In this document: one piece after another, positions 1 through 64,000 of the stretch | How positions within the stretch are numbered: position 1 is the first letter of the stretch | Layout of the letters: every line of letters starts with the position of its first letter | Assembly: GCF_002920915.1 (NCBI RefSeq) | Contig: NZ_PQVF01000002.1 | Span: forward strand, 375 to 64,374 | DNA from: Solitalea longa | GTDB taxonomy: Bacteria > Bacteroidota > Bacteroidia > Sphingobacteriales > Sphingobacteriaceae | Length of the DNA: 64,000 nt | Reading direction: 5' to 3' | Made by a program: the position numbers and the translations under genes | Notes under the pieces: model-generated | Told to the model about the DNA's origin: nothing | Databases searched by the model: none | The model's input: the letters and a program-made list of their open reading frames with translations, nothing else

Positions 1-84
1 GAAAGCAGGACCGTAAAAAATTGACAGAAATAGAACTGGCGTTTACTTATCTATATATTATATTATATGAATAAAGATTGCCTA

Positions 85-1284
85 CTATAAATACCACTTC
101 TTATATCGAAGCAATGCTTCAAGGAAATAGTAGTCGGCATAGGTTAACGGAACATCAACCTCTGATTTATGAGGGATTGACCCAACACTATGCTTAAGAA
201 TAAAGCCTCCATTTTCTCCTGTTCGGGCTCTGTAATCAGCCGAAGCTAATTTCCGAAGCATCTTTTCTGCTGTGGAGACATATCGCCTTTTCTCTTTTCC
301 GAAGGTGTATTGCCCAAGTTCGAGCAGGGCTGATGAAATTATTGCAGCTGAAGAAGCATCTCTTAATGCGTTTGGAATACCCGGTGCATCAAAATCCCAA
401 TACGGAATTCCATCCTTAGGAAGATTTGGACTATCTAAAATAAATGATGCAATATGACGAGCCTGATTTAAATAAGTAGAATCCTTGGTGAACCGATACA
501 TCATGGTGTACCCATACAGCCCCCACGACTGGCCTCTGCTCCATGCGGAAGAATCAGCGGCCCCTTGTGCGGTGGGCTTTTTAAGCACTTTTCCGGTATT
601 GATATCATAATCGACAACATGGTACGAGCTGTAATCCGGTCGAAAATGATTTTTTATAGTCGAATTTGAATGCTGGATGGCAATTTCTTTAAAGCGGGCC
701 TCTCCTCCTTTATCACTCACCCAATACAGCAATTCGAGATTCATCATATTATCAATAATAACCGGGCATTGCCAATTTGCGCTAGAACCCCAGGATTGAA
801 TAATTTTTGCATTGGGACGATAACGTGTAGCTAATGATGCAGCAGCTGTATCAATGGTTAATTTATATGAGGGGTTGCCTGTTAAACGATAAGCATTACC
901 AAAACTACAAAACATCATAAACCCTAAATCATGGTGACCGGTAAAATGCTTTTCCTTCTCCAGAATGTTTAATCTTCTTTCTGCCTCCTCTAATAACTGT
1001 TGATCATGGGTATACTCATAAATGTAGAGCAATGATCCTGGAAAGAAACCACTCGTCCACCATTTGGTATCACTTGTTTCGAGCGAGTCGGTCTTTGAGT
1101 AATAGGTTTTGGGCATTCTATCAGGAGGAGTCCGCTTTGCCAATAGTTTATACTGACTGGCTGCAAAATTGAATTGCTCGTCAATTAGTTTACTCATTTT
1201 AGTACTTACAGTGGCTGAAGTTTGCGCATAAGCTGCAAACTGAATAAACAATAAACCAATTATTAAACAAAGTTTGGTTTTCAT
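85..1284 (-). CDS. GH88 unsaturated glucuronyl hydrolase, secreted
   Basis: The 399-residue protein matches glycoside hydrolase family 88, which removes the unsaturated uronic acid left at the non-reducing end of oligosaccharides by polysaccharide lyases. Residues 1-20 are a signal peptide ending in AYA, so it acts in the periplasm or outside. Asp119 in HHDLGF and Asp178 in the IDNMMNL segment fit the two catalytic aspartates of the family, and the SRGQSWGLYGY stretch (249-259) is the typical late substrate-site motif. No lyase or SusC/D pair is visible next to it. The (alpha/alpha)6 barrel appears complete. The exact glycan (rhamnogalacturonan, glycosaminoglycan or ulvan-like) cannot be told. 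Confidence 0.88.
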   Translation of the reverse strand: MKTKLCLIIGLLFIQFAAYAQTSATVSTKMSKLIDEQFNFAASQYKLLAKRTPPDRMPKTYYSKTDSLETSDTKWWTSGFFPGSLLYIYEYTHDQQLLEEAERRLNILEKEKHFTGHHDLGFMMFCSFGNAYRLTGNPSYKLTIDTAAASLATRYRPNAKIIQSWGSSANWQCPVIIDNMMNLELLYWVSDKGGEARFKEIAIQHSNSTIKNHFRPDYSSYHVVDYDINTGKVLKKPTAQGAADSSAWSRGQSWGLYGYTMMYRFTKDSTYLNQARHIASFILDSPNLPKDGIPYWDFDAPGIPNALRDASSAAIISSALLELGQYTFGKEKRRYVSTAEKMLRKLASADYRARTGENGGFILKHSVGSIPHKSEVDVPLTYADYYFLEALLRYKKWYL

Positions 1285-1323
1285 TGAGGTATAGAAATTA
1301 TCTGTGATTATTATAGATGTAGG

Positions 1324-1947
1324 TTATTTCTCGGGAACTCTCTTACGCATCTCCTGTGCAATTTGACAAGCATTCTCATCCGATTTCTTTTCTAATTGAT
1401 CAATAATTAATGAATGGTTGTGCTTATTCCTGTTTTGAGATAGTTTATAGGTAGCCTGTATCTCTTTTATTTCGATTTCAAAACCGATGATTCCTTTCAT
1501 TTCTTTCCGAACCATTTCCTGAGACATGGAATGGACAGAAACCGGATTCTGTGAGTTTACTTCATACTTATCCACCAATTTAGAAAGTGAATCATACAGT
1601 TCATCGCCTTCGATCAGTTTAACTGTCCCATAAACATGAACCGCCAAATAATTCCAGGTTGGAACATTTTCGTGATCGTACCATGAAGGCGAAATGTACG
1701 TATGAGCTCCCTGGAAAATCACTAAAACCTCTTCCTCTGCATTAAATTCCTTCCATTGTGGGTTAACTTTTGAAATATGTCCTGAAAGTGTGGTTTTTCC
1801 TTTATCATCTACATTTAGATACAAAGGAATATGAGTAGCCCATGGCCGATTATCGACCTGGCTTACCATTATCCCAAAGCTGTTTTGACGGACAAACTCG
1901 TAGATTTCTTCAGTGTTATCGTTCCTGTAATTTTTTGGAGAGTACAT
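1324..1947 (-). CDS. PaiB-type FMN-binding split-barrel protein
   Basis: This 207-residue protein begins MYSPKNYRND and carries the conserved PaiB blocks: ATHIPLYL (37-44), GHISKVNPQW (56-65), the segment with AHTYISPSWY (81-90) and VPTWNY (95-100). Bacillus PaiB was described as a negative regulator of sporulation and protease genes; the fold is an FMN-binding split barrel, so an oxidoreductase role is equally possible. No helix-turn-helix is visible. It is a lone gene, 39 bp from the GH88 gene on the same strand, and may be read with it. Confidence 0.85.
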   Translation of the reverse strand: MYSPKNYRNDNTEEIYEFVRQNSFGIMVSQVDNRPWATHIPLYLNVDDKGKTTLSGHISKVNPQWKEFNAEEEVLVIFQGAHTYISPSWYDHENVPTWNYLAVHVYGTVKLIEGDELYDSLSKLVDKYEVNSQNPVSVHSMSQEMVRKEMKGIIGFEIEIKEIQATYKLSQNRNKHNHSLIIDQLEKKSDENACQIAQEMRKRVPEK

Positions 1948-2031
1948 ATTTGTATTAGCAATCTCCGAATTTAGAAATTACAATGGAGATTTAGCTTTTG
2001 ATAACACACAAAACCTTAGTACACTGAACTA

Positions 2032-2053
2032 TTAACGCTCAAATAAGCGTTAA
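2032..2053 (-). repeat. Short hairpin over the stop codon of the DsrE-like gene
   Basis: TTAACGCT (2032-2039) and AGCGTTAA (2046-2053) form an 8-bp inverted repeat with a 6-base loop that includes the stop codon of the upstream minus-strand gene. There is no clear U-run after it, so it is a weak terminator or an mRNA 3' stabiliser at best. Confidence 0.4.
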
Positions 2054-2748
2054 CCGGCAAAACAATATCCACAACCTTTTTCCTGAGCACGCCCCACAGC
2101 CCAAACTCCTGAAGGCACTACCTGTATCCCTGGTAAAAGACCTGACAACCACTCCTTCTTTACTTCGGCTGCATCCATATTCATTTTTTGGGCTGCAACC
2201 GCACTGTATACAGTCATTGCCATATCACATACACAAAACATCACACCACTTTTCTGAAGCTGATCAATACCGATATCTACCGGTCCCACTCCTGGAACTT
2301 GAAAATCTCCTGCTTTAGGCTGCCAAAATGGATTACGTAAAGAAGCTGTTTTTGTTAACGGATCATCAGCCTTGAAAAACTCGCCAAATTTGTATTTCTC
2401 CCATAACCGGTTCTCCATCGTATATCCAATAGCACTATGTCTTAATACAACCACAACGCTACATTCCTTGGCCGGAGTTCCTGTTTTTTCATTGGTAAGT
2501 AGGAATACTTTTGGCCAGGCAAACGGGAATATGTCGTTAGGTTCAGTAACATCAAAAACAATCTTATGCTTACCTTTAATTTGATTAAACCAGGCATCCG
2601 CATCGTTAACTTTTGAGGTATCGGCAAATAATTCGCCTTGAGAAACAAATGGTTTAGTCCAAGAACCTAAACCTAAGGTAGCTGCACTAGCGGCTAAAAT
2701 CCCAAGGAAGTTCCTTCTTGTAGGGCGATTAAATTCAGATGGTTCCAT
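2050..2748 (-). CDS. Tat-exported DsrE-like protein
   Basis: The 232-residue protein opens with a twin-arginine signal (RRNFLG at 11-16 followed by an Ala/Leu-rich stretch), so it should be exported folded. The rest resembles the DsrE/DsrF-like fold used in sulfur relay: a central VVVVLRHSAIGY strand-turn, and a GVMFCVCDMAM segment that would hold the DsrE-type cysteine. The C-terminus adds a CGYC pair close to the end. It is 39 bp downstream of a TsdA-like diheme cytochrome gene on the same strand, so a periplasmic thiosulfate or persulfide role together with that cytochrome is inferred. Homologues are usually annotated only as Tat-signal or DsrE family proteins. Confidence 0.7.
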   Translation of the reverse strand: MEPSEFNRPTRRNFLGILAASAATLGLGSWTKPFVSQGELFADTSKVNDADAWFNQIKGKHKIVFDVTEPNDIFPFAWPKVFLLTNEKTGTPAKECSVVVVLRHSAIGYTMENRLWEKYKFGEFFKADDPLTKTASLRNPFWQPKAGDFQVPGVGPVDIGIDQLQKSGVMFCVCDMAMTVYSAVAAQKMNMDAAEVKKEWLSGLLPGIQVVPSGVWAVGRAQEKGCGYCFAG

Positions 2749-2787
2749 AATTTTTGTTTTTTAAGGTGTATAATTGGATAAACAGAA

Positions 2788-3840
2788 TCATTTTTTAGTG
2801 GCCGAAACTATAGGTTTAAACGGGCCATATTTATGTTGCTCTTCCGAATAATTGTCAGCGTAAGGACCAAAAGGATAATCAATGGGCTTTTTTGTCTTAT
2901 CAGGCCAATCCGACTTATAATTCTTTATGGGGCGTTGTTGACTGTTCACAAACGCTGCCACATCCCAAGCCTCTTCATCTGTCAGCACCGGTTGAGCGTA
3001 ATTGGTTCCATAAGGCATATTGGCTTTTACATAAGATGCAAAGCGGCTTAAGCGATACAAACCGGCTCCAATGTTATAGCTGTTTTTACCCCATAATGGA
3101 GGATATTCATAAGCGATTTTATCTGCATATAATTTTCCTTCACCATTTGATCCATGGCATCGCAAGCATTGCAGAACATATACCATTCGTCCTTTGGTTG
3201 TATCAGCAGCCCTATTGATATAGGAAAGATTATACAAACCCGCTCCTTCAGGAGTTTCACCTTTCTTCACATCCTGACCTAGCCATTTCATGTACACTAC
3301 AATTGCCCTAAGCTCTTTACTGTTATCAGCCAGCTTTTTACCGTTCAGACTCCGTTCAATACAATCATTTATTCTTTTCTCTATGGATTCGATAGAACCG
3401 GAGCGGGCTCTGAATTTAGGGTAAGTAGATGCAACAGCACTATAATTATTCCCAAAAGGTTTAGTGCCTGCGTTTAAATGACAGTTTTGGCAATTCATAC
3501 CGTTACTTATTTGTGCAACAATTCCTTTTGGACCCAAATATTTTGCCGTATGCATGATCAATTCACGACCATAATGAACCATCTTACCCGAATCAGAGGC
3601 AGGAATTGAAAGTGTATCAGGCGGTATCCAAACATTTTTTGTCAATGCTGTATCTGTTTTATTCTGAGAGGATGAATCAGTTCTATTTTGAGTGATATTC
3701 CCTGAACTATTCGGATTACAAGCAACAACAAAATAGATTAAATGAATAAGGAGAAAGAAAGTAATAAACGTATTATTTCCCCGAAAAAGGTGTTTATCTT
3801 TTCCGAACACGAGATGCCGAGGTAGGTTTCTGTTAAGCAT
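2788..3840 (-). CDS. Diheme c-type cytochrome lipoprotein, TsdA-like (thiosulfate dehydrogenase family)
   Basis: This 350-residue protein has a lipobox ending at Cys41 (FVVAC) and a Ser/Thr/Asn-rich linker, then two cytochrome c domains with heme sites CQNCH (117-121) and CLRCH (225-229). The segment RINDCIERSLNG (157-168) matches the TsdA block whose Cys is the unusual distal ligand of heme 1, here Cys160; Met275 in VKANMPYGTNY is a good distal ligand for heme 2. TsdA enzymes interconvert thiosulfate and tetrathionate. The family call is therefore stronger than generic cytochrome c. Direction of reaction is unknown. It is the first gene of a pair with the exported DsrE-like protein. Confidence 0.78.
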   Translation of the reverse strand: MLNRNLPRHLVFGKDKHLFRGNNTFITFFLLIHLIYFVVACNPNSSGNITQNRTDSSSQNKTDTALTKNVWIPPDTLSIPASDSGKMVHYGRELIMHTAKYLGPKGIVAQISNGMNCQNCHLNAGTKPFGNNYSAVASTYPKFRARSGSIESIEKRINDCIERSLNGKKLADNSKELRAIVVYMKWLGQDVKKGETPEGAGLYNLSYINRAADTTKGRMVYVLQCLRCHGSNGEGKLYADKIAYEYPPLWGKNSYNIGAGLYRLSRFASYVKANMPYGTNYAQPVLTDEEAWDVAAFVNSQQRPIKNYKSDWPDKTKKPIDYPFGPYADNYSEEQHKYGPFKPIVSATKK

Positions 3841-3930
3841 GCTTTAAAGGCACAAAGCAGGCCGTCCGATATTTTAACAACATCTAAATTACTAATAATT
3901 AACACCTTAATAATTATTTATATAAAAAAG

Positions 3931-3962
3931 AAAAGAGGAAATTCTATTGAATCTCCTCTTTT
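3931..3962 (-). terminator. Intrinsic terminator after the chitinase gene
   Basis: AAAAGAGGA (3931-3939) pairs with TCCTCTTTT (3954-3962). Read on the minus strand the hairpin is followed by a T-rich run, placing it just past the stop of the GH18 gene. Confidence 0.8.
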
Positions 3963-3985
3963 ATATTACTATTCCGATTAAGGAA

Positions 3986-5086
3986 TTATTTCTTTTTAAC
4001 CCGCTCAATTACATCCAATAAACCATCCTGTTTGGCATCATCTTTAACTTCCCAGAACATAATTCCGCCTAGTTTTTTATCCTTTGCGTATTGGGTTTTG
4101 AGTTCAATCGATTTTTTGTCGTCAAAAGTGATGTATTGCATCAATTTAGCATTGTACAGATAAGGTGCCTTAACTATATCGTCCCAATTATAAACGAAAT
4201 CCTTGTCTTTGAGATAAACATCCGCAATCTGACTGTAAGAAATACCTGTTTTGAATTTTCCTGATTGATATAATCCATTATTGGCAAAGGGTACATTTTC
4301 CCACATACGACCATAAAAAGCCGCTCCAATAACAATTTGCTTAGCAGATACACCGTGACTTATTAGGTAAGTAACGGCATTATCAGTTGATTCCTTTTGT
4401 TGCACCGAAGAATATAAACCTGTATGATGCCCGGTTATCACTGAATAGCCATTAACCAGATCATAGCTCATCAGGTTTACAAAATCAACTTGAGGCATAA
4501 CGTTCTTCCAGTCAATAGACTCTTCTAAGGCCTTTTGGAAACCACCTGCTGCAAATGATATCGACATTTTTTTACCTAAAACTTTTCGAAGTTCAGTGAC
4601 CAAGGCGGTAAAATTAGGCTTATCCTCTGCAGTATATTTATGTCCCGGAGGACCCTCAATCGCCGGATATTCCCAATCTAAATCAATACCATCTGTTTTA
4701 AAATAATCAGTTAACTGTTTAACCGATTGAGCAAACTCAGCTCGGCCTGCTGCTGTTGAAAAAGCATCAGAACAAGTTGGACATCCCTCCCAACCACCTA
4801 ACGACAGAAGAACCTTTAATTGAGGATTTTTCTTTTTAAGTGCTACAAGTTCCTGAATGGTTAATGAATCGGTTCCTTTATCTACATTAAGCTTATTTCC
4901 TTTCAAATGGCAAAAGCTATAAATAACATGCGTGATCTTTTCGGCCGGAACTACCTTGGCTTGTTCGGCATTACCCCAGAAATAGGCGATCACCTTAAAA
5001 TTACTTTTTGCTTGCGAGTACCCCATGGTAGTCAGGCATAATAAAGCAAGACAAGTAAACAGAAATTTAGCGTTAGGTCGTATCAT
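3986..5086 (-). CDS. GH18 chitinase, secreted
   Basis: The 366-residue protein is a family 18 glycoside hydrolase. Residues 1-25 form a signal peptide. The SLGGW motif lies at 95-99 and the catalytic DxxDxDxE motif reads DGIDLDWE at 132-139, giving Glu139 as the acid; a later MSYDL segment supplies the family's Met/Tyr/Asp substrate contacts. There is no carbohydrate-binding or sorting domain, so it is a single-domain enzyme on chitin oligomers or other beta-1,4-GlcNAc glycans. It is divergent from a ChbG/YdjC-type deacetylase gene across 112 bp, a pairing that fits chito-oligosaccharide breakdown. Confidence 0.92.
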   Translation of the reverse strand: MIRPNAKFLFTCLALLCLTTMGYSQAKSNFKVIAYFWGNAEQAKVVPAEKITHVIYSFCHLKGNKLNVDKGTDSLTIQELVALKKKNPQLKVLLSLGGWEGCPTCSDAFSTAAGRAEFAQSVKQLTDYFKTDGIDLDWEYPAIEGPPGHKYTAEDKPNFTALVTELRKVLGKKMSISFAAGGFQKALEESIDWKNVMPQVDFVNLMSYDLVNGYSVITGHHTGLYSSVQQKESTDNAVTYLISHGVSAKQIVIGAAFYGRMWENVPFANNGLYQSGKFKTGISYSQIADVYLKDKDFVYNWDDIVKAPYLYNAKLMQYITFDDKKSIELKTQYAKDKKLGGIMFWEVKDDAKQDGLLDVIERVKKK

Positions 5087-5198
5087 AAATTCAATAGATG
5101 AAAGTTTGAATTAAAAGTATTGGGTAGTTTTTAATATTTTTTCGTAAATGTAAATATTTAGGAAAATCTATTTAAATTGAATATGTAATAAAATCGTT

Positions 5199-6077
5199 AT
5201 GGAAAAGCTATTAATACTAATTACATCTTGTTTTTTTACTACAGCAGTTTATGCTCAAACACCCCAGCTTTTACTGCGTCTTGACGATAATGGCATGAAC
5301 CATTCGGTAAATACAGCTATCAAAGAAGTTGCCGAAACTGGAATTCCCTTTTCAACCTCAGTTATGTTTGCCTGCCCATGGTACCAAGAAACAGCTGAAG
5401 TTCTAAAAAAATATCCAAATATTTCAGTGGGTGTTCACTTAACACTCAACGCTGAGTGGAAATATTATCGCTGGGGCCCCGTTGCCGGTCAAACGGCTGT
5501 ACAAAGCTTAGTTGACAGTAATGGGTACTTCTATTCATCCACTGCACAATTTTTAGCCAGCAAGTACAAATTAACCGATGTGGAAACAGAGCTTAATGCA
5601 CAAATTGAACGAGCAAAACGTTCTGGTTTAAAAATTGACTATCTGGACTTCCATATGGGCACCGCTTTGTCTACTCCTGAAATGCGGGCCATTGTAGAGA
5701 AGCTTGCCAAAAAACATGGACTGGCGCTTTCGCATTATATGGGTGAACAATACAAAACCATGTTTGAAATACCCGTTGACAAAAAACGTGAGGCCTTTTT
5801 TCAGCATATACCACAGCTAGATCCCGCAAAAGTTAATTTGATGATTTTTCATGTGGCAAAACGCGAACCAGAAATGGATGCTTTGATCGATATGAATAGT
5901 CCTGATATGCAGGCGGTAAACAACGAGCCTATTGTTGCCATTCATCGCTCAACCGAACTGTCGATCTTACTTTCAAAAGAATTTCAGGATCTGGTAAAAA
6001 GTGGAAAGATCAAATTGGTTACTTATAAAGACCTGATTAAAGCAGGAGGCCTGAATCATATGAAATCGCCATTTTAA
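5199..6077 (+). CDS. ChbG/YdjC-type carbohydrate deacetylase, secreted
   Basis: This 292-residue protein belongs to the YdjC/ChbG/HpnK family, metal-dependent deacetylases of N-acetylated sugars such as chitobiose. A signal peptide ends near AQ20. The metal site residues are visible: Asp29-Asp30 in RLDDNGMN, His80 in VGVHLTLN, and the His of LDFHMG. The ordinary E. coli enzyme is cytoplasmic, so the signal peptide here points to an exported version. It sits opposite the GH18 chitinase. Its last 4 bases overlap the end of the convergent GNAT gene. Confidence 0.85.
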   Translation: MEKLLILITSCFFTTAVYAQTPQLLLRLDDNGMNHSVNTAIKEVAETGIPFSTSVMFACPWYQETAEVLKKYPNISVGVHLTLNAEWKYYRWGPVAGQTAVQSLVDSNGYFYSSTAQFLASKYKLTDVETELNAQIERAKRSGLKIDYLDFHMGTALSTPEMRAIVEKLAKKHGLALSHYMGEQYKTMFEIPVDKKREAFFQHIPQLDPAKVNLMIFHVAKREPEMDALIDMNSPDMQAVNNEPIVAIHRSTELSILLSKEFQDLVKSGKIKLVTYKDLIKAGGLNHMKSPF

Positions 6078-6544
6078 TTAGCTAACAGCAATTGCATTTT
6101 ATAATTAGTCAACCCAACAGTATTGATAAATATCTCTTGTTGCCGTATCACTGTAAAACCCTTCTTCTCGAAAAATGGTTTAGCTGTAATACTGGCTTCA
6201 GTGGTAATTTCCATGAGCTTAAGGGTTCTGGCAATTTCCTTTAGTTTCTCAAAAAGAATTGAGGCAACACCCATTCGCTGGAAATCTTTATGCACAAACA
6301 TCAAATCCAGATAGCCTGAATCATCAATTGAAGCAAATCCGGTTATTGATCCATTTTCGTTATAAGCCACATAAAAATGTTGCTTATGTATTCGATCTAT
6401 TAAAGACTTTATATTATTTACGGTTGAAGACCAAACTTCAACTTGCTCTTTATTATAATCTCTGCTATTGATGGCGTTAATTGTATCAAAAAACAACTGT
6501 TTAAGTCCATCAACATCTTTGATCTGTGCTTTTCTGATTAACAT
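6074..6544 (-). CDS. GNAT family N-acetyltransferase
   Basis: Start taken at the second Met (MLIRKAQI); an upstream in-frame ATG adds four residues. The 156-residue product has the GNAT fold, with the acetyl-CoA loop at DFQRMGVASILFEKL and a following FFEKKGF segment typical of the family's C-terminal half. The substrate is unknown. It is convergent with the deacetylase gene and shares its last bases. Confidence 0.85.
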   Translation of the reverse strand: MLIRKAQIKDVDGLKQLFFDTINAINSRDYNKEQVEVWSSTVNNIKSLIDRIHKQHFYVAYNENGSITGFASIDDSGYLDLMFVHKDFQRMGVASILFEKLKEIARTLKLMEITTEASITAKPFFEKKGFTVIRQQEIFINTVGLTNYKMQLLLAN

Positions 6545-6564
6545 TTGACTATGCATTAAATAAA

Positions 6565-6608
6565 TGTAAGGTCTTCTCTATGCGTTAAGCAATAAAGGAG
6601 ACCTTACA
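6565..6608 (-). terminator. Hairpin after the VOC gene
   Basis: TGTAAGGTCT (6565-6574) and AGACCTTACA (6599-6608) form a perfect 10-bp stem with a 24-base loop between the GNAT gene and the VOC gene. The U-run is weak, so it is a probable rather than strong terminator. Confidence 0.5.
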
Positions 6609-6618
6609 TTTGCTTTCT

Positions 6619-6999
6619 TTATAATACAGAAGTGATCCACCAGGTATTTCCATTCGAATCGATCACACCACAAGTCCGTCCATATTCGCGGTCCTCGGGT
6701 TCCATAATTGATTTAGCACCTTCCTTTAAAGCAAGTTGGTATCTTTTGTCGGCATCATCCACATAAATAAATAGGCCGCCAACATTAGGAGGGTATTCTT
6801 TAGTGCTACTTCCAAACATAATCACACTTTCGCCAATAAACACTTCGGCATGACGTATTCTTTCTTCATCATCCAATAACTTATATTTTTCTGTGGCCTC
6901 AAACACCTGATGAGTAAATTTTAAAAAGCTCTCTCCATCGGGTACAATGAGGTAAGGCATCACTTGTTGATAGCCTTCGGGAATTTGTACAGTTTTCAT
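6619..6999 (-). CDS. VOC (glyoxalase/PhnB-like) protein
   Basis: The 126-residue protein has the vicinal-oxygen-chelate fold seen in PhnB-like proteins: the opening PYLIVPDGESFLKFTHQVF segment, GGLFIYVDDADKRYQLAL in the middle, and a C-terminal block of DREYGRTCGVIDSNGNTWWI, which is the typical Glu/Asp-GNxWxI ending. Members range from glyoxalases to fosfomycin-resistance and isomerase enzymes; the reaction here is unknown. It stands 66 bp downstream of an AraC-type regulator on the same strand and may be cotranscribed with it. Confidence 0.82.
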   Translation of the reverse strand: MKTVQIPEGYQQVMPYLIVPDGESFLKFTHQVFEATEKYKLLDDEERIRHAEVFIGESVIMFGSSTKEYPPNVGGLFIYVDDADKRYQLALKEGAKSIMEPEDREYGRTCGVIDSNGNTWWITSVL

Positions 7000-7065
7000 G
7001 GTTTTATTTATTGATTACTTAAAGGTAGATCCAATCAGCAACTTAAAATTGGAAGAAAACGACAT

Positions 7066-7884
7066 TTATTCTATCAGACGATATTCGGTTCCTTCGGCAA
7101 AACCTTTAAAATATTGGCCTGGGGTGTATCCCGAAAACAGTTTAAAGTCGTTCACAAAATGGGCCTGATCATAGTATCCACAGTTTAAAGCAAGTTCAGT
7201 TAACGAGATTTGTTTGTTGCCATATTCTTTTAATGCTGAATGGAATCGTAAAATACGACTATAGGTTTTCAAACTAAAACCTGCATGTTCTTTGAACTGT
7301 CTTTCGAATTGCCGCGTTGAAAGAAAGAACCGATTTGAAAATTGGGAAATATCAATTTTACCATCCTCTTGTATCGCTTCAACAATGGCTCGCTGAATAA
7401 TTACCGGGGCCTGTTGCTGCTTACGCAACAGGTTGATAAGAAAGTTGGAAACAATTTTTACACGGTGGGTATTATTGGTTGCCAGCATTATCTTTTCTTC
7501 CAGTTCGGCACCGGCTTGGCCCAGTAAATTTTTAATGTCGGTCATTTGATTGGTCAACTCATAACTGGCAATTGATAACAAACGTGGAATGGCAAATGGG
7601 TAAAGGTAAACGCCAAACATGCCGAACGACCCTTGAGTTACAAAGCGTCGGTAATTATTGGTCTGGGCCTGAATTAAGGACCGAACTTTTGAATTATCCG
7701 CGGGGTCGTCCGCCGAAGTGAATACACCTTTATAATGAAAAACCATCTCCGGACAACTATCAGCCAGAGAGCGATAAACATATTCCTGGTGGGTAGACAG
7801 ATCCATTTCGAACACCCAAAAAAAACGGACGTAATTCACCAACTCTGGTGGCGGAGGAATGGTATAGTATCTGACAGCAGTCAT
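7066..7884 (-). CDS. AraC family transcriptional regulator
   Basis: The 272-residue protein has an N-terminal domain of the DUF6597 kind (PPPPELVNYVRFFWVFE start) and a C-terminal AraC DNA-binding domain with two helix-turn-helix units: FSNRFFLSTRQFERQFKEH and ISLTELALNCGYYDQAHFVNDF, ending with GYTPGQYF. This type often controls small accessory operons. A GNAT gene begins its stop only 10 bp upstream, so GNAT, regulator and VOC gene may form one transcript. The effector is unknown. Confidence 0.88.
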   Translation of the reverse strand: MTAVRYYTIPPPPELVNYVRFFWVFEMDLSTHQEYVYRSLADSCPEMVFHYKGVFTSADDPADNSKVRSLIQAQTNNYRRFVTQGSFGMFGVYLYPFAIPRLLSIASYELTNQMTDIKNLLGQAGAELEEKIMLATNNTHRVKIVSNFLINLLRKQQQAPVIIQRAIVEAIQEDGKIDISQFSNRFFLSTRQFERQFKEHAGFSLKTYSRILRFHSALKEYGNKQISLTELALNCGYYDQAHFVNDFKLFSGYTPGQYFKGFAEGTEYRLIE

Positions 7885-7894
7885 ATCGCTAGTT

Positions 7895-8383
7895 CTAATC
7901 GAATGCCGACAATGTCATCTTATTGATAATAAACTCTTTACGATTGAAAAATATTGAAAAGGGTTCTTCAGCTGTAAACATAAAGCCCGCTTTTTGGTAA
8001 CACTTAATTGCCGCCGTATTTTCTTTCCATACATACAGGTCGATACCTTTAGCCTTAAACACCTTTTTACATTCTCCCACCAATTCACACACAAACCTAT
8101 AACCAAGGCCCTGACCCCGTGTTTGTGGATCGCCAACTAATAAGCGACCTAAGCGGTAGGTGTCATTTTGCTGAGGAATGATCTCTCCGAACGCGAAGGC
8201 ACTACCGTCATCAAAACATCCCATATAAAACCTCCGATCCGGATTTTTATTGATGTATTGCTTTAGTTGATACTTGGTGATCGGGAAAGAGAATTCTGTT
8301 CCGGCAAACTGAAACAAGATCTCTTCATCAGTTATCCAGCTTTTTAATAATCCAAAATCAGTATCGGTAAATGGCTTTAGCAT
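7895..8383 (-). CDS. GNAT family N-acetyltransferase
   Basis: A 162-residue acetyltransferase with the acetyl-CoA loop at DPQTRGQGLGYRFV (QTRGQGLG is the R/QxxGxG motif) and the late WKENTAAIKCYQKAGF segment common in RimJ/RimL-type GNATs. It ends 10 bp before the AraC regulator gene, which follows it on the same strand. Substrate unknown. Confidence 0.87.
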   Translation of the reverse strand: MLKPFTDTDFGLLKSWITDEEILFQFAGTEFSFPITKYQLKQYINKNPDRRFYMGCFDDGSAFAFGEIIPQQNDTYRLGRLLVGDPQTRGQGLGYRFVCELVGECKKVFKAKGIDLYVWKENTAAIKCYQKAGFMFTAEEPFSIFFNRKEFIINKMTLSAFD

Positions 8384-8494
8384 TACTTAAAGATAAGGAA
8401 TTTAAGAACCTGAGTTTAATGATCAATGGACACAACCCTTTCCTTCAACCTTACAAATATCTTTTGATATCAACCTTCACTTCAAACCCAAACC

Positions 8495-9598
8495 TTAAAA
8501 CAATTCCAATTGAGAATTATCGGCAGAACGGTTGTTATGATAAGGAATGCTTTCGCCGAAGTTTGATAAAGAAATCCCCAACAACCTTACTTTTTGGTCT
8601 TCCGAAAATGTTTTAACAAGAAGTTCCTTTGCAGTTTCGGCAATGGTTGCTAAATCATTAACCCCATTGGTAAATGATTGATTGCGGGTTATTTGTTTAA
8701 AATCGCTGTATTTTATTTTAAGAGTGATGGTTCGACCTTTCAATTGATAACGCTGCAAGCGGTTAAAAACCGTTAAGGCAATTTTATCGAGCTCCTCAAC
8801 CATTTCTTCCAATGTGGTAAGATCACGAGAGAAAGTATCTTCTGCACCCAGTGATTTTGTTTCGCGGTTAGGTTGTACAGGTCGATCATCTATTCCCCTT
8901 ACAATTTTATAGAAGAACCGGCCAATTTTACCGAAATGCCTACTTAACTGTTCTTCGCTTAGTTTCTTTAAATCGGCCCCGGTATGAATGTTCATCAGTT
9001 TCATTTTTTGAGCAGTAACCTTTCCGACTCCAAAAAACTTTTCAACCGGCAACTGTTCCATAAACGATTCAATTTTAGAAGGGCCAATAAAAGTTAAACC
9101 GTCGGGTTTGTTAATATCCGAAGCTGTTTTAGCCACAAACTTATTGATAGAAACCCCTGCGGAAGCTGTTAGATTCAGTTCATTTTTTATAGCCTCTCTG
9201 ATTTGCTTTGCAATTTCGAGCGCCGAACCGATCCCTAGTTTATCATCGGTAACATCCAGGTAAGCTTCGTCTAAAGAAAGTGGTTCAATTAAATCGGTAT
9301 AGCGGCTAAATATTTCCCTGATCCTGGCAGAAACCTCTTTATATGCAGCAAACCTTGGAAAAACGAAAATAACGTGGGGACATAATTGCTGCGCCTTTTT
9401 TGAAGGCATTGCCGATCGGATACCAAATTTGCGGGCTTCGTAACTGGCAGTTGCCACCACTCCTCCTCTACCCTGCGGCAAGCCACCCACAACAATCGGT
9501 TTGCCTTTATACTCCGGATTGTCGCGCTGCTCAACCGAAGCATAAAAAGCATCCATATCAATGTGAATGATCTTTCGCAAATATCCTTTGTCTGTCAT
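8495..9598 (-). CDS. dinB: DNA polymerase IV (Y-family)
   Basis: Start chosen at the ATG giving MTDKGYLRK, which has a GGAG upstream; an earlier in-frame ATG adds six residues. The 367-residue protein shows the Y-family palm motifs IHIDMDAFYASVEQ and SLDEAYLDV, with the catalytic Asp and Asp-Glu, then the little-finger domain. The C-terminus is QLELF, a textbook sliding-clamp binding peptide, which argues that the protein is full-length and functional in translesion synthesis. No neighbouring SOS gene or LexA box was recognised. Confidence 0.95.
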   Translation of the reverse strand: MTDKGYLRKIIHIDMDAFYASVEQRDNPEYKGKPIVVGGLPQGRGGVVATASYEARKFGIRSAMPSKKAQQLCPHVIFVFPRFAAYKEVSARIREIFSRYTDLIEPLSLDEAYLDVTDDKLGIGSALEIAKQIREAIKNELNLTASAGVSINKFVAKTASDINKPDGLTFIGPSKIESFMEQLPVEKFFGVGKVTAQKMKLMNIHTGADLKKLSEEQLSRHFGKIGRFFYKIVRGIDDRPVQPNRETKSLGAEDTFSRDLTTLEEMVEELDKIALTVFNRLQRYQLKGRTITLKIKYSDFKQITRNQSFTNGVNDLATIAETAKELLVKTFSEDQKVRLLGISLSNFGESIPYHNNRSADNSQLELF

Positions 9599-9662
9599 CG
9601 TATCTCCGCAATGCAATTATTTGCATCAAAATTAAAACTTATGACCATATGAAAAGCAAAAA

Positions 9663-9687
9663 CCCATTTGGTGCTTATTCAAATGGG
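9663..9687. terminator. Intrinsic terminator between dinB and the DinB-fold gene
   Basis: CCCATTTG (9663-9670) pairs with CAAATGGG (9680-9687), with A-runs on the left and T-runs on the right, so it can work in both directions. It ends the minus-strand DinB-fold gene. Confidence 0.75.
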
Positions 9688-9697
9688 CTTTTTGCTA

Positions 9698-10195
9698 TTA
9701 AAAACCTTGATCATCCGCACTCGGACCGTAACTACCCGGAATAGGAATATCCAGCAGCCTTAAATAAACTCCAAGCTGTGCACGGTGATGCACAATTTGG
9801 CAATAGGTCATACGAATAACCTCTTCTTTAGTTGAAGTAGAATAGATTTGATCACCATTTCTGAGTGTCCAGTTTTGGTCAAGTATTTCTTCGGAAGTAT
9901 TCTCGAGATGTTTTTTCCCATCCGCCAATGACACCTCAAACAACATAAGAAGATCATCAGTATCACTAACCTTCTTAGGTTCATACGGCGCAGTTGCAAA
10001 ATCTAGTTCATCGGTGGTTACAGCCATTGAAACCCAGGTTGGCAATTCCGCAATATGTGTCGACAATTGCTCGATCGTCATACTTTTTTCATGAGGCTTC
10101 CAACTGTACTTGTCGTTTGGAATTCGGCTAAGCATTTTGCGAGTGGTTTTCGACTCAGCATCCATTTCTTTTAATAACTTTTCAATTACTGTCAT
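9698..10195 (-). CDS. DinB-superfamily (YfiT-like) four-helix metal protein
   Basis: A 165-residue member of the DinB/YfiT superfamily (unrelated to polymerase IV in spite of the name). Start taken at MTVIEKLL; an upstream ATG adds nine residues. The likely metal-binding histidines are in QLSTHIAELP and in the VHHRAQLGVYLRLL helix, spaced as in the family. Members include putative bacillithiol or mycothiol transferases and many of unknown role. Single gene. Confidence 0.83.
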   Translation of the reverse strand: MTVIEKLLKEMDAESKTTRKMLSRIPNDKYSWKPHEKSMTIEQLSTHIAELPTWVSMAVTTDELDFATAPYEPKKVSDTDDLLMLFEVSLADGKKHLENTSEEILDQNWTLRNGDQIYSTSTKEEVIRMTYCQIVHHRAQLGVYLRLLDIPIPGSYGPSADDQGF

Positions 10196-10274
10196 AGTAG
10201 TACGTTTTAAATTGTTATTCAAAAAAAGCCTACCCTAATGACAACCCTATGTCAGCAGGGAAAAAATATTAGCA

Positions 10275-10781
10275 TTAATCTTTAGTTCGATAATACCTCG
10301 AAATAATGAAAGCAATAGGCAAACCAATAAAGAAAAGGATACAACTTAGGCTGATCAAGCGTGAACCAATTGTTGGAGGATTTGTAGGCTGCGGCACATA
10401 TGAATTGGGAACTACCACGAAATTCATAAACAACCAAACGAAGAAGCCATATAGTAATCCGCTGATCACAAAATTATTTCGGGCAAATACAATATAAAAT
10501 GAACAGATATAGAAGATAAACGCCCATGAAAAGGCAAAGAAATAGTGAAAAACAGTTCCGGCTACAGCCATTGTCGATCCGCCATGAAACGCTTCGGACC
10601 CATAGAAACCACTGGCTATGTATTGCAATAACTTTTCAACTGTTGAAGGACCAAAGGCGCAATAAACCACAAAAGCAGAAAGGAGGTCAAGTGTACCGGC
10701 AACAATTCCGGCCAGTAAAATGGTTTTTATCGCTTTGTTATTGAAAGAAAGAGAGGTTGGAGGTTGATGATAAGGTTCCAT
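10275..10781 (-). CDS. Four-helix membrane protein of unknown function
   Basis: A 168-residue hydrophobic protein with four probable membrane helices (about residues 18-42, 69-97, 102-122 and 140-162). It faintly resembles the DUF1440/YagU family of inner-membrane proteins, but I cannot confirm that. It lies alone, with a 13-bp inverted repeat upstream of its start that could be an operator. Confidence 0.65.
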   Translation of the reverse strand: MEPYHQPPTSLSFNNKAIKTILLAGIVAGTLDLLSAFVVYCAFGPSTVEKLLQYIASGFYGSEAFHGGSTMAVAGTVFHYFFAFSWAFIFYICSFYIVFARNNFVISGLLYGFFVWLFMNFVVVPNSYVPQPTNPPTIGSRLISLSCILFFIGLPIAFIISRYYRTKD

Positions 10782-10797
10782 CAGCTGGGTTAAAATT

Positions 10798-10837
10798 ATT
10801 AGTTGTTATATTTTCTATAATCAATATAACAACTAAT
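10798..10837. repeat. 13-bp inverted repeat upstream of the membrane-protein gene
   Basis: ATTAGTTGTTATA (10798-10810) and TATAACAACTAAT (10825-10837) are perfect inverted copies around a 14-base centre. They lie 17 bp before the start of the minus-strand gene ending at 10275 and after the stop of the DUF1349 gene. There is no U-run, so an operator is more likely than a terminator. Confidence 0.55.
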
Positions 10838-10878
10838 TATCAGCGGTTTATATACGAATATAAATTGATTTCGATTTA

Positions 10879-11556
10879 TTATTCGCCGGTAAAGAAATCA
10901 TTAAATCCTTTACCATTATATGATATTTCGGTGAAGTGGACCTTGCACGAAGGGCCTTTAGCAGCCTGAGCATAAAAGCCTATTCGCAGATTTTGCATTT
11001 TCTTATAAGGGAAAGTGCGTGTTAAAATCCATTTCTGCCCATCAAGTGAATAATAGAAATTAAATATTTTACCTGATTTCGCCACCTTTAAATAAACCTC
11101 TTTACTCGTGGTTTCTGTATGATAATTTCCATCACTAACCTTATTCTTAACCAAGGATGAAACAATTCCATAAGTGTTCCGTTCATTTTTCTCAAACAAT
11201 AAATTAGCCCAGTTAGCGTCATCGCTGTATATCAAAACAGCTCCTCCATCGTAAGTATTCATAAATTCGGGCGTTACTTTTGTTTTAAAAACAAAGTTAG
11301 AATCGGGGTTGAACAGCAATTTGGGCGCTGTATTGGTATAGTAGTTACCGTCAACAAAAACAAATAGATCAGTTTCTTTACCGGCTTCAATAATAATCCC
11401 CTTGTCGGTAACTGAAAATTGTTTAGGAGCGGTTTCCCATTTTAGGTCAACCGGAATGGAGGTAAGTTTAACAGGTTGCGATTGCGCCAATACGGAATGT
11501 ACAGAAACAAGGATGGCTAATAAAGAGCCTAAGCAGAGTGCTTTTTTCATGATCAT
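10879..11556 (-). CDS. DUF1349 concanavalin-like secreted protein
   Basis: The 225-residue protein has a signal peptide ending at VLAQ (about residue 25) and a single DUF1349 domain, a concanavalin-like beta sandwich often found beside or fused to glycoside hydrolases. Typical pieces are LKWETAPKQFSVTDKGIII, YDGGAVLIYSDDANWANLLFE and the YYSLDGQKWILTRTF/IGFYAQ block near the end. A sugar-binding or enzymatic role has been suggested for the family but not established. Single gene, divergent from the AHSA1 gene. Confidence 0.82.
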   Translation of the reverse strand: MIMKKALCLGSLLAILVSVHSVLAQSQPVKLTSIPVDLKWETAPKQFSVTDKGIIIEAGKETDLFVFVDGNYYTNTAPKLLFNPDSNFVFKTKVTPEFMNTYDGGAVLIYSDDANWANLLFEKNERNTYGIVSSLVKNKVSDGNYHTETTSKEVYLKVAKSGKIFNFYYSLDGQKWILTRTFPYKKMQNLRIGFYAQAAKGPSCKVHFTEISYNGKGFNDFFTGE

Positions 11557-11718
11557 TTAATAGGTTGAAATTAAGAAGCTGAAAATAACTATTATCAAAA
11601 AAAGGCTGTTCTATTCAATGTAACAACTTTGAAAAAAAATTAAAAAAGTTTTAGATTTAGGCTGTAAACGATCGGTTACATATCTTTATATATCAATCAC
11701 ACCTTCAAAAAAAGCTAT

Positions 11719-12156
11719 ATGAAAAATAACCCTGTTATAGTTGAAAAAACTTTCAATGCTCCAATTGAAGAAGTTTGGGAGGCCCTTACTGATAAGGAAA
11801 AAATGAAGCAATGGTATTTCGATATTGTGGATTTTAAGCCAAAAATCAGCCATGAGTTTCATTTTTTAGCCGGGCCGGAAAACAAGCAATACCTTCATAT
11901 TTGCCGAATAACTGACCTTTTCCCTTTAAAAAAGCTGGCTTATACCTGGCGATTTGAAGGCTACGATGGAAATTCGAAGGTGAATTTTGAGTTATTTAAT
12001 GAAGGCCCATCATCTACGCGGTTAAAACTTACACACGAAGGTCTGGAAAGCTTTCCGGCCAGCAATCCTGATTTGGCAAAGGAAAACTTTGAACAAGGCT
12101 GGAATCAAATCATCGGAACCAGTTTAGTCAACTTTTTGAGTAAAGACGAAGCATGA
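11719..12156 (+). CDS. AHSA1/SRPBCC domain protein
   Basis: A 145-residue SRPBCC-fold protein of the activator-of-Hsp90-like type, recognised by the FNAPIEEVWEALTDKEKMKQWY start and the TRLKLTHEG segment before the last helix (ENFEQGWNQIIGTSL). It has a hydrophobic ligand cavity by family; ligand unknown. A RibD-like reductase gene follows 49 bp downstream on the same strand. Confidence 0.87.
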   Translation: MKNNPVIVEKTFNAPIEEVWEALTDKEKMKQWYFDIVDFKPKISHEFHFLAGPENKQYLHICRITDLFPLKKLAYTWRFEGYDGNSKVNFELFNEGPSSTRLKLTHEGLESFPASNPDLAKENFEQGWNQIIGTSLVNFLSKDEA

Positions 12157-12205
12157 GCAGTCGTTGTAAAATGACCGCAATAAACCATATACATCAAATA
12201 AACAT

Positions 12206-12790
12206 ATGAGAAAACTAATTTCATTTATGCACATTTCGCTTGACGGTTATGTAGCAGGGCCGAACGGAGAAATAAACTGGGTTAAAGTTGATGAAGAAAT
12301 TTTTGATTATGTAGGTAAACGGATAAGCGAAGGCGACACAGCATTATATGGTCGAGCAACTTATCAGATGATGGAAGATTACTGGCCTACCGCAGCTGAA
12401 AAGCCTAACCCGACTAAGCATACTATTGAACATTCAAAGTGGTATAGCAAAGTTCACAAAGTAGTTTTATCAAAAACAATGAATCCCGATAATTTTCGGG
12501 AGGGTTGTTTGTCTAACACAGAAATTATAAGCGATAACCTTGTGGACAGGATAAACAACATAAAACAACAAGCTGGTAGTGAGATCTTGCTTTTTGGCAG
12601 CCCCTCAGCAGCACATTCGCTTATTCAACTGAATTTAATTGATGGCTACTGGCTATTTGTTAATCCAATTATTCTGGGACGTGGTATTCCGTTGTTTACC
12701 GACATCAACGACAAAATAAAACTAAACCTATTGAATACACACCAATTTACTAGTGGGGTTACTGAACTGAATTACACAGTTGATAGATAA
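12206..12790 (+). CDS. Dihydrofolate reductase-like (RibD C-terminal) protein
   Basis: The 194-residue protein matches the RibD C-terminal/DHFR-like fold: it starts RKLISFMHISLDGYVAGPNGE, has ALYGRATYQMMEDYW, and ends with PIILGRGIPLF before the last strands. These proteins bind NADPH; Bacteroidota hold several paralogues of unknown substrate. Likely cotranscribed with the AHSA1 gene upstream. Confidence 0.88.
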   Translation: MRKLISFMHISLDGYVAGPNGEINWVKVDEEIFDYVGKRISEGDTALYGRATYQMMEDYWPTAAEKPNPTKHTIEHSKWYSKVHKVVLSKTMNPDNFREGCLSNTEIISDNLVDRINNIKQQAGSEILLFGSPSAAHSLIQLNLIDGYWLFVNPIILGRGIPLFTDINDKIKLNLLNTHQFTSGVTELNYTVDR

Positions 12791-12896
12791 TAACTACGAA
12801 CCGCATACAATGTATCTAGTTGTGGAGATTTTGGGTTGTTAATGAACCCAATGCAAAGCTCGAAAAGGCATTGTTTAGTATAGAACAGATAAATAA

Positions 12897-12939
12897 AAAA
12901 TAGCGCCCAAGAATTTCAGTTCCTGGACGCTATTTTTTT
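12897..12939. terminator. Bidirectional terminator between RibD-like gene and aminopeptidase P gene
   Basis: AAAATAGCG pairs with CGCTATTTT, and inner CCA with TGG, around a short loop. T-runs on both strands serve the two convergent genes. Confidence 0.8.
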
Positions 12940-12945
12940 ATGAAA

Positions 12946-14727
12946 TTACAAAGCCTTAGTTTTTTCTTTCAGCCAGCTCTGTTCCTCAGTATTTAGATTT
13001 GGTGAAAGTTTATCATAAACAAACTGATGATAGTTGTTGAACCAGTTTAACTGGGTTTCATCCAGCATCTCTTTAACAATTAAGTTTTTATCAATCGGAC
13101 AAATGGTCACCGTTTCGAATTTATAAAACTGCCCGAATTCAGTTTTAACATCCTCCTGGCAAAGCACCAGGTTCTCAATACGGATACCATGTTTTTCAGG
13201 GCGATAAATTCCAGGTTCATTAGAGTTAAGCATACCCGGTTGAAATGCCACATTAATAGCACCCGAAACACTGATGTTTTGCGGTCCTTCATGCACATTT
13301 AAAAAGAAACCAACTCCATGACCGGTTCCATGCCCAAAATTATAGCCTGCTTGCCATAACCATTTACGCGAGTAAGCATCCATTTGATAACCTTTAGTTC
13401 CTTCAGGAAAACGGATCAGACTCAAATCGATCATTCCTTTTAAAACAAGGGTATAATCTTTCTTTTCTTCATCGGTTGGTTTGCCAAGAGTTAACGTACG
13501 GGTAATATCTGTAGTTCCGGTGTGATATTGCCCTCCGGAGTCAACCAAATAAATACCTTCGGCTTTTAACTCCACATTGCTTTCTTCTGTTGAACGGTAA
13601 TGGGGTAATGCGGCATGACCTCGGTAAGCAGAAATCGTCCCAAAACTCTCCCCTACAAATCCTTCTTGCTCAGCTCTGAAATCGTATAATTTTGCCGAAG
13701 CTGTAAGTTCATCAATATAGGTTTTGCCGATATTCTCTTCCAGCCATTTCAAAAACTTCACCATCGCCACACCGTCTTTCACCATTGTTTGCCGAATGTG
13801 TTCTTGTTCAACGGTATTTTTTATGGTTTTGAACAGCGTTGTTGGATTAGTTCCTTCAACAATGTTTACTTCCGCCGGAATTGATTCATAAACTAACTGA
13901 CAGATCTTTTTAGCATCCACCAGCACCGATTTTCCTTCAGGCAGTTCTTGCACAGCATCAACAAAAGCTTCGTAAGGTTTTAAAGTGATTTCGGCTTTTT
14001 CCAATTCATCTTTAGTAGCATTATCAATACGGCTAAAATCAACAAACCAAATAACTTCCGTTTGCGAAACCAACGTATGGCTTAACACCAATGGGTTACA
14101 CTCCACATCGCTGCCGCGTACATTTAATAACCAGGCAGTATCATCCATTGATGAGATCAAATGAAAGTCGACCTGCTGTTTTTTCATTTCAGCACGCAAA
14201 CGCTTGATCTTATCGGCTGTTGATTCACCTGTAGTGGAAACAGGTAAAGTAAACACCGGATTTCTTAAAAATGGTGGACGGTTCACCCAAATCGGTCCTA
14301 ATAAATCCGATTTGGTATCTAATTTAAAGCCGAAACGATTAAAGCCTGCGCGCATGGTTTTTACCAGCTCGGCAGCCACTAAACGACCATCAAATGCAAC
14401 AGTGGAACCTTTAGGCAACCGTTCGGTCAGCCACTCGACGTATTCAGGTGTTGCCTGAACCCTCAGCTTCACCAGTTCAAAACCTGAGTCTTTTAATTGA
14501 TCAGCCGCCTGAACAAAGTATCTCGCATCAGTCCATAAACCGGCAAAATCAGCAGTGATCACCAAGGTACCTGCCGAACCACTAAAGCCCGAAGTCCATT
14601 CAATACACTTAAAATGATCAGGTAAATATTCGCTGATATGCGGATCGGAAGAAGGAATAACATAGGCGTCAATACCATTCTGCTGCATTTGGTCGCGAAT
14701 GGCACTTAGTTTTTCTGTATACTTCAT
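12946..14727 (-). CDS. pepP: Xaa-Pro aminopeptidase (M24B)
   Basis: A 593-residue, three-domain aminopeptidase P that removes N-terminal residues before proline. Two creatinase N-like domains (about 5-145 and 170-300) precede the pita-bread catalytic domain. All five metal ligands can be placed: Asp396 (LVDSGG), Asp407 (TTDITR), His470 (TGHGVG), Glu504 (NEPGIY) and Glu518 (RIENL). The length matches the long cytosolic form shared with eukaryotes. Single gene. Confidence 0.95.
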   Translation of the reverse strand: MKYTEKLSAIRDQMQQNGIDAYVIPSSDPHISEYLPDHFKCIEWTSGFSGSAGTLVITADFAGLWTDARYFVQAADQLKDSGFELVKLRVQATPEYVEWLTERLPKGSTVAFDGRLVAAELVKTMRAGFNRFGFKLDTKSDLLGPIWVNRPPFLRNPVFTLPVSTTGESTADKIKRLRAEMKKQQVDFHLISSMDDTAWLLNVRGSDVECNPLVLSHTLVSQTEVIWFVDFSRIDNATKDELEKAEITLKPYEAFVDAVQELPEGKSVLVDAKKICQLVYESIPAEVNIVEGTNPTTLFKTIKNTVEQEHIRQTMVKDGVAMVKFLKWLEENIGKTYIDELTASAKLYDFRAEQEGFVGESFGTISAYRGHAALPHYRSTEESNVELKAEGIYLVDSGGQYHTGTTDITRTLTLGKPTDEEKKDYTLVLKGMIDLSLIRFPEGTKGYQMDAYSRKWLWQAGYNFGHGTGHGVGFFLNVHEGPQNISVSGAINVAFQPGMLNSNEPGIYRPEKHGIRIENLVLCQEDVKTEFGQFYKFETVTICPIDKNLIVKEMLDETQLNWFNNYHQFVYDKLSPNLNTEEQSWLKEKTKAL

Positions 14728-14864
14728 TATTGATTGATAGTTTTGAGGCGTAAATATACCTTATCTAGTTGGCAGGAAATAATGATTATTAAACTTTATC
14801 CCACAATTTCCCGACCTGCTCACATCTGTAAATCTTGCCTCCAAACTATCAATAACGCGTACTC

Positions 14865-15314
14865 TTATGCTCCAAATTGCTGCAAGTGATGATCGAGATG
14901 CTTCCATGATAAAATCCCCCAATCGTCTGGTGTCATTGTGCCGAAAATCGGATGTTTTGTTCCCACAATTGCCGTACTTCCACCTTCAGAATAACCTTTT
15001 ATCAGCTGGATGAGCTCAGCTTTTTCTTTGTTAAAATCACGTTCGTCAACTATTTTAAAAGAACTGTCGGTAGGTAAGTTCTTCTTAAATGGTTTATCAC
15101 CTAAAAAAGACTTTTTGATCACACTACCCAACAACACACTTATAAAAGTTTTCTTTACCCCTTTTTCAATAAACGCCATTTTTAAAGGCTGCTGGCAATG
15201 TGCAAGCATCTGCGACACATTCATTTTTCCCCACTGAGCCTGACTTTGGTTGGTAAGCTGATTGATCCGCTCAACAATTTCATTATTGTCAGCTGCATTT
15301 AATAAGTTTTTCAT
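14865..15314 (-). CDS. DUF1569 protein (DinB-fold)
   Basis: Start taken at the ATG giving MKNLLNAADNNE; the longer frame would use TTG. The 149-residue product fits DUF1569, a DinB-superfamily four-helix bundle: QWGKMNVSQMLAHCQQPLKMA near the start and HPIFGTMTPDDWGILSWKHLDHHLQQFGA at the end, where the WxxxxxKHLDHHxxQF helix carries the putative metal histidines. It follows the DoxX gene closely, so the two form an operon. Confidence 0.85.
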   Translation of the reverse strand: MKNLLNAADNNEIVERINQLTNQSQAQWGKMNVSQMLAHCQQPLKMAFIEKGVKKTFISVLLGSVIKKSFLGDKPFKKNLPTDSSFKIVDERDFNKEKAELIQLIKGYSEGGSTAIVGTKHPIFGTMTPDDWGILSWKHLDHHLQQFGA

Positions 15315-15329
15315 GTATAATATGTTCAA

Positions 15330-15779
15330 TTAGTTTAAGCTAAAGTAAAAAATCCAGGCAATGAAAAAAATTTGCAAAGGCACCCTGAACCATAAATAAG
15401 AAAGTCCATTGCCTTCATAATTGCCCTTTTCAAAGTCGATATGTCGAATGGCTGCATTAACATTGGCCGGTAGAATGAGCACAAAGAAAATGACCAGCAA
15501 AATTGCAGTTGTATTTCGTAGGGAAGGAATTAGCAAGCCAATTGCCGCCAACACTTCCATAATACCAGTAATATAAACAAGCTGTTTTTTGTAGGGCACA
15601 AATTCAGGAATCATCAACGCCATGCCACTTGCAAACTTAAAATGCCCCAGGGCTGTAAAAATCAGCATTAAGCTCATGGCTAAATTGCCGGCAAAAACAA
15701 AGTTTAAGCCGTTACCTATCGCCCAATTTGCCAAAAAAGCAATGAAAAAACTTGCAATTAATACGATCAGGGGTTTCAT
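15330..15779 (-). CDS. DoxX-like membrane protein
   Basis: A 149-residue protein with four predicted membrane helices, matching the DoxX/MauE-like family (ALGHFKFASGMALMIPEFVPYKKQLVYITGIMEVLAAIGLLIP is the recognisable middle, in two pieces here). Function of the family is unsettled; some members work with redox partners. A perfect 14-bp palindrome sits just upstream of the start and suggests specific control of this gene and the DUF1569 gene behind it. Confidence 0.85.
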   Translation of the reverse strand: MKPLIVLIASFFIAFLANWAIGNGLNFVFAGNLAMSLMLIFTALGHFKFASGMALMIPEFVPYKKQLVYITGIMEVLAAIGLLIPSLRNTTAILLVIFFVLILPANVNAAIRHIDFEKGNYEGNGLSYLWFRVPLQIFFIAWIFYFSLN

Positions 15780-15795
15780 ACTTTATTTAACATTT

Positions 15796-15809
15796 ATTTC
15801 CTAGGAAAT
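15796..15809. promoter_or_regulatory. Perfect 14-bp palindrome, putative operator
   Basis: ATTTCCTAGGAAAT is its own reverse complement and lies 17 bp upstream of the DoxX start codon, where a repressor or activator would bind. No regulator gene is adjacent. Confidence 0.5.
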
Positions 15810-15972
15810 GCTTGGCCTGCTACATAAGAAAAGGCTGGAGGAACTGATGTCTTATCCAAAATGTTTGTCTCATTATCGATGCAGGCCCTGAATACAATTA
15901 AATTTATCAACTTAAATTAACACACGAAACCAAATAGCTTACATTTTTACAAATAGCAGCAACGATGTATGA

Positions 15973-16584
15973 TTATTGAACAGCGTCTTTTTCAACTAAC
16001 TGGTTGTTTACTCGTTCAAGTTGTTCAATTACTTCATTGATCCCTTTACTAATTGAAGCAGCTTGTTTAGGTACAAATTTAACCCACGCTAAACCGATCC
16101 ATCCAAAAGTAACCAAATAAACCAGCACGGCGTAAGGCCATTGCATTCTTATCGCATATTCATAGAGGTACAAACCCATCCCCAATGAAAGCAAAATGAA
16201 ATATGCTTTCATAATTTTAGTTTGAAAAAAGCTCATTTGACTTTTATACCTGATCATTTTTTGCAGGTATTGATGGCTATTTTCTTCGGATGAACTTGAT
16301 TTGAATAAACCTTGCAGCATATTTGATTGTATTATCACAGCCATTACAATAGCTATTACGGCAATAATAACACCCAGCTTGGTAGTAAAAAACTCAGGTT
16401 TATAGTAAAACAAAACAAAGGTGATATAAATGGCGGTAAGCGTTAAAATCACATTGTGTTTAATTATGTTGAAGCGGGCCTTTTTTCTGAAACTGATGGC
16501 CTTTTCAATTACCGCTTTTACATTTGGCAAGTCAGTAACTTCCTGTTTATGCCAAAGTTGTTTTATGTCGTTGAAGTTGTTCAT
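15973..16584 (-). CDS. Four-helix membrane protein paired with ECF sigma factor (putative anti-sigma)
   Basis: A 203-residue protein with an N-terminal cytoplasmic stretch of about 45 residues (FNDIKQLWHKQEVTDLP start), four predicted membrane helices and a charged C-terminal helix. Its start lies 38 bp inside the end of the ECF sigma gene, so the two are translationally coupled. That arrangement and the short cytoplasmic head suggest an anti-sigma factor, but no zinc-finger anti-sigma motif (HxxxCxxC) is present. Bacteroidota have many such sigma partners annotated only as hypothetical. Confidence 0.6.
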   Translation of the reverse strand: MNNFNDIKQLWHKQEVTDLPNVKAVIEKAISFRKKARFNIIKHNVILTLTAIYITFVLFYYKPEFFTTKLGVIIAVIAIVMAVIIQSNMLQGLFKSSSSEENSHQYLQKMIRYKSQMSFFQTKIMKAYFILLSLGMGLYLYEYAIRMQWPYAVLVYLVTFGWIGLAWVKFVPKQAASISKGINEVIEQLERVNNQLVEKDAVQ

Positions 16585-17044
16585 GTTGCTGAAATTTCTT
16601 TAAAATTTTTTCCTTAATACGATGAATTTTCACTCTTACATTTCCCTCGGAAATACCGATAATCTCTGCGATTTGAGCCTGGGGCAGTTCCTCCAGTTCT
16701 AGGGAAATAATCAGCCTGTCTGTTTCTTCAAGTTCAGAGATAAACCTGAACAATAACTTTTCCTGCTCCGAATTATCATCCGAAAACTTTTCTTCAATTT
16801 CTGCGGGCAGTTCTGATTTCAAGGATTTCTTCGCTCGTTCTATCTGTCGTAAGCAATTGTTGGAGGCAATTCTGAATATCCAGGTACCTACCGAAGATTC
16901 CTGTCTAAACTTTCCCAGGTTTTGCCAAACGGTTATAAATGTTTCCTGGGTAATATCTTTTGCCCAACTGTTATCATTTACATAACCCATGCACAGGCGG
17001 TAAACTCTTGGCGAATAGATTTGATATATTTCTTCAAAAGTCAT
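16547..17044 (-). CDS. ECF-type RNA polymerase sigma factor
   Basis: The 165-residue protein has sigma region 2 (YRLCMGYVNDNSWAKDITQETFITVW, with the core-binding and -10 residues) and region 4 (LEELPQAQIAEIIGISEGNVRVKIHRIKEKI), with no region 3, typical of ECF sigma factors. It overlaps the following membrane-protein gene by 38 bp. A signal-peptide alpha/beta hydrolase gene, now frameshifted, ends 9 bp upstream on the same strand. Confidence 0.93.
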   Translation of the reverse strand: MTFEEIYQIYSPRVYRLCMGYVNDNSWAKDITQETFITVWQNLGKFRQESSVGTWIFRIASNNCLRQIERAKKSLKSELPAEIEEKFSDDNSEQEKLLFRFISELEETDRLIISLELEELPQAQIAEIIGISEGNVRVKIHRIKEKILKKFQQHEQLQRHKTTLA

Positions 17045-17053
17045 TGATGTGAT

Positions 17054-17895
17054 TTATTTGATAAAGTTAGCAAATTGGCCCATATACCAATCCTTATCGT
17101 CGTACATGATAAAATGCAGGGCCTTGGAAGAATACTCTAGTTGTGCTGTTTTAAGCAGTGCATACTGTGCTTTCATTATTGGTTCAAATTGCTTGAAAGG
17201 CGCTTCGAGTAAAATCAACACAGGACAAGTTATAGTAGCAACCGAGGCTCTTAAGTCGGTATTCGACAAATCGCAATACATTTTAGCGTAGGTTTTACGG
17301 TCGGTTTGCAAACCCCATTGGTAATTAGGTTGTACTTGGTTGTGTCGGCAACCAGGCGTTTTATTCCTGCTGCCTGCGCTTGGGCAAACTTGGTATCATC
17401 CATTTTGGTATAGGTAGCTATTTGCTGTGAGCAATCAGGATTTTCAACACTTTTAAAATTTGGATTGAATACCGCTGACAAGCATGGTAAGGCATCCACC
17501 ACAACAATCTTTGCGATTTTATCAGGATGATCGGCTGCCAGCATTAAAGCAAGCACACCTCCCATGCTGTGACCAATTATTATAGGTTTTTCAATTTTTT
17601 CAGATTTAATAAACTCGATGATTTCATTTTCCCAACCATTAAGCGAAGGATCATCCTGGGCTTTTTGTCCGGCAAAACCGGGCATGGTTAAGGTGTAGCA
17701 TTTAAAGTTTTTGCTTAGCTCTGCGGTGGTTTCTTTCCAAACATCGCCCGAACAGGTAAAGCCGGGGATAAACACAATGGCTTGCTTACCTTTACCAGAA
17801 ACTGTTACATTAAACGGAGGTGTGGTTGCTGCGAAAACGTTGATGCAGACTAATATAAAGGCAAGAAGAATGAGTAAAAATTTGATCTTTTTCAT
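17054..17895 (-). pseudogene. Secreted alpha/beta hydrolase, split by a single-base frameshift
   Basis: Two adjacent minus-strand frames make one hydrolase. The first part starts MKKIKFLL with a signal peptide to about residue 23, has IPGFTCSG for the oxyanion region and Ser110 in GHSMGG. It leaves frame near 17317. The second frame continues WGLQTDRKTYAKMY and carries the conserved ITCPVLILLEAPF strand and the late HFIMYDD histidine. Restoring one base (AAT-TGG in place of AATGG) joins them into about 280 residues. This is either a real inactivation or a sequencing error next to a CCCC run. The gene lies 9 bp upstream of the ECF sigma gene. Confidence 0.8.
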
Positions 17896-17984
17896 TGTAG
17901 TATCTTTTAATTTTTTGTCTTTAGATACCACAAGCTTTAAAATGTTACAGCTTTTGAAAAAGTTATTTTTTCGAAAAGATAAAA

Positions 17985-18009
17985 AAGCAGCGTTTTCACA
18001 TCGCTGCTT
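17985..18009 (-). terminator. Intrinsic terminator after the CDF gene
   Basis: AAGCAGCG (17985-17992) pairs with CGCTGCTT (18002-18009), with a run of T on the minus strand (A6 at 17981) just after. It ends the CDF transporter transcript. Confidence 0.75.
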
Positions 18010-18087
18010 AGTTTTTTAAAAGCTAATAGGTTTAGAAAAGGATTTGACACAAATCATAGCAGCAACTAAAATTCAACAAAAATTAAA

Positions 18088-18984
18088 TTAACTATCTAAA
18101 GAATGAGTAGGTTCAACATGTATTAATATGTGACCTAACTGCGGAATTTCTCTCCTTAGTGTATCTTTAAGTTGATGCGCAATATCGTGGCCCTGTTTAA
18201 CAGTTATTGTTGCTTCAACTATAGCATGAAGGTCGACATGATAGATCATTCCCGCTTTCCTTATAAAACATTTTTCCGTGGCTTCAATCCCCTTTACAGT
18301 TAAGGCCACCTTTCTGATATCGTCAACCAGATCATCGTACATATGTTCATCCATTATTTCACCAAGAGCGGGTCTGAAAATCTTATAGCTATTGAACAAA
18401 ATAAAACCCGCAGCAAACAAGGCGGCCCAATCATCGGCAGACTCATACCCTTTTCCGAAAATAAGAGCAATAGAAATACCTATCAACGCGGCTAAAGAGG
18501 TAACTGCGTCGCTGCGGTGGTGCCATGCATCTGCTCTTAAAGCTGAACTGTTTGTTTGTCTTGCTCTTTTCATAACAAGCTGAAACGACACTTCTTTCCA
18601 GATGATCAAAGGAATAAGAATTAACAAAGTAAATTTTCGAGGCAATGCATGCGGTTGATTAATATTCTGGATGCTTTCATAAGCAATTACTGTAGCAGAA
18701 GTAACAAGAAATGCTACCACCATAAAGGTAATTAACGGCTCCAATCGTCCATGGCCGTATGGATGGTTTTCATCGGCGGGTCTGTTGGTATATTTCAGGC
18801 CCAATAAAACTAATAATGAAGAAAGGATATCAGCAGTTGATTCAATAGCATCGGCGATTAAGGCATATGAATTTCCGAAATAACCTGCCAGCCATTTGAT
18901 AATTGCAAGAAAGAAATTTCCAATAATACTAAAATAGGTTGCTTTTATAGCCGTTTTTTGATTTGCTTCGGTTATATCGTTCAT
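18088..18984 (-). CDS. Cation diffusion facilitator transporter
   Basis: A 298-residue CDF protein, exporting divalent metals (Zn, Fe, Mn or Co) by proton exchange. Metal-site A residues appear in ALIADAIESTADI (helix 2, AxxxD) and DAWHHRSDAVTS (helix 5, HxxxD). Six membrane helices are followed by the cytoplasmic C-terminal domain with HVDLHAIVEATITVKQGHDIAHQLKDTL and a final HILIHVEP strand. Metal specificity cannot be read with confidence. Single gene with its own terminator. Confidence 0.92.
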   Translation of the reverse strand: MNDITEANQKTAIKATYFSIIGNFFLAIIKWLAGYFGNSYALIADAIESTADILSSLLVLLGLKYTNRPADENHPYGHGRLEPLITFMVVAFLVTSATVIAYESIQNINQPHALPRKFTLLILIPLIIWKEVSFQLVMKRARQTNSSALRADAWHHRSDAVTSLAALIGISIALIFGKGYESADDWAALFAAGFILFNSYKIFRPALGEIMDEHMYDDLVDDIRKVALTVKGIEATEKCFIRKAGMIYHVDLHAIVEATITVKQGHDIAHQLKDTLRREIPQLGHILIHVEPTHSLDS

Positions 18985-19195
18985 TATTAATTAATGTGTG
19001 ATTTGCATCTATTGATTGGTCAACCATTAATTAAGTTTAGCCTGTACCTATATTGTGGGTTGTTAAAGATGCTATGAAAAATATGTGCAAAAATAAAAGA
19101 TTTGCCTTATGGTTTGCATTGTAGCCTTTAAACTTTTTTCACATCTTTAAAACCATCTATTACGCCTCTCTCCAACACTACATCCATTACCATTA

Positions 19196-20233
19196 TTGAA
19201 CTATAAAGTGAAAAGAATTTACTTAATCTGCCTTACTTGTTTATTGTCAATCGGTGCTTTTGCACAAACCACCAACAATATAGACACGTTGATTAATCAG
19301 GGAATCAAACTACATGATGCCGGCAATTACACCGAAGCCATAAATAAATATGAGGCGGCTCTGAAGATCAATAACAACTCAACATTGGCTAATTATGAAA
19401 TGGCCTTTTCCTATTATCAGTTAAAAGATTATGAAAAGACCTTTGCTTATTGCAATAAAGTGTTTGCTTACCCAGAAGCAAATGAAATTATTGACGCCTA
19501 CATCTTATCCGGCAATGCATTAGATATTACCGGTAAAGCAGAAAAAGCGGTTGAAACCTACAAAACTGCCATTAAAACGGTAAAGCCTACCTACCTGCTT
19601 TATTTTAACCTTGCCGTAACTTATTTTGGTATGGAGCAATATGATAATGCCGAAACTGAAATCATTAATGCGTTAAGGCTTAACAGTGAACATGCAGCCA
19701 GTCATTTAGTGTTAGCAAAAACGATGATTCAAAAAGGTAATCGTGTTAAAGCAGTTTTAGCCTTGTACAATTTCCTGCTGCTAGGGGCTTCGGGCGAACG
19801 AGGCACCGAGGCTTATAAAAAACTGGATGAGCTGCTCAAACAAGGAGTTACAAAATCTTCAGAAAAAACAATCAATATCACATTAGGTAATAGCAAGGAT
19901 GAATTTTTAACGGCCGAATTCATGCTATCAATGATCCAAGCGACAAATACAAGCGAAGCTAACAAGTTAAAAACAGATGCGCAGTTATTCGCTGAAAACA
20001 CCAAGTTAATTTTTAGCACGCTGGCCGAATTAAAGAAGGAGAGAAAAGGTTTTTGGTGGAACTTTTACGTTGACTTTTATGACCAATTGGTAAAAAGCAA
20101 TAATGTGGAGGCTTTTGCCTATTACATTAGCCTGGCCAAAGACGATGCCAGCGTTAGGGAATGGATCAAGCGGAACGAAGAAAGCCTGAAAGCCATGGAG
20201 CAGTGGTACGAAAAAACGGAACGAAGGTTTTAA
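19196..20233 (+). CDS. Secreted TPR-repeat protein
   Basis: The 345-residue protein starts with a signal peptide (KRIYLICLTCLLSIGAFAQ) and then at least four tetratricopeptide units over about residues 33-205, such as ALKINNNSTLANYEMAFSYY and INALRLNSEHAASHLVLAKT. The C-terminal 130 residues are helical, with a Trp-rich KGFWWNFYVDFYDQL stretch, and match no family I know. The open frame starts with TTG; GTG at 19208 is an alternative start and no ATG is available. Likely a periplasmic protein-interaction scaffold. Confidence 0.82.
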   Translation: MNYKVKRIYLICLTCLLSIGAFAQTTNNIDTLINQGIKLHDAGNYTEAINKYEAALKINNNSTLANYEMAFSYYQLKDYEKTFAYCNKVFAYPEANEIIDAYILSGNALDITGKAEKAVETYKTAIKTVKPTYLLYFNLAVTYFGMEQYDNAETEIINALRLNSEHAASHLVLAKTMIQKGNRVKAVLALYNFLLLGASGERGTEAYKKLDELLKQGVTKSSEKTINITLGNSKDEFLTAEFMLSMIQATNTSEANKLKTDAQLFAENTKLIFSTLAELKKERKGFWWNFYVDFYDQLVKSNNVEAFAYYISLAKDDASVREWIKRNEESLKAMEQWYEKTERRF

Positions 20234-20344
20234 AAGAAGAATACAGCCGTGTGAATTAGATTAATCAAATGCCTAAAAACTATTAACTGTCAGTTCCGGA
20301 AGATTTCACCATTTGCTTATCTTTAAATCAAACATATAACCATT

Positions 20345-21232
20345 ATGAATGAACTAAAGAAAGAAGATATTAAACAAGAAGTGTTTGACCTTTATGATGA
20401 TTACGCTCATAATCGATTGAACCGAAGAGATTTTATTCATCAGCTTTCTGTCTACGCTGTTGGAGGTATTACCCTTGCCTCGTTGATGAGTTTCATTATG
20501 CCGGATTATATTAATGCCATACAGGTTAAAGATGATGATCCACGTTTAATAACTGAATTTATTACTTATCAATCGCCCAAAGGAGGAGGAGCGATTAAAG
20601 CGCAACTGGCAAAGCCTGCCGATACGAACAAGAAATTAGGAGGTATTATAGTAGTGCATGAAAACCGCGGATTGAACCCTCATATTGCGGATGTGGCCCG
20701 CAGAGCTGCACTTGCCGGATTTATATCAATTGCCCCCGATGCATTAACACCATTGGGAGGTTACCCGGGCACTGATGATCAGGGACGCGAGTTGCAAAGC
20801 AAGCGCGACCGCAATGAAATACTTGAAGATTTTATAGCAGCCTTTGATTATTTAAAAAACCATCCCGACTGCAATGGAAAAATTGGTGTTGTTGGTTTTT
20901 GTTTCGGTGGTTGGATAGCGAATATGATCGCTGTTCAAATTCCTGATCTGGCTGCGGCCGTTCCATTTTACGGTGGACAACCTCCTGTTGAGGATGTACC
21001 TAAAATAAAAGCACCACTTCAATTACATTATGCTTCTTTAGATACGCGTGTTAATGAGGGATGGCCGGCGTATGAAAAAGCTTTAAAAGAAAACCATAAG
21101 GATTATACCGTTTATATGTACGAAAATGCAAATCATGGTTTTCATAATGACACCACACCTCGTTACGATAAAACCGCAGCAGAACTGGCCTGGAAACGAA
21201 CCATCGATTTTTTTAAGGAGAAATTAGCGTAA
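20345..21232 (+). CDS. Dienelactone hydrolase family protein
   Basis: A 295-residue alpha/beta hydrolase of the dienelactone hydrolase family. The triad is Cys186 (GFCFGG), Asp233 (LDTRVN) and His264 (NHGFHND). Before the enzyme domain there are about 60 extra residues with NRRDFIHQL and a hydrophobic stretch, which looks like a Tat signal or membrane anchor, as is common in this subgroup. The true substrate of such Tat-type members is unknown. Followed by a strong terminator. Confidence 0.88.
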
Positions 21233-21241
21233 GAGATAAAT

Positions 21242-21279
21242 AGTAAAGTCACCTCATCAAAGGTGACTTTACTGTTTTT
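21242..21279 (+). terminator. Intrinsic terminator after dienelactone hydrolase gene
   Basis: AGTAAAGTCACCT (21242-21254) and AGGTGACTTTACT (21261-21273) make a perfect 13-bp stem with a 6-base loop, followed by GTTTTT. Confidence 0.9.
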
Positions 21280-21301
21280 AGCATTGCTTGCCTTTTATCT
21301 A

Positions 21302-22054
21302 TTATAAGAAAACATACATCCCCTTTTTATCAATTTTAAAGGCTAAGGGTTTAGGGCTCTTATTAAATTTCTGATAACCGGTTTTCAAATTCATCCAAAA
21401 GGCTTTTAAACTACCCGAAGTCTTCTTTTCCTGAACTATCGTATTAAAATTCTTTTCCGTCATTTTAAATGGGAATAAATAAGCAGGGATCTTAACCTGT
21501 CCATTATTGGTTGCTTCAACAGCTAAAATATAGAGTTCATTTATTTTCTCATCAGTAAGCGGTATGCAACCAATGGTAACACATTTGCCATGTATAAACA
21601 CATCACCACCCGGATAGAATTTATCTCCCAAAAGTTTATCGGATTGATTTGGATAGTTGATTCCCAGAGATAAGTGAAACAAACTGTTTGGATTGAAGCG
21701 ATCGATGTAATAAAACCCTTCAGGAACCTGTCTATCTCCTTCCTTTCGTTTGGGACCTAAAACTCCGGATAAAGAACAGAAAGGGTATTCTTTTATCAGT
21801 TTATACGTTTGCTCACCTTTATTTCGGGCCCATACTTCAAGTAATTGCTCGTTTTTGTAGGCACACAAAAGTATTTCCATCTTTTGTCTTTCAATACCAT
21901 AGATGTTAAGTAATAAAAACAATGATTGTGAATGATTAGCATAGGCCCCTTTTACCCGCTCATTGGCAAGTTGTTGCTGTTTAAAATTATCGGCAGGTAA
22001 ATCGATCAAACCAATACCAATGCTAATTAAAAAGGCAAGACGTAGTAATATCAT
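21302..22054 (-). CDS. L,D-transpeptidase (YafK-type)
   Basis: A 250-residue exported protein with the L,D-transpeptidase (YkuD) catalytic core: His155 in GGDVFIHGKC and Cys163 in TIGCIPL. The layout (SLSGVLGPKRKEGDRQVPEGFYYIDRF in pieces before the core) matches the YafK subgroup, which in E. coli (DpaA) cuts rather than forms peptidoglycan-lipoprotein links. The N-terminus is a signal or anchor helix (1-18). It is followed upstream by the orphan four-helix sensor gene on the same strand, 37 bp away. Confidence 0.85.
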   Translation of the reverse strand: MILLRLAFLISIGIGLIDLPADNFKQQQLANERVKGAYANHSQSLFLLLNIYGIERQKMEILLCAYKNEQLLEVWARNKGEQTYKLIKEYPFCSLSGVLGPKRKEGDRQVPEGFYYIDRFNPNSLFHLSLGINYPNQSDKLLGDKFYPGGDVFIHGKCVTIGCIPLTDEKINELYILAVEATNNGQVKIPAYLFPFKMTEKNFNTIVQEKKTSGSLKAFWMNLKTGYQKFNKSPKPLAFKIDKKGMYVFL

Positions 22055-22091
22055 GTATTAATAGATGTATAAGATAGCTGCTAAAAAGATT

Positions 22092-22769
22092 TTAATTCAA
22101 ATCGTGTCCGCCGGCTGATTTTTTAGGCATCACTGATTTAGAAGTAAAAATTAACACCTGAATGATCAGACCAATAAAAATAAGCACGCCCAGCTCAAGC
22201 TGGGTCAATAATGTTGATCGGGCTATAATCTTTTTTGATTGCTCATTTAATGCCTTTCCTTCGGCAATTTGTATTTCCGACAACTGATTAAGCTTTTGCG
22301 CGGCCGTGCTAAGTTTAAAATCCATTACAGTAATAAACTTAGGAACTGATCCTTGTTCAAACTCACTGTTTAAATACTGCTCTTCGAGCTTGCGCAGGTT
22401 AAGTACTGTTTTTTTAAACTCGTTGTAACAAATCGACTCCCGAACAGTTAGTTTGGTGGATTCGTACCTAAAAAATAAGGAATCAATAGTTGTATTATGC
22501 TTATTAAGTTTGTCTTTTAGCTGTTTTACATTTTTATCTGTCAGGTTTGATTTTTCAATGGCCTCCATCTTTTTGTGAAGGCTTTCGGCAAAATGAAAGA
22601 TGTAACTCTCGGCCAACAGACGGTCTTCATAAACAGTAGAAAAAGAAGCGCCAAGGGCTACTACATTCTTACGGTCGTAAATGTTTTTAAAGAGAACGAT
22701 CACAAAAACCAACACCAGTAAAACTGAAATCTTAGCTTTCTGTTGCAGGGTAAATGCCCATTTCATCAT
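22092..22769 (-). CDS. Orphan four-helix-bundle membrane sensor domain protein
   Basis: The 225-residue protein has two membrane helices (about 13-29 and 190-208) flanking a 160-residue helical periplasmic domain, the same topology as the 4HB_MCP ligand-binding domain of chemoreceptors. The C-terminal tail is only about 17 residues, so there is no HAMP, kinase or signalling domain. The neighbouring L,D-transpeptidase gene is 37 bp downstream on the same strand. It might act as an accessory sensor or scaffold; this is inference. Confidence 0.65.
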   Translation of the reverse strand: MMKWAFTLQQKAKISVLLVLVFVIVLFKNIYDRKNVVALGASFSTVYEDRLLAESYIFHFAESLHKKMEAIEKSNLTDKNVKQLKDKLNKHNTTIDSLFFRYESTKLTVRESICYNEFKKTVLNLRKLEEQYLNSEFEQGSVPKFITVMDFKLSTAAQKLNQLSEIQIAEGKALNEQSKKIIARSTLLTQLELGVLIFIGLIIQVLIFTSKSVMPKKSAGGHDLN

Positions 22770-22961
22770 AAACTTCTTTTGTAATTATAAATTGGTTGAT
22801 AGCTTAAAAAACGGAAAAGTACATATATTCTGATAATTTGCCACTTATCCTGCTTACATTTTTACCTACTGAAAAATAATACCGGTCAGTTTCGTTGGTT
22901 GAGAAATTCTTTATAATTCCATAAATTAATAGTTGAGTACATTTTATTCTGAATAAACAAT

Positions 22962-24110
22962 TTGGGTATGAAATCTATTTCGCTTGCCCCTCCTTCCGGT
23001 AGCCAATATGAGCAAAAATTAAAATCTTTATTAGATAAGTCAGGAGTTAACATTAATGGAACGGCCAGTTTCGATGTTCAGGTGCATAACCCTGCTTTTT
23101 TCCACAAGGTTTTAGCCGAAGGTTCGGTTGGTTTAGGAGAGAGTTACATGAACGGTTGGTGGGACTGTAAGCAATTAGACGAATTATTTGCAAAACTTCT
23201 AGCTAGCGGGTTGGACAAGGCCGCCCGCCTGGATTGGGGCACGCAACTGATTGGGTTGGAAGCCAAGTTAACCAACCTTCAAAACATAAATTTTGCGGGC
23301 AAAAATGCTGCACACCATTATAACTTAGGCAATGAACTTTTTGCTAAAATGCTCGACAAAAGAATGACCTATACCTGTGGTTATTGGAAAAATGCCAAAA
23401 CATTAGATGAAGCTCAGGAGGCCAAGCTTGATCTGACCTGTAAAAAACTCTACCTCGAACCGGGAATGCATATTTTAGACATTGGCTGTGGCTGGGGAAG
23501 CCTCTCAAAATTCATCGCTGAAAATTATGATGTAAAAGTTACCGCCATAAATGTTTCTGACGAGCAGCTGGCACTTGCCCGCGAACGATGTAAAGGATTA
23601 CCCATTAATTTAATAAAGCAAGACTATAGAAATGTTGAGGGAGAGTATGACCGCATTGTATCATTGGGCATGTTTGAGCATGTAGGATTAAAAAATTACA
23701 GGACTTATTTTGAGGTTGTCCACAGGTGTTTAAAGAATGGTGGTCTTTCTTTATTGCATACTATTGGTGGTAATATATCCGACAAACATTCCGATCCCTG
23801 GATATCAAAATACATTTTCCCTAATTGCCTGATTCCAAGTTTGGCGCAAATTGCTAAAGCAACCGAGGAGTTTTTTGTAATTGAGGACTTACATAATTTT
23901 GGCCCTGATTATGACAAAACATTAATGGAATGGCACAAGAACTTTAACTTAAACTGGCAAGAGTTAAAATCAGCTTATGATGAAAAATTCTTTAGAATGT
24001 GGAACTATTACCTGCTGAGTTGTGCAGGCTCTTTCAGATCGCGACATACGCAGCTTTGGCAGTTGGTATTCTCAAAAAATTCAACAGTCATATACCAGGC
24101 TCTAAGATAA
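22962..24110 (+). CDS. cfa: Cyclopropane-fatty-acyl-phospholipid synthase
   Basis: A 382-residue SAM-dependent enzyme that methylenates the double bonds of membrane phospholipid acyl chains. The N-terminal domain (about 1-110) precedes the methyltransferase core with SAM motif ILDIGCGWG (171-179), the YTCGYWKNAKTLDEAQ segment, and FEHVGLKNY holding the active-site region. Size and architecture match E. coli Cfa. Alternative starts at the two close ATGs are equivalent. Ends at a strong terminator. Confidence 0.94.
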   Translation: MGMKSISLAPPSGSQYEQKLKSLLDKSGVNINGTASFDVQVHNPAFFHKVLAEGSVGLGESYMNGWWDCKQLDELFAKLLASGLDKAARLDWGTQLIGLEAKLTNLQNINFAGKNAAHHYNLGNELFAKMLDKRMTYTCGYWKNAKTLDEAQEAKLDLTCKKLYLEPGMHILDIGCGWGSLSKFIAENYDVKVTAINVSDEQLALARERCKGLPINLIKQDYRNVEGEYDRIVSLGMFEHVGLKNYRTYFEVVHRCLKNGGLSLLHTIGGNISDKHSDPWISKYIFPNCLIPSLAQIAKATEEFFVIEDLHNFGPDYDKTLMEWHKNFNLNWQELKSAYDEKFFRMWNYYLLSCAGSFRSRHTQLWQLVFSKNSTVIYQALR

Positions 24111-24120
24111 TGGCTAAACA

Positions 24121-24154
24121 TAAAAGGCGCTTCGTTTCTACGAAGCGCCTTTTA
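24121..24154. terminator. Bidirectional terminator between cfa and ompH2
   Basis: TAAAAGGCGCTTCGT (24121-24135) and ACGAAGCGCCTTTTA (24140-24154) form a perfect 15-bp stem with a TTCT tetraloop; T/A runs on both sides serve both convergent transcripts. Confidence 0.88.
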
Positions 24155-24174
24155 CATAAGGTTTCAACTTTATA

Positions 24175-24684
24175 TTATTGAATACCTAATTTCTTTTTAA
24201 CCAAAGGTAAAATGTTATCACCTTCAGGGAACTGGATCAAAACACCTTTGCTTGAATCAAATACGTAAGCAATGTTATTTTCTTTTGCTACAGTTTTAAT
24301 GGCCTCTTCAGCTTTTTTCAATACAGGAGCATATACTTCTTCTTGTTTTTTGCCGATATCTTGTTGAGCCTTTTGTTGGAACTCACCAATACGTTTTTCT
24401 AAATCCTGAATCTCTTTTACTTTGGTTTCTTTAACTGCGTCAGTCATGGTTTTTTCCTTTGCTTGAAAATCAGCAACCTTAGTCTGATATTCAGTACCCA
24501 TAGTTTTCATTTGAGCATCTAAAGTACCTGCAAAGTCCTGAACAGTTTTATCAGCAACTTTAATATCAGGCATTGCAGCAATTAGCTCATTTACATTAAT
24601 ATGGCCAAATTTAACTTGTGCATTAGCGTTTCCCGCAAAAATCAACAGCACTACCGCCGCTACTAAAACTTTAATTGTCTTCAT
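24175..24684 (-). CDS. OmpH/Skp family periplasmic chaperone
   Basis: A 169-residue Skp/OmpH protein: signal peptide to AQ23, a short beta part (VKFGHINVNELIAAMPDIKVADK), then the long charged coiled-coil arm and a return to VFDSSKGVLIQF at the end. Skp proteins hold outer-membrane proteins in the periplasm. It is the last gene of the operon with uppS, bamA and a paralogue, 45 bp after the latter. Confidence 0.92.
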   Translation of the reverse strand: MKTIKVLVAAVVLLIFAGNANAQVKFGHINVNELIAAMPDIKVADKTVQDFAGTLDAQMKTMGTEYQTKVADFQAKEKTMTDAVKETKVKEIQDLEKRIGEFQQKAQQDIGKKQEEVYAPVLKKAEEAIKTVAKENNIAYVFDSSKGVLIQFPEGDNILPLVKKKLGIQ

Positions 24685-24729
24685 TTTAATCTTCAGTTTT
24701 CTTTAAATATTTCTCTTGGTTATTTACTC

Positions 24730-25257
24730 TTACTTTGCAAATTCACCTGGTTTTAACCCCAGTTTTGCCAGCACATCGTTACTCTTGTCATAACGCGGGC
24801 TCGAATATAGCATTCCATTTGACTTATCAAAAATAATTGCATACATACCGTCTTCAGCAATCTGCTCAATTACCTTGTAAACCTTATCCTGAATAGGCTT
24901 TACCAACGCCTTTTGCTTGGCAAAAAGCTCACCATCAGGTCCAAACTTTTGTTTCTGAAAATCTTTTGCTTCTTTTTCTTTCTTCACAATTTCCTCTTCA
25001 CGTTTCTTACGCATTGCATCGGTTAAAAGCATTTGCTCTGATTGATAAGCCTTGTATAAAGCATCCACTTCATCAAATTTCTTATCGATCTCTTTTTGCC
25101 ATTGTTCAGAAAGATCATTGACCTGTTTTTGAGCGGCGGCATACTCAGGCATGTGCTTTAACACATACTCTGTATCAACATAACCAATTTTTTGCGCCTT
25201 GGCTGCAAAAGCACCAAGACATAAAATGACAATCAGCGTTAAAACAATTCTTTTCAT
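24730..25257 (-). CDS. OmpH/Skp family periplasmic chaperone
   Basis: A 175-residue Skp/OmpH paralogue with signal peptide to about AKAQ22, KIGYVDTEYVLKHMPEY core, coiled-coil arm and the YAIIFDKSNGMLYSS return segment. It starts 18 bp after bamA on the same strand. Tandem ompH copies behind bamA are usual in Bacteroidota. Confidence 0.92.
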   Translation of the reverse strand: MKRIVLTLIVILCLGAFAAKAQKIGYVDTEYVLKHMPEYAAAQKQVNDLSEQWQKEIDKKFDEVDALYKAYQSEQMLLTDAMRKKREEEIVKKEKEAKDFQKQKFGPDGELFAKQKALVKPIQDKVYKVIEQIAEDGMYAIIFDKSNGMLYSSPRYDKSNDVLAKLGLKPGEFAK

Positions 25258-25275
25258 TTGAATGCGCTCTACAAA

Positions 25276-27813
25276 TTAAAATCCTGAACCAAGTTGTTGT
25301 GCTATTGAGAAGTGGAACTGACCTTTATTTGGTTTTCCACCATTCGGAATTGGAGGTACCTGATCGAAACCATAACCATAATCAAGCCCTAACATACCAA
25401 ATATTGGAAGGAAAATACGAACCCCTGCCCCAACAGAGCGTTTAACATTAAACGGCTGGAAAGTGCGGAAATTATCCCAAGTATTACCTGCTTCGGCAAA
25501 AGCCAACGCAAAAATGGTTGCCTGCTGATTTAGTGTAATCGGGTGACGAAGCTCAACAAGGTAACGGGCGTATATTGGACTTCCTGAATAATAGTTATTC
25601 GGCTTACCTTCAGGTGTAACCGAATTGTCGGCATAACCACGCAAAGGAATAATTTCAACACCCTGGATATAATCGTACCCTTGCAAACCACTACCACCTA
25701 CTTTCCAACGGTCAAACTGGGTGGTTCCAATATCACTATTATAATAACCCAAAAATCCTAAGTGCATACCCATGTGGAATACCAATTTACTCGATGAAGT
25801 AGCCTTAGTATACCAACCAGCATCAAACTTCCAACGGTGAAACTCAGTAAACTTATACTTGGTTTGATCAGACATATTTGGATCTGAATAATCGCGGCCA
25901 TTCATTAATGAATAAGGAGGCGTTAACTCAACACTCAACTGAATATTTGAACCCGAAGTAGGATAAATAGGAGCATCAATTGAGTTACGACCTAGAGTTT
26001 CTGTTAAACTGAATGTATAAGAAGTACCCGTTGGATACTGAAATCCCTGATAGTTTTGGTAGTCATATTTATTAAATGACAATGAGGTATTCAGTGTAAA
26101 GTAATCATCAGGCCATTTCAAGCGCTGACCCAGACCCAACGAAACTCCGGTTAACTGCAATCCCGAGTAATTTGGGTTTGAGCGGTTATAACCATATATA
26201 TTTTGATTGGTGTGGGTAAAACTTACCGAAAAATAGCGAGGCTTATCTCCACCTAACCATGGTTCTGAAAACGAGAAACTGTATGCCTGGTAGTATTTAC
26301 CGTTTGATTGAATACGTAATGAAAGTTTCTGGCCATCACCGGCAGGTAAAATACCTCCCCAATCATTGGTAAATAACTTACGTAACGAAAAGTTATTGAA
26401 GGTTAAACCTAGTGTACCGATGATACGACCACCTCCAAAACCTCCTGATAACTCTAATTGATCTGAAGGCTTCTCGGTAACATTGTATGCTAAATCAACA
26501 GTCCCGTCCTGTTGGTTTGGCTTAACATCAGGAGAAGTTTTTTGTTCATCAAAATAACCCAATTGGTTCAACTCACGGATAGTACGGATCAATAAGGATT
26601 TATTGAACTTGTCTCCCGGTTTGGTTCTTATCTCACGCAATACAACCTTGTCATTGGTACGGTCATTTCCATTTACCAAAACCTTATTAATAGTTGCCTG
26701 TTCACCTTCAAAAATCTGCATTTCAAGGTTAATCGTATCACCTTTAACGCTTGTTTGAACCGGGTTAACCTGGAAGAATAAATAACCATTGTTTAGATAT
26801 AATGAAGAAACATCATCTTCTGAAGGGCTGTTACGCAAACGTTTCTCCATCTTTTCCTCATCGTAAACATCACCTTTTTTAATTGCTAAAATCTGGGTCA
26901 GTTGTTCCGATTTGTAAATGGCGTTTCCAACCCATTTAATATCTCCAAAATAGTATTTATGTCCTTCTGAAATTTTTATATTGATATCAACCGCCGACAT
27001 GTCATGACGAAAAACCGTATCCATTACAATATCTGCATCACGATATCCGCGTTCGTTATATTTCTTAATAACTTCAGCTTTATCCTCGATGTATTTAGCT
27101 TCAAGGTATTTTTTAGAACCAAAGATCTTATAAGGCTTACGCTCCTTTGTGTTCTTCATCGCCTTTTTAAGTTTGGCATTTGTTAATGCCGTATTACCCT
27201 CAAAAGTGATCTTATTCACTTTAACCTTTGTATGCTTGTCAACAGTTAAAATTAATGATGTACGACCCGATAACGTATCTGGTCGCTGTGAAGCTAACAC
27301 TTCTGTATTGTAGTAACCTTTTTCTACGAAATACTTTTTAACTACTAATGAAGTGGTTTGAATGAGGTTATCATTGACAACTTTACCAGTAATATCTTTT
27401 AGCTTTTTTTCATTCAAATCGTCGACCTCTGATTTTTTCAAACCTCGGAAAATCACATTTGATAATCGCGGACGCTCAAGCAAGTATAAGTCAAGAAAAA
27501 TAGAATCCTGACGAATATCTGTTATGTTGATCTGTACATCATCAAACAGACCTTGTGCCCAAAGATCTTTTATTGAATTAGCAATTTTTTCGCCCGGAAC
27601 CTTAATACGATCACCAACCTTTAATTTGGATATAGTAATAAGGACATCGTTGTCAAGCGATTGTGTACCGGTAACAGTAATTCCGCCTATAGTATATTCT
27701 TTAGGAGCATTAGGATCTACTTGGGGCCTTGCTTGCGGTTTATAAATAATTTGGGCTTGGGTTAAGTTAAACAGCAATAAAGTTAATAACGCTGTTAAAA
27801 GGGTCCTCTTCAT
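25276..27813 (-). CDS. bamA: Outer membrane protein assembly factor BamA
   Basis: An 845-residue Omp85 protein. The start MKRTLLTALL with a signal peptide ending TQAQ is chosen over a 64-residue longer frame that overlaps uppS. Five POTRA-like repeats cover about residues 40-440 (ERPRLSNVIFRGLKKSEVDDL, KVNKITFEGNTALTNAKLKKAM, INKVLVNGNDRTNDKVVLREI are repeat joints), followed by the 16-strand barrel with the final IAQQLGSGF ending on Phe. It inserts barrel proteins in the outer membrane and sits in its normal cluster. Confidence 0.96.
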   Translation of the reverse strand: MKRTLLTALLTLLLFNLTQAQIIYKPQARPQVDPNAPKEYTIGGITVTGTQSLDNDVLITISKLKVGDRIKVPGEKIANSIKDLWAQGLFDDVQINITDIRQDSIFLDLYLLERPRLSNVIFRGLKKSEVDDLNEKKLKDITGKVVNDNLIQTTSLVVKKYFVEKGYYNTEVLASQRPDTLSGRTSLILTVDKHTKVKVNKITFEGNTALTNAKLKKAMKNTKERKPYKIFGSKKYLEAKYIEDKAEVIKKYNERGYRDADIVMDTVFRHDMSAVDINIKISEGHKYYFGDIKWVGNAIYKSEQLTQILAIKKGDVYDEEKMEKRLRNSPSEDDVSSLYLNNGYLFFQVNPVQTSVKGDTINLEMQIFEGEQATINKVLVNGNDRTNDKVVLREIRTKPGDKFNKSLLIRTIRELNQLGYFDEQKTSPDVKPNQQDGTVDLAYNVTEKPSDQLELSGGFGGGRIIGTLGLTFNNFSLRKLFTNDWGGILPAGDGQKLSLRIQSNGKYYQAYSFSFSEPWLGGDKPRYFSVSFTHTNQNIYGYNRSNPNYSGLQLTGVSLGLGQRLKWPDDYFTLNTSLSFNKYDYQNYQGFQYPTGTSYTFSLTETLGRNSIDAPIYPTSGSNIQLSVELTPPYSLMNGRDYSDPNMSDQTKYKFTEFHRWKFDAGWYTKATSSSKLVFHMGMHLGFLGYYNSDIGTTQFDRWKVGGSGLQGYDYIQGVEIIPLRGYADNSVTPEGKPNNYYSGSPIYARYLVELRHPITLNQQATIFALAFAEAGNTWDNFRTFQPFNVKRSVGAGVRIFLPIFGMLGLDYGYGFDQVPPIPNGGKPNKGQFHFSIAQQLGSGF

Positions 27814-27835
27814 TAAGTCAGTTGGAATCGATATA

Positions 27836-28576
27836 TTATATAACTTGTTCACTTGTTTTGCCGAAACGACGTTCGCGATTTTGATAATTAAATATGGCTT
27901 CGTACAAATGTTCCCGCCTGAAATCAGGCCAGAAGGTATCTGTAAAGTATAATTCTGAATAAGCAATTTGCCATAATAAAAAGTTACTGATGCGGTGCTC
28001 TCCACTAGTACGTATCAATAACTCTGGATCAGGCATATCTGCTGTACAAAGCAATGACGAAACTAATTCTTCATTAACGTCTGCTGCCTCCAATTCATTG
28101 TTCTTGATCTTAGTTGCCAGTTTTTTTGCCATTTCTACTAACTCCCAACGCGAGCTGTAACTAAGTGCCAAGTTTAATGTTAAACGTTTATTATTGGCTG
28201 TTTTGTCTATGGCCTCCATCAATTCTTTATAACATCTTGATGGCAAGGATTTTAAATCTCCAATAGCATTTAATCGAACATCATTTTCCATCAACGTTTT
28301 CGTTTCACGGTTAATGGTAGATATCAATAACTCCATCAACGCGGTAACTTCCAAAGCAGGTCGTTTCCAATTTTCTGTTGAAAACGCATAGAGAGTAAGG
28401 TATTCAACACCCAATTCGGCTGCAGCTTCAACTGTATCTCTAACAGCTTTAACACCGTTTTGATGCCCGAAAACCCGCAATTTCCCTTTCTCTTTTGCCC
28501 AACGACCATTGCCATCCATAATAACGGCAATATGACGCGGTAAGCGATCTATATCGATCTTTTCCTTAAAACTCAT
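27836..28576 (-). CDS. uppS: Isoprenyl transferase (undecaprenyl diphosphate synthase)
   Basis: A 246-residue cis-prenyltransferase that makes the C55 lipid carrier for wall and O-antigen synthesis. The motifs are IAVIMDGNGRW with Asp21, LTLYAFSTENW, the RTSGEHRISNFLLWQ motif that binds diphosphate, and ELYFTDTFWPDF. Gaps of 18 bp upstream and 22 bp downstream place it in one operon between the DUF6089 barrel and bamA. Confidence 0.96.
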   Translation of the reverse strand: MSFKEKIDIDRLPRHIAVIMDGNGRWAKEKGKLRVFGHQNGVKAVRDTVEAAAELGVEYLTLYAFSTENWKRPALEVTALMELLISTINRETKTLMENDVRLNAIGDLKSLPSRCYKELMEAIDKTANNKRLTLNLALSYSSRWELVEMAKKLATKIKNNELEAADVNEELVSSLLCTADMPDPELLIRTSGEHRISNFLLWQIAYSELYFTDTFWPDFRREHLYEAIFNYQNRERRFGKTSEQVI

Positions 28577-28594
28577 TTTTTTTACGCTGCTATG

Positions 28595-29395
28595 CTAAAA
28601 ACTTGGACAGTGCGAAGATACAAAACTAAAAGATATGCCAACAACGGCAAACATGTACATATCATTTTTGCGTAAATCACCACGTTGATTACCCGGTAAG
28701 TTAGCCGGATAACCGGCTTCCGGTGAACGGTCGGCGTATGTTTTTGTTAAAGTAGATGGCACTGAATTTAAATTAACATAATACCCGCTTACATCATCAA
28801 TATAATCGGTAAATGTAAATCTGTACCCTAGTTCACTAAACAAATTCCATCGGTCATTCATTCGATATTTCAATCCAAAACCTAATGGAATTGCTATATC
28901 AGTTAATTTATAACGATCGGAATTTCCGGCCAAACCCTGTCCTTCTGTTCCCAAAGGTTGTAACCGTTGACCATTTTCCGCTTTCGGATCGAAGTTAAAA
29001 ACCGATATTCCGGCAGATAAATATGGAGAAAAGCGTTCGTCTTCAATGAATGGATTCAAACTAAAAAAGTTGAATTCATACTGTATCGATAATTCATTAA
29101 TTACAGATTGAAAACGAAGATTTCTAGACTCCTGATCAGGAATGCCTGATGTTGCATCATTGGCCTGAACCTTACCGTGCGTTAACGAAACCTTTAAAGC
29201 ATTACGGGGATTAAAGTTGGTGCGAAAAACCAAACCAAACGCAGGATCAGTAAAACGTAAATAATTAAACTGGCTCAAATCGCCTTTATAACCGGAAGTA
29301 CCAGCAAAAAGTCCCAATTCGTATTTCTGCGCACTGGCATTAAAAGCAATTATAATAACAAAAACCGTTAAGCCGGCAACTATTTTCTTAAACAT
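28595..29395 (-). CDS. DUF6089 outer-membrane beta-barrel protein
   Basis: The 266-residue protein has a signal peptide ending near SAQ23 and alternating hydrophobic strands (ELGLFAGTSGYKGDLSQ, NELSIQYEFNFF, IPLGFGLKYRM, NLFSELGYRFTFTDYIDDVSGYY) of an eight-strand barrel, matching DUF6089. It occurs between nadK and uppS in Bacteroidota and probably takes part in outer-membrane assembly, though no role is proven. Confidence 0.85.
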   Translation of the reverse strand: MFKKIVAGLTVFVIIIAFNASAQKYELGLFAGTSGYKGDLSQFNYLRFTDPAFGLVFRTNFNPRNALKVSLTHGKVQANDATSGIPDQESRNLRFQSVINELSIQYEFNFFSLNPFIEDERFSPYLSAGISVFNFDPKAENGQRLQPLGTEGQGLAGNSDRYKLTDIAIPLGFGLKYRMNDRWNLFSELGYRFTFTDYIDDVSGYYVNLNSVPSTLTKTYADRSPEAGYPANLPGNQRGDLRKNDMYMFAVVGISFSFVSSHCPSF

Positions 29396-29414
29396 CGAAT
29401 GCTTAGTTGTCTGA

Positions 29415-30296
29415 TTAATTTCTAGAATCCAGTCCCCACATTAACTTGTTCCTTAACGTGGTTAAATAACTTTCATTGTAGAGGCGTATCAGATTAATTG
29501 AAAAACTTTCCTTTTTGGCAGTAAGCACCACATTGGTATTTACCTTTTCTGTCCTGGAATCCATTGAGACCAAAAACTGAGTTGCCCGTGCTTCAATTTT
29601 AAAGGTTAACACACTACTGTCGGAAATAACAATAGGGCGAACACTTAAATTGTGCGGACATATGGGCGTAATTACAAAATTCCCTGATTGAGGAAATACA
29701 ATTGGCCCGCCGCAACTTAATGAATAAGCTGTTGAACCCGTGGGCGTGGCGATAATAAGTCCATCGGCCCAGTATGAATTCAAAAACTCACCATTGATAT
29801 ACGTATGAATAATGATCATTGGGGAAGCATCTTGCTTATGAATAGTAATTTCATTCAAAGCATAGTTAACCTCACCAAACAAATCGGCATCTGAAGAATC
29901 GAGGCTAATCAGCACCCTTTTATCAAGGGTATATTCTTCCTTTACCAATGCATCGATCGCATTTCTAATTTCGGTTTTATTAATACTTGCCAAAAAGCCT
30001 AAACGACCCAAATTAATACCTAAAACCGGCAACCCAGAATCCCTTACCATCGACAAGGTATCGAGCAACGTTCCATCGCCTCCCAAACTAAGCATGCATT
30101 TCACATGACCGGTTAAATCGGAATGATCACTGAATGATTCGGCATTGGCTGTATTTATCTTCTTCGACTCAATGAATCTTTTAAAATCCTCGAAAATGAG
30201 AATTTCAACCCCATGACGAACCAGGTTGTCGATAATTTCCTGTACAAATGGCAATGAATTATTACTGAATTGTCGTCCGTAAAGGGCAATTTTCAT
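29415..30296 (-). CDS. nadK: NAD kinase
   Basis: A 293-residue NAD kinase making NADP. The catalytic GGDGT is at 72-76, followed by NEITIHK and the YWADGLIIATPTGSTAY segment that closes the active site. Size matches the family. It is 86 bp after the CBS gene and 19 bp before the DUF6089 gene, inside the envelope operon. Confidence 0.96.
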   Translation of the reverse strand: MKIALYGRQFSNNSLPFVQEIIDNLVRHGVEILIFEDFKRFIESKKINTANAESFSDHSDLTGHVKCMLSLGGDGTLLDTLSMVRDSGLPVLGINLGRLGFLASINKTEIRNAIDALVKEEYTLDKRVLISLDSSDADLFGEVNYALNEITIHKQDASPMIIIHTYINGEFLNSYWADGLIIATPTGSTAYSLSCGGPIVFPQSGNFVITPICPHNLSVRPIVISDSSVLTFKIEARATQFLVSMDSRTEKVNTNVVLTAKKESFSINLIRLYNESYLTTLRNKLMWGLDSRN

Positions 30297-30382
30297 TGAT
30301 GATTAATTAACTGATACCTTATAAATAAAACGAATAGATTAATTTCAGGGTTGAAAGATATAAATTTTCTTTAACCTATCAC

Positions 30383-31045
30383 CTACATATTTAGGTAATG
30401 CATAAATGAATCGAAGCGATCCATGGTATCATCAGAGTGGGAAACCTGAGAATAAGAGGCTTTAACATGGTAATTAAAGCGTTGAAATGAAGACAAAATT
30501 CCTGTAAGATCAGTTTTATTGACCTTTATGGTGAGTTCGAGTTTGGTAGAATCGCTGAATGTTTTTACATAAGAACTTAAAACTAATGCTCCGTCTGATT
30601 CAACTATTCTGGATACTTCGGCTAATGAAAAATCACGAACGCCCAGTTCAAGGATAACAATTCCTCCGGGACTTTCAACAGCTGTTAGAGTGGCAGCATA
30701 TTCAGCCAAAGTTGTTAAGGTGATTACGCCTTTATATTGATTAGTATGATCGATCACTGGTACCAGACTAAGTTTTTGCTCATGTATTAACCGAACTACG
30801 TCATACATGTGTTGATCTTCGTTAACCGATTGGAAAGTAGTCGACAGGCTCGAACTGCCTATAGGCTCATTCAGATCTACAAGTTCAGCAATATCATGGT
30901 CGGAAATTAAGCCGAGAAATTCGCTTTCATTAACTATTGGTAAATGGCTCACACGAAATTCAGCCATCCGTTCTAAAGCTTTTTGAGCCGAATCAGAGGT
31001 CCGCAGAGGAGGAATGAAATCGCTGACAAAGTGTGCGGCTACCAT
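30383..31045 (-). CDS. CBS-domain pair with ACT-like C-terminal domain
   Basis: A 220-residue protein with two CBS motifs (about 5-60 and 78-135) that bind adenine nucleotides, followed by a domain of about 70 residues (GIVILELGVRDFSLAEVSRIV to VKASYSQ) with the ACT-like beta-alpha-beta pattern. It heads the nadK-uppS-bamA cluster in Bacteroidota and probably senses nucleotide or metabolite level, but its target is unknown. Confidence 0.85.
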   Translation of the reverse strand: MVAAHFVSDFIPPLRTSDSAQKALERMAEFRVSHLPIVNESEFLGLISDHDIAELVDLNEPIGSSSLSTTFQSVNEDQHMYDVVRLIHEQKLSLVPVIDHTNQYKGVITLTTLAEYAATLTAVESPGGIVILELGVRDFSLAEVSRIVESDGALVLSSYVKTFSDSTKLELTIKVNKTDLTGILSSFQRFNYHVKASYSQVSHSDDTMDRFDSFMHYLNM

Positions 31046-31232
31046 ATAATTGAGTTCTATACTATTAAAGTAGACAATATGCTTCAGAAATCAAACTTTC
31101 TTAAGTCACACTTTCGATGCTTTTCATATCGTAAGTGTATAACTGCTGAATTATCTGGTAAACAAAACCCAAGCCATTGTTGGCAGGTAACTATAATTTT
31201 ATAGTCGCAGGCTTTTAAACTCTTCAGCAGAT

Positions 31233-32009
31233 TTACTTGGTGGTTCCGTTGGGATATACCTTTTGAAGAAACTTATCAAGGTATTGATTAAATTCTCCAG
31301 GTTGTTCCATCATAGGCGCATGTCCACATTTATCGATCCAGTTTAATTCTGAATTAGGTAATAAACGATGAAACTCTTCTGCCACATCAGGTGGAGTAAT
31401 TTTATCATTTTTGCCCCAAATCAATGAAACTGGAACATTAATTTTATTCAAATCTTTCTCCATATTATGACGGATGGCCGATTTAGCCATAGCCAGAATA
31501 CGAATAACACGATTGCGATCATTCACCGTTGAGAAAACATCGTCAACCAGTTCTTTAGTAGCAATTGCCGGATCATAAAAGGTATAAGCTACCTTTTCTT
31601 TAATGTAATCATAACTTTCGCGTCGAGGGAACGAGGCGCCCATCGCATTTTCGTACAAACCCGAACTTCCTGTTAATACCAGGGAATGAATATGTTCAGG
31701 ATGATTGATAACATAGATCAAGGCAACATGCCCACCAAGAGAGTTACCCATCAAAGTGAAATAATCCAGCTTCAAATGTTCTACGAACTTGTGCAAAAAC
31801 TTTGAAAGTGTTTTAACCCCGGTGGTTAACAAAGGCATATCATAAAGTGGCAACACAGGAATAATTACTCTGTAATCTTTAGAAAAACGATCTACAACAG
31901 GCTCCCAGTTACTTAATGCACCCATAAGCCCATGCAATAAAATCAATACATCACCATTGCCTTCATCGATGTACTTAAAACCGTCTTCTTCTCTTAACTG
32001 ATAACTCAT
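31233..32009 (-). CDS. Alpha/beta hydrolase
   Basis: A 258-residue cytosolic hydrolase with LLHGLMGALSNWEP oxyanion loop, nucleophile Ser in MGNSLGGHVAL, a helical lid, Asp in IWGKNDKITPP and His in CGHAPMMEQP. Similar to many serine hydrolases of unknown substrate. It is upstream of the CBS gene on the same strand, 187 bp away. Confidence 0.9.
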   Translation of the reverse strand: MSYQLREEDGFKYIDEGNGDVLILLHGLMGALSNWEPVVDRFSKDYRVIIPVLPLYDMPLLTTGVKTLSKFLHKFVEHLKLDYFTLMGNSLGGHVALIYVINHPEHIHSLVLTGSSGLYENAMGASFPRRESYDYIKEKVAYTFYDPAIATKELVDDVFSTVNDRNRVIRILAMAKSAIRHNMEKDLNKINVPVSLIWGKNDKITPPDVAEEFHRLLPNSELNWIDKCGHAPMMEQPGEFNQYLDKFLQKVYPNGTTK

Positions 32010-32136
32010 AATTATTCTAAATCTCGGACCAAATATATAGTTAAAATTAAATATGGCCTTTCAAAAACAAAAAATTAACAAACGCAAAAAATGATTAGCA
32101 ACTTTGGCAAAAGGTAATCAACTCTATTTAAAAAAG

Positions 32137-32586
32137 TTAGGCTAATAATTTTTTCACTACTGAAGAAACAATTTTCCCATCGGCTTTACCGGCCAGTTCT
32201 TTGGTCGATAAACCCATAACCTTACCCATATCTTTCATACCTGAAGCACCAGATTCAGCGATAATTTGCTTTACAATTGCTTCCACTTCTTCTTCCGACA
32301 ATTGTTTCGGCAAATAGCCTTCAATAACATCCAGTTCTTCCTGTTCTATTTTCGCTAAGTCAGCGCGGTTTTGTGCCAAATAAATATCAACCGACTCTTT
32401 GCGTTGTTTGGCCTGCTTTTGCAGTACTTTCACTTCTGTATCTTCTGACAATACTTCAGCCGCCCCTTTTTCTGTTTTTGCTACCAGTAAAGCAGCTTTT
32501 ATCGATCTCAAACCACGTAAAGTAGCCTCTTCTTTAGCCAGCATGGCCTTTTTTATATCCTGATCAATTTTCTCCAGTAATGACAT
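32137..32586 (-). CDS. GatB/YqeY-domain protein
   Basis: A 149-residue YqeY protein, alone rather than fused to GatB. The helices (DIKKAMLAKEEATLRGLRSIKAAL), a KQRKESVDIYLAQNRADLA middle and the C-terminal ESGASGMKDMGKVMG segment with GKADGKIVSSVVKKLL match the family. A tRNA-linked role is assumed by similarity to the GatB tail. Single gene. Confidence 0.92.
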   Translation of the reverse strand: MSLLEKIDQDIKKAMLAKEEATLRGLRSIKAALLVAKTEKGAAEVLSEDTEVKVLQKQAKQRKESVDIYLAQNRADLAKIEQEELDVIEGYLPKQLSEEEVEAIVKQIIAESGASGMKDMGKVMGLSTKELAGKADGKIVSSVVKKLLA

Positions 32587-32698
32587 TGTAATTGAATTAT
32601 TTAATAGATGATGGTATGGTTATGAAAAGTGTTATGTACTAAGTTGTTAATTTATCTGCTTATAGCCAAAATATAGGCATATAATAGTTTAAATTAGG

Positions 32699-33460
32699 CT
32701 AACTGACCTTATTCCAATAAACAGCACTTGCCTGAGCAGTTGGCATAATGGTAAGATCATTGATATTAACATGAGGTGGCAATGAGGCAACATAATATAT
32801 TGTATCGGCAATATCAGTAGCGGTTAAAGGCTCAAAACCCTTATATACATTTTTTGCCTTTTCAACATCTCCTTTAAAACGCACTATTGAAAACTCTGTT
32901 TCCACTGCGCCTGGATTTATGGCTGTTACTTTAATATTATGAGGTAAGAGGTCAATACGCATGGCTTTATTTAAGGAATCAACCGCATGCTTAGTAGCGC
33001 AATAAACGTTGCCATTTGCATAAGTTTCTTTTCCGGCAATTGAACCTAAATTGATAATATGTCCACTTTTGCGCTGCACCATTAAAGGACTTATTAAACG
33101 GGTTACATATAATAAACCTTTTACGTTAGTATCGATCATGGTTTCCCAATCTTCAAAACCACCTTGTTGTATAGGTTCCAAACCGATTGAAAGCCCCGCG
33201 TTATTCAATAAAACGTCTATCTGTTTCCAATCATCGTTTAACACTTCTACGGCGGCTTTAACCTCCTCCAGTTTTCGTACATCAAAAACCAATGGAAGTA
33301 CATCAATCTTATAATCCACCTTTAACTGTTCAGCAAGCTTTTGCAAACGCTCTTCTCTTCTGCCTGTAATAATTAAATGATAACCATTTTTTGCGAAAAT
33401 ATTCGCAGAAGCCTCACCAATGCCAGATGTGGCGCCGGTAATCATTGCTATCTTTCTCAT
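32699..33460 (-). CDS. SDR family oxidoreductase (YdfG-like)
   Basis: The 253-residue protein is a classical short-chain dehydrogenase: cofactor motif TGATSGIGEA, NNAGLS, catalytic Ser in NLGSIAG and Tyr-x3-Lys in YCATK. The arginine after the cofactor motif (TGRREERL) suggests NADPH. Most like serine/3-hydroxy acid dehydrogenases of the YdfG group; substrate not certain. Confidence 0.9.
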   Translation of the reverse strand: MRKIAMITGATSGIGEASANIFAKNGYHLIITGRREERLQKLAEQLKVDYKIDVLPLVFDVRKLEEVKAAVEVLNDDWKQIDVLLNNAGLSIGLEPIQQGGFEDWETMIDTNVKGLLYVTRLISPLMVQRKSGHIINLGSIAGKETYANGNVYCATKHAVDSLNKAMRIDLLPHNIKVTAINPGAVETEFSIVRFKGDVEKAKNVYKGFEPLTATDIADTIYYVASLPPHVNINDLTIMPTAQASAVYWNKVS

Positions 33461-33538
33461 TATTTAGATTATTGTTTATTGATTTAACTTCAGTTGTGAA
33501 GGTAATAGGTTTGATTGTATTAAGTATTATTAGCTGTT

Positions 33539-34276
33539 TTATTCGAAATACATTGTAAAATGCAATGCTTCAGCAAATAATCCTGCTAAAGGATGAGTAA
33601 TAATATTATCCTCCCCCGATTTCATTATATTATTCATGCTATGCGATAACTTAAGCTCGGGTGAAAACTTAAAATATTCCAGGTATATATCAGCGCCTAG
33701 TCCGGCCTCCAAAGCAAGAAAACTATTATTGATCTTCACCAGTTTACGGTCATCATCCGGATTATATGAAATGTCGTCGGCCTTTTTTTTCTTAGAACGG
33801 ATATCAGTTACAAATTTTACACCGCCAACCACATACAGCCGAACATCATTCTGGCGCTCCGACTTAAACTTTAACAGTAAAGGAAGTTCTAGAAAGGTCG
33901 ATTCCACAGTTTTTAACAGAATCTTATTATCAGAAGCTTTATTGTATTGATATTCCAGCTGTCGGTCGATAAATGAAAACTTAGGCGTAAATCGTAAATC
34001 GAAGTGGCGGTTCAATTTTAGGTTAGCTAATAAACCTAGACTAAAACCCATGCTTCCCATTGGTTTAATAGCCTGCAGCGTATCGGGACTAAAGGGATTA
34101 GATCCGGGTGTACTAAAATCACGCTGTTTCACTACTGTAAACGAACCTCTATCAATTCCAAGTAAGAAACCAAAATTTAGCCGTTCGTGATCTATGTCGC
34201 CCGCTGTATTCAAAAATTGCGCATTGGCAGAATATCCGAAGAATGCGAGAAATACGAACAGTAAAATGTGTTTCAT
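33539..34276 (-). CDS. porT: PorT-family outer-membrane protein (type IX secretion)
   Basis: A 245-residue barrel protein with signal peptide to NAQ20 and the PorT features (HERLNFGFLLGIDRGSF, FDLRFTPKFSFIDRQLEYQY, the LELPLLLKFKSERQNDVRLYVVGG segment). PorT is required for the T9SS in Porphyromonas and gliding bacteria. It follows ubiE/menG by 47 bp, the usual Bacteroidota order, which supports the call. With the T9SS substrate at 43728 it shows this host has the system. Confidence 0.87.
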   Translation of the reverse strand: MKHILLFVFLAFFGYSANAQFLNTAGDIDHERLNFGFLLGIDRGSFTVVKQRDFSTPGSNPFSPDTLQAIKPMGSMGFSLGLLANLKLNRHFDLRFTPKFSFIDRQLEYQYNKASDNKILLKTVESTFLELPLLLKFKSERQNDVRLYVVGGVKFVTDIRSKKKKADDISYNPDDDRKLVKINNSFLALEAGLGADIYLEYFKFSPELKLSHSMNNIMKSGEDNIITHPLAGLFAEALHFTMYFE

Positions 34277-34323
34277 GAAGTGTTGTTCCGTCTAATAAAT
34301 CAATAGTTATCAGCTGCAATTTA

Positions 34324-35061
34324 TTACTTTGGTTTAATTCCGGTATAAATCGAACTAATTCCTAACGATAATTTTTTGATTTTAGTTTCTACAAATCCGG
34401 CTCGCTTCAATATTTCAGTAAATTTATCGCCATCCGGAAACGCATTTACTGATTCAGGCAGATACGTATAAGCGCTGTTATCTTTTGAAAAAACTTTACC
34501 TATAAAGGGCAATAAGTTAAAGAAATAGAAATTATACAATTGTTTAAAAGGGAACATGGTAGGTTTTGAAAACTCCAGTACTACCGCTTTTCCTCCGGGT
34601 TTTAGCACACGCTGAATATTGCTCAAACCCTGCTCCAGATTTTCGAAATTACGTACCCCGAAGCTCACAATAACTGCGTCAAAAGTATTTTCTTCAAAAG
34701 GAAGATTCTCTGAATCACCAGGTTTAACCGAGAAAATCGCTTGCAGATTTCGCTCTACTATTTTCTTTTCAGCAAAAGCCAGCATTCCTTCAGAAATATC
34801 CACACCCACCACTTTTTCTGGTTTCAATGTTTCAATGGCTTGAAAAGCAAGGTCACCTGTGCCCGTTGCTACATCAAGTATATATTTAGGTTGAATGGAC
34901 TTCAATTCAGCAATGGCTTTTTTTCGCCACCAAATGTCAATGCCCAGTGAGAGAAAATGGTTCAGGAAATCATATTTCCCCGCAATTTTATCAAACATTT
35001 GAGCAACCTGCTCTTTTTTTGTCGAATCGAGTTCTTTATAAGGTTTTACTACTTCTGCCAT
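34324..35061 (-). CDS. ubiE: Demethylmenaquinone methyltransferase
   Basis: A 245-residue SAM methyltransferase of the UbiE/MenG family, last step of menaquinone synthesis. The family blocks are FDKIAGKYDFLNHFLSLGIDIWWRK (in two), LDVATGTGDLAF (SAM motif I), VSFGVRNFENLEQGL and VLEFSKP. Together with the MqnP-like prenyltransferase at 35842 it covers two late menaquinone steps. Divergent from engB. Confidence 0.95.
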   Translation of the reverse strand: MAEVVKPYKELDSTKKEQVAQMFDKIAGKYDFLNHFLSLGIDIWWRKKAIAELKSIQPKYILDVATGTGDLAFQAIETLKPEKVVGVDISEGMLAFAEKKIVERNLQAIFSVKPGDSENLPFEENTFDAVIVSFGVRNFENLEQGLSNIQRVLKPGGKAVVLEFSKPTMFPFKQLYNFYFFNLLPFIGKVFSKDNSAYTYLPESVNAFPDGDKFTEILKRAGFVETKIKKLSLGISSIYTGIKPK

Positions 35062-35191
35062 CTTGCGGCAAAGATAACTAATGATTTTAGATTAGGGATT
35101 TTAGATTGGATGATTTTGCATTTAAATGACTGTAGTATAACCTTTCTTTTCAACCTCCATTTACTCTTACATTCTGCTAAATGAAATTTTT

Positions 35192-35199
35192 TACCTTTG
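35192..35199 (+). promoter_or_regulatory. TAnnTTTG promoter box for engB
   Basis: TACCTTTG matches the Bacteroidota -7 element and ends only 3 bases before the engB ATG at 35203. With the usual start site 4-6 bases beyond the box, the transcript would be leaderless or nearly so. A TTG in the box itself would be a false start. No clear -33 element was seen. Confidence 0.6.
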
Positions 35200-35202
35200 T
35201 GC

Positions 35203-35829
35203 ATGATCATAAAATCAGCAGAGTTTGTTTGCAGCAACACTCAAATCAGTAAATTACCAGAGCCAACCCTTCCCGAATACGCCTTCATTGGCCGCTCTAA
35301 CGTAGGCAAGTCGTCGTTAATCAATATGATAACTTCGGTAAAAGGCTTGGCCAAAACCTCACAAACGCCGGGAAAAACTCAACTTATAAATCATTTTATC
35401 ATTAATAAAAATTGGTTTTTGGTTGACTTACCGGGATACGGTTTCGCACGTGTGTCGAAAAGCCTGGCTGAAAAATGGGAGAAATTCATCCGCCAATACC
35501 TTTCTAAAAGAGAGAACCTGCAATGTGTAATGGTATTGGTTGATTCGAGGTTGGAACCGCAGAAACTCGATTTACAATTTATAGATTCGCTGGGTGAAAT
35601 GGGGTTGCCTTTTGTGGTGGTATTTACCAAGTCCGACAAGCAATCAAAAGGAAAAACTGCAACCAATGTTCAGTTGTTCAAAAATGAACTGCTAAAAAAC
35701 TGGGAAGAATTGCCCGATATTTTCATTACTTCTTCTGAAGATAAAACCGGTCGCGATGAGCTGATTAGTTTTATTGATCAAATAAACCAGCAATTTGACC
35801 TGAACGATATTCAAAAACAAAACCAATAA
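35203..35829 (+). CDS. engB: Ribosome biogenesis GTPase YsxC/EngB
   Basis: Start is MIIKSAEFVC, the family's usual N-terminus; a TTG two codons earlier lies in the promoter box. The 208-residue GTPase has G1 GRSNVGKSS (30-38), G3 DLPG and G4 TKSD, and is needed for 50S subunit assembly. The MqnP-like gene starts 12 bp after the stop, in the same direction. Confidence 0.95.
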   Translation: MIIKSAEFVCSNTQISKLPEPTLPEYAFIGRSNVGKSSLINMITSVKGLAKTSQTPGKTQLINHFIINKNWFLVDLPGYGFARVSKSLAEKWEKFIRQYLSKRENLQCVMVLVDSRLEPQKLDLQFIDSLGEMGLPFVVVFTKSDKQSKGKTATNVQLFKNELLKNWEELPDIFITSSEDKTGRDELISFIDQINQQFDLNDIQKQNQ

Positions 35830-35841
35830 CCAAACCTTACA

Positions 35842-36696
35842 ATGAAGAATTACCTTTCGTTGATAAAATTCAGTCATACAATTTTTGCTATGCCATTTGC
35901 CATTATCGGTTTCGTTTTGGCAATTTCAGTAACCAATAGTGCCTTCGACCTTAAGAAATTTGCTTTGATGCTTGCCTGTATGGTGTTTGCCCGTAGTGCA
36001 GCGATGGCATTTAATCGATATATTGATAGGGAATTTGACTCCAAGAATCCTCGAACCAAAGTGCGTGAAATTCCGGCCGGGGTTATTAGTCCGAAAAGTG
36101 CATTAGCTTTTACAATTATTAATTGTATTGCCTTTATTGTAACCACCTACTTTATTAATACCATTTGCTTCTTTTTATCGCCGGTTGCTTTAATTGTAGT
36201 TTTAGGGTATAGTTACACCAAACGATTTACTTCATTTTGCCATTTGGTTTTAGGTTTAGGATTATCATTAGCTCCCATTGGTGCCTATCTGGTTGTAACC
36301 GGAGCATTTGCCGTATTGCCTATTTTATTTTCATTAGCTGTTATTACTTGGGTAAGTGGTTTTGATATTATCTACGCCCTGCAGGACGAAGATTTTGACC
36401 GCTCTCAGCAACTGCATTCAATCCCGGAATGGTTGGGAACAAAAGGAGCGTTAAACTTTTCATCAGCCTTACATGTTCTTTCAGCATTATTTGTAATTAC
36501 AGCTGGAGTGGTTGGCCACTTTGGAATATTTTATTGGATAGGTGTAATTGGCTACACTGGAATGCTTATTTATCAGCATTCAGTTGTAAAACCAACAGAC
36601 TTGAGCCGTGTAAACCTTGCTTTTATGACTGCCAATGGTATTGCAAGTGTTGGTTTTGCCATCTTTTTCTTAGCAGATACTTATATAAAATTGTAA
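35842..36696 (+). CDS. UbiA-family prenyltransferase (MqnP-like)
   Basis: A 284-residue, about eight-helix membrane prenyltransferase. The two Asp-rich motifs are NRYIDREFD (58-66) and LQDEDFDR in the second half, both needed for Mg-diphosphate binding. The LQDEDFDRS form is usual in MqnP, the futalosine-pathway enzyme, more than in MenA, so a menaquinone role through MqnP is inferred. Cotranscription with engB is likely. Confidence 0.88.
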   Translation: MKNYLSLIKFSHTIFAMPFAIIGFVLAISVTNSAFDLKKFALMLACMVFARSAAMAFNRYIDREFDSKNPRTKVREIPAGVISPKSALAFTIINCIAFIVTTYFINTICFFLSPVALIVVLGYSYTKRFTSFCHLVLGLGLSLAPIGAYLVVTGAFAVLPILFSLAVITWVSGFDIIYALQDEDFDRSQQLHSIPEWLGTKGALNFSSALHVLSALFVITAGVVGHFGIFYWIGVIGYTGMLIYQHSVVKPTDLSRVNLAFMTANGIASVGFAIFFLADTYIKL

Positions 36697-36775
36697 AAAT
36701 TGATTGATGGTTGAATTGTTAACACCATTATCAAAAAACATTTAGCAATTTAACAACAAGAACAATCTCTAACCC

Positions 36776-38473
36776 ATGTCAATGAAAAGAACCTTTCTTC
36801 CTCAAGCTTTCGAAATCACTTTTGAAAGCATAGAACCATTTTATAAACAACTTTTAGAACATCCTATTAACTCAGCTGTAGAACTTGAAAGATGGCTGCA
36901 TAACCGTAGTGAGTTAGAAGCGACTTTGGAAGAAGATTTTGCATGGCGCTATATAAAAATGACATGCGACACAACGGATGAAAAACTGCTTGCCGATTTC
37001 CAGTATTTCGCTACTGAAATTGAACCCAAGATCGCACCATTAACTAACGAGCTGAATCAAAAGTTCATCGAAAGTCCTTTTGTAAACGAACTCGATCAAG
37101 AAAAGTATTTTATCCTGATAAGAGGTATAAAAAAACAGTTGGAACTGTTCAGGGAAGAAAACATTCCCTTATTAAGCCAGCTTCAGCTTGAACAACAAAA
37201 GTTTGGTGCTATTTCCGGAGCTATGAGTGTTATCATTAATGAACAAGAATATACACTTGAACAAGCCGCCAATTTCTTAAAAGATACTGACCGTAATGTT
37301 CGTCAACAGGCTTATGAAAAAATAAGTTTCCGCCGCTTACAGGATAAGGATCAACTGAATGAACTTTACTCAACACTTTTAGATCTTCGTCAGCAGGTGG
37401 CTGAAAATGCAGGTTTCCCTAATTTCAGGGATTATGCGTTCGCCTCTTTAGGTCGTTTTGATTACACCCCTGAGGATTGCTTTGCTTTTCACGAAGCCAT
37501 TGAAAAAGAAGTGGTGCCTTTGTTAAAAATTCAGGCTGAAAAAAGAAAAGCTGCCCTTAATCTAAATGAGTTGAAACCTTGGGATACCGATGTTGATGTT
37601 ACGGGAAAACCAATGTTAAAGCCATTTAACAATGGACAAGAGTTGGTAGACAAGTCTATTATATGTTTCGATAAACTTCATCCTTATTTAGGCGAATGTT
37701 TAAGCACCATGAAGAGTAAAGGCTTGTTTGATGTTGAGTCACGCAAAGGAAAAGCGCCGGGAGGTTATAATTATCCATTAGCTGAAACCGGAATGCCTTT
37801 CATCTTTATGAACTCAGCTAATTCGATGCGGGATTTAAGCACAATGGTTCACGAAGGGGGGCATGCAGTGCATACTTTTATTTCTTCGGACTTAGAACTT
37901 AACGACTTTAAGCACTTAACTTCTGAAATTGCCGAACTGGCCTCCATGTCAATGGAATTGATATCAATGGATCACTGGGATGAGTTTTTTGACAATGAAG
38001 AAGATCTGATAAGGGCTAAAAAAGACCAATTGAAAGATGTGTTAAAAACATTGCCTTGGGTGGCAGTGATTGATGCTTTTCAACATTGGATCTATACACA
38101 TCCTAAACATACCCTTGATGAACGTAAGGAGGCTTGGTTAAGCATTTACGATCGTTTTGGTGGTGGCTTTGTTGACTGGACCAGTTATGAAGATACAAAA
38201 GCGAACTTATGGCAAAAACAACTGCATTTGTTCGAAGTTCCGTTTTATTATATCGAATACGCAATTGCCCAGTTAGGCGCTGTTGCAGTGTGGAGAAACT
38301 ATAAAATTAATCCTGAAAAAGGCTTGGATGACTATTTAAATGCTTTAAAACTAGGATACACCAAAACCATTGGAGAGATCTACAAAACTGCCGGCATTGA
38401 ATTCAATTTCTCAAAAGAATACGTTCACGAGCTTATGCAATTTGTAAAAGCTGAACTTGAAAAGTTGGGCTAA
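36776..38473 (+). CDS. M3 family oligoendopeptidase
   Basis: A 565-residue zinc peptidase of family M3 (PepF/oligopeptidase F-like). Zinc site HEGGH is at 359-363, and EIAELASM (about 383-390) holds the third ligand Glu. The C-terminal helix region has FYYIEYAIAQLGA, a family signature. It cuts short cytosolic peptides. An ATG two codons in is an equivalent start. Followed by a terminator. Confidence 0.94.
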   Translation: MSMKRTFLPQAFEITFESIEPFYKQLLEHPINSAVELERWLHNRSELEATLEEDFAWRYIKMTCDTTDEKLLADFQYFATEIEPKIAPLTNELNQKFIESPFVNELDQEKYFILIRGIKKQLELFREENIPLLSQLQLEQQKFGAISGAMSVIINEQEYTLEQAANFLKDTDRNVRQQAYEKISFRRLQDKDQLNELYSTLLDLRQQVAENAGFPNFRDYAFASLGRFDYTPEDCFAFHEAIEKEVVPLLKIQAEKRKAALNLNELKPWDTDVDVTGKPMLKPFNNGQELVDKSIICFDKLHPYLGECLSTMKSKGLFDVESRKGKAPGGYNYPLAETGMPFIFMNSANSMRDLSTMVHEGGHAVHTFISSDLELNDFKHLTSEIAELASMSMELISMDHWDEFFDNEEDLIRAKKDQLKDVLKTLPWVAVIDAFQHWIYTHPKHTLDERKEAWLSIYDRFGGGFVDWTSYEDTKANLWQKQLHLFEVPFYYIEYAIAQLGAVAVWRNYKINPEKGLDDYLNALKLGYTKTIGEIYKTAGIEFNFSKEYVHELMQFVKAELEKLG

Positions 38474-38493
38474 CAATTGTTTAACGTAATTAG

Positions 38494-38527
38494 AAAAACG
38501 GAATGGGTTAAACCTGTTCCGTTTTTT
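38494..38527 (+). terminator. Intrinsic terminator after the M3 peptidase gene
   Basis: AAAAACGGAA (38494-38503) pairs with TTCCGTTTTT (38517-38526), and inner GGTT with AACC, followed by more T. Confidence 0.88.
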
Positions 38528-38675
38528 TGTTTCTACTTTACAATGTTATCTACTGTTTCAATAATTACATCCCCTAACAAATTCATTTATAAGCAATCAG
38601 CTCAATGGCATTTTACGCCTAACCTTATTTTTACAATAATTTTATTTTCAAAGTAGAAAATTATGGTTTACCAAA

Positions 38676-39293
38676 TTAGTTCAACTCCACTTTTTGTTTT
38701 TTGAATACCACAAAACTCCATGTTAAAGAGGCTGAGATCATCCCAACTAAGCTCCCAACATAGATATCTAAAGGAAAATGCTGCCCTAAATAAATTCTCG
38801 AATAAGCTATTAATACAGCCATAATAAAAAACCAAGGACTTAGTCGCTTATCATTAAAAGTAAACGCCAAAACAGCGGCCATTGCAAAAGCTGCCGTTGA
38901 ATGCCCTGAAGGGAAACTGTGATTTGGCAGCAAAACCACTCCTTCAATAGTTCTAATCATTGATTCATTCTTAAAGTATACCCACGGACGTGGGGCATCA
39001 ACCCAAATCTTTAACGAATGTGTAATTATTGTTGAAGAAATCATGGCAATTGTTGCCTTTATACCCTCTCTCCAATTTCTAAATAACAATAAAATCAATA
39101 TAATCGTAACTCCGATAGTACTAACCAGTTCGGTAATTAATCTAAAAAAGAGATCGGCAAAGCCTCCTAAATTTTTATGCAATAAGATGAAGAGGAGATC
39201 ACTGCCACAAACAATTATTAAAAGGCCGACAACTATTACCCAAATAGAAAATAGCAGAAAATACGTTTTGTGTTGATTATAAAGTTTAAACAT
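38676..39293 (-). CDS. PAP2-family membrane phosphatase
   Basis: A 205-residue protein with about six membrane helices and the three PAP2 motifs: KIWVDAPRPW, PSGHSTAAF and SRIYLGQHFPLDIYVG, with the catalytic His in the last two. It may act on undecaprenyl pyrophosphate or lipid phosphates. Single gene, divergent from the permease gene. Confidence 0.9.
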   Translation of the reverse strand: MFKLYNQHKTYFLLFSIWVIVVGLLIIVCGSDLLFILLHKNLGGFADLFFRLITELVSTIGVTIILILLLFRNWREGIKATIAMISSTIITHSLKIWVDAPRPWVYFKNESMIRTIEGVVLLPNHSFPSGHSTAAFAMAAVLAFTFNDKRLSPWFFIMAVLIAYSRIYLGQHFPLDIYVGSLVGMISASLTWSFVVFKKQKVELN

Positions 39294-39366
39294 GAATAAC
39301 GTTATTGTTTTAAAAGTAAATTATCCAAAGCTACTCCTTCTCTTAAATAATTATGAATATGAGGCA

Positions 39367-39389
39367 ATAATGGCCACAATAGCCATTAT
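39367..39389. repeat. 8-bp inverted repeat in the PAP2-permease divergent region
   Basis: ATAATGGC (39367-39374) and GCCATTAT (39382-39389) are perfect inverted copies with a 7-base centre, about 77 bp upstream of the permease start. It could be an operator for either divergent gene. Confidence 0.4.
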
Positions 39390-39465
39390 ACGCAATTTAA
39401 TTAACTGAATGTTCAATAAACTTTTTATCTTTCAATCTTTAATTCAGCCAATCAATATAATAACT

Positions 39466-41424
39466 ATGTGGAAAGATCTCTTTAGAAAGAAATCAGTTGA
39501 TGTCATTTTAAAAGAAGCCGAAATGGGACTTAGTGATGACACGCATGGAGACCATTCCTTGCACCGCACTTTAACGGTGAGAGATTTAACTTCATTCGGC
39601 ATTGCGGCCATTGTAGGTGCCGGTATATTCAGCACCATCGGAAAAGCATCATTTGACGGAGGACCTGCCGTAATCTTTCTTTTTATTTTTACCGCTATCG
39701 CCTGCGGTTTTGCAGCTTTTGCCTATGCCGAATTTGCCTCAATGGTACCGGTTTCGGGTAGTGCTTACACTTATTCCTATGTTGCTTTTGGCGAATTAAT
39801 GGCCTGGATTATTGGCTGGGCCCTTATTATGGAATATGCCATTGGTAATATTACCGTTGCCATTTCATGGTCTGATTATTTCACCGGTTTTCTGCAACAC
39901 ATAAAAATTAAAGCATTAAATATTGATGGCATTCATATTCCAGACTGGATGTCGACCGATTATTTGACCATTTCGCAAGGTTACAAAAGCGCTGCGGCTT
40001 TACTTCAAAGTGGAAAATCATTTGATAACCTCGACCCACAGCTTCAAATGGCCTATAACGCCTGGAATGCAGCGCCTCAAATTGGAGGTCTTCATTTAAT
40101 TCTTGATGTACCTGCACTGATCATTATCATCCTGATCACATGGCTGGTATACCGTGGAATGAAAGAATCAAGAAATGCAGGAAATGCCATGGTGGTTGTT
40201 AAACTGGCCATTATTCTTTTGGTATTAGCGGTAGGTATTTTTTATATCGATACAAATAACTGGAATCCTTTTGCGCCCAATGGAGTTTCAGGCGTCTTAA
40301 AAGGAGTTTCTGCCGTGTTTTTTGCATATATCGGTTTTGATGCAATTTCAACAACCGCCGAAGAATGTAAAAATCCACAAAGGGACTTGCCGAGAGGCAT
40401 GATGTGGGCTATTATTATTTGTACTGTTTTATACATTGCCATAGCATTGGTATTAACCGGAATGGTGACCTACAAATCATTAAATGTTGGCGATCCCCTG
40501 GCCTTTGTTTTCGGCAAACTCGATTTGCAATGGTTATCAGTAGTTATCGCAATTAGTGCTGTTGTAGCCATGGCAAGTGTTTTATTGGTTTTCCAAATGG
40601 GCCAACCCCGCATTTGGATGAGTATGAGCCGCGATGGATTGATGCCTAAAAAGTTCTCCAATATTCACCCTAAATATAAAACACCAAGTTTTGCAACAAT
40701 TGTTACCGGTTTTGTGGTAGCTGTACCTGCCCTATTCATGAACCTTACCATTGTAACTGACTTATGTAGCATTGGTACATTGTTCGCTTTTGTTTTGGTG
40801 TGCGCTGGAGTTTTAAAACTTCAGAATACGCCAAATGCCCCTCAAGGTAAATTCAAAACACCTTATATCAACTCACGATATATAATGCCGGTGATTTTGA
40901 TTGGAGCACTTTCTTTTGCGTTTACAATGAGAAAGGCCGAAACTATGTCGTTTTTAACAAATGAACCGCAACTGAACACTCCAACAACCTTTGTCACTTC
41001 ATTAAATACCGAAGAGTTGACGACAGTTAAAGAACTTGCAGCTTCAAAAGGCCATACAAGCGATGATACCGAGGCTTTTTTAAGCAGTTTGAGTAGTACT
41101 GATTATAAAGCTTTTGTTGACGAAGTAAAGGTGCCTTATGAACAGAAGTACGAGAGTGGATGGTCATTATTTAAGCATAAAATTCCTTTTTGGATTTTCT
41201 TACTGATCACTGTTTATCTTGTTTATCTGTGTGTCCAAAAAGCACTTTCCTTAATACCTGTACTCGGTTTTCTGAGCTGCCTTTACATGATGAGTGAGTT
41301 GGGTCTTACTAATTGGGTTGGTTTCGGAATTTGGCTATTGATAGGTTTGGTTATTTATTTCACCTACGGAAGAAAGAATAGCCGATTGGCAAGAGAATCT
41401 TCCTCGGAAGTTTCAATGAGCTAG
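39466..41424 (+). CDS. APC-family amino acid permease with extra soluble segments
   Basis: A 652-residue transporter of the APC/CAT type; start at MWKDLFRKK is preferred to a longer frame. The helix 1 motif TSFGIAAIVGAGIFSTIG and helix 6 motif FFAYIGFDAISTTAEECKNPQRDLP are as in cationic amino acid transporters. Compared with usual CATs there are two long loops: about residues 140-205 (TGFLQHIKIK to QIGGLHLIL) and about 510-590 (TMRKAETMSF to KHKIPFW) with charged helical sequence. Substrate is likely an amino acid; which is unknown. Confidence 0.88.
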   Translation: MWKDLFRKKSVDVILKEAEMGLSDDTHGDHSLHRTLTVRDLTSFGIAAIVGAGIFSTIGKASFDGGPAVIFLFIFTAIACGFAAFAYAEFASMVPVSGSAYTYSYVAFGELMAWIIGWALIMEYAIGNITVAISWSDYFTGFLQHIKIKALNIDGIHIPDWMSTDYLTISQGYKSAAALLQSGKSFDNLDPQLQMAYNAWNAAPQIGGLHLILDVPALIIIILITWLVYRGMKESRNAGNAMVVVKLAIILLVLAVGIFYIDTNNWNPFAPNGVSGVLKGVSAVFFAYIGFDAISTTAEECKNPQRDLPRGMMWAIIICTVLYIAIALVLTGMVTYKSLNVGDPLAFVFGKLDLQWLSVVIAISAVVAMASVLLVFQMGQPRIWMSMSRDGLMPKKFSNIHPKYKTPSFATIVTGFVVAVPALFMNLTIVTDLCSIGTLFAFVLVCAGVLKLQNTPNAPQGKFKTPYINSRYIMPVILIGALSFAFTMRKAETMSFLTNEPQLNTPTTFVTSLNTEELTTVKELAASKGHTSDDTEAFLSSLSSTDYKAFVDEVKVPYEQKYESGWSLFKHKIPFWIFLLITVYLVYLCVQKALSLIPVLGFLSCLYMMSELGLTNWVGFGIWLLIGLVIYFTYGRKNSRLARESSSEVSMS

Positions 41425-41445
41425 AATTAACGACTTTTTGATAAT

Positions 41446-41480
41446 AAAAGAGCTCGGCTGTATAACAGTCGAGCTCTTTT
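41446..41480. terminator. Bidirectional terminator between permease and Kup genes
   Basis: AAAAGAGCTCG (41446-41456) pairs with CGAGCTCTTTT (41470-41480), with a CTG/CAG extension inside; ends both convergent transcripts. Confidence 0.9.
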
Positions 41481-41505
41481 GCTATCAGAAAATGTATATT
41501 AACTA

Positions 41506-43518
41506 TTAAATAGTTTGATGATGGGTAGCTTGAAAATGAAGATCTACACCGTTACCGCTATCATAATTCACCCTTTTTATTTCAACATTTTCGGTTGTAG
41601 CAAGAACTAGAGGAACTTTTTCTACGGTCACAGAACTCATATCAAGTCCAAAACCTTTTTCTTCCGACAAGCTTAACTTTTTAAGGATAAAATAATAATA
41701 CATAGTAATACGCTCTACAAATGGCAATGCGCGTGGATCAGAAAGAATCTTTTCCAAAACCACGAATCTAAAGTCACCAACCAAATTATGCTTACGTAGC
41801 GACCTGTATTGGCTGGTAATGTTTACCTCCTTACGTTTAACCATATCTTCAACAACCTTACGGAAAAGAATGTTAATACGTTGTCCTTCGCGGAAACCTA
41901 AACGGAAGTCGATACGATAAAGCACTCCCGGCACCATTTCCATTACCCTATACTCCTTTTTATAAGGTTCATCCAGCACATCAACGTGAACCAACCAATA
42001 AACATCGGCACGTTTTGGTTGTTTCTGAAGAATTGAATAAATGATCTTCGATTCAATCTCTGAATCAAAATTAGCACTGGTCAGGTAAACCAATTGAGAA
42101 GAGTACTTACTCACTGATTCATCTTTACTCAAGTCCTCTATAATTTCAAAGTAATCTTCAATTTCAACAAACTTAACATAGCGATTTTTGATTTTGCGGG
42201 CTTTAAACCAGGTCCACATCACTGAGAAAATCAAGCTTCCCAAGATAACCGTAAAATAACCGCCTTCCATAAACTTAGAAGCGTTACCCACTAAAAATGC
42301 CCCTTCCACAACTATATACATGCCCACAAACAGAACTACTATTGGCAGTGCAACTTTCTTTTTAAGCAAGAATACACACATTAAAATGGTAGTCATTAAC
42401 ATGGCAATTGTAATTGATAACCCGTAAGCAGCTTCCATCTTTCCTGATTCTTCGAAATGAAGTACTACGAAACAACATCCTGCCCATAACAACCAGTTAA
42501 CGCTTGGCACGTATAATTGTCCTTTAGATTCTGAAGGATAATTAATACGAACCTTTGGCCATAAATTCATTCTTACAGCCTCACTAATTAACGTAAATGA
42601 ACCACTGATTAAGGCTTGACTGGCTACTATAGCAGCAGCAGTGGCAAGGGCTATTCCAAACAACCTGAATTGATCAGGCATCATTCCATAGAAGGGATTT
42701 TCATCAACGATTTTACCCAAATTCGTTTTTAGCAACCACGCACCTTGACCCAAATAATTAAGGATCAACATAACTTTAACATAACTCCAGCTTACCCTGA
42801 TATTATGCTTACCACAGTGACCCAAATCAGAATAAAGGGCTTCGGCCCCCGTAGTACAAAGAAATACTGCTCCCAGAATTAAAAAGCCTTGCGCATTGCC
42901 ATTGATCGAATACTCAAACAATATTTTATAAGCCCAGTATGGATTCAATGCTTTCAAAACCATTGGGTTATGCACTAGCTGCATCACACCCAAAACACCC
43001 AGCGTAGAGAACCACACAAACATTATTGGGCCAAAAGCCTTTCCTACGATGTTTGTTCCAAACTGCTGAATGAAAAACAAAATGGTAATAATGATCAGCA
43101 CCACGGGTATAACAGGCACATGTTCTAAACCGTTCACCAGCTTTAATCCTTCAATTGCCGAAGTAACAGTAATTGGCGGCGTAATGATCCCATCTGCCAA
43201 TAAGGCACAACCTCCGATCATTGCCGGAATGACCAACCATCTGGCTTTCCGTCGAACTAATGAGAAAAGAGAGAAAATACCACCCTCACCTTTGTTATCC
43301 GCTTGCAGCGTAACAATTACATATTTTAATGTCGTTTGAAGCGTTAAAGTCCAGAAAACACAGGAAATACCACCTAAAACCAAGGCTTCCTCAACAGGTC
43401 TTCCGGAAATAATAGCTTTAAAAACATAGAGAGGCGATGTACCTATATCGCCATAAATGATACCAAGGCTGATTAACAAACCAGCGGCACTCAATCGGTT
43501 AAGTTTATGACTGCTCAA
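41506..43518 (-). CDS. kup: Kup-type potassium transporter
   Basis: A roughly 670-residue KUP/HAK potassium uptake protein with 12 membrane helices and a cytosolic C-terminal domain. The N-terminal signature GIIYGDIGTSPLYVFKA is clear, followed by GGISCVFWTLTLQTTLKYV. The longest frame starts with a TTG at 43545 that is also the end of a perfect TATATTTG promoter box, so that start is impossible for that promoter. No Met follows for over 40 residues, so I choose the TTG at 43518, giving MSSHKLNRLS. The start remains uncertain. Confidence 0.93.
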   Translation of the reverse strand: MSSHKLNRLSAAGLLISLGIIYGDIGTSPLYVFKAIISGRPVEEALVLGGISCVFWTLTLQTTLKYVIVTLQADNKGEGGIFSLFSLVRRKARWLVIPAMIGGCALLADGIITPPITVTSAIEGLKLVNGLEHVPVIPVVLIIITILFFIQQFGTNIVGKAFGPIMFVWFSTLGVLGVMQLVHNPMVLKALNPYWAYKILFEYSINGNAQGFLILGAVFLCTTGAEALYSDLGHCGKHNIRVSWSYVKVMLILNYLGQGAWLLKTNLGKIVDENPFYGMMPDQFRLFGIALATAAAIVASQALISGSFTLISEAVRMNLWPKVRINYPSESKGQLYVPSVNWLLWAGCCFVVLHFEESGKMEAAYGLSITIAMLMTTILMCVFLLKKKVALPIVVLFVGMYIVVEGAFLVGNASKFMEGGYFTVILGSLIFSVMWTWFKARKIKNRYVKFVEIEDYFEIIEDLSKDESVSKYSSQLVYLTSANFDSEIESKIIYSILQKQPKRADVYWLVHVDVLDEPYKKEYRVMEMVPGVLYRIDFRLGFREGQRINILFRKVVEDMVKRKEVNITSQYRSLRKHNLVGDFRFVVLEKILSDPRALPFVERITMYYYFILKKLSLSEEKGFGLDMSSVTVEKVPLVLATTENVEIKRVNYDSGNGVDLHFQATHHQTI

Positions 43519-43542
43519 TTTTGAATAAGAAAGATATGTGTG

Positions 43543-43550
43543 CAAATATA
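43543..43550 (-). promoter_or_regulatory. TAnnTTTG promoter box for kup
   Basis: Read on the minus strand the bases are TATATTTG, a perfect -7 element. It leaves a short leader before the TTG start at 43518. Confidence 0.6.
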
Positions 43551-43708
43551 CTTTTTGACACTAAATCGGACAATTTAATCACCGACCATTTTTTGGATTA
43601 AAAATTGTATCAATTATTTTATAAAAATAGATTAAACGTTATCAACTTTTAGAAGTTTAATTATTAAATTTATTACAATCTACATGCTCTCTGAATTCAT
43701 TATAATCC

Positions 43709-43716
43709 TATATTTG
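43709..43716 (+). promoter_or_regulatory. TAnnTTTG promoter box for the T9SS substrate gene
   Basis: TATATTTG ends 11 bases before the ATG at 43728, giving a very short leader. Confidence 0.55.
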
Positions 43717-43727
43717 TAGCGAATGCG

Positions 43728-44300
43728 ATGAAATATATTTACAAGAAACATACTATTCTACTAATGCTGGCCCTTTCGGCCTCTATAGCTGCTATTGCTG
43801 GTGGCGTTAACGGCATTAGACTAGGAAACGGAGGTGTAGAAACTCTTTCTGATTCCCTAAGTTCTTTCAGTAAATCCGTTATTTCGGAGAAAAAAGGAAA
43901 CTTTGTTTTAAAGAACACTGTTAACACTTCATTCACGATTTCGAAGCTTTTATATAATGCGAAAACAATTTTGAACCCGGTGACAACTATCCCTGGTCGT
44001 TCAATTATGTTTGCCAGTACACAAGATGACACCAAAAACATTAGTGATGTAAAAGTTTATCCTAATCCGGTAAATGATGAGTTTACGGTTAGTTACAACC
44101 TTAAGAAAGACAATACGGTAACCATAAAACTGATGGACTTGTTGGGCAATGAGATTTCAACCCTTGTTTCACAGCAACAAACCTCAGCAGGAACCCAGGA
44201 GATAAAATTCAATGTTAGAAACTCACTTCAAAAAGGATTTTATTTTGTACGGGTAACGGTTGGCAATGAGTCTGTTTCTAAACGAATCTCGATTTTATAA
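43728..44300 (+). CDS. Small T9SS type A sorting-domain protein
   Basis: A 190-residue secreted protein. A signal peptide ends about residue 25; residues 26-104 are low-complexity and Ser/Thr/Asn-rich with no known domain; residues 105-190 are a type A C-terminal sorting domain (VKVYPNPVNDEFTVSY, VTIKLMDLLGNEISTL, GFYFVRVTVGNESVSKRI). It should be exported by the type IX system and attached to the surface or released. The cargo part is unusually small; it may be a surface coat or filament piece. Strong T9SS-substrate call, function unknown. Confidence 0.88.
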   Translation: MKYIYKKHTILLMLALSASIAAIAGGVNGIRLGNGGVETLSDSLSSFSKSVISEKKGNFVLKNTVNTSFTISKLLYNAKTILNPVTTIPGRSIMFASTQDDTKNISDVKVYPNPVNDEFTVSYNLKKDNTVTIKLMDLLGNEISTLVSQQQTSAGTQEIKFNVRNSLQKGFYFVRVTVGNESVSKRISIL

Positions 44301-44328
44301 TTGATCTTGAACACTAAGAAATAATTGA

Positions 44329-44356
44329 AACCTTGCCTTCCGGCGAGGTTTTTTTG
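44329..44356 (+). terminator. Intrinsic terminator after the T9SS substrate gene
   Basis: AACCTTGCC (44329-44337) and GGCGAGGTT (44342-44350) form a stem with one G-T pair, followed by TTTTTT. Confidence 0.88.
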
Positions 44357-44501
44357 TTTAGTAAAGTCGGCCACTCTTCCAAATTATTTTAGATTAAATT
44401 ACTCTAAATACATTTTTATGAGGGATATTCGCATCAAAAACAGTTTAAAGAAGATTGAAGGCCGAAACTGTTTTTTTCAAATTTTTAATCCTGAAATACA
44501 C

Positions 44502-45113
44502 ATGAAGATAATTGCTATTGGAAGAAATTATGTTGCCCATGCCAAAGAGTTAAACAATGCGGTGCCTGCCTCCCCGGTAATATTTATGAAGCCCGACACA
44601 GCTGTACTTAAGCATAATCAACCATTTTATCACCCTGATTTTTCCAACGAAATTCATCATGAAATTGAGATCGTTTTGAAGATAAGCAAGGAGGGAAAAC
44701 ATATAGATCCAAAATTTGCCGGAAATTATTTTGACGAAATTGGTTTAGGAGTTGATTTTACTGCACGGGACATACAACAAAATCTAAAAGAAAAAGGTCT
44801 TCCCTGGGAATTGGCCAAAGGTTTTGACAGTTCAGCTCCTGTTAGTGAGTTTATTCCAAAAGCTGAATTTTCAGATTTGAAGAATATCAATTTCAACTTA
44901 TTAATTAATGAACAGGAAGTTCAAAAAGGAAATACTCAAAACATGATATTCCCGTTTGAGGAACTGATAAGTTATATATCCAAATTTATCACCCTAAAAA
45001 AAGGCGATCTAATTTTTACCGGAACTCCTGAAGGGGTTGGAAAAGTGGCCATTGGCGATAAATTAACGGGCTTTATTGAAGGTAAACGACTATTAGATTT
45101 CGAGATAAAATAA
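44502..45113 (+). CDS. Fumarylacetoacetate hydrolase-fold protein
   Basis: Start at MKIIAIGRNY, the usual beginning of the family; the longer frame starts inside the preceding terminator region. The 203-residue protein has the FAH fold: SPVIFMKPDTAVL, the metal-binding EIHHEIEIVLKI (Glu-x-Glu), GVDFTARDIQ, and FTGTPEGVGKV near the end. Members are acylpyruvases or oxaloacetate tautomerases/decarboxylases. The M23 peptidase gene follows with no gap, so they are cotranscribed. Confidence 0.92.
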   Translation: MKIIAIGRNYVAHAKELNNAVPASPVIFMKPDTAVLKHNQPFYHPDFSNEIHHEIEIVLKISKEGKHIDPKFAGNYFDEIGLGVDFTARDIQQNLKEKGLPWELAKGFDSSAPVSEFIPKAEFSDLKNINFNLLINEQEVQKGNTQNMIFPFEELISYISKFITLKKGDLIFTGTPEGVGKVAIGDKLTGFIEGKRLLDFEIK

Positions 45114-45122
45114 TTGAAACCT

Positions 45123-46886
45123 ATGAGTTTATTAAAAGGGGCTATTGCCCTTATTGTGGGTATCTCCACTTGTGTGGGTTTTTTCTTTCACAAATCTGAA
45201 CCCCCAAAAAACGGAAATGCGAAACAGGAAACAATTCAGGAAAGAACTTATCCACAGGGGTATTTCAGATTGCCAATGGATATTCCTGTGGCAATTGCGG
45301 GAACCTTTGGCGAGTTACGCCCCAATCATTTTCATACAGGACTAGACTTTAAAACACAGCAAAAAACAGGATTCCCGATTTATGCAGTTGCCGATGGGTA
45401 TATTTCAAGGTTAAGGGTTCAGATTTGGGCATTTGGAAATGCAGCCTATATCGATCATCCCAATGGCTATACATCTGTTTACGCGCATATGATGAAATTC
45501 GCCCCTCGTTTGGAAGAAGCACTGAGAAGAGCACAAGCAAGCCGTGAATCATTTGAAGTTGACTTTAACTTATTACCAACCGATCTGATTGTAAAAAAAG
45601 GTGAACTTATCGGTTATTCGGGAGACACTGGCAGCTCAGGTGGACCGCATCTTCATTTTGAAATAAGAGATACTAAATCAGAAGAACCTATAAATCCGTT
45701 ATTATTTGGCTTACCCGTAGCCGACACCAAAAGACCTTTCATAAAAGGATTTTATGTTTATCCATTAAACGATAGCAGTACGGTGAACGGAAGTAATGTC
45801 AGAGCGGGTTTCCCAATTGTAAATAAAGGCATTGGAGAATATGCAGTAAGTCAGGCATCTGCTATTAATGTAAATGGACAAATAGGCTTCGGAGTTATAA
45901 CGGACGATATGCAGGATGGAGCCGGAAACTTAAATGGCATCTACTCTATTGAACTGAAACGCGACGAACAAACTGTGTACAAAGCCGTATTCGACCATTT
46001 AGACTTTAATTTACAGCGTTGCATTAATTCTTATATCGATTACCATTCATTTCAGCTGAACAAAAATTTCATTCAAAAATCGTTTGTTGATCCGGGAAAT
46101 AAATTACCCATTTTTAAAATTACTCCTAATAGCGGCATCCAAAGTTTTGAAATTGAAGGCAATTATAAATTTGAATACATTGTTAAAGATGTGGCCGGAA
46201 ATACTTCTTCATTAACATTTAACGTAAATGGAACCGGGATAAAAAAAAGATTTTCACATCCTGCAAAAGCTGGAACCACCCAGTTTTATTGGGATAAAGA
46301 AAACCGCTTTACTAGCGAAAATATGATTGCAACCTTTCCCGTTGGATGCTTTTTCGATGACTTCAACTTTGAATTTAAAATGGGTAGCAAAGTTTACGGA
46401 GCTTATTCGAATTTATACTCTGTTCACAACAAGTCGGTTCCTATTAATAAACCTTACACATTGCAAATTAAACCTGATGCAAGCCTTTCGGTTCCGGAAA
46501 AAGCAGTTATTGTAAACGATAGTCGAACTTACCAAGGGGGTGAATATGAAAACGGATATGTAAAAGCTCAACTTAAAGGCTTTGGCACCTATTACTTAAT
46601 GGCCGACACCATTGCTCCGCGAATTACTCCTTTAAATATCATCAATGAAAAGAATATGGCGGCATTGTCGTCAATTACCTTTAGAGTTGGCGATATGTTA
46701 TCGGGTGTTAAAGAATGGAAAGGCATGATTGATGGTGAATGGGTTCTGTTTGAAATGAATGGAAAAACGGGTGTTTTAAAACATACTTTTACATCTAAAA
46801 CTACCTCCGGAAAACACACATTACAATTAGTGGTAACTGACATGAAAAACAATTCGGCTTTATATGAAGCTGAATTTTATAGATAA
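45123..46886 (+). CDS. M23 family metallopeptidase (peptidoglycan or cell-wall linked)
   Basis: Start taken at ATG 45123; the frame itself opens with a TTG directly after the preceding stop. The 587-residue protein has an N-terminal membrane/signal segment, then a LytM/M23 domain: His71-x3-Asp75 in HFHTGLDF, YAH at about 122 and HLHFE at 176-180, all zinc or active-site residues present. The C-terminal 380 residues are beta-rich with no known domain. Likely a peptidoglycan endopeptidase or an activator, anchored or periplasmic. Confidence 0.9.
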   Translation: MSLLKGAIALIVGISTCVGFFFHKSEPPKNGNAKQETIQERTYPQGYFRLPMDIPVAIAGTFGELRPNHFHTGLDFKTQQKTGFPIYAVADGYISRLRVQIWAFGNAAYIDHPNGYTSVYAHMMKFAPRLEEALRRAQASRESFEVDFNLLPTDLIVKKGELIGYSGDTGSSGGPHLHFEIRDTKSEEPINPLLFGLPVADTKRPFIKGFYVYPLNDSSTVNGSNVRAGFPIVNKGIGEYAVSQASAINVNGQIGFGVITDDMQDGAGNLNGIYSIELKRDEQTVYKAVFDHLDFNLQRCINSYIDYHSFQLNKNFIQKSFVDPGNKLPIFKITPNSGIQSFEIEGNYKFEYIVKDVAGNTSSLTFNVNGTGIKKRFSHPAKAGTTQFYWDKENRFTSENMIATFPVGCFFDDFNFEFKMGSKVYGAYSNLYSVHNKSVPINKPYTLQIKPDASLSVPEKAVIVNDSRTYQGGEYENGYVKAQLKGFGTYYLMADTIAPRITPLNIINEKNMAALSSITFRVGDMLSGVKEWKGMIDGEWVLFEMNGKTGVLKHTFTSKTTSGKHTLQLVVTDMKNNSALYEAEFYR

Positions 46887-46910
46887 GATTTAAAAAACTG
46901 AATTTTAACA

Positions 46911-47372
46911 ATGGCAAAAATAAAAATTGGAGATAAAGCTCCTGAGTTCTCAGGAAATGATCAAAATGGAAAACCAATTTCAATAAGCAATTTTAAAGGT
47001 AAAACAATCATTTTGTTTTTTTACCCAAAGGATAGTACACCTACTTGTACCGTTGAAGCCTGCAATTTCAGAGACAATTATGCTGCTCTATCTGCCAAAG
47101 GGTTCACTGTAATAGGAGTTAGCGCTGATTCAGAAAAGTCACACTCAAAATTTGCCGGCAAACATAACCTTCCGTACACTTTAATTGCCGATCCAGACAA
47201 AAAAATGATAGAAGATTATGGGGTTTGGGCCGAAAAAATGATGTTTGGAAAAAAATATATGGGTATACTCAGAACCACGTTTGTTATTGATGGAAATGGC
47301 ATAATTACTCATATCATAGAAAAAGTAGATTCAAAAAATTCAACGCAGCAGGTACTCGACCTGATTGGCTAA
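46911..47372 (+). CDS. bcp: Thioredoxin-dependent thiol peroxidase (Bcp/PrxQ)
   Basis: A 153-residue atypical 2-Cys peroxiredoxin: YPKDSTPTCTVEAC with peroxidatic Cys46 and resolving Cys51, four residues apart as in PrxQ. It reduces peroxides using thioredoxin. It starts 24 bp after the M23 gene. Confidence 0.95.
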   Translation: MAKIKIGDKAPEFSGNDQNGKPISISNFKGKTIILFFYPKDSTPTCTVEACNFRDNYAALSAKGFTVIGVSADSEKSHSKFAGKHNLPYTLIADPDKKMIEDYGVWAEKMMFGKKYMGILRTTFVIDGNGIITHIIEKVDSKNSTQQVLDLIG

Positions 47373-47377
47373 CTTTT

Positions 47378-47424
47378 AAGATCGCCTTGCATGATACAAT
47401 ATTTTCAAGCAGGCGATCTTTTTT
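47378..47424 (+). terminator. Intrinsic terminator after bcp
   Basis: AAGATCGCC (47378-47386) pairs with GGCGATCTT (47412-47420), with an inner TTGC/GCA extension and T-run after; the loop is long. Confidence 0.75.
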
Positions 47425-47531
47425 CTTTTATAATGCCGCCCCCTTCTTACATAATGCGCGCATAATTTTCAGCTTAAAAACGAACGGGTTCGATTATTTT
47501 TTTGTTTATTTACTCAAATCAATAAATAACC

Positions 47532-48926
47532 ATGATTGCAGAAATTGGACATTCGGCTTTTCACTCCATTATTAACAACCAAGCTGCTTATTTTAAATCA
47601 GGAGCAACGCTTAGCTATCAATTCAGGCTTGATCAGTTAAAAAGGCTTAAACAAGTCATCCGCAATAATGAGCAAGCCATTTTCGATGCTTTGAATAAAG
47701 ATTTGAATAAACATGAGTTTGAATCGTATAGCACTGAAGTTGGCGTGGTTTACGAAGAGCTGAACTTTGCAATTAAGAATTTAAAGAGTTGGATGAAACC
47801 AGAACGCCAAAGCACACCATTTGCGTTATTCCCATCTTCAAGTTATATCCATAAAGACCCATTAGGTTGTGTATTGATCATTGCCCCATGGAATTATCCA
47901 TTTCAGCTATTGATCAATCCTTTGATTGGCGCTATTGCAGGTGGAAATTGCACGGTTCTTAAGCCTTCGGAGTTAGCTCCTGCAACAGCTGAAATAGTTG
48001 AAAAGATCATTACTGAAGTTTTTGATCCGGCATATGTAGCTACTATTCAGGGCGATGGAGCTCAGGTAATTCCAGAGATAATGAACAGTCATCGTTTCGA
48101 CCTGGTATTTTTTACAGGTAGTATACCGGTAGGCTATGCAATTGCCGAAATAGCTGCTAAAAAACTTACCCCTGTTATTTTGGAACTTGGCGGAAAAAGT
48201 CCTTGTATTGTTGATAAAGATGTTGATTTGCACAATGCAGCTAAACGCATTGTCTGGGGCAAGTTTACCAACGCCGGACAAACATGTGTAGCGCCGGATT
48301 ATTTGATGGTTCATAATTCTCGTAAAAAAGAATTGATTGAACTGATAAAAAAATATACTAATGAGTTTTACACGGAAACGCCTTCTAGTGGTGATTATGG
48401 CCGAATTATTAATAAACGCCGATTTACTACATTAAAAAACTATCTCGAACAAGGCAACATCATATTTGGTGGCCAAACAACGGAAGAGGAGCTTTACATT
48501 GCTCCTACTCTAATGGAGAACGTTTCTATAGACGCCCCGCTGATGACAGATGAGATCTTCGGACCGATCTTGCCTGTTTATGGGTTTGACTCCTATAAGG
48601 AAACCTTAGCTCTTATCAACAAAAATGCTAATCCGCTTGCTTTTTATCTCTTCACCTCAAATAAGGAAACAGAACAGTTTTATATTAATAAAGTGTCATT
48701 TGGAGGAGGATGTATCAACAACACATTGATTCACTTAGGAAATCCGCATTTACCTTTTGGGGGAGTTGGCAATAGTGGTATAGGGTATTATCATGGAAAG
48801 TTCAGTTTTGATGCTTTTACCCGAATGAAAGCGGTTTTAAAAACACAAACCTGGTTCGACAGTGGTATTCAATACGCCCCATTTAAGGAAAAAATTAAAC
48901 TGCTGCGAATGTTTTTACGATACTAA
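47532..48926 (+). CDS. Aldehyde dehydrogenase (class 3-like)
   Basis: A 464-residue NAD(P)-dependent aldehyde dehydrogenase. Catalytic Cys252 is in NAGQTCVAPDY and Glu218 in LELGGKSP; the oxyanion Asn is in APWNYPFQ. Its short N-terminus and class 3-like layout fit the fatty or medium-chain aldehyde group. Single gene. Confidence 0.94.
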   Translation: MIAEIGHSAFHSIINNQAAYFKSGATLSYQFRLDQLKRLKQVIRNNEQAIFDALNKDLNKHEFESYSTEVGVVYEELNFAIKNLKSWMKPERQSTPFALFPSSSYIHKDPLGCVLIIAPWNYPFQLLINPLIGAIAGGNCTVLKPSELAPATAEIVEKIITEVFDPAYVATIQGDGAQVIPEIMNSHRFDLVFFTGSIPVGYAIAEIAAKKLTPVILELGGKSPCIVDKDVDLHNAAKRIVWGKFTNAGQTCVAPDYLMVHNSRKKELIELIKKYTNEFYTETPSSGDYGRIINKRRFTTLKNYLEQGNIIFGGQTTEEELYIAPTLMENVSIDAPLMTDEIFGPILPVYGFDSYKETLALINKNANPLAFYLFTSNKETEQFYINKVSFGGGCINNTLIHLGNPHLPFGGVGNSGIGYYHGKFSFDAFTRMKAVLKTQTWFDSGIQYAPFKEKIKLLRMFLRY

Positions 48927-49011
48927 TTTAGTCAATAGTCCATCGACCATAGAAATTTAATCGGTATATTTTTCTATGGTCTACCAATTAATAACCCCGG
49001 ACTAATCTTTT

Positions 49012-49019
49012 TACTTTTG
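49012..49019 (+). promoter_or_regulatory. TAnnTTTG promoter box for the HD-domain gene
   Basis: TACTTTTG ends 7 bases before the ATG at 49027; a leader of a few bases is expected. Confidence 0.5.
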
Positions 49020-49026
49020 TGCGCAT

Positions 49027-49641
49027 ATGCATTCCCTATTAAATAAATTAAATCTTACTGAGCGCTTTTCTCAGCAAATCAACTTTATCCTCGAAACGGA
49101 TAAACTCAAACAAGTGATCAGGAGAAATTTTATTGCTGACGGAAGCCGAAGGGAAAATACCGCCGAACACTCATGGCAGATCATTCTTATTACCCTTACT
49201 TTTTCTGAATACGCCAAAGAAAAAAACATAGACCTATTAAGAGTTATTAAGATGCTAACGCTGCATGATTTGGTTGAAATTTATGCCGGCGATGTATTTT
49301 TATTTGACGAACAGGCCAATATTGGAAAATTTGAAAATGAAAAACTTTCGGCAGAGAAACTTTTCGGTTCCTTACCGGAAGATCAAAAGCACGAGTTTAT
49401 CTCATTATGGCTTGAATTTGAGGCCACCAACACTCCCGAAGCATTATTTGCAAATGCGATTGACAGAATCACTCCTTTTTTATTAAACTCTGTAAATGGA
49501 GGACAAAGCTGGACCGAAGCCGGAGTAAAAGCTGAACAAGCTCTTAAAAAATTAGCTATTATTGAACAGGGATCTGATGAAATTTGGGAACTGTTTACTC
49601 AGTTGCTCGAGCATGCAAAAACTCATCAACTTTTATTGTAA
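49027..49641 (+). CDS. HD-domain phosphohydrolase (YfbR-like)
   Basis: A 204-residue HD protein of the 5'-deoxynucleotidase YfbR/HDDC2 type: RENTAEHSW with His48, HDLVEIYAGD with His80-Asp81, and the later NAIDRITPF Asp. The enzyme would remove phosphate from dNMPs. Single gene. Confidence 0.9.
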   Translation: MHSLLNKLNLTERFSQQINFILETDKLKQVIRRNFIADGSRRENTAEHSWQIILITLTFSEYAKEKNIDLLRVIKMLTLHDLVEIYAGDVFLFDEQANIGKFENEKLSAEKLFGSLPEDQKHEFISLWLEFEATNTPEALFANAIDRITPFLLNSVNGGQSWTEAGVKAEQALKKLAIIEQGSDEIWELFTQLLEHAKTHQLLL

Positions 49642-49728
49642 AAATTTGCCTTCACGTTTCAAAAACCTATAAATCCCCTTTTTCTTCCGAGCTGTTTTTT
49701 GTAAATTATATATACCAATTCACAGCTT

Positions 49729-50373
49729 ATGGATCTTTTTACCTATCCCTCTTATGAAGAAAGACATGAGCGTTTAAACACGCTTACTCATCTCTCAGGA
49801 GCCATAGCATTCTCAATTGGAGGAATGTATCTACTATGGCAATGTATGTTTATCAGAGCAAGCCTTTTACTTCCCATTGGATTTTACGCGGCTTCCTTGA
49901 TCACCATGTTTTTTGTATCAAGCATTTACCATGCTACCCGACAACCGGAACGAAAGCGATTCTGGCAAATTATCGATCATTGCTGCATTTTTCTTTTGAT
50001 AGGAGGAACCTATGCTCCTGTTATTATTCATTACGTTAGAAATGAGACAGGAAGCATGTTTTTAACTGCCATGTGGACAATTATAATTACCGGTATCTTT
50101 TTTAAGATCTTTTTTACCGGCAAGTACACAATTCTATCTACCACCATTTATGTTTGTCTGGGTTGGATGGGCATATTGATCATCGAACCAATTGCAGCTT
50201 CGGTTCCCAACCCAATTTTATCTTTACTTGGTTTTGGCGGATTGCTTTATTCTATTGGGGTTTATTTTTATCGAAATGAAAAAATAGCTTACAACCATAC
50301 GATATGGCATTTATTTGTTTTAGGTGGGGCCGCAGCACATTTTGGTGCTATGTTGCAATTAATCAGTGGATAA
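49729..50373 (+). CDS. Hemolysin III family (PAQR-like) membrane protein
   Basis: A 214-residue seven-helix protein of the HlyIII/YqfA group. Metal-linked motifs are SIYHATRQPERKRFWQIIDHCCIF, typical S-x3-H and D-x-C/H pairs, and NHTIWHLFVLGGAAAHF at the end. Despite the name, no haemolysin activity is generally expected; the fold is that of a membrane hydrolase. Followed by a terminator. Confidence 0.92.
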   Translation: MDLFTYPSYEERHERLNTLTHLSGAIAFSIGGMYLLWQCMFIRASLLLPIGFYAASLITMFFVSSIYHATRQPERKRFWQIIDHCCIFLLIGGTYAPVIIHYVRNETGSMFLTAMWTIIITGIFFKIFFTGKYTILSTTIYVCLGWMGILIIEPIAASVPNPILSLLGFGGLLYSIGVYFYRNEKIAYNHTIWHLFVLGGAAAHFGAMLQLISG

Positions 50374-50396
50374 TCGATCTTTTAATAATTTAACCT

Positions 50397-50437
50397 AAAG
50401 CATTCAGCAACAAACAAAGGCTGAATGCTTTTCTTTT
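50397..50437 (+). terminator. Intrinsic terminator after the hlyIII gene
   Basis: AAAGCATTCAGC (50397-50408) and GCTGAATGCTTT (50420-50431) form a perfect 12-bp stem, then TCTTTTTT. Confidence 0.88.
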
Positions 50438-50559
50438 TTAATACCTTTATTTTCCTATTTATCCCAACTCCAATTAGAATGTGTTTAATGGCCATTCTGA
50501 GCATTCATTCACAAATGAGATTATTTGATTTTCATCGTTTTAAAGCTCAGATAATTATT

Positions 50560-50567
50560 TAATTTTG
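50560..50567 (+). promoter_or_regulatory. TAnnTTTG promoter box for transketolase genes
   Basis: TAATTTTG fits the -7 element and is 53 bases before the transketolase start. No well-spaced -33 TTG was found, so support is moderate. Confidence 0.45.
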
Positions 50568-50620
50568 CGCCTTTAAATAATTCGTTCATATTCTTCAATA
50601 TAACTATTAAAACCCACGAA

Positions 50621-51478
50621 ATGCCAACTACAGAAAAGTTAAAAAAGGTTGCTTTGCAAGTGCGAAGAGACATTGTACGTATGGTTCATGCTGTAAACTC
50701 TGGTCACCCTGGAGGTTCATTAGGCTGTACAGATTACTTAGTTGCTCTTTACTTCGAAGTAATGAAACACAACCCTGAGTTTAACATGGATGCCATTGGC
50801 GAAGATGTCTTCTTCCTTTCAAATGGACATATTTCACCAGTGTTTTACAGCGTATTAGCTCGTTCGGGATACTTTCCTGTAAAAGAGTTAAGCACATTCC
50901 GTAAACTAAATAGCCGTTTACAAGGTCACCCAACCACTCACGAAGGGTTACCAGGCGTTCGTATGGCTTCAGGTTCATTAGGACAAGGGCTTTCAGTTGC
51001 TTTAGGTGCTGCTCAAACTAAAAAATTAAACGGCGACAAAAGCCTTGTATTTACTTTACATGGCGATGGTGAGTTACAAGAAGGCCAAATTTGGGAAGCT
51101 GCAATGTATGCTGCACACAATAAAGTGGATAACATCATCTCAACAATTGACGTTAATGGCCAGCAGATAGATGGTTCTACCGATCAGGTTTTATCATTAG
51201 GTAGCTTAAGAGCAAAATTTGAAGCATTCGGCTGGGAAGTTATTGATATGGACGGCAACAACATGGATGAGGTAATAAAAACCCTTAACTATGCCAAAAC
51301 ACAAACCGGTAAAGGAAAACCAGTAGTTATTTTAATGAAAACTGAAATGGGCTTTGGTGTAGACTTTATGATGGGTTCTCATAAATGGCATGGAGTTGCG
51401 CCAAATGATGAGCAATTGGCTCAGGCTTTAGCTCAGTTAGAAGAGCCGGTTGGCTATAACTACTGCGGAGACTACTAA
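50621..51478 (+). CDS. Transketolase, N-terminal subunit
   Basis: A 285-residue protein equal to the thiamine-diphosphate-binding half of transketolase: SGHPGGSLGCTD, then GDGELQEGQIWEAAMYAAH with the TPP Mg motif (GDGE...N-like). The C-terminal half is the next gene, starting 90 bp away. Together they carry out two-carbon transfer in the pentose phosphate pathway. The split form is common in bacteria, and here both halves are complete. Confidence 0.95.
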   Translation: MPTTEKLKKVALQVRRDIVRMVHAVNSGHPGGSLGCTDYLVALYFEVMKHNPEFNMDAIGEDVFFLSNGHISPVFYSVLARSGYFPVKELSTFRKLNSRLQGHPTTHEGLPGVRMASGSLGQGLSVALGAAQTKKLNGDKSLVFTLHGDGELQEGQIWEAAMYAAHNKVDNIISTIDVNGQQIDGSTDQVLSLGSLRAKFEAFGWEVIDMDGNNMDEVIKTLNYAKTQTGKGKPVVILMKTEMGFGVDFMMGSHKWHGVAPNDEQLAQALAQLEEPVGYNYCGDY

Positions 51479-51567
51479 GATAATTCGAGAATTAGAACTA
51501 TTGATGATTTGAAAATGTAGTTGCTTTAAATGATATGAGCAGCTGTATTTCGATATAAAACTCTAAA

Positions 51568-52521
51568 ATGAAAAAATACACTTTCACAGAGAAAAAAGAT
51601 ACTCGTTCAGGTTTCGGCGCCGGTTTAGCTGAACTTGGCAAAACTAATCCAAATGTGGTTGCACTTTGTGCCGATTTGATTGGTTCATTAAAAATGGATG
51701 CTTTTAAGAAAGAGTTTCCTGAGCGTTTTTTCCAGGTTGGTATTGCCGAAGCTAACATGATTGGCTTAGCTGCAGGTATGACTATTGGCGGTAAAATTCC
51801 TTTTACCGGAACTTTTGCTAACTTCTCAACAGGTCGTGTTTACGATCAAATTCGCCAGTCGGTAGCATATTCAGATAAAAATGTAAAGATCTGTGCTTCA
51901 CACGCCGGCTTAACTTTGGGTGAAGATGGTGCAACTCACCAGATCTTAGAAGATATTGGTTTGATGAAAATGTTACCTGGAATGACAGTGATCAATCCTT
52001 GCGACTTTAATCAAACTAAAGCGGCAACAATTGCCATTGCAGACCACCATGGACCAGTGTACTTACGCTTTGGCCGTCCAACTGTACCTAACTTCACTCC
52101 TGCTGATCAAACATTTGAAATTGGTAAAGCCTTAATGTTAAATGAAGGCACTGATGTTACCATTTTTGCTACCGGTCACCTGGTATGGCCAGCAATTGAA
52201 GCTGGTGAAGCATTAGCTGAAATGGGCATCAATGCAGAAATTATTAATATCCACACCATTAAACCTTTAGACGATGAAGCAATCTTAGCTTCTGTAGCCA
52301 AAACCGGTTGCGTAGTAAGTTGCGAAGAGCATAATCGTTTAGGTGGATTAGGTGACAGCATCGCTCAATTATTGATTAAAAACAAACCTGTTCCAATGGA
52401 ATATGTTGCAGTAAATGATTCGTTTGGAGAAAGTGGAACTCCTGACCAATTAATGACTAAATATGGTTTGGATAAAAATCATATTATTGAAGCAGCTAAA
52501 AAGGCAATTAGCCGTAAATAA
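51568..52521 (+). CDS. Transketolase, C-terminal subunit
   Basis: A 317-residue protein with the pyrimidine-binding and C-terminal domains of transketolase: ADLIGSLKMDAF, RFFQVGIAEANMIGLAAGM, SHAGLTLGEDGATHQ and a final domain starting near GTDVTIFATGHLV. Glu in VGIAEANM is the TPP-activating residue. It works with the N-terminal subunit just upstream. Confidence 0.95.
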   Translation: MKKYTFTEKKDTRSGFGAGLAELGKTNPNVVALCADLIGSLKMDAFKKEFPERFFQVGIAEANMIGLAAGMTIGGKIPFTGTFANFSTGRVYDQIRQSVAYSDKNVKICASHAGLTLGEDGATHQILEDIGLMKMLPGMTVINPCDFNQTKAATIAIADHHGPVYLRFGRPTVPNFTPADQTFEIGKALMLNEGTDVTIFATGHLVWPAIEAGEALAEMGINAEIINIHTIKPLDDEAILASVAKTGCVVSCEEHNRLGGLGDSIAQLLIKNKPVPMEYVAVNDSFGESGTPDQLMTKYGLDKNHIIEAAKKAISRK

Positions 52522-52617
52522 TTCTCCTTCAGGTTTAGGTATCAAACTGAACGCTTAATTGGCTATTATTTTTTTATTACATTAGCCGATACCGAATCAA
52601 AGCGATACAAGCACTTA

Positions 52618-53172
52618 ATGAAGGAAGAAATAAGCGATAAAGATTTATTAGTAAGGTTTCGAAGTGAATCCACCCGAAACCTTGCTTTTAATCAACTCAT
52701 AGAAAAATACCAGAAACGATTGTATTGGCACATTCGGAGATTGGTCATAGATCATGACGACGCCGATGATGTAATACAGGAAGTTTTCATTAAGGTTTGG
52801 AAAAACCTCTCTAATTTCAGAGAAGACTCACAGTTATATACCTGGCTGTACCGCATTGCTACCAACGAATCCATCACTTTCTTAAACCGACAAAAAATGA
52901 GAGCCTCTGAAAGCTTTGAGGATCATGCCGGTTATCTTGTAGATAAGCTTACGGATAGTATTTATGTTGATGGCAATCATATTCAAATGAAGCTGCAAAG
53001 GGCCATTTTAACCTTACCGGAAAAACAGCGTATTGTGTTCAACATGAAATACTTCGATGAAATGAAATATGAAGAAATGTCGGAAGTTTTGGATACCAGT
53101 GTGGGTGCATTAAAAGCTTCGTATCATCACGCCGTAAAAAAAATCGAAGAATACTTTAAGCATAATGAGTAA
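52618..53172 (+). CDS. ECF-type RNA polymerase sigma factor
   Basis: A 184-residue ECF sigma factor with region 2 (YWHIRRLVIDHDDADDVIQEVFIKVW) and region 4 (LPEKQRIVFNMKYFDEMKYEEMSEVLDTS). It is unlike the one at 16547. Next on the same strand come a one-helix protein with three NPF motifs and a secreted helical protein, with gaps of 96 and 4 bp, forming a likely sigma/anti-sigma/sensor unit. Confidence 0.93.
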   Translation: MKEEISDKDLLVRFRSESTRNLAFNQLIEKYQKRLYWHIRRLVIDHDDADDVIQEVFIKVWKNLSNFREDSQLYTWLYRIATNESITFLNRQKMRASESFEDHAGYLVDKLTDSIYVDGNHIQMKLQRAILTLPEKQRIVFNMKYFDEMKYEEMSEVLDTSVGALKASYHHAVKKIEEYFKHNE

Positions 53173-53268
53173 ATTATTCTACAAACCAACAGCGTTTTAT
53201 AACTTTTTCTCATTCCAATTTAAACCATTTTTGATTTTATCACTCTATTAAACTAAAGCGATTTAAAA

Positions 53269-53952
53269 GTGAATTTCAACGATTTAGAAAAAAATCTCCC
53301 ACAGCCCGAACAAACCTCTCCGTTTACGGTGCCTGAGAATTATTTCAATTCACTTAATGACCGTATTTGGGAAAGAATTAAAATGGAGGACGCCGGGTTA
53401 AATATAGAAGGTTTAACTAATGAGAATCCGTTCAAGCTTCCTGAGACTTATTTCGAAAATCTTTCATCCAAAATAAAGGATCAATTAGACACTGGTGATG
53501 AGGAAGATGTCCATTTAAGCATTCCAGGCTTAAACAATATAAATCCTTTTACTGCACCTACTGATTATTTTGATGAACTTCCGACTACAATTGAAGAACG
53601 GGTGTTTAGTGAAATTGCTGACATTGAACTCGAAAATGCCAATCAGACATTTATTCGCAGGTTTTATCGCTTAGCAATAGCAGCCTGCTTTACCGCGCTG
53701 GCAAGTTGGTTTGGGTACAATATTTATCAAGTTAACCAACTTGACAAGCAAATGAACAGCACCGCCAATGTGGTTAAAATCGACAATCAAAATTTTGACC
53801 TTAATTATTTTGACGAATCCATGCTGGTTGAAGAAGTGGTTAATACTTCGGCGGGCAATGCAGCAGTTAATCCTTCGGCTGAAAAAACCAGGAAACTGGA
53901 AAATTACATTTTAAATAATGTTGATGAGGAACTCTTACTACAGGAATTATAA
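53269..53952 (+). CDS. One-helix protein with triple NPF..P..YF motif, putative anti-sigma factor
   Basis: A 227-residue protein starting at GTG. The cytoplasmic part holds three copies of a motif of the form [S/N]PFxxPxxYFxxLxxxI: at 18-35, 53-70 and 92-109. One membrane helix follows at about 133-150, then 77 residues, presumably periplasmic. It has no zinc finger or known domain. Location behind an ECF sigma gene and one-helix topology suggest an anti-sigma factor in which the repeated motif could grip the sigma factor; this is inference. The next gene starts 4 bp after its stop. Confidence 0.65.
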   Translation: MNFNDLEKNLPQPEQTSPFTVPENYFNSLNDRIWERIKMEDAGLNIEGLTNENPFKLPETYFENLSSKIKDQLDTGDEEDVHLSIPGLNNINPFTAPTDYFDELPTTIEERVFSEIADIELENANQTFIRRFYRLAIAACFTALASWFGYNIYQVNQLDKQMNSTANVVKIDNQNFDLNYFDESMLVEEVVNTSAGNAAVNPSAEKTRKLENYILNNVDEELLLQEL

Positions 53953-53956
53953 ACTA

Positions 53957-54418
53957 ATGAAAAAATATAGCTTTTCTTTTTTGGGATTCATATTATTTAC
54001 TTTTTTGCCCTTGTTTCTTAAGGCGCAAGATTTCAATCAACGTAAAGCCGATATTGAAGCATTAAAAGTTTCTATTATTACCACTAAAGTGGGATTAACA
54101 GCTGATGAAGGCAAGATTTTTTGGCCGGTTTATAATGAATACCAGGCCGAAAAGCAACGATTAATGAAAGAACGTCGTCAGAAAATAGTTCAGGCACGGA
54201 TGAACGCCGATAATTTATCGGATAAGGAAGTTGAAGAACTGATTCAAAATGATTTTGCTATTCAACAACGTGAGCTGGATATTGAAAAGAAATATTACGA
54301 TCGATTTAAAAAGGTTATTCCATTAAAAAAAGTAGCCAAACTTTATATGGCCGAAGAACAATTTAAACGGGAACTACTAAAACGCTTACGTAATCAGCAG
54401 GGTCAAACAACTGATTAA
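53957..54418 (+). CDS. Secreted helical protein, Spy/ZraP-like
   Basis: Start at MKKYSFSFLG, 4 bp after the previous stop; a longer frame overlaps that gene. The 153-residue protein has a signal peptide ending near LKAQ and an all-helical, charged body (LTADEGKIFWPVYNEYQAEKQ, KKYYDRFKKVIPLKKVAKLY, then EEQFKRELLKRLRNQQ). The pattern is like Spy/CpxP/ZraP/CnrX proteins, which act as periplasmic chaperones or metal sensors, though no metal-binding cluster is evident. Likely the periplasmic partner of the ECF unit. Its stop overlaps the convergent corA end by 4 bp. Confidence 0.6.
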   Translation: MKKYSFSFLGFILFTFLPLFLKAQDFNQRKADIEALKVSIITTKVGLTADEGKIFWPVYNEYQAEKQRLMKERRQKIVQARMNADNLSDKEVEELIQNDFAIQQRELDIEKKYYDRFKKVIPLKKVAKLYMAEEQFKRELLKRLRNQQGQTTD

Positions 54419-55314
54419 AGCCATTTTTTACGACGAAACCAAAAATAAACAATGATGGTTACGATAATCATTACTACCCATGTAACGAGGTAACCATGAG
54501 GCGTTTTTAATTCGGGCATATTTTCAAAATTCATCCCATAAACACCTACTATAAATGTTAAAGGCATAAAGAAGACCGAGAAGATGGTCAGAACTCTCAT
54601 TACTTCATTGGTTTTCTGCGAAGCTAAAGAAATATATGTGGCAGTTAGGTTGCTGGCCGAATCTATTAATTGATCCAGATGGGTTTCAACTTCAACATAG
54701 GTATCTTTTAAATCCTGCATTATCGGCCCCTCCAAATTTTCGCCCAGCTTAATTATTATATCTCGTGAAACGAGAATTGTCCTTCTTAACGTTGAAGATT
54801 TTCGTTTCAACTGATAAAAATGCTGTAATAAATTTGGTAAACGATTTTTCAAAAACATCCGGTCTTCATAAAACTCAAGAAGCTCGGCTATTTTAGCTAT
54901 AGGACTTTCATACGACATTAATACCTTGTCCATAATTAAAGCAAGTAATTGAAACCTACCAGGAGAGTTTTTCATGGCAGTGCATCGGTCCTGCAAGTCG
55001 AGTAAAAATGGTTGTGGTGAACGATGAATGGTTATTACCAAACCATCAGCAGAGAAAATGGCAATTTTACGGGTTAATCCATTAATGTTTAACTCATCGG
55101 ACTTTGCATTCTGATCATAAATTCGCGCAATAATAAAAACCACATCTTCAATCACCTCATACTTAGGTAAATGATCAGGCTCAAGGCAATCTTGTACTGA
55201 GGTATAATGCAACTTGTACTTCAAGGCAATATCATTCAACTCATTTGGAGTTGGATTTTCAACATCTATCCAAGTAAACCCTGCATTTTCTTTTTCCTGT
55301 AAGGTAGTAATCAT
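54415..55314 (-). CDS. corA: CorA-family Mg/Co transporter
   Basis: A 299-residue CorA transporter: cytosolic domain, long helix (about 160-240), and two membrane helices at the C-terminus with the pore GMN motif at 260-262 (YGMNFENMP). Magnesium uptake is the family role; cobalt or nickel are possible. Single gene. Confidence 0.92.
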   Translation of the reverse strand: MITTLQEKENAGFTWIDVENPTPNELNDIALKYKLHYTSVQDCLEPDHLPKYEVIEDVVFIIARIYDQNAKSDELNINGLTRKIAIFSADGLVITIHRSPQPFLLDLQDRCTAMKNSPGRFQLLALIMDKVLMSYESPIAKIAELLEFYEDRMFLKNRLPNLLQHFYQLKRKSSTLRRTILVSRDIIIKLGENLEGPIMQDLKDTYVEVETHLDQLIDSASNLTATYISLASQKTNEVMRVLTIFSVFFMPLTFIVGVYGMNFENMPELKTPHGYLVTWVVMIIVTIIVYFWFRRKKWL

Positions 55315-55492
55315 ACGGCAAGATAATATTTGTTTTGAAAGTGGTCAATTACTAACATCATGTTAAAAAAATCCTCTCTAAAGGCCCTTACAATTGATTA
55401 ACATTGCTTTCAAATTTGAAGTACCAATGTAACCTCAACACTTTACCGTTACCTGTTAGTCAATTAAAATATCATCACTTATTATTATTTTC

Positions 55493-57406
55493 ATGATTAG
55501 TCTACTTAATTTTTGGTGGGTTCTTATCCCCATTGTTATGGTCGTTTTTTATAAAATGATCTTTCGTGTTTTCCTAGGAATTGTTTTCGTTCCGGAAGAT
55601 AAAATCGGATTGGTCACTAAAAAGTTCGTCTTATTAGGTCCTAACAAAAGTCTACCTGAAGGAAGAATTATTGCCACCTTAGGTGAGGCTGGTTTTCAGG
55701 CAAAACCACTTCCACCAGGTATTCACTTTTGGTATTGGTTATGGCAATACGAAGTAAAACTGGAAAGTTTAACGGTAATCCCTCAGGGAAAAATAGGTTT
55801 GATAAATGCCAAAGATGGCGCAGAACTAGAAAGCGGACGCATTTTAGGTCGTAAGGTTGATTGCGATTCATTTCAGGATGCTGAGAAATTCTTAATAAAT
55901 GGCGGACGAAAAGGCCGTCAATCGCAATATATAACTACCGGTATTTACCGTATCAATACTAACCTTTTTGAGATAGAACTGACCAATATGGCGGTTATCA
56001 GTGAAAACATGGTAGGTATTGTTACTACACTAGATGGGGAGCCATTACCCGCCGGAAGCATAGCAGGCAAAGATGTAGGCGGTCATAATATGTTCCAAAA
56101 TGCAGATGCGTTTTTAGAGGCTGGCGGATACAAGGGTTTACAGCCTCAGGTAATGCTGGCAGGATCATATTATCTTAATCCGTGGTTTATTCAGGTTGAA
56201 GAAACTAAAATGACCGAAATACCAATTGGACATGTGGGTGTGGTTATTTCTTACGTTGGACAAGATGGCGAAGATTTGAGCGGCACGGAGTTTAAGCATG
56301 GAAACATTGTGGGAAAAGGTTACAAAGGTGTTTGGGCTGAACCTTATGGACCGGGAAAATATCCGATCAACAATTACATTATGCGTGTTGAGTTGGTTCC
56401 AACTACTAACCTGGTTTTAAACTGGGCAAGTGCGCGTAGTGAATCACATCAGTTAGACAAAAATCTTTCGACCATTACAGTACGTTCTAAAGACGGTTTC
56501 CCTTTCAACCTGGATGTTTCTCAGATCATTCATATTCCAACAAACGAAGCGCCTAAGGTAATTGCCCGTTTTGGAAACATGACCAACCTTGTGAGCCAGG
56601 TTTTAGAACCTACCATTGGTAACTATTTCCGTAACTCGGCACAAGATTCGGATGTTATTGCGTTCCTTGGAACACGTAAAGAGCGTCAGCAATCAGCCAG
56701 AGAACACATTCGTCAAGTACTGGACCAATATAACGTTAACGGTGTTGATACTTTGATCGGAGATATCGTTCCTCCTGAGTCATTGATGAAAACCTTGACC
56801 GACCGTAAAATCGCTGAAGAACAAAAAGTAACTTTCGAAACGCAGAAACAAGCGCAGGAAACCCGTCAGTTGTTGGAAAAAGAAACAGCCTTGGCTGAGA
56901 TCCAGAAAGATATTGTTAAAGCAGACCAGGGAGTACTTATTGCAAAACGCGTTGCCGATGCTTCGGTTGAAAAAGCAACGGGTGAAGCAACCAGCGTTAA
57001 ACTTCAATCTACAGCCGAAGCCGAAAAAGTAAAAGTATTGGCAAGTGCAGAAGCTGAAAAAACCAAAATGCTGGCATCTGCCGAAGCTGAAAAAATTTCG
57101 AAAACCGGTAATGCAGAGGCAGAGAAAATTCTGGCTATCGGTAAATCATCTGCAGAATCATATAAATTGGCGGTTAGCGCAATGGGCGGCGACAACTTTA
57201 CTCAATATAAAATTGCCGAAACTATTGGTAAAGATCGCATTAAGATCATTCCTGACGTATTGATTTCAGGAGGCGCTGATAACACCAACAGCTCTATCAG
57301 TGGTTTATTAGGTTTAAAATTGATGGACGAGCTTGCACGAAAAGGTGGTAGTGAAGCTAAACCAGAATTGAAACTGAAAGGTGATAAGCCTGAAAAGCAC
57401 GACTAA
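55493..57406 (+). CDS. SPFH/flotillin-like membrane protein with N-terminal tandem repeats
   Basis: A 637-residue protein. An N-terminal membrane helix (about 5-30) is followed by four similar units at about 32-91, 95-163, 169-236 and 245-301, each with a pattern like xGLVxxxxGxxLxxGRIxG and ending in PPGxHxW/xxxGxYxIN...V/IE. Then comes an SPFH domain (about 305-450) and a long coiled coil with AEAEK repeats (residues 505-555). Resembles prokaryotic flotillin-like scaffold proteins (YqiK group), larger than usual. It may form a membrane microdomain scaffold. Followed by a terminator. Confidence 0.82.
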   Translation: MISLLNFWWVLIPIVMVVFYKMIFRVFLGIVFVPEDKIGLVTKKFVLLGPNKSLPEGRIIATLGEAGFQAKPLPPGIHFWYWLWQYEVKLESLTVIPQGKIGLINAKDGAELESGRILGRKVDCDSFQDAEKFLINGGRKGRQSQYITTGIYRINTNLFEIELTNMAVISENMVGIVTTLDGEPLPAGSIAGKDVGGHNMFQNADAFLEAGGYKGLQPQVMLAGSYYLNPWFIQVEETKMTEIPIGHVGVVISYVGQDGEDLSGTEFKHGNIVGKGYKGVWAEPYGPGKYPINNYIMRVELVPTTNLVLNWASARSESHQLDKNLSTITVRSKDGFPFNLDVSQIIHIPTNEAPKVIARFGNMTNLVSQVLEPTIGNYFRNSAQDSDVIAFLGTRKERQQSAREHIRQVLDQYNVNGVDTLIGDIVPPESLMKTLTDRKIAEEQKVTFETQKQAQETRQLLEKETALAEIQKDIVKADQGVLIAKRVADASVEKATGEATSVKLQSTAEAEKVKVLASAEAEKTKMLASAEAEKISKTGNAEAEKILAIGKSSAESYKLAVSAMGGDNFTQYKIAETIGKDRIKIIPDVLISGGADNTNSSISGLLGLKLMDELARKGGSEAKPELKLKGDKPEKHD

Positions 57407-57426
57407 TCTGATTATTAAATAATTTC

Positions 57427-57457
57427 AAGAGCCGGAAACATTAGTTCCGGCTCTTTG
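57427..57457 (+). terminator. Intrinsic terminator after SPFH gene
   Basis: AAGAGCCGGAA (57427-57437) and TTCCGGCTCTT (57445-57455) form a perfect 11-bp stem with 7-base loop. Confidence 0.8.
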
Positions 57458-57502
57458 CGTTTTATATAAAAACTAATAAAAGAAAATCAGCAATTTTGCA
57501 GT

Positions 57503-58690
57503 ATGATTCCATTACGTCAGTTATTTCTACAACATAACGCACAAACCACCGATTTTCCTTTAATGCTCGAATTCACTAGAGGTGAAGGCATTTATTTGTT
57601 CGACAAAAACAATAAGCCTCATATCGATCTGATCTCAGGAATCGGGGTAAGCAATATAGGCCATTGTCACCCAAAGGTTGTTAATGCAATAAAAACACAA
57701 GCCGAAACCTACATGCACCAAATGGTATATGGAGAGTTCATTCAAGCGCCACAAACAGAATTTGCCAAAAAGCTGGCCGCTCATCTTCCTGAGCAGCTAC
57801 AGTCGGTTTATTTTGTAAACTCAGGTGCCGAAGCTACTGAAGGAGCATTAAAACTAGCGAAGCGTTTTACCGGAAGAACGGAAATTATTGCCTGTAAAAA
57901 TTCGTACCATGGAAGTACAAACGGTGCTTTAAGCGTAATGGGCAATGAGGATTACAAATATGCTTTCAGACCACTTCTGCCTGATATTCGTTTCATCAAC
58001 TTCAATCATTTACCCGATCTTGAATTAATAACCACTAAAACCGCTTGTGTTATTCTCGAAACCATTCAGGGTGAAGCGGGTATTCGCGTACCTTCATTAG
58101 AATATATGCAAGCCTTGAGAAAGCGTTGCACGGAAACAGGTACGCTTTTAATTTTAGATGAGATCCAAGCCGGAATGGGACGCACAGGTAAACTGTTTGC
58201 CTTTGAGCACTTTGGAGTTATTCCTGATGTTTTACTTCTGGCAAAAGCATTAGGGGCCGGAATGCCAATCGGTGCATTTATCTCTTCTAATGAAATCATG
58301 GCTAGCTTAAGAAATGATCCTATTTTGGGCCATGTTACCACTTTTGGAGGGCACCCGGTGTGCTGTGCTGCAGGCTTGGCCGGCTTTGAAGCCTTGCTTG
58401 AAAGCAATTTAATTGAGCAGGTAGAAGCTAAACATCAGCTTTTCAAAGAGCTATTAAACCATCTTGCCATTTTAGATTTCAGAGGAAAAGGATTAATGTT
58501 TACCATTGAGTTTGAAAGTTTCGAATTAAATAAGAAGATCATTGACCGATGTATTGAAAACGGCGTTATCACCGACTGGTTCTTGCATTGTTCAAACTCG
58601 CTAAGAATAGCTCCTCCCCTGATCATTACTGAAGATCAAATCAGAGAGGCATGTGCAATTATTTTGCAAAGCATCAATGAAATAATGTAG
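57503..58690 (+). CDS. Class III PLP aminotransferase (acetylornithine/4-aminobutyrate-like)
   Basis: A 395-residue fold-type I aminotransferase. PLP-binding Lys248 is in LLLAKALGAGMPIGA, the DEIQ motif at 219-222, and YHGSTNGALS in the middle. Bacterial relatives include acetylornithine, putrescine and GABA aminotransferases. No arginine-biosynthesis neighbours are present, so the substrate cannot be fixed. Confidence 0.92.
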   Translation: MIPLRQLFLQHNAQTTDFPLMLEFTRGEGIYLFDKNNKPHIDLISGIGVSNIGHCHPKVVNAIKTQAETYMHQMVYGEFIQAPQTEFAKKLAAHLPEQLQSVYFVNSGAEATEGALKLAKRFTGRTEIIACKNSYHGSTNGALSVMGNEDYKYAFRPLLPDIRFINFNHLPDLELITTKTACVILETIQGEAGIRVPSLEYMQALRKRCTETGTLLILDEIQAGMGRTGKLFAFEHFGVIPDVLLLAKALGAGMPIGAFISSNEIMASLRNDPILGHVTTFGGHPVCCAAGLAGFEALLESNLIEQVEAKHQLFKELLNHLAILDFRGKGLMFTIEFESFELNKKIIDRCIENGVITDWFLHCSNSLRIAPPLIITEDQIREACAIILQSINEIM

Positions 58691-58788
58691 ATTTTAGATT
58701 TACGAAGTACGAAATACAAATGCGTACATTTCTCCTAATTATGAATTTCAAATTCGTACCGCTAAAATTGTACTTCTAACTTTACTAT
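58691..58788. promoter_or_regulatory. AT-rich intergenic region with GTAC palindromes upstream of RR gene
   Basis: Between the aminotransferase stop and the response regulator start lie GAAGTAC at 58700-58709 area and GTACTTC near 58767, inverted copies, plus AAATGCGTACATTT. The block also has AGATTTACGA, shared with the palindrome between RR and kinase genes. It may be the promoter and control region of the two-component operon. Confidence 0.35.
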
Positions 58789-59466
58789 ATGAATGTTTTA
58801 ATTGTTGAAGATCGATATAGCTTATCTGACGAGATTGCCAAGTTTCTAAAACAAGAAGGCTTTTTATGTGATTTAGCCTATAATAAAAAGGAAGCTACTG
58901 AAAAGCTTTTTGTCAATTCGTACGACTTTGTATTGCTTGACTTAGGTTTACCCGATGGCGATGGTTTAGAATTGCTGCAAGAGTTCAGGCAATTACCTAA
59001 CCGGGAAGATGCTGTTATAGTTTTAACTGCACGAGGTGCAACAGAAGACAAGGTAAAGGGCCTAGATTTAGGAGCTGATGATTATTTAAGCAAACCGTTT
59101 GAGCTTTCGGAATTGAACTCGCGCATGCATGCGATACTGCGCAGGAAACATCGTTTGGTTAAAAATGATGTTAACCTGCATGGTTTTGTAATCGACATTC
59201 AAAACAGGGAGGTAAGTTTCAACAACACGAAGATCAGCCTGACAAAGAAAGAATTTGATATTCTTAACTTTTTAATGCTGAATAAAAACAGGGTAATATC
59301 GCGATTGCAGCTTACCGAGCATGTTTGGGGGGATGTTTTGGAAATTAACAGTGATTCGAACTTTGTAGATGTTCATGTTAAGAACCTTCGTAAAAAGCTT
59401 CAGACCCACTCTCCTATCGACTGGTTTGAAACGGTGAGAAGTATAGGATATAAGATAAACCAATAA
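58789..59466 (+). CDS. OmpR-family response regulator
   Basis: A 225-residue regulator. Receiver domain with phospho-acceptor Asp51 (LLDLGLPDGDG), Thr in LTARGA and Lys in LSKPFEL; C-terminal winged helix (about 130-225) with EFDILNFLMLNKNRVISRLQL and VDVHVKNLRKKLQ. Its kinase follows after 67 bp. OmpR-type winged helices bind pairs of direct repeats about 11 bp apart, which is what stands after the kinase gene at 60901. Confidence 0.95.
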   Translation: MNVLIVEDRYSLSDEIAKFLKQEGFLCDLAYNKKEATEKLFVNSYDFVLLDLGLPDGDGLELLQEFRQLPNREDAVIVLTARGATEDKVKGLDLGADDYLSKPFELSELNSRMHAILRRKHRLVKNDVNLHGFVIDIQNREVSFNNTKISLTKKEFDILNFLMLNKNRVISRLQLTEHVWGDVLEINSDSNFVDVHVKNLRKKLQTHSPIDWFETVRSIGYKINQ

Positions 59467-59474
59467 AATTTTTG

Positions 59475-59527
59475 ATTTCAGATTTACGACTTTAGATTTC
59501 GTAAATCCGAAATCGTAAATCTGAAAT
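59475..59527. repeat. Long palindrome between response regulator and kinase genes
   Basis: ATTTCAGATTTACGA (59475-59489) and TCGTAAATCTGAAAT (59513-59527) are perfect 15-bp inverted arms with a 23-base centre that contains a second hairpin (GATTTCG 59495-59501, CGAAATC 59508-59514). TTTACGA in arm 1 can also pair with TCGTAAA at 59499-59505. It ends 6 bases before the kinase start, so it may reduce kinase translation or mark a dispersed palindromic repeat. Confidence 0.7.
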
Positions 59528-59533
59528 TAACAC

Positions 59534-60859
59534 ATGCGCTTACAAGCAAAATTTGCCACTTACAACATCATCACTAAAATAGTCATCATCATTTCGTTGG
59601 CATTGGTTTTTGATTTTGGGGCGAAGCGTGTAGCGTACAACCATCTCGACACACGGATCCTTCAGAAAAAGCAGCAATTCATTAAAAACCTCTCTGGAAA
59701 AGAAATATCGGAATATATCACTGAACAGGATACCGATTTTGCCAGCTACAACGTGCTCAAAGAAGAATATATCTTATTAAAGATCATTCCTCCGGTAAAT
59801 GAGAAGGATAGTATAGGCAATTTTTCGAATGAAGAACGGATCATTGAAAACCAGACCAGTAATTACCGCATATTAACTTATAACTTTGATTTTAATAAAC
59901 AGCAATATCAGTTAGAAATAGGGGAAAGCCTGGCAAGCATCAAGCAGTTTCAGGAAACCTTTCGGAATTATACCTTGTTGGTATTGTTTGTGGCAATTGC
60001 GCTTACACTGATCACTGATTTTCTGTTTACTGGATATCTGCTCAAGCCTTTATCTGCGATCATCAACAGACGTTTAAAAGATGTAAACGATCCATCCCAT
60101 TTCAATTTTGACCCCATTGAAACCAGTACTTCTGATTTTCAACACCTGGATAAACAATTAAAAGAAATGCTAATGCGTATATCAACATCGTTTTATACGC
60201 AAAAGGAATTCATTGCCAATGTATCACACGAAATTTTAACTCCTATTGCCATATTAAAAACCCGTTTCGAAAATTTATTGAACGATGAACGTGTAAGTGA
60301 AGAAGTACAAAACCAGGTTTATTCGTCTTTAAACACATTACACTGGCTAAAAAATGTGGTTAATAGTTTATTGCTCATATCGAAAATTGAAAATGAACAA
60401 TTTGAACAGGAAGATGAGATTGATATTCACAAGCAAATTCAACAGATTAGCGAGGAGGTTGAACATCGACTAGAAGAAAAAAACATTAAACTAGGTCTGC
60501 ATTTATCGCATTCATTCCAATTTAAAGGTAATGAAGCGTTAATCCGAACGATGATCTTTAATGTGGTAACAAATGCTATCAAATACAATCAATTGAACGG
60601 GAGGATAAACATCCTCGACCAAGAGATAAACAGCCATTATGAACTTTTGATAAGTGATACTGGCCTTGGAATTGAGCCAGAACTACTAAAGAATATTTTT
60701 AAGCGATTTGGCAAACCAGCAACTATTGAAGAAAACAGCAATGGGCTGGGTCTTTCTATTGTAAAAACAATCGCCAGCTTTCATAACATTGACGTAAGTA
60801 TCTCCTCTACTCTACACAAAGGAACTACCATAATATTCAAATTTCCAGCAACAGCTTAA
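59534..60859 (+). CDS. Membrane sensor histidine kinase
   Basis: A 441-residue kinase. Two membrane helices (about 11-30 and 146-168) enclose a periplasmic sensor of about 115 residues; no obvious HAMP. The H-box is SHEILTPIA with His232. The ATPase domain carries NVVTNAIKYN, DTGLGIEPE and GLGLSIVKTI. It pairs with the OmpR-type regulator upstream. Stimulus unknown. Confidence 0.93.
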   Translation: MRLQAKFATYNIITKIVIIISLALVFDFGAKRVAYNHLDTRILQKKQQFIKNLSGKEISEYITEQDTDFASYNVLKEEYILLKIIPPVNEKDSIGNFSNEERIIENQTSNYRILTYNFDFNKQQYQLEIGESLASIKQFQETFRNYTLLVLFVAIALTLITDFLFTGYLLKPLSAIINRRLKDVNDPSHFNFDPIETSTSDFQHLDKQLKEMLMRISTSFYTQKEFIANVSHEILTPIAILKTRFENLLNDERVSEEVQNQVYSSLNTLHWLKNVVNSLLLISKIENEQFEQEDEIDIHKQIQQISEEVEHRLEEKNIKLGLHLSHSFQFKGNEALIRTMIFNVVTNAIKYNQLNGRINILDQEINSHYELLISDTGLGIEPELLKNIFKRFGKPATIEENSNGLGLSIVKTIASFHNIDVSISSTLHKGTTIIFKFPATA

Positions 60860-60901
60860 CAGGCAATCAAACCACCGAATTTCTTATTCAAAAAAACTGA
60901 A

Positions 60902-60919
60902 TCTTCATAAAATCTTCAT
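60902..60919 (+). promoter_or_regulatory. 11-bp-period direct repeat, putative OmpR-type regulator site
   Basis: TCTTCAT at 60902-60908 and again at 60913-60919, with AAAA between them: two identical 7-mers with 4-base spacing, the layout of PhoB/OmpR-type operators. It is placed just after the kinase gene and before the micro-ORF locus. The match to this regulator is inferred. Confidence 0.5.
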
Positions 60920-61021
60920 GTAATAAGCTGACCTTAGACTCAACAATACAATGGTAATCATAAAGATTACACCTTTAAAACGTGAATAAGCAGTTTTAGA
61001 TCAAACAAAAAAACACAAAAA

Positions 61022-61081
61022 ATGGTAGCGGAAGCTACAATAACGAAACCTAAAACTCCATACAGTTCATTAGGTAATTAA
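61022..61081 (+). CDS. Micro-ORF, 19 residues, putative
   Basis: The frame encodes MVAEATITKPKTPYSSLGN and then TAA. It is preceded by a long A-rich stretch, the type of leader that favours translation in Bacteroidota, and is followed 12 bases later by a strong terminator. It has no membrane helix and is too short for domain assignment. It may be a secreted or regulatory peptide, or chance within a small RNA. A second tiny frame lies at 60951-60989. Confidence 0.35.
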   Translation: MVAEATITKPKTPYSSLGN

Positions 61082-61093
61082 TAGTAGAAGAGG

Positions 61094-61126
61094 GCCTGTT
61101 TGCATACCAGCAAACGGGCTTTTTTT
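61094..61126 (+). terminator. Strong intrinsic terminator after the micro-ORF
   Basis: GCCTGTTTGC (61094-61103) and GCAAACGGGC (61110-61119) pair over 10 bp (one G-T) with a 6-base loop and seven T (61120-61126). No ordinary gene ends just before it; the nearest upstream stop on the plus strand is the kinase, 234 bp away. Confidence 0.92.
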
Positions 61127-61213
61127 CTGAAATTTAATTGATTTTTAAAGGCCATCAAGAACCCACTAATTAGCGTTCATGGCTGTTGGTATATTTTTTA
61201 TTTCATGTGGGTT

Positions 61214-62116
61214 TTACATCATCTTATTCCGTTTTACCAAATAGGCATTCAACACCGGATAAAAGCCTTCATTAATATCAGCATCAATGTAATCGATACG
61301 ATATTGCGCACATTTAAGCATCAGGTTATACTTATACTCTGTAATGGCTTTTAAATACGACTCTTTAACCTGGCCCGGCTGAACTTTGATTTCTTCACCA
61401 CTTTCCGTGTCAATAAACAGGTAAGGACGATTTTCAAATCGAAACTCTTGTTCCGAACGCTTATCGGTTACGTTAAAAAGCACCACCTCATGTTTATTGT
61501 GTTTCAAATGGTTAAGCGCTGAAAAAACTGCTTCCGTGTCTTCTGCACTTTCCATCATATCACTGAAAATAACCACCATTGAACGTTTATGAATATTCTC
61601 GGCAATTTCATGTAGCGAAGTGACCAATGAAGTATTTCGGTTTTTTGGCTTATCGGCCATCAATTTTTCTAATTCGAAATAAACAAAGCGTTGATGGGCG
61701 GTAGTAGATTTGGCCTGAGTGGATAATAATACCTTATCAGAAAAAACGCTTAATCCGAAGGCATCGCGCTGACGTTTCAGCAGATTGATCAATGATGCCG
61801 CGCAATATACTGAAAACTGCAGCTTATTTTTTTCTCCTTCGGGATAATACATAGACGAAGAAGCATCAATAATCAACTGGCAGCGCAAATTAGTTTCTTC
61901 TTCAAACCGCTTGGTGAACAAACGGTCGGTGCGACCAAACAATTTCCAATCGATATTTTTTACTGATTCGCCGGTATTATATAAGCGATGCTCGGCAAAT
62001 TCAACCGAAAACCCATGAAACGGACTTTTGTGCAAACCGGTAATAAAACCCTCCACCACCTGGTTGGCCAATAGTTCAAGGTTTATTTGTTGAAGTTCTT
62101 CTTTGTTTTCGAGCAT
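61214..62116 (-). CDS. DUF58 (vWA-like) protein
   Basis: A 300-residue DUF58 protein; start at MLENKEELQQ is preferred to a longer frame. Signature GESVKNIDWKLFGRTDRLFTKRFEEE and vWA-like LIIDASSSMYYP (MIDAS DxSxS) are present. Such proteins normally work with a MoxR ATPase, which is not in this window. It has no membrane segment here. Confidence 0.9.
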   Translation of the reverse strand: MLENKEELQQINLELLANQVVEGFITGLHKSPFHGFSVEFAEHRLYNTGESVKNIDWKLFGRTDRLFTKRFEEETNLRCQLIIDASSSMYYPEGEKNKLQFSVYCAASLINLLKRQRDAFGLSVFSDKVLLSTQAKSTTAHQRFVYFELEKLMADKPKNRNTSLVTSLHEIAENIHKRSMVVIFSDMMESAEDTEAVFSALNHLKHNKHEVVLFNVTDKRSEQEFRFENRPYLFIDTESGEEIKVQPGQVKESYLKAITEYKYNLMLKCAQYRIDYIDADINEGFYPVLNAYLVKRNKMM

Positions 62117-62250
62117 CGTTGTTGAGATAAGAGATATGGGATTTGAGATATGCAAATCACTTTTCGTTTGAAAACGAATTAGGATAAACGCAAATAGCTA
62201 TCAAATTTCATTCATTCAAATATAACCTTAAGAATGTATTCTGAAAACAA

Positions 62251-62280
62251 AAATGGCCTTGGAAAAATCCAAGGCCATTT
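62251..62280 (-). terminator. Intrinsic terminator after thioredoxin gene
   Basis: AAATGGCCTTGGA (62251-62263) and TCCAAGGCCATTT (62268-62280) form a perfect 13-bp stem with an AAAA loop. On the minus strand it is followed by a T-rich stretch, ending trxA. Confidence 0.88.
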
Positions 62281-62298
62281 AATTAGTGCTTTATATGA

Positions 62299-62619
62299 TT
62301 ATCCTAATTGAGCTTCCAATTTACCGGCTAAAACCGATTTTGGAACTGCGCCAATTTGTTTATCTACAATTTCACCGTTTTTGAAGAATAATAAAGCAGG
62401 AATGTTACGGATACCAAATTTCATTGATACTTCAGGATTGTTATCTACATCTACTTTTCCGATAACAGCTTTACCTTCGTATTCGCTTGCTAATTCTTCT
62501 ACAACTGGACCAACCATGCGGCAAGGACCGCACCACTCTGCCCAGAAATCAACTAATACAGGTTTATCTGATTTCAATACAACTTCTTCGAAGTTTGCGT
62601 CGGTAATTACTAAAGCCAT
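62299..62619 (-). CDS. trxA: Thioredoxin
   Basis: A 106-residue thioredoxin with active site WCGPC (Cys30, Cys33) in FWAEWCGPCRMVGP and cis-Pro in IRNIPALLFF. Start at MALVITD, supported by a TATATTTG box upstream at 62640-62647; a longer frame crosses that promoter. It could supply electrons to Bcp at 46911 among others. Confidence 0.95.
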   Translation of the reverse strand: MALVITDANFEEVVLKSDKPVLVDFWAEWCGPCRMVGPVVEELASEYEGKAVIGKVDVDNNPEVSMKFGIRNIPALLFFKNGEIVDKQIGAVPKSVLAGKLEAQLG

Positions 62620-62639
62620 ATTTTTAAAATTTACGTTTG

Positions 62640-62647
62640 CAAATATA
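62640..62647 (-). promoter_or_regulatory. TAnnTTTG promoter box for trxA
   Basis: On the minus strand TATATTTG, with a TTG about 23 bases further upstream as a possible -33 element, leading to a short leader before the ATG at 62619. Confidence 0.6.
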
Positions 62648-62773
62648 ACAGATTGACTGAATAATTGTTGCAACGAATACATCAAGAAATTAGACTTACC
62701 GAATTACTTTTTAAAGCCATGATGGCAGCGTTCAAATCCCATTTATTCTACCTTTATCCTGTTTATTTTAATT

Positions 62774-64000
62774 TCAACGTAACACTTCTTTTGAAACATT
62801 AAACATTCCCTGCACTCTAATATCATCCGAAGAAGCCCCAACCATTAATGTAAATTGGCCAGGTTCAACAACTTTTCGCAGCTGATTATCAAAAATAGCA
62901 AGGTCATCGGCGGTTAGTGAAAACTTAACTATTTTCGCCTCACCTACTTTTAAGTTAACTCTCTTAAAGCGTTTCAGCTGTTTAACTGCGGTAACCACCG
63001 AACTTACATTATCCTTAATGTATATCTGTATCACTTCATCACCATCAAACTTGCCGGTATTTACAAGCTTAAATTCCACCGCAACTTTTAAATCACGTTC
63101 TTCCTCCGAAACTTTAATTTCTAAATCACGATAATCAAACGAGGTGTAACTCAATCCATATCCAAAAGAATATAAGGGTTTCTCATCCATTTCAACATAT
63201 CCGTGAGGAGAGGGTTGTTTATGGTTATAATAAACAGGAAGCTGTCCCACTGATTTAGGCACAGAAACGGTTAATCGCCCTGCAGGGTTAAAGTCTCCAA
63301 ACAGCACATCCGCAATTGCATTACCACCTTCCTGACCGGGATACCATGCGTTGATTATAGCAGGAACATTCGTAGCAGGCCAATTCAGATTAAGTGGTCG
63401 CCCCTCAATCAAGACAAGGATTACCGGAGTACCGGTTTTAACGACTTCCTGCAACAGTTTAAGTTGATATCCCATCAGATCAAGGGTAGCACGATCAAAG
63501 CCTTCACCGCTTTCCATGTCACTTATCTTATCTGACACTATCGCTGCTCCGGTATTTTGATACTCGGTTTTAAAATCCCTTGCACTGGATCCTCCAAGCA
63601 CAACTATAGCTACTTCCGATTTTTTCGCGAGTTCTACAGCTTCTGCAATCGACTGTTCCGTTGTATCCCGGATATTGCAGCCCTTAACGTAAGTGACTTC
63701 TGCATTTTTACCGACCTTATTCCTGATACCCTCCAAAACCGTAACTACCCTATCTTCTTGCTGTGGAGCGGTATAATCACCTAGTTGATTATAACTATTA
63801 TTTGCATTTGGACCAATTACTGCAATTCTCTTCAAGTTCTTTTGAAGAGGCAATAAATGGTTTTCGTTTTTGAGTAAAATGATTGATTCTTTAGCCACCT
63901 GATTTGCCAATTGGGTATTCTGTGCCGACCCAACCAGTTTTGCAGCCTTATTTGGGTCGACGTAGGGTTGCTCGAATAACCCCATTTCAAATTTCAACCA
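62774..64000 (-). CDS. GH3 beta-glucosidase, C-terminal part (cut by window end)
   Basis: The frame is open to the right edge, so the gene's start is outside. The visible 408 residues are the GH3 C-terminal (alpha/beta) domain (HLLPLQKNLKRIAVIGPNAN, VVLGGSSARDF, GRPLNLNWP, WYPGQEGGNAIADVLFGDFNP) and a fibronectin III-like domain (VEFKLVNTGKFDGDEVIQIY) to the end. The nucleophile Asp lies in the missing N-terminal domain. It would release glucose or xylose from beta-linked oligosaccharides. Confidence 0.93.
   Translation of the reverse strand, partial: WLKFEMGLFEQPYVDPNKAAKLVGSAQNTQLANQVAKESIILLKNENHLLPLQKNLKRIAVIGPNANNSYNQLGDYTAPQQEDRVVTVLEGIRNKVGKNAEVTYVKGCNIRDTTEQSIAEAVELAKKSEVAIVVLGGSSARDFKTEYQNTGAAIVSDKISDMESGEGFDRATLDLMGYQLKLLQEVVKTGTPVILVLIEGRPLNLNWPATNVPAIINAWYPGQEGGNAIADVLFGDFNPAGRLTVSVPKSVGQLPVYYNHKQPSPHGYVEMDEKPLYSFGYGLSYTSFDYRDLEIKVSEEERDLKVAVEFKLVNTGKFDGDEVIQIYIKDNVSSVVTAVKQLKRFKRVNLKVGEAKIVKFSLTADDLAIFDNQLRKVVEPGQFTLMVGASSDDIRVQGMFNVSKEVLR

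Follow-up and report, generated by a model that had tools for sequence, protein, structure and literature searches.

A probable decayed target unit downstream of a two-component system in Solitalea longa and its possible retention as a 3'-end small RNA

Introduction

What, if anything, is made from the gap that follows a two-component kinase gene in Solitalea longa? The window analyzed here, the whole stretch of 64,000 nucleotides, carries a response regulator gene and a sensor kinase gene, and no ORF of at least 60 amino acids lies between the kinase stop (position 60859) and a convergent DUF58 gene (61214 to 62155, minus strand).

Results

The response regulator (225 amino acids; 58789 to 59466, plus strand), the presumed activator, has the receiver domain and the winged-helix domain of the OmpR/PhoB type (Pfam Response_reg, 4.5e-25; Trans_reg_C, 2.3e-23), and its best NCBIfam model is PmrA, at 181 bits, under the cutoff of 330. 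The kinase (441 amino acids; 59534 to 60859, plus strand) has the Pfam domains HisKA and HATPase_c, and the PorY family (NCBIfam NF052314) is its nearest family only, at 236 bits, under the curated cutoff of 350. The Solitalea comparison comprised four genomes: G000, which is that of the window; G001, from S. agri, which is the closest; G002; and G003. Kinase orthologues are present in all four, with 67 to 91% identity in the other three, and the order of regulator/kinase pair, gap, and convergent DUF58 gene is kept in all of them. The AT-rich stretch between regulator and kinase (59467 to 59533; TTTCAGATTTACGA...TCGTAAATCTGAAA) is palindrome-like and poorly conserved in relatives, and it is perhaps a small repeat element.

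The first-pass annotation of the gap had noted two copies of TCTTCAT with AAAA between them. This direct repeat of 11-bp period, the presumed response-regulator box, lies at 60902 to 60919 on the plus strand (half-sites 60902 to 60908 and 60913 to 60919) and is conserved throughout Solitalea, each of the four genomes having TCTTCAT-N4-TCTTCAT after this kinase. By itself the repeat appears modest, and relatives are needed to tell signal from noise; when the gap is shuffled, 14% of the resulting sequences contain identical 7-mers 8 to 13 bp apart. A scan for sigma-70-type promoters gave no match on the plus strand. No clear -7 element had been recognized before, and this is partly answered by CTTAG at 60933 to 60937 (plus strand), which sits 13 nt past the box in the slot that holds NTTTG in relatives and is off this family consensus by one mismatch.

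The wider survey took in 107 kinase loci, an uneven sample taken from the best kinase matches, and a box was scored when it lay within 350 nt of the kinase, as in 65 loci; the other 42 have none nearby. Across the 65 box loci, NTTTG peaks sharply 13 nt after the box, a slot that played no part in picking boxes, and its fixed columns are T in 63, T in 63, T in 56, and G in 56. The composite pattern of box and -7 element was found in 59 of 301 genomes, with 0 for the reversed control, and a regulator-driven promoter unit is well supported by these comparisons. Because the box, its 13-nt spacing, and the -7 element are found again and again behind this kinase in the family, the box is presumed to be a regulator site, and the adjacent regulator probably drives the window transcript, as the annotation had proposed. 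The direct repeat is very likely the site of this OmpR-type protein; 11-bp direct repeats suit OmpR-type dimers. That the box serves some other regulator is unlikely: the 42 loci without a nearby box and the occurrence of box and -7 element elsewhere, for example, before outer-membrane-protein genes, fit such a reading, but the box recurs directly behind this kinase in several genera, and its period matches that expected of the adjacent regulator's type. A DNA search outside Solitalea returned only chance-level matches, and in Hymenobacter, with a kinase 41% identical, the inspected stretch behind the kinase has no box-and-gene unit.

The box and -7 element occur at further sites in the same genome, and a small regulon of this regulator is therefore probable. 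One site (G000:C32:158789) precedes a short, apparently noncoding stretch that contains TAGTTTAGTTTTCCGG as well as an internal hairpin and a terminator (L196:1501-1640; C32:158783-158928); this stretch, its S. agri counterpart (L201) included, is a candidate stand-alone small RNA (sRNA) under the box, and it has no DNA match in G002 or G003. Another site (G000:C34:268483; L200) lies upstream of a gene for a membrane-anchored protein of at least 493 amino acids, which, judged by eye, resembles an enzyme of the glycosyl hydrolase 18 type, and similar sites are present in S. agri, G002, and G003. In g13 genomes (L239 to L242 and L245 to L247), the box and -7 element stand away from the kinase locus, before a gene for a TonB/SusC-like outer membrane protein with a long leader.

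What once followed the box in Solitalea can be read from the relatives. In G002 and G003, an intact gene for a secreted protein of 70 and 90 residues lies directly after it (MKKFMALVALAAFTTGAFAQ... and MKKLMLMVAIAAFSTGVFAQ...), S. agri has a longer, frame-broken copy in which the decayed signal-peptide region is still recognizable, and in the window most of the coding sequence is deleted. Alignments with these relatives place the remnant of the gene for this small Lys/Ala-rich protein at 60938 to 61057 (plus strand). A protein-profile search of the four genomes found full-length matches only in G002 and G003, at the kinase locus; in G000 and G001 even the best match is partial, and neither genome has a full-length match elsewhere. 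On comparison of the four loci, there is good support for the window stretch being a relic of a secreted-protein gene.

Both short ORFs of the first-pass annotation, one of 12 and one of 19 residues, the latter with an A-rich leader, are present in the sequence. The 12-codon ORF (MVIIKITPLKRE; 60951 to 60989, plus strand), which falls within the decayed part, lacks conservation. The 19-codon ORF (MVAEATITKPKTPYSSLGN; 61022 to 61081, plus strand) joins ancestral C-terminal codons (..TKPK..) to the old 3' untranslated region (UTR): positions 61058 to 61060 are CCA in the window and a TAA stop in G002, so that the C-terminal stub reads into the former 3' UTR and gives the 19-codon ORF. The proposal that it is a functional micro-peptide consequently gives way to that of an unconserved tail of a destroyed gene. 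Feedback on the kinase by a 19-residue regulatory peptide is highly improbable; the ORF exists behind its leader, and some OmpR-type systems do have small feedback peptides, but in the alignment S. agri has no ATG in its frame, the ORF is absent from G002 and G003, a larger gene reduced to a stub accounts for it, and 38% of shuffles of 60901 to 61126 contain an ATG ORF of 19 or more codons. Among relatives, the repeat (kept in Solitalea) and the hairpin (in the three aligned genomes) are conserved, and the ORF is not; the tiny peptide is less important than the promoter slot.

Small Lys/Ala-rich secreted proteins are encoded at 27 of the 65 box loci, and the 38 loci without such a gene take in the two Solitalea relics along with about seven variants that are weaker. 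In the seven mature secreted proteins tested, aromatic residues number 0, lysine makes up 21 to 34%, and the pI is at least 10; the two scanned against Pfam (E up to 0.1) matched no family. Within clades of protein-type loci, the 3' UTR can be steadier than the protein C termini, with CACCTCGTTAAGAACTATAGCC common to six loci whose C termini vary. To judge from the aligned loci, this conservation is clade specific, with no single motif across all of them.

In the window, the former 3' UTR includes a conserved stretch at 61060 to 61096 (plus strand), the candidate body of a 3'-end sRNA, which is identical to G002 at 37 of 37 nt and is the only run of at least 25 nt identical to G002 in the DNA between genes around the regulator; other intergenic gaps are 40 to 60% identical between the two, and genes are 66 to 77% identical. 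The 3' UTR of G003 differs from that of the window. The strong hairpin and T7 terminator of the first-pass annotation are confirmed as an intrinsic terminator at 61094 to 61126 (plus strand), with a 10-bp stem (61094 to 61103 and 61110 to 61119) and the T7 run at 61120 to 61126, and it is present in all three aligned Solitalea genomes. The fold z-score of 60935 to 61130 is -5.9, to which, on the predicted structure, the terminator hairpin is judged to be the main contributor.

The perfect match of the 3' tail in the window to that of S. agri was not taken as a sign of selection, since other blocks are equally conserved, some of them inside genes. Window positions 58658 to 58931, 61046 to 61240, and 62176 to 62289 are about 98% identical to S. 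agri, where genes are 84 to 90% identical; these blocks suggest a mosaic, possibly produced by recombination. In G002, transposase-like ORFs of the insertion-sequence type stand directly past the terminator (L080:1859-3006).

In genus g14, which is probably Mucilaginibacter, the promoter slot holds only a conserved RNA-like unit of about 70 nt without a protein gene. It consists of unpaired AGTTTTAGTTTCGAGTTACCCCTATT followed by a terminator in which 9 of 11 pairs show compensatory changes, and it has an invariant GTTTTAG and a near-invariant GTTACCCCTA. R1, a model of this RNA, finds the unit at the kinase locus of 24 g14 genomes with 60 to 80 bits, and no other match exceeds 47 bits; most of these 24 genomes fed the model, and the scores are therefore partly by construction, the single location being the independent part. 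R1 picks up the 3' UTRs of the protein-type loci L131, L088, and L132 as well, and a model built from g14 only finds the motif in them at 38, 32, and 28 bits, respectively. In the window, R1 gives a weak match of 14 bits, to the terminator part only, and the family motif GTTACCC was not found; a further weak match (22 bits) at 24119 to 24177 on the minus strand is probably due to chance. A second group of loci (L120, L125, L181 to L183, and L185) has a unit of about 120 nt with TTTAGTTTTCCGGTTACC. No match above the gathering score was obtained with the covariance models of Rfam 15, in which the g14 RNA is absent, and the unit in the g14 promoter slot has the look of a small regulatory RNA not yet described. 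Across genomes, the 13-mer TTTAGTTTTCCGG shows no enrichment, so that the motif appears to matter only beside the box, and no sRNA targets are proposed, as the 11-mer complementary to the g14 motif shows no clear enrichment over the reversed control. The sRNA output foreseen by the first-pass annotation is supported in relatives, as a conserved RNA unit in g14, and only inferred in this strain.

Two readings would do without an sRNA in the window. The first, in which the 3' stretch only terminates the kinase operon or ends the convergent DUF58 mRNA, is quite unlikely; the terminator does sit between convergent genes, and in several g14 genomes its T-run adjoins the DUF58 stop, but the upstream box and -7 element and the relatives' invariant unpaired motif 5' of the hairpin are left unexplained by it. 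The second, a pure relic with a dead coding sequence, a box and terminator that simply linger, and no functional product, is a good deal more credible, though it falls short of an even chance, and it opposes the sRNA step alone and not the relic step. It is in keeping with the destruction of the coding region in the window and S. agri, with the off-consensus -7 element, and with the presence elsewhere in both genomes of the candidate RNA of L196/L201, which has the same box and could carry the RNA function. Against it stand the perfect box in the window and the identity of the 3' UTR to G002, far above the intergenic background.

Discussion

We consider it likely that positions 60902 to 61126 are a target unit of the two-component system immediately upstream, with a decayed coding part and a possible 3'-end sRNA. 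The phosphorylated OmpR-type regulator would bind TCTTCAT-N4-TCTTCAT, covering the -33 region, and bring RNA polymerase to the -7 element, 13 nt past the box. The ancestral product would have been an mRNA for a small exported Lys/Ala-rich basic protein, probably disordered, with a conserved 3' UTR closing in the terminator. In the window strain and S. agri, the coding sequence would have decayed, leaving the box, the 3' UTR, and the terminator; the unit would now yield at most an RNA of about 180 nt, whose conserved 3' part may work as a base-pairing sRNA. On genome comparison alone, the box and its spacing, the former coding sequence and its decay, the conservation of the 3' UTR, and the relatives' RNA-like unit can be read directly, and from them we infer that the adjacent regulator binds, that this strain transcribes the unit, and that the RNA acts as an sRNA and has targets. 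Retention of function as a 3'-end sRNA in this strain is possible, and the off-consensus CTTAG, the lack of GTTACCC in the window, and the differing 3' UTR of G003 count against this explanation as a whole. Only four Solitalea genomes were compared, and the coding sequence may have decayed too recently for them to reveal what selection keeps. A broader proposal, which we advance tentatively and at less than even confidence, is that the slot switches its output across the family between a secreted-protein mRNA whose 3' end provides a functional sRNA and a stand-alone sRNA of a family not yet described, the Solitalea lineage having lost the coding part and kept the sRNA.

Several known systems resemble parts of this unit. 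OmrA and OmrB are OmpR-regulated sRNAs, and the RNA considered here likewise would be short, with an unpaired 5' motif, a terminator, and an OmpR-type regulator, but no sequence relation is seen, Rfam gives no match, and the phylum is different. The acid-shock protein Asr of Escherichia coli is basic and exported. It is activated by the OmpR-type regulator RstA (PMC11135836). The secreted proteins described here are, like Asr, rich in lysine and alanine and without aromatic residues, but they have no Pfam match, and their genomic context differs.

In Bacteroides thetaiotaomicron, of the same phylum, the available part of one report describes UTR-derived sRNA candidates, to which the unit studied here bears a likeness, and a -7 consensus of TAnnTTTG, and no comparable two-component-linked case was found in that part (PMC7366714). 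A literature search on small RNAs of Pedobacter with two-component systems found none. The unit would be a candidate sRNA output of a Bacteroidota two-component regulon, a link not found described in the literature searched, and it offers a testable regulon of this kind in the phylum.

The closest parallel is CpxP/CpxQ of the Enterobacteriales, in which, according to the available portions of the sources, an sRNA arises from the cpxP 3' UTR, which is better conserved than the remainder of the gene (PMC4817254, PMC9438474). As far as those portions describe it, the arrangement is alike, with a response regulator acting on the mRNA of a small exported protein whose 3' UTR outconserves the coding part: a regulator box and promoter precede such a gene in G002, G003, and other genera, the gene being lost in the window, and the 3' UTR is the more conserved part against G002 and in the six loci sharing CACCTCGTTAAGAACTATAGCC, with G003 differing. 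Unlike CpxP, the secreted protein has no Pfam match (two scanned) and no shown kinship with CpxP, and its coding part can be wholly missing, of which no case was found for CpxP/CpxQ in the portions of the sources available. The box, the -7 element, and the 3' UTR of the window are best described as what remains of a response-regulator target, perhaps retained in the form of a CpxQ-like 3'-end sRNA, and the loci together form a natural series, from protein with 3' UTR through decayed coding sequence to RNA alone, which bears on how a 3'-end sRNA could turn into a free-standing sRNA gene.
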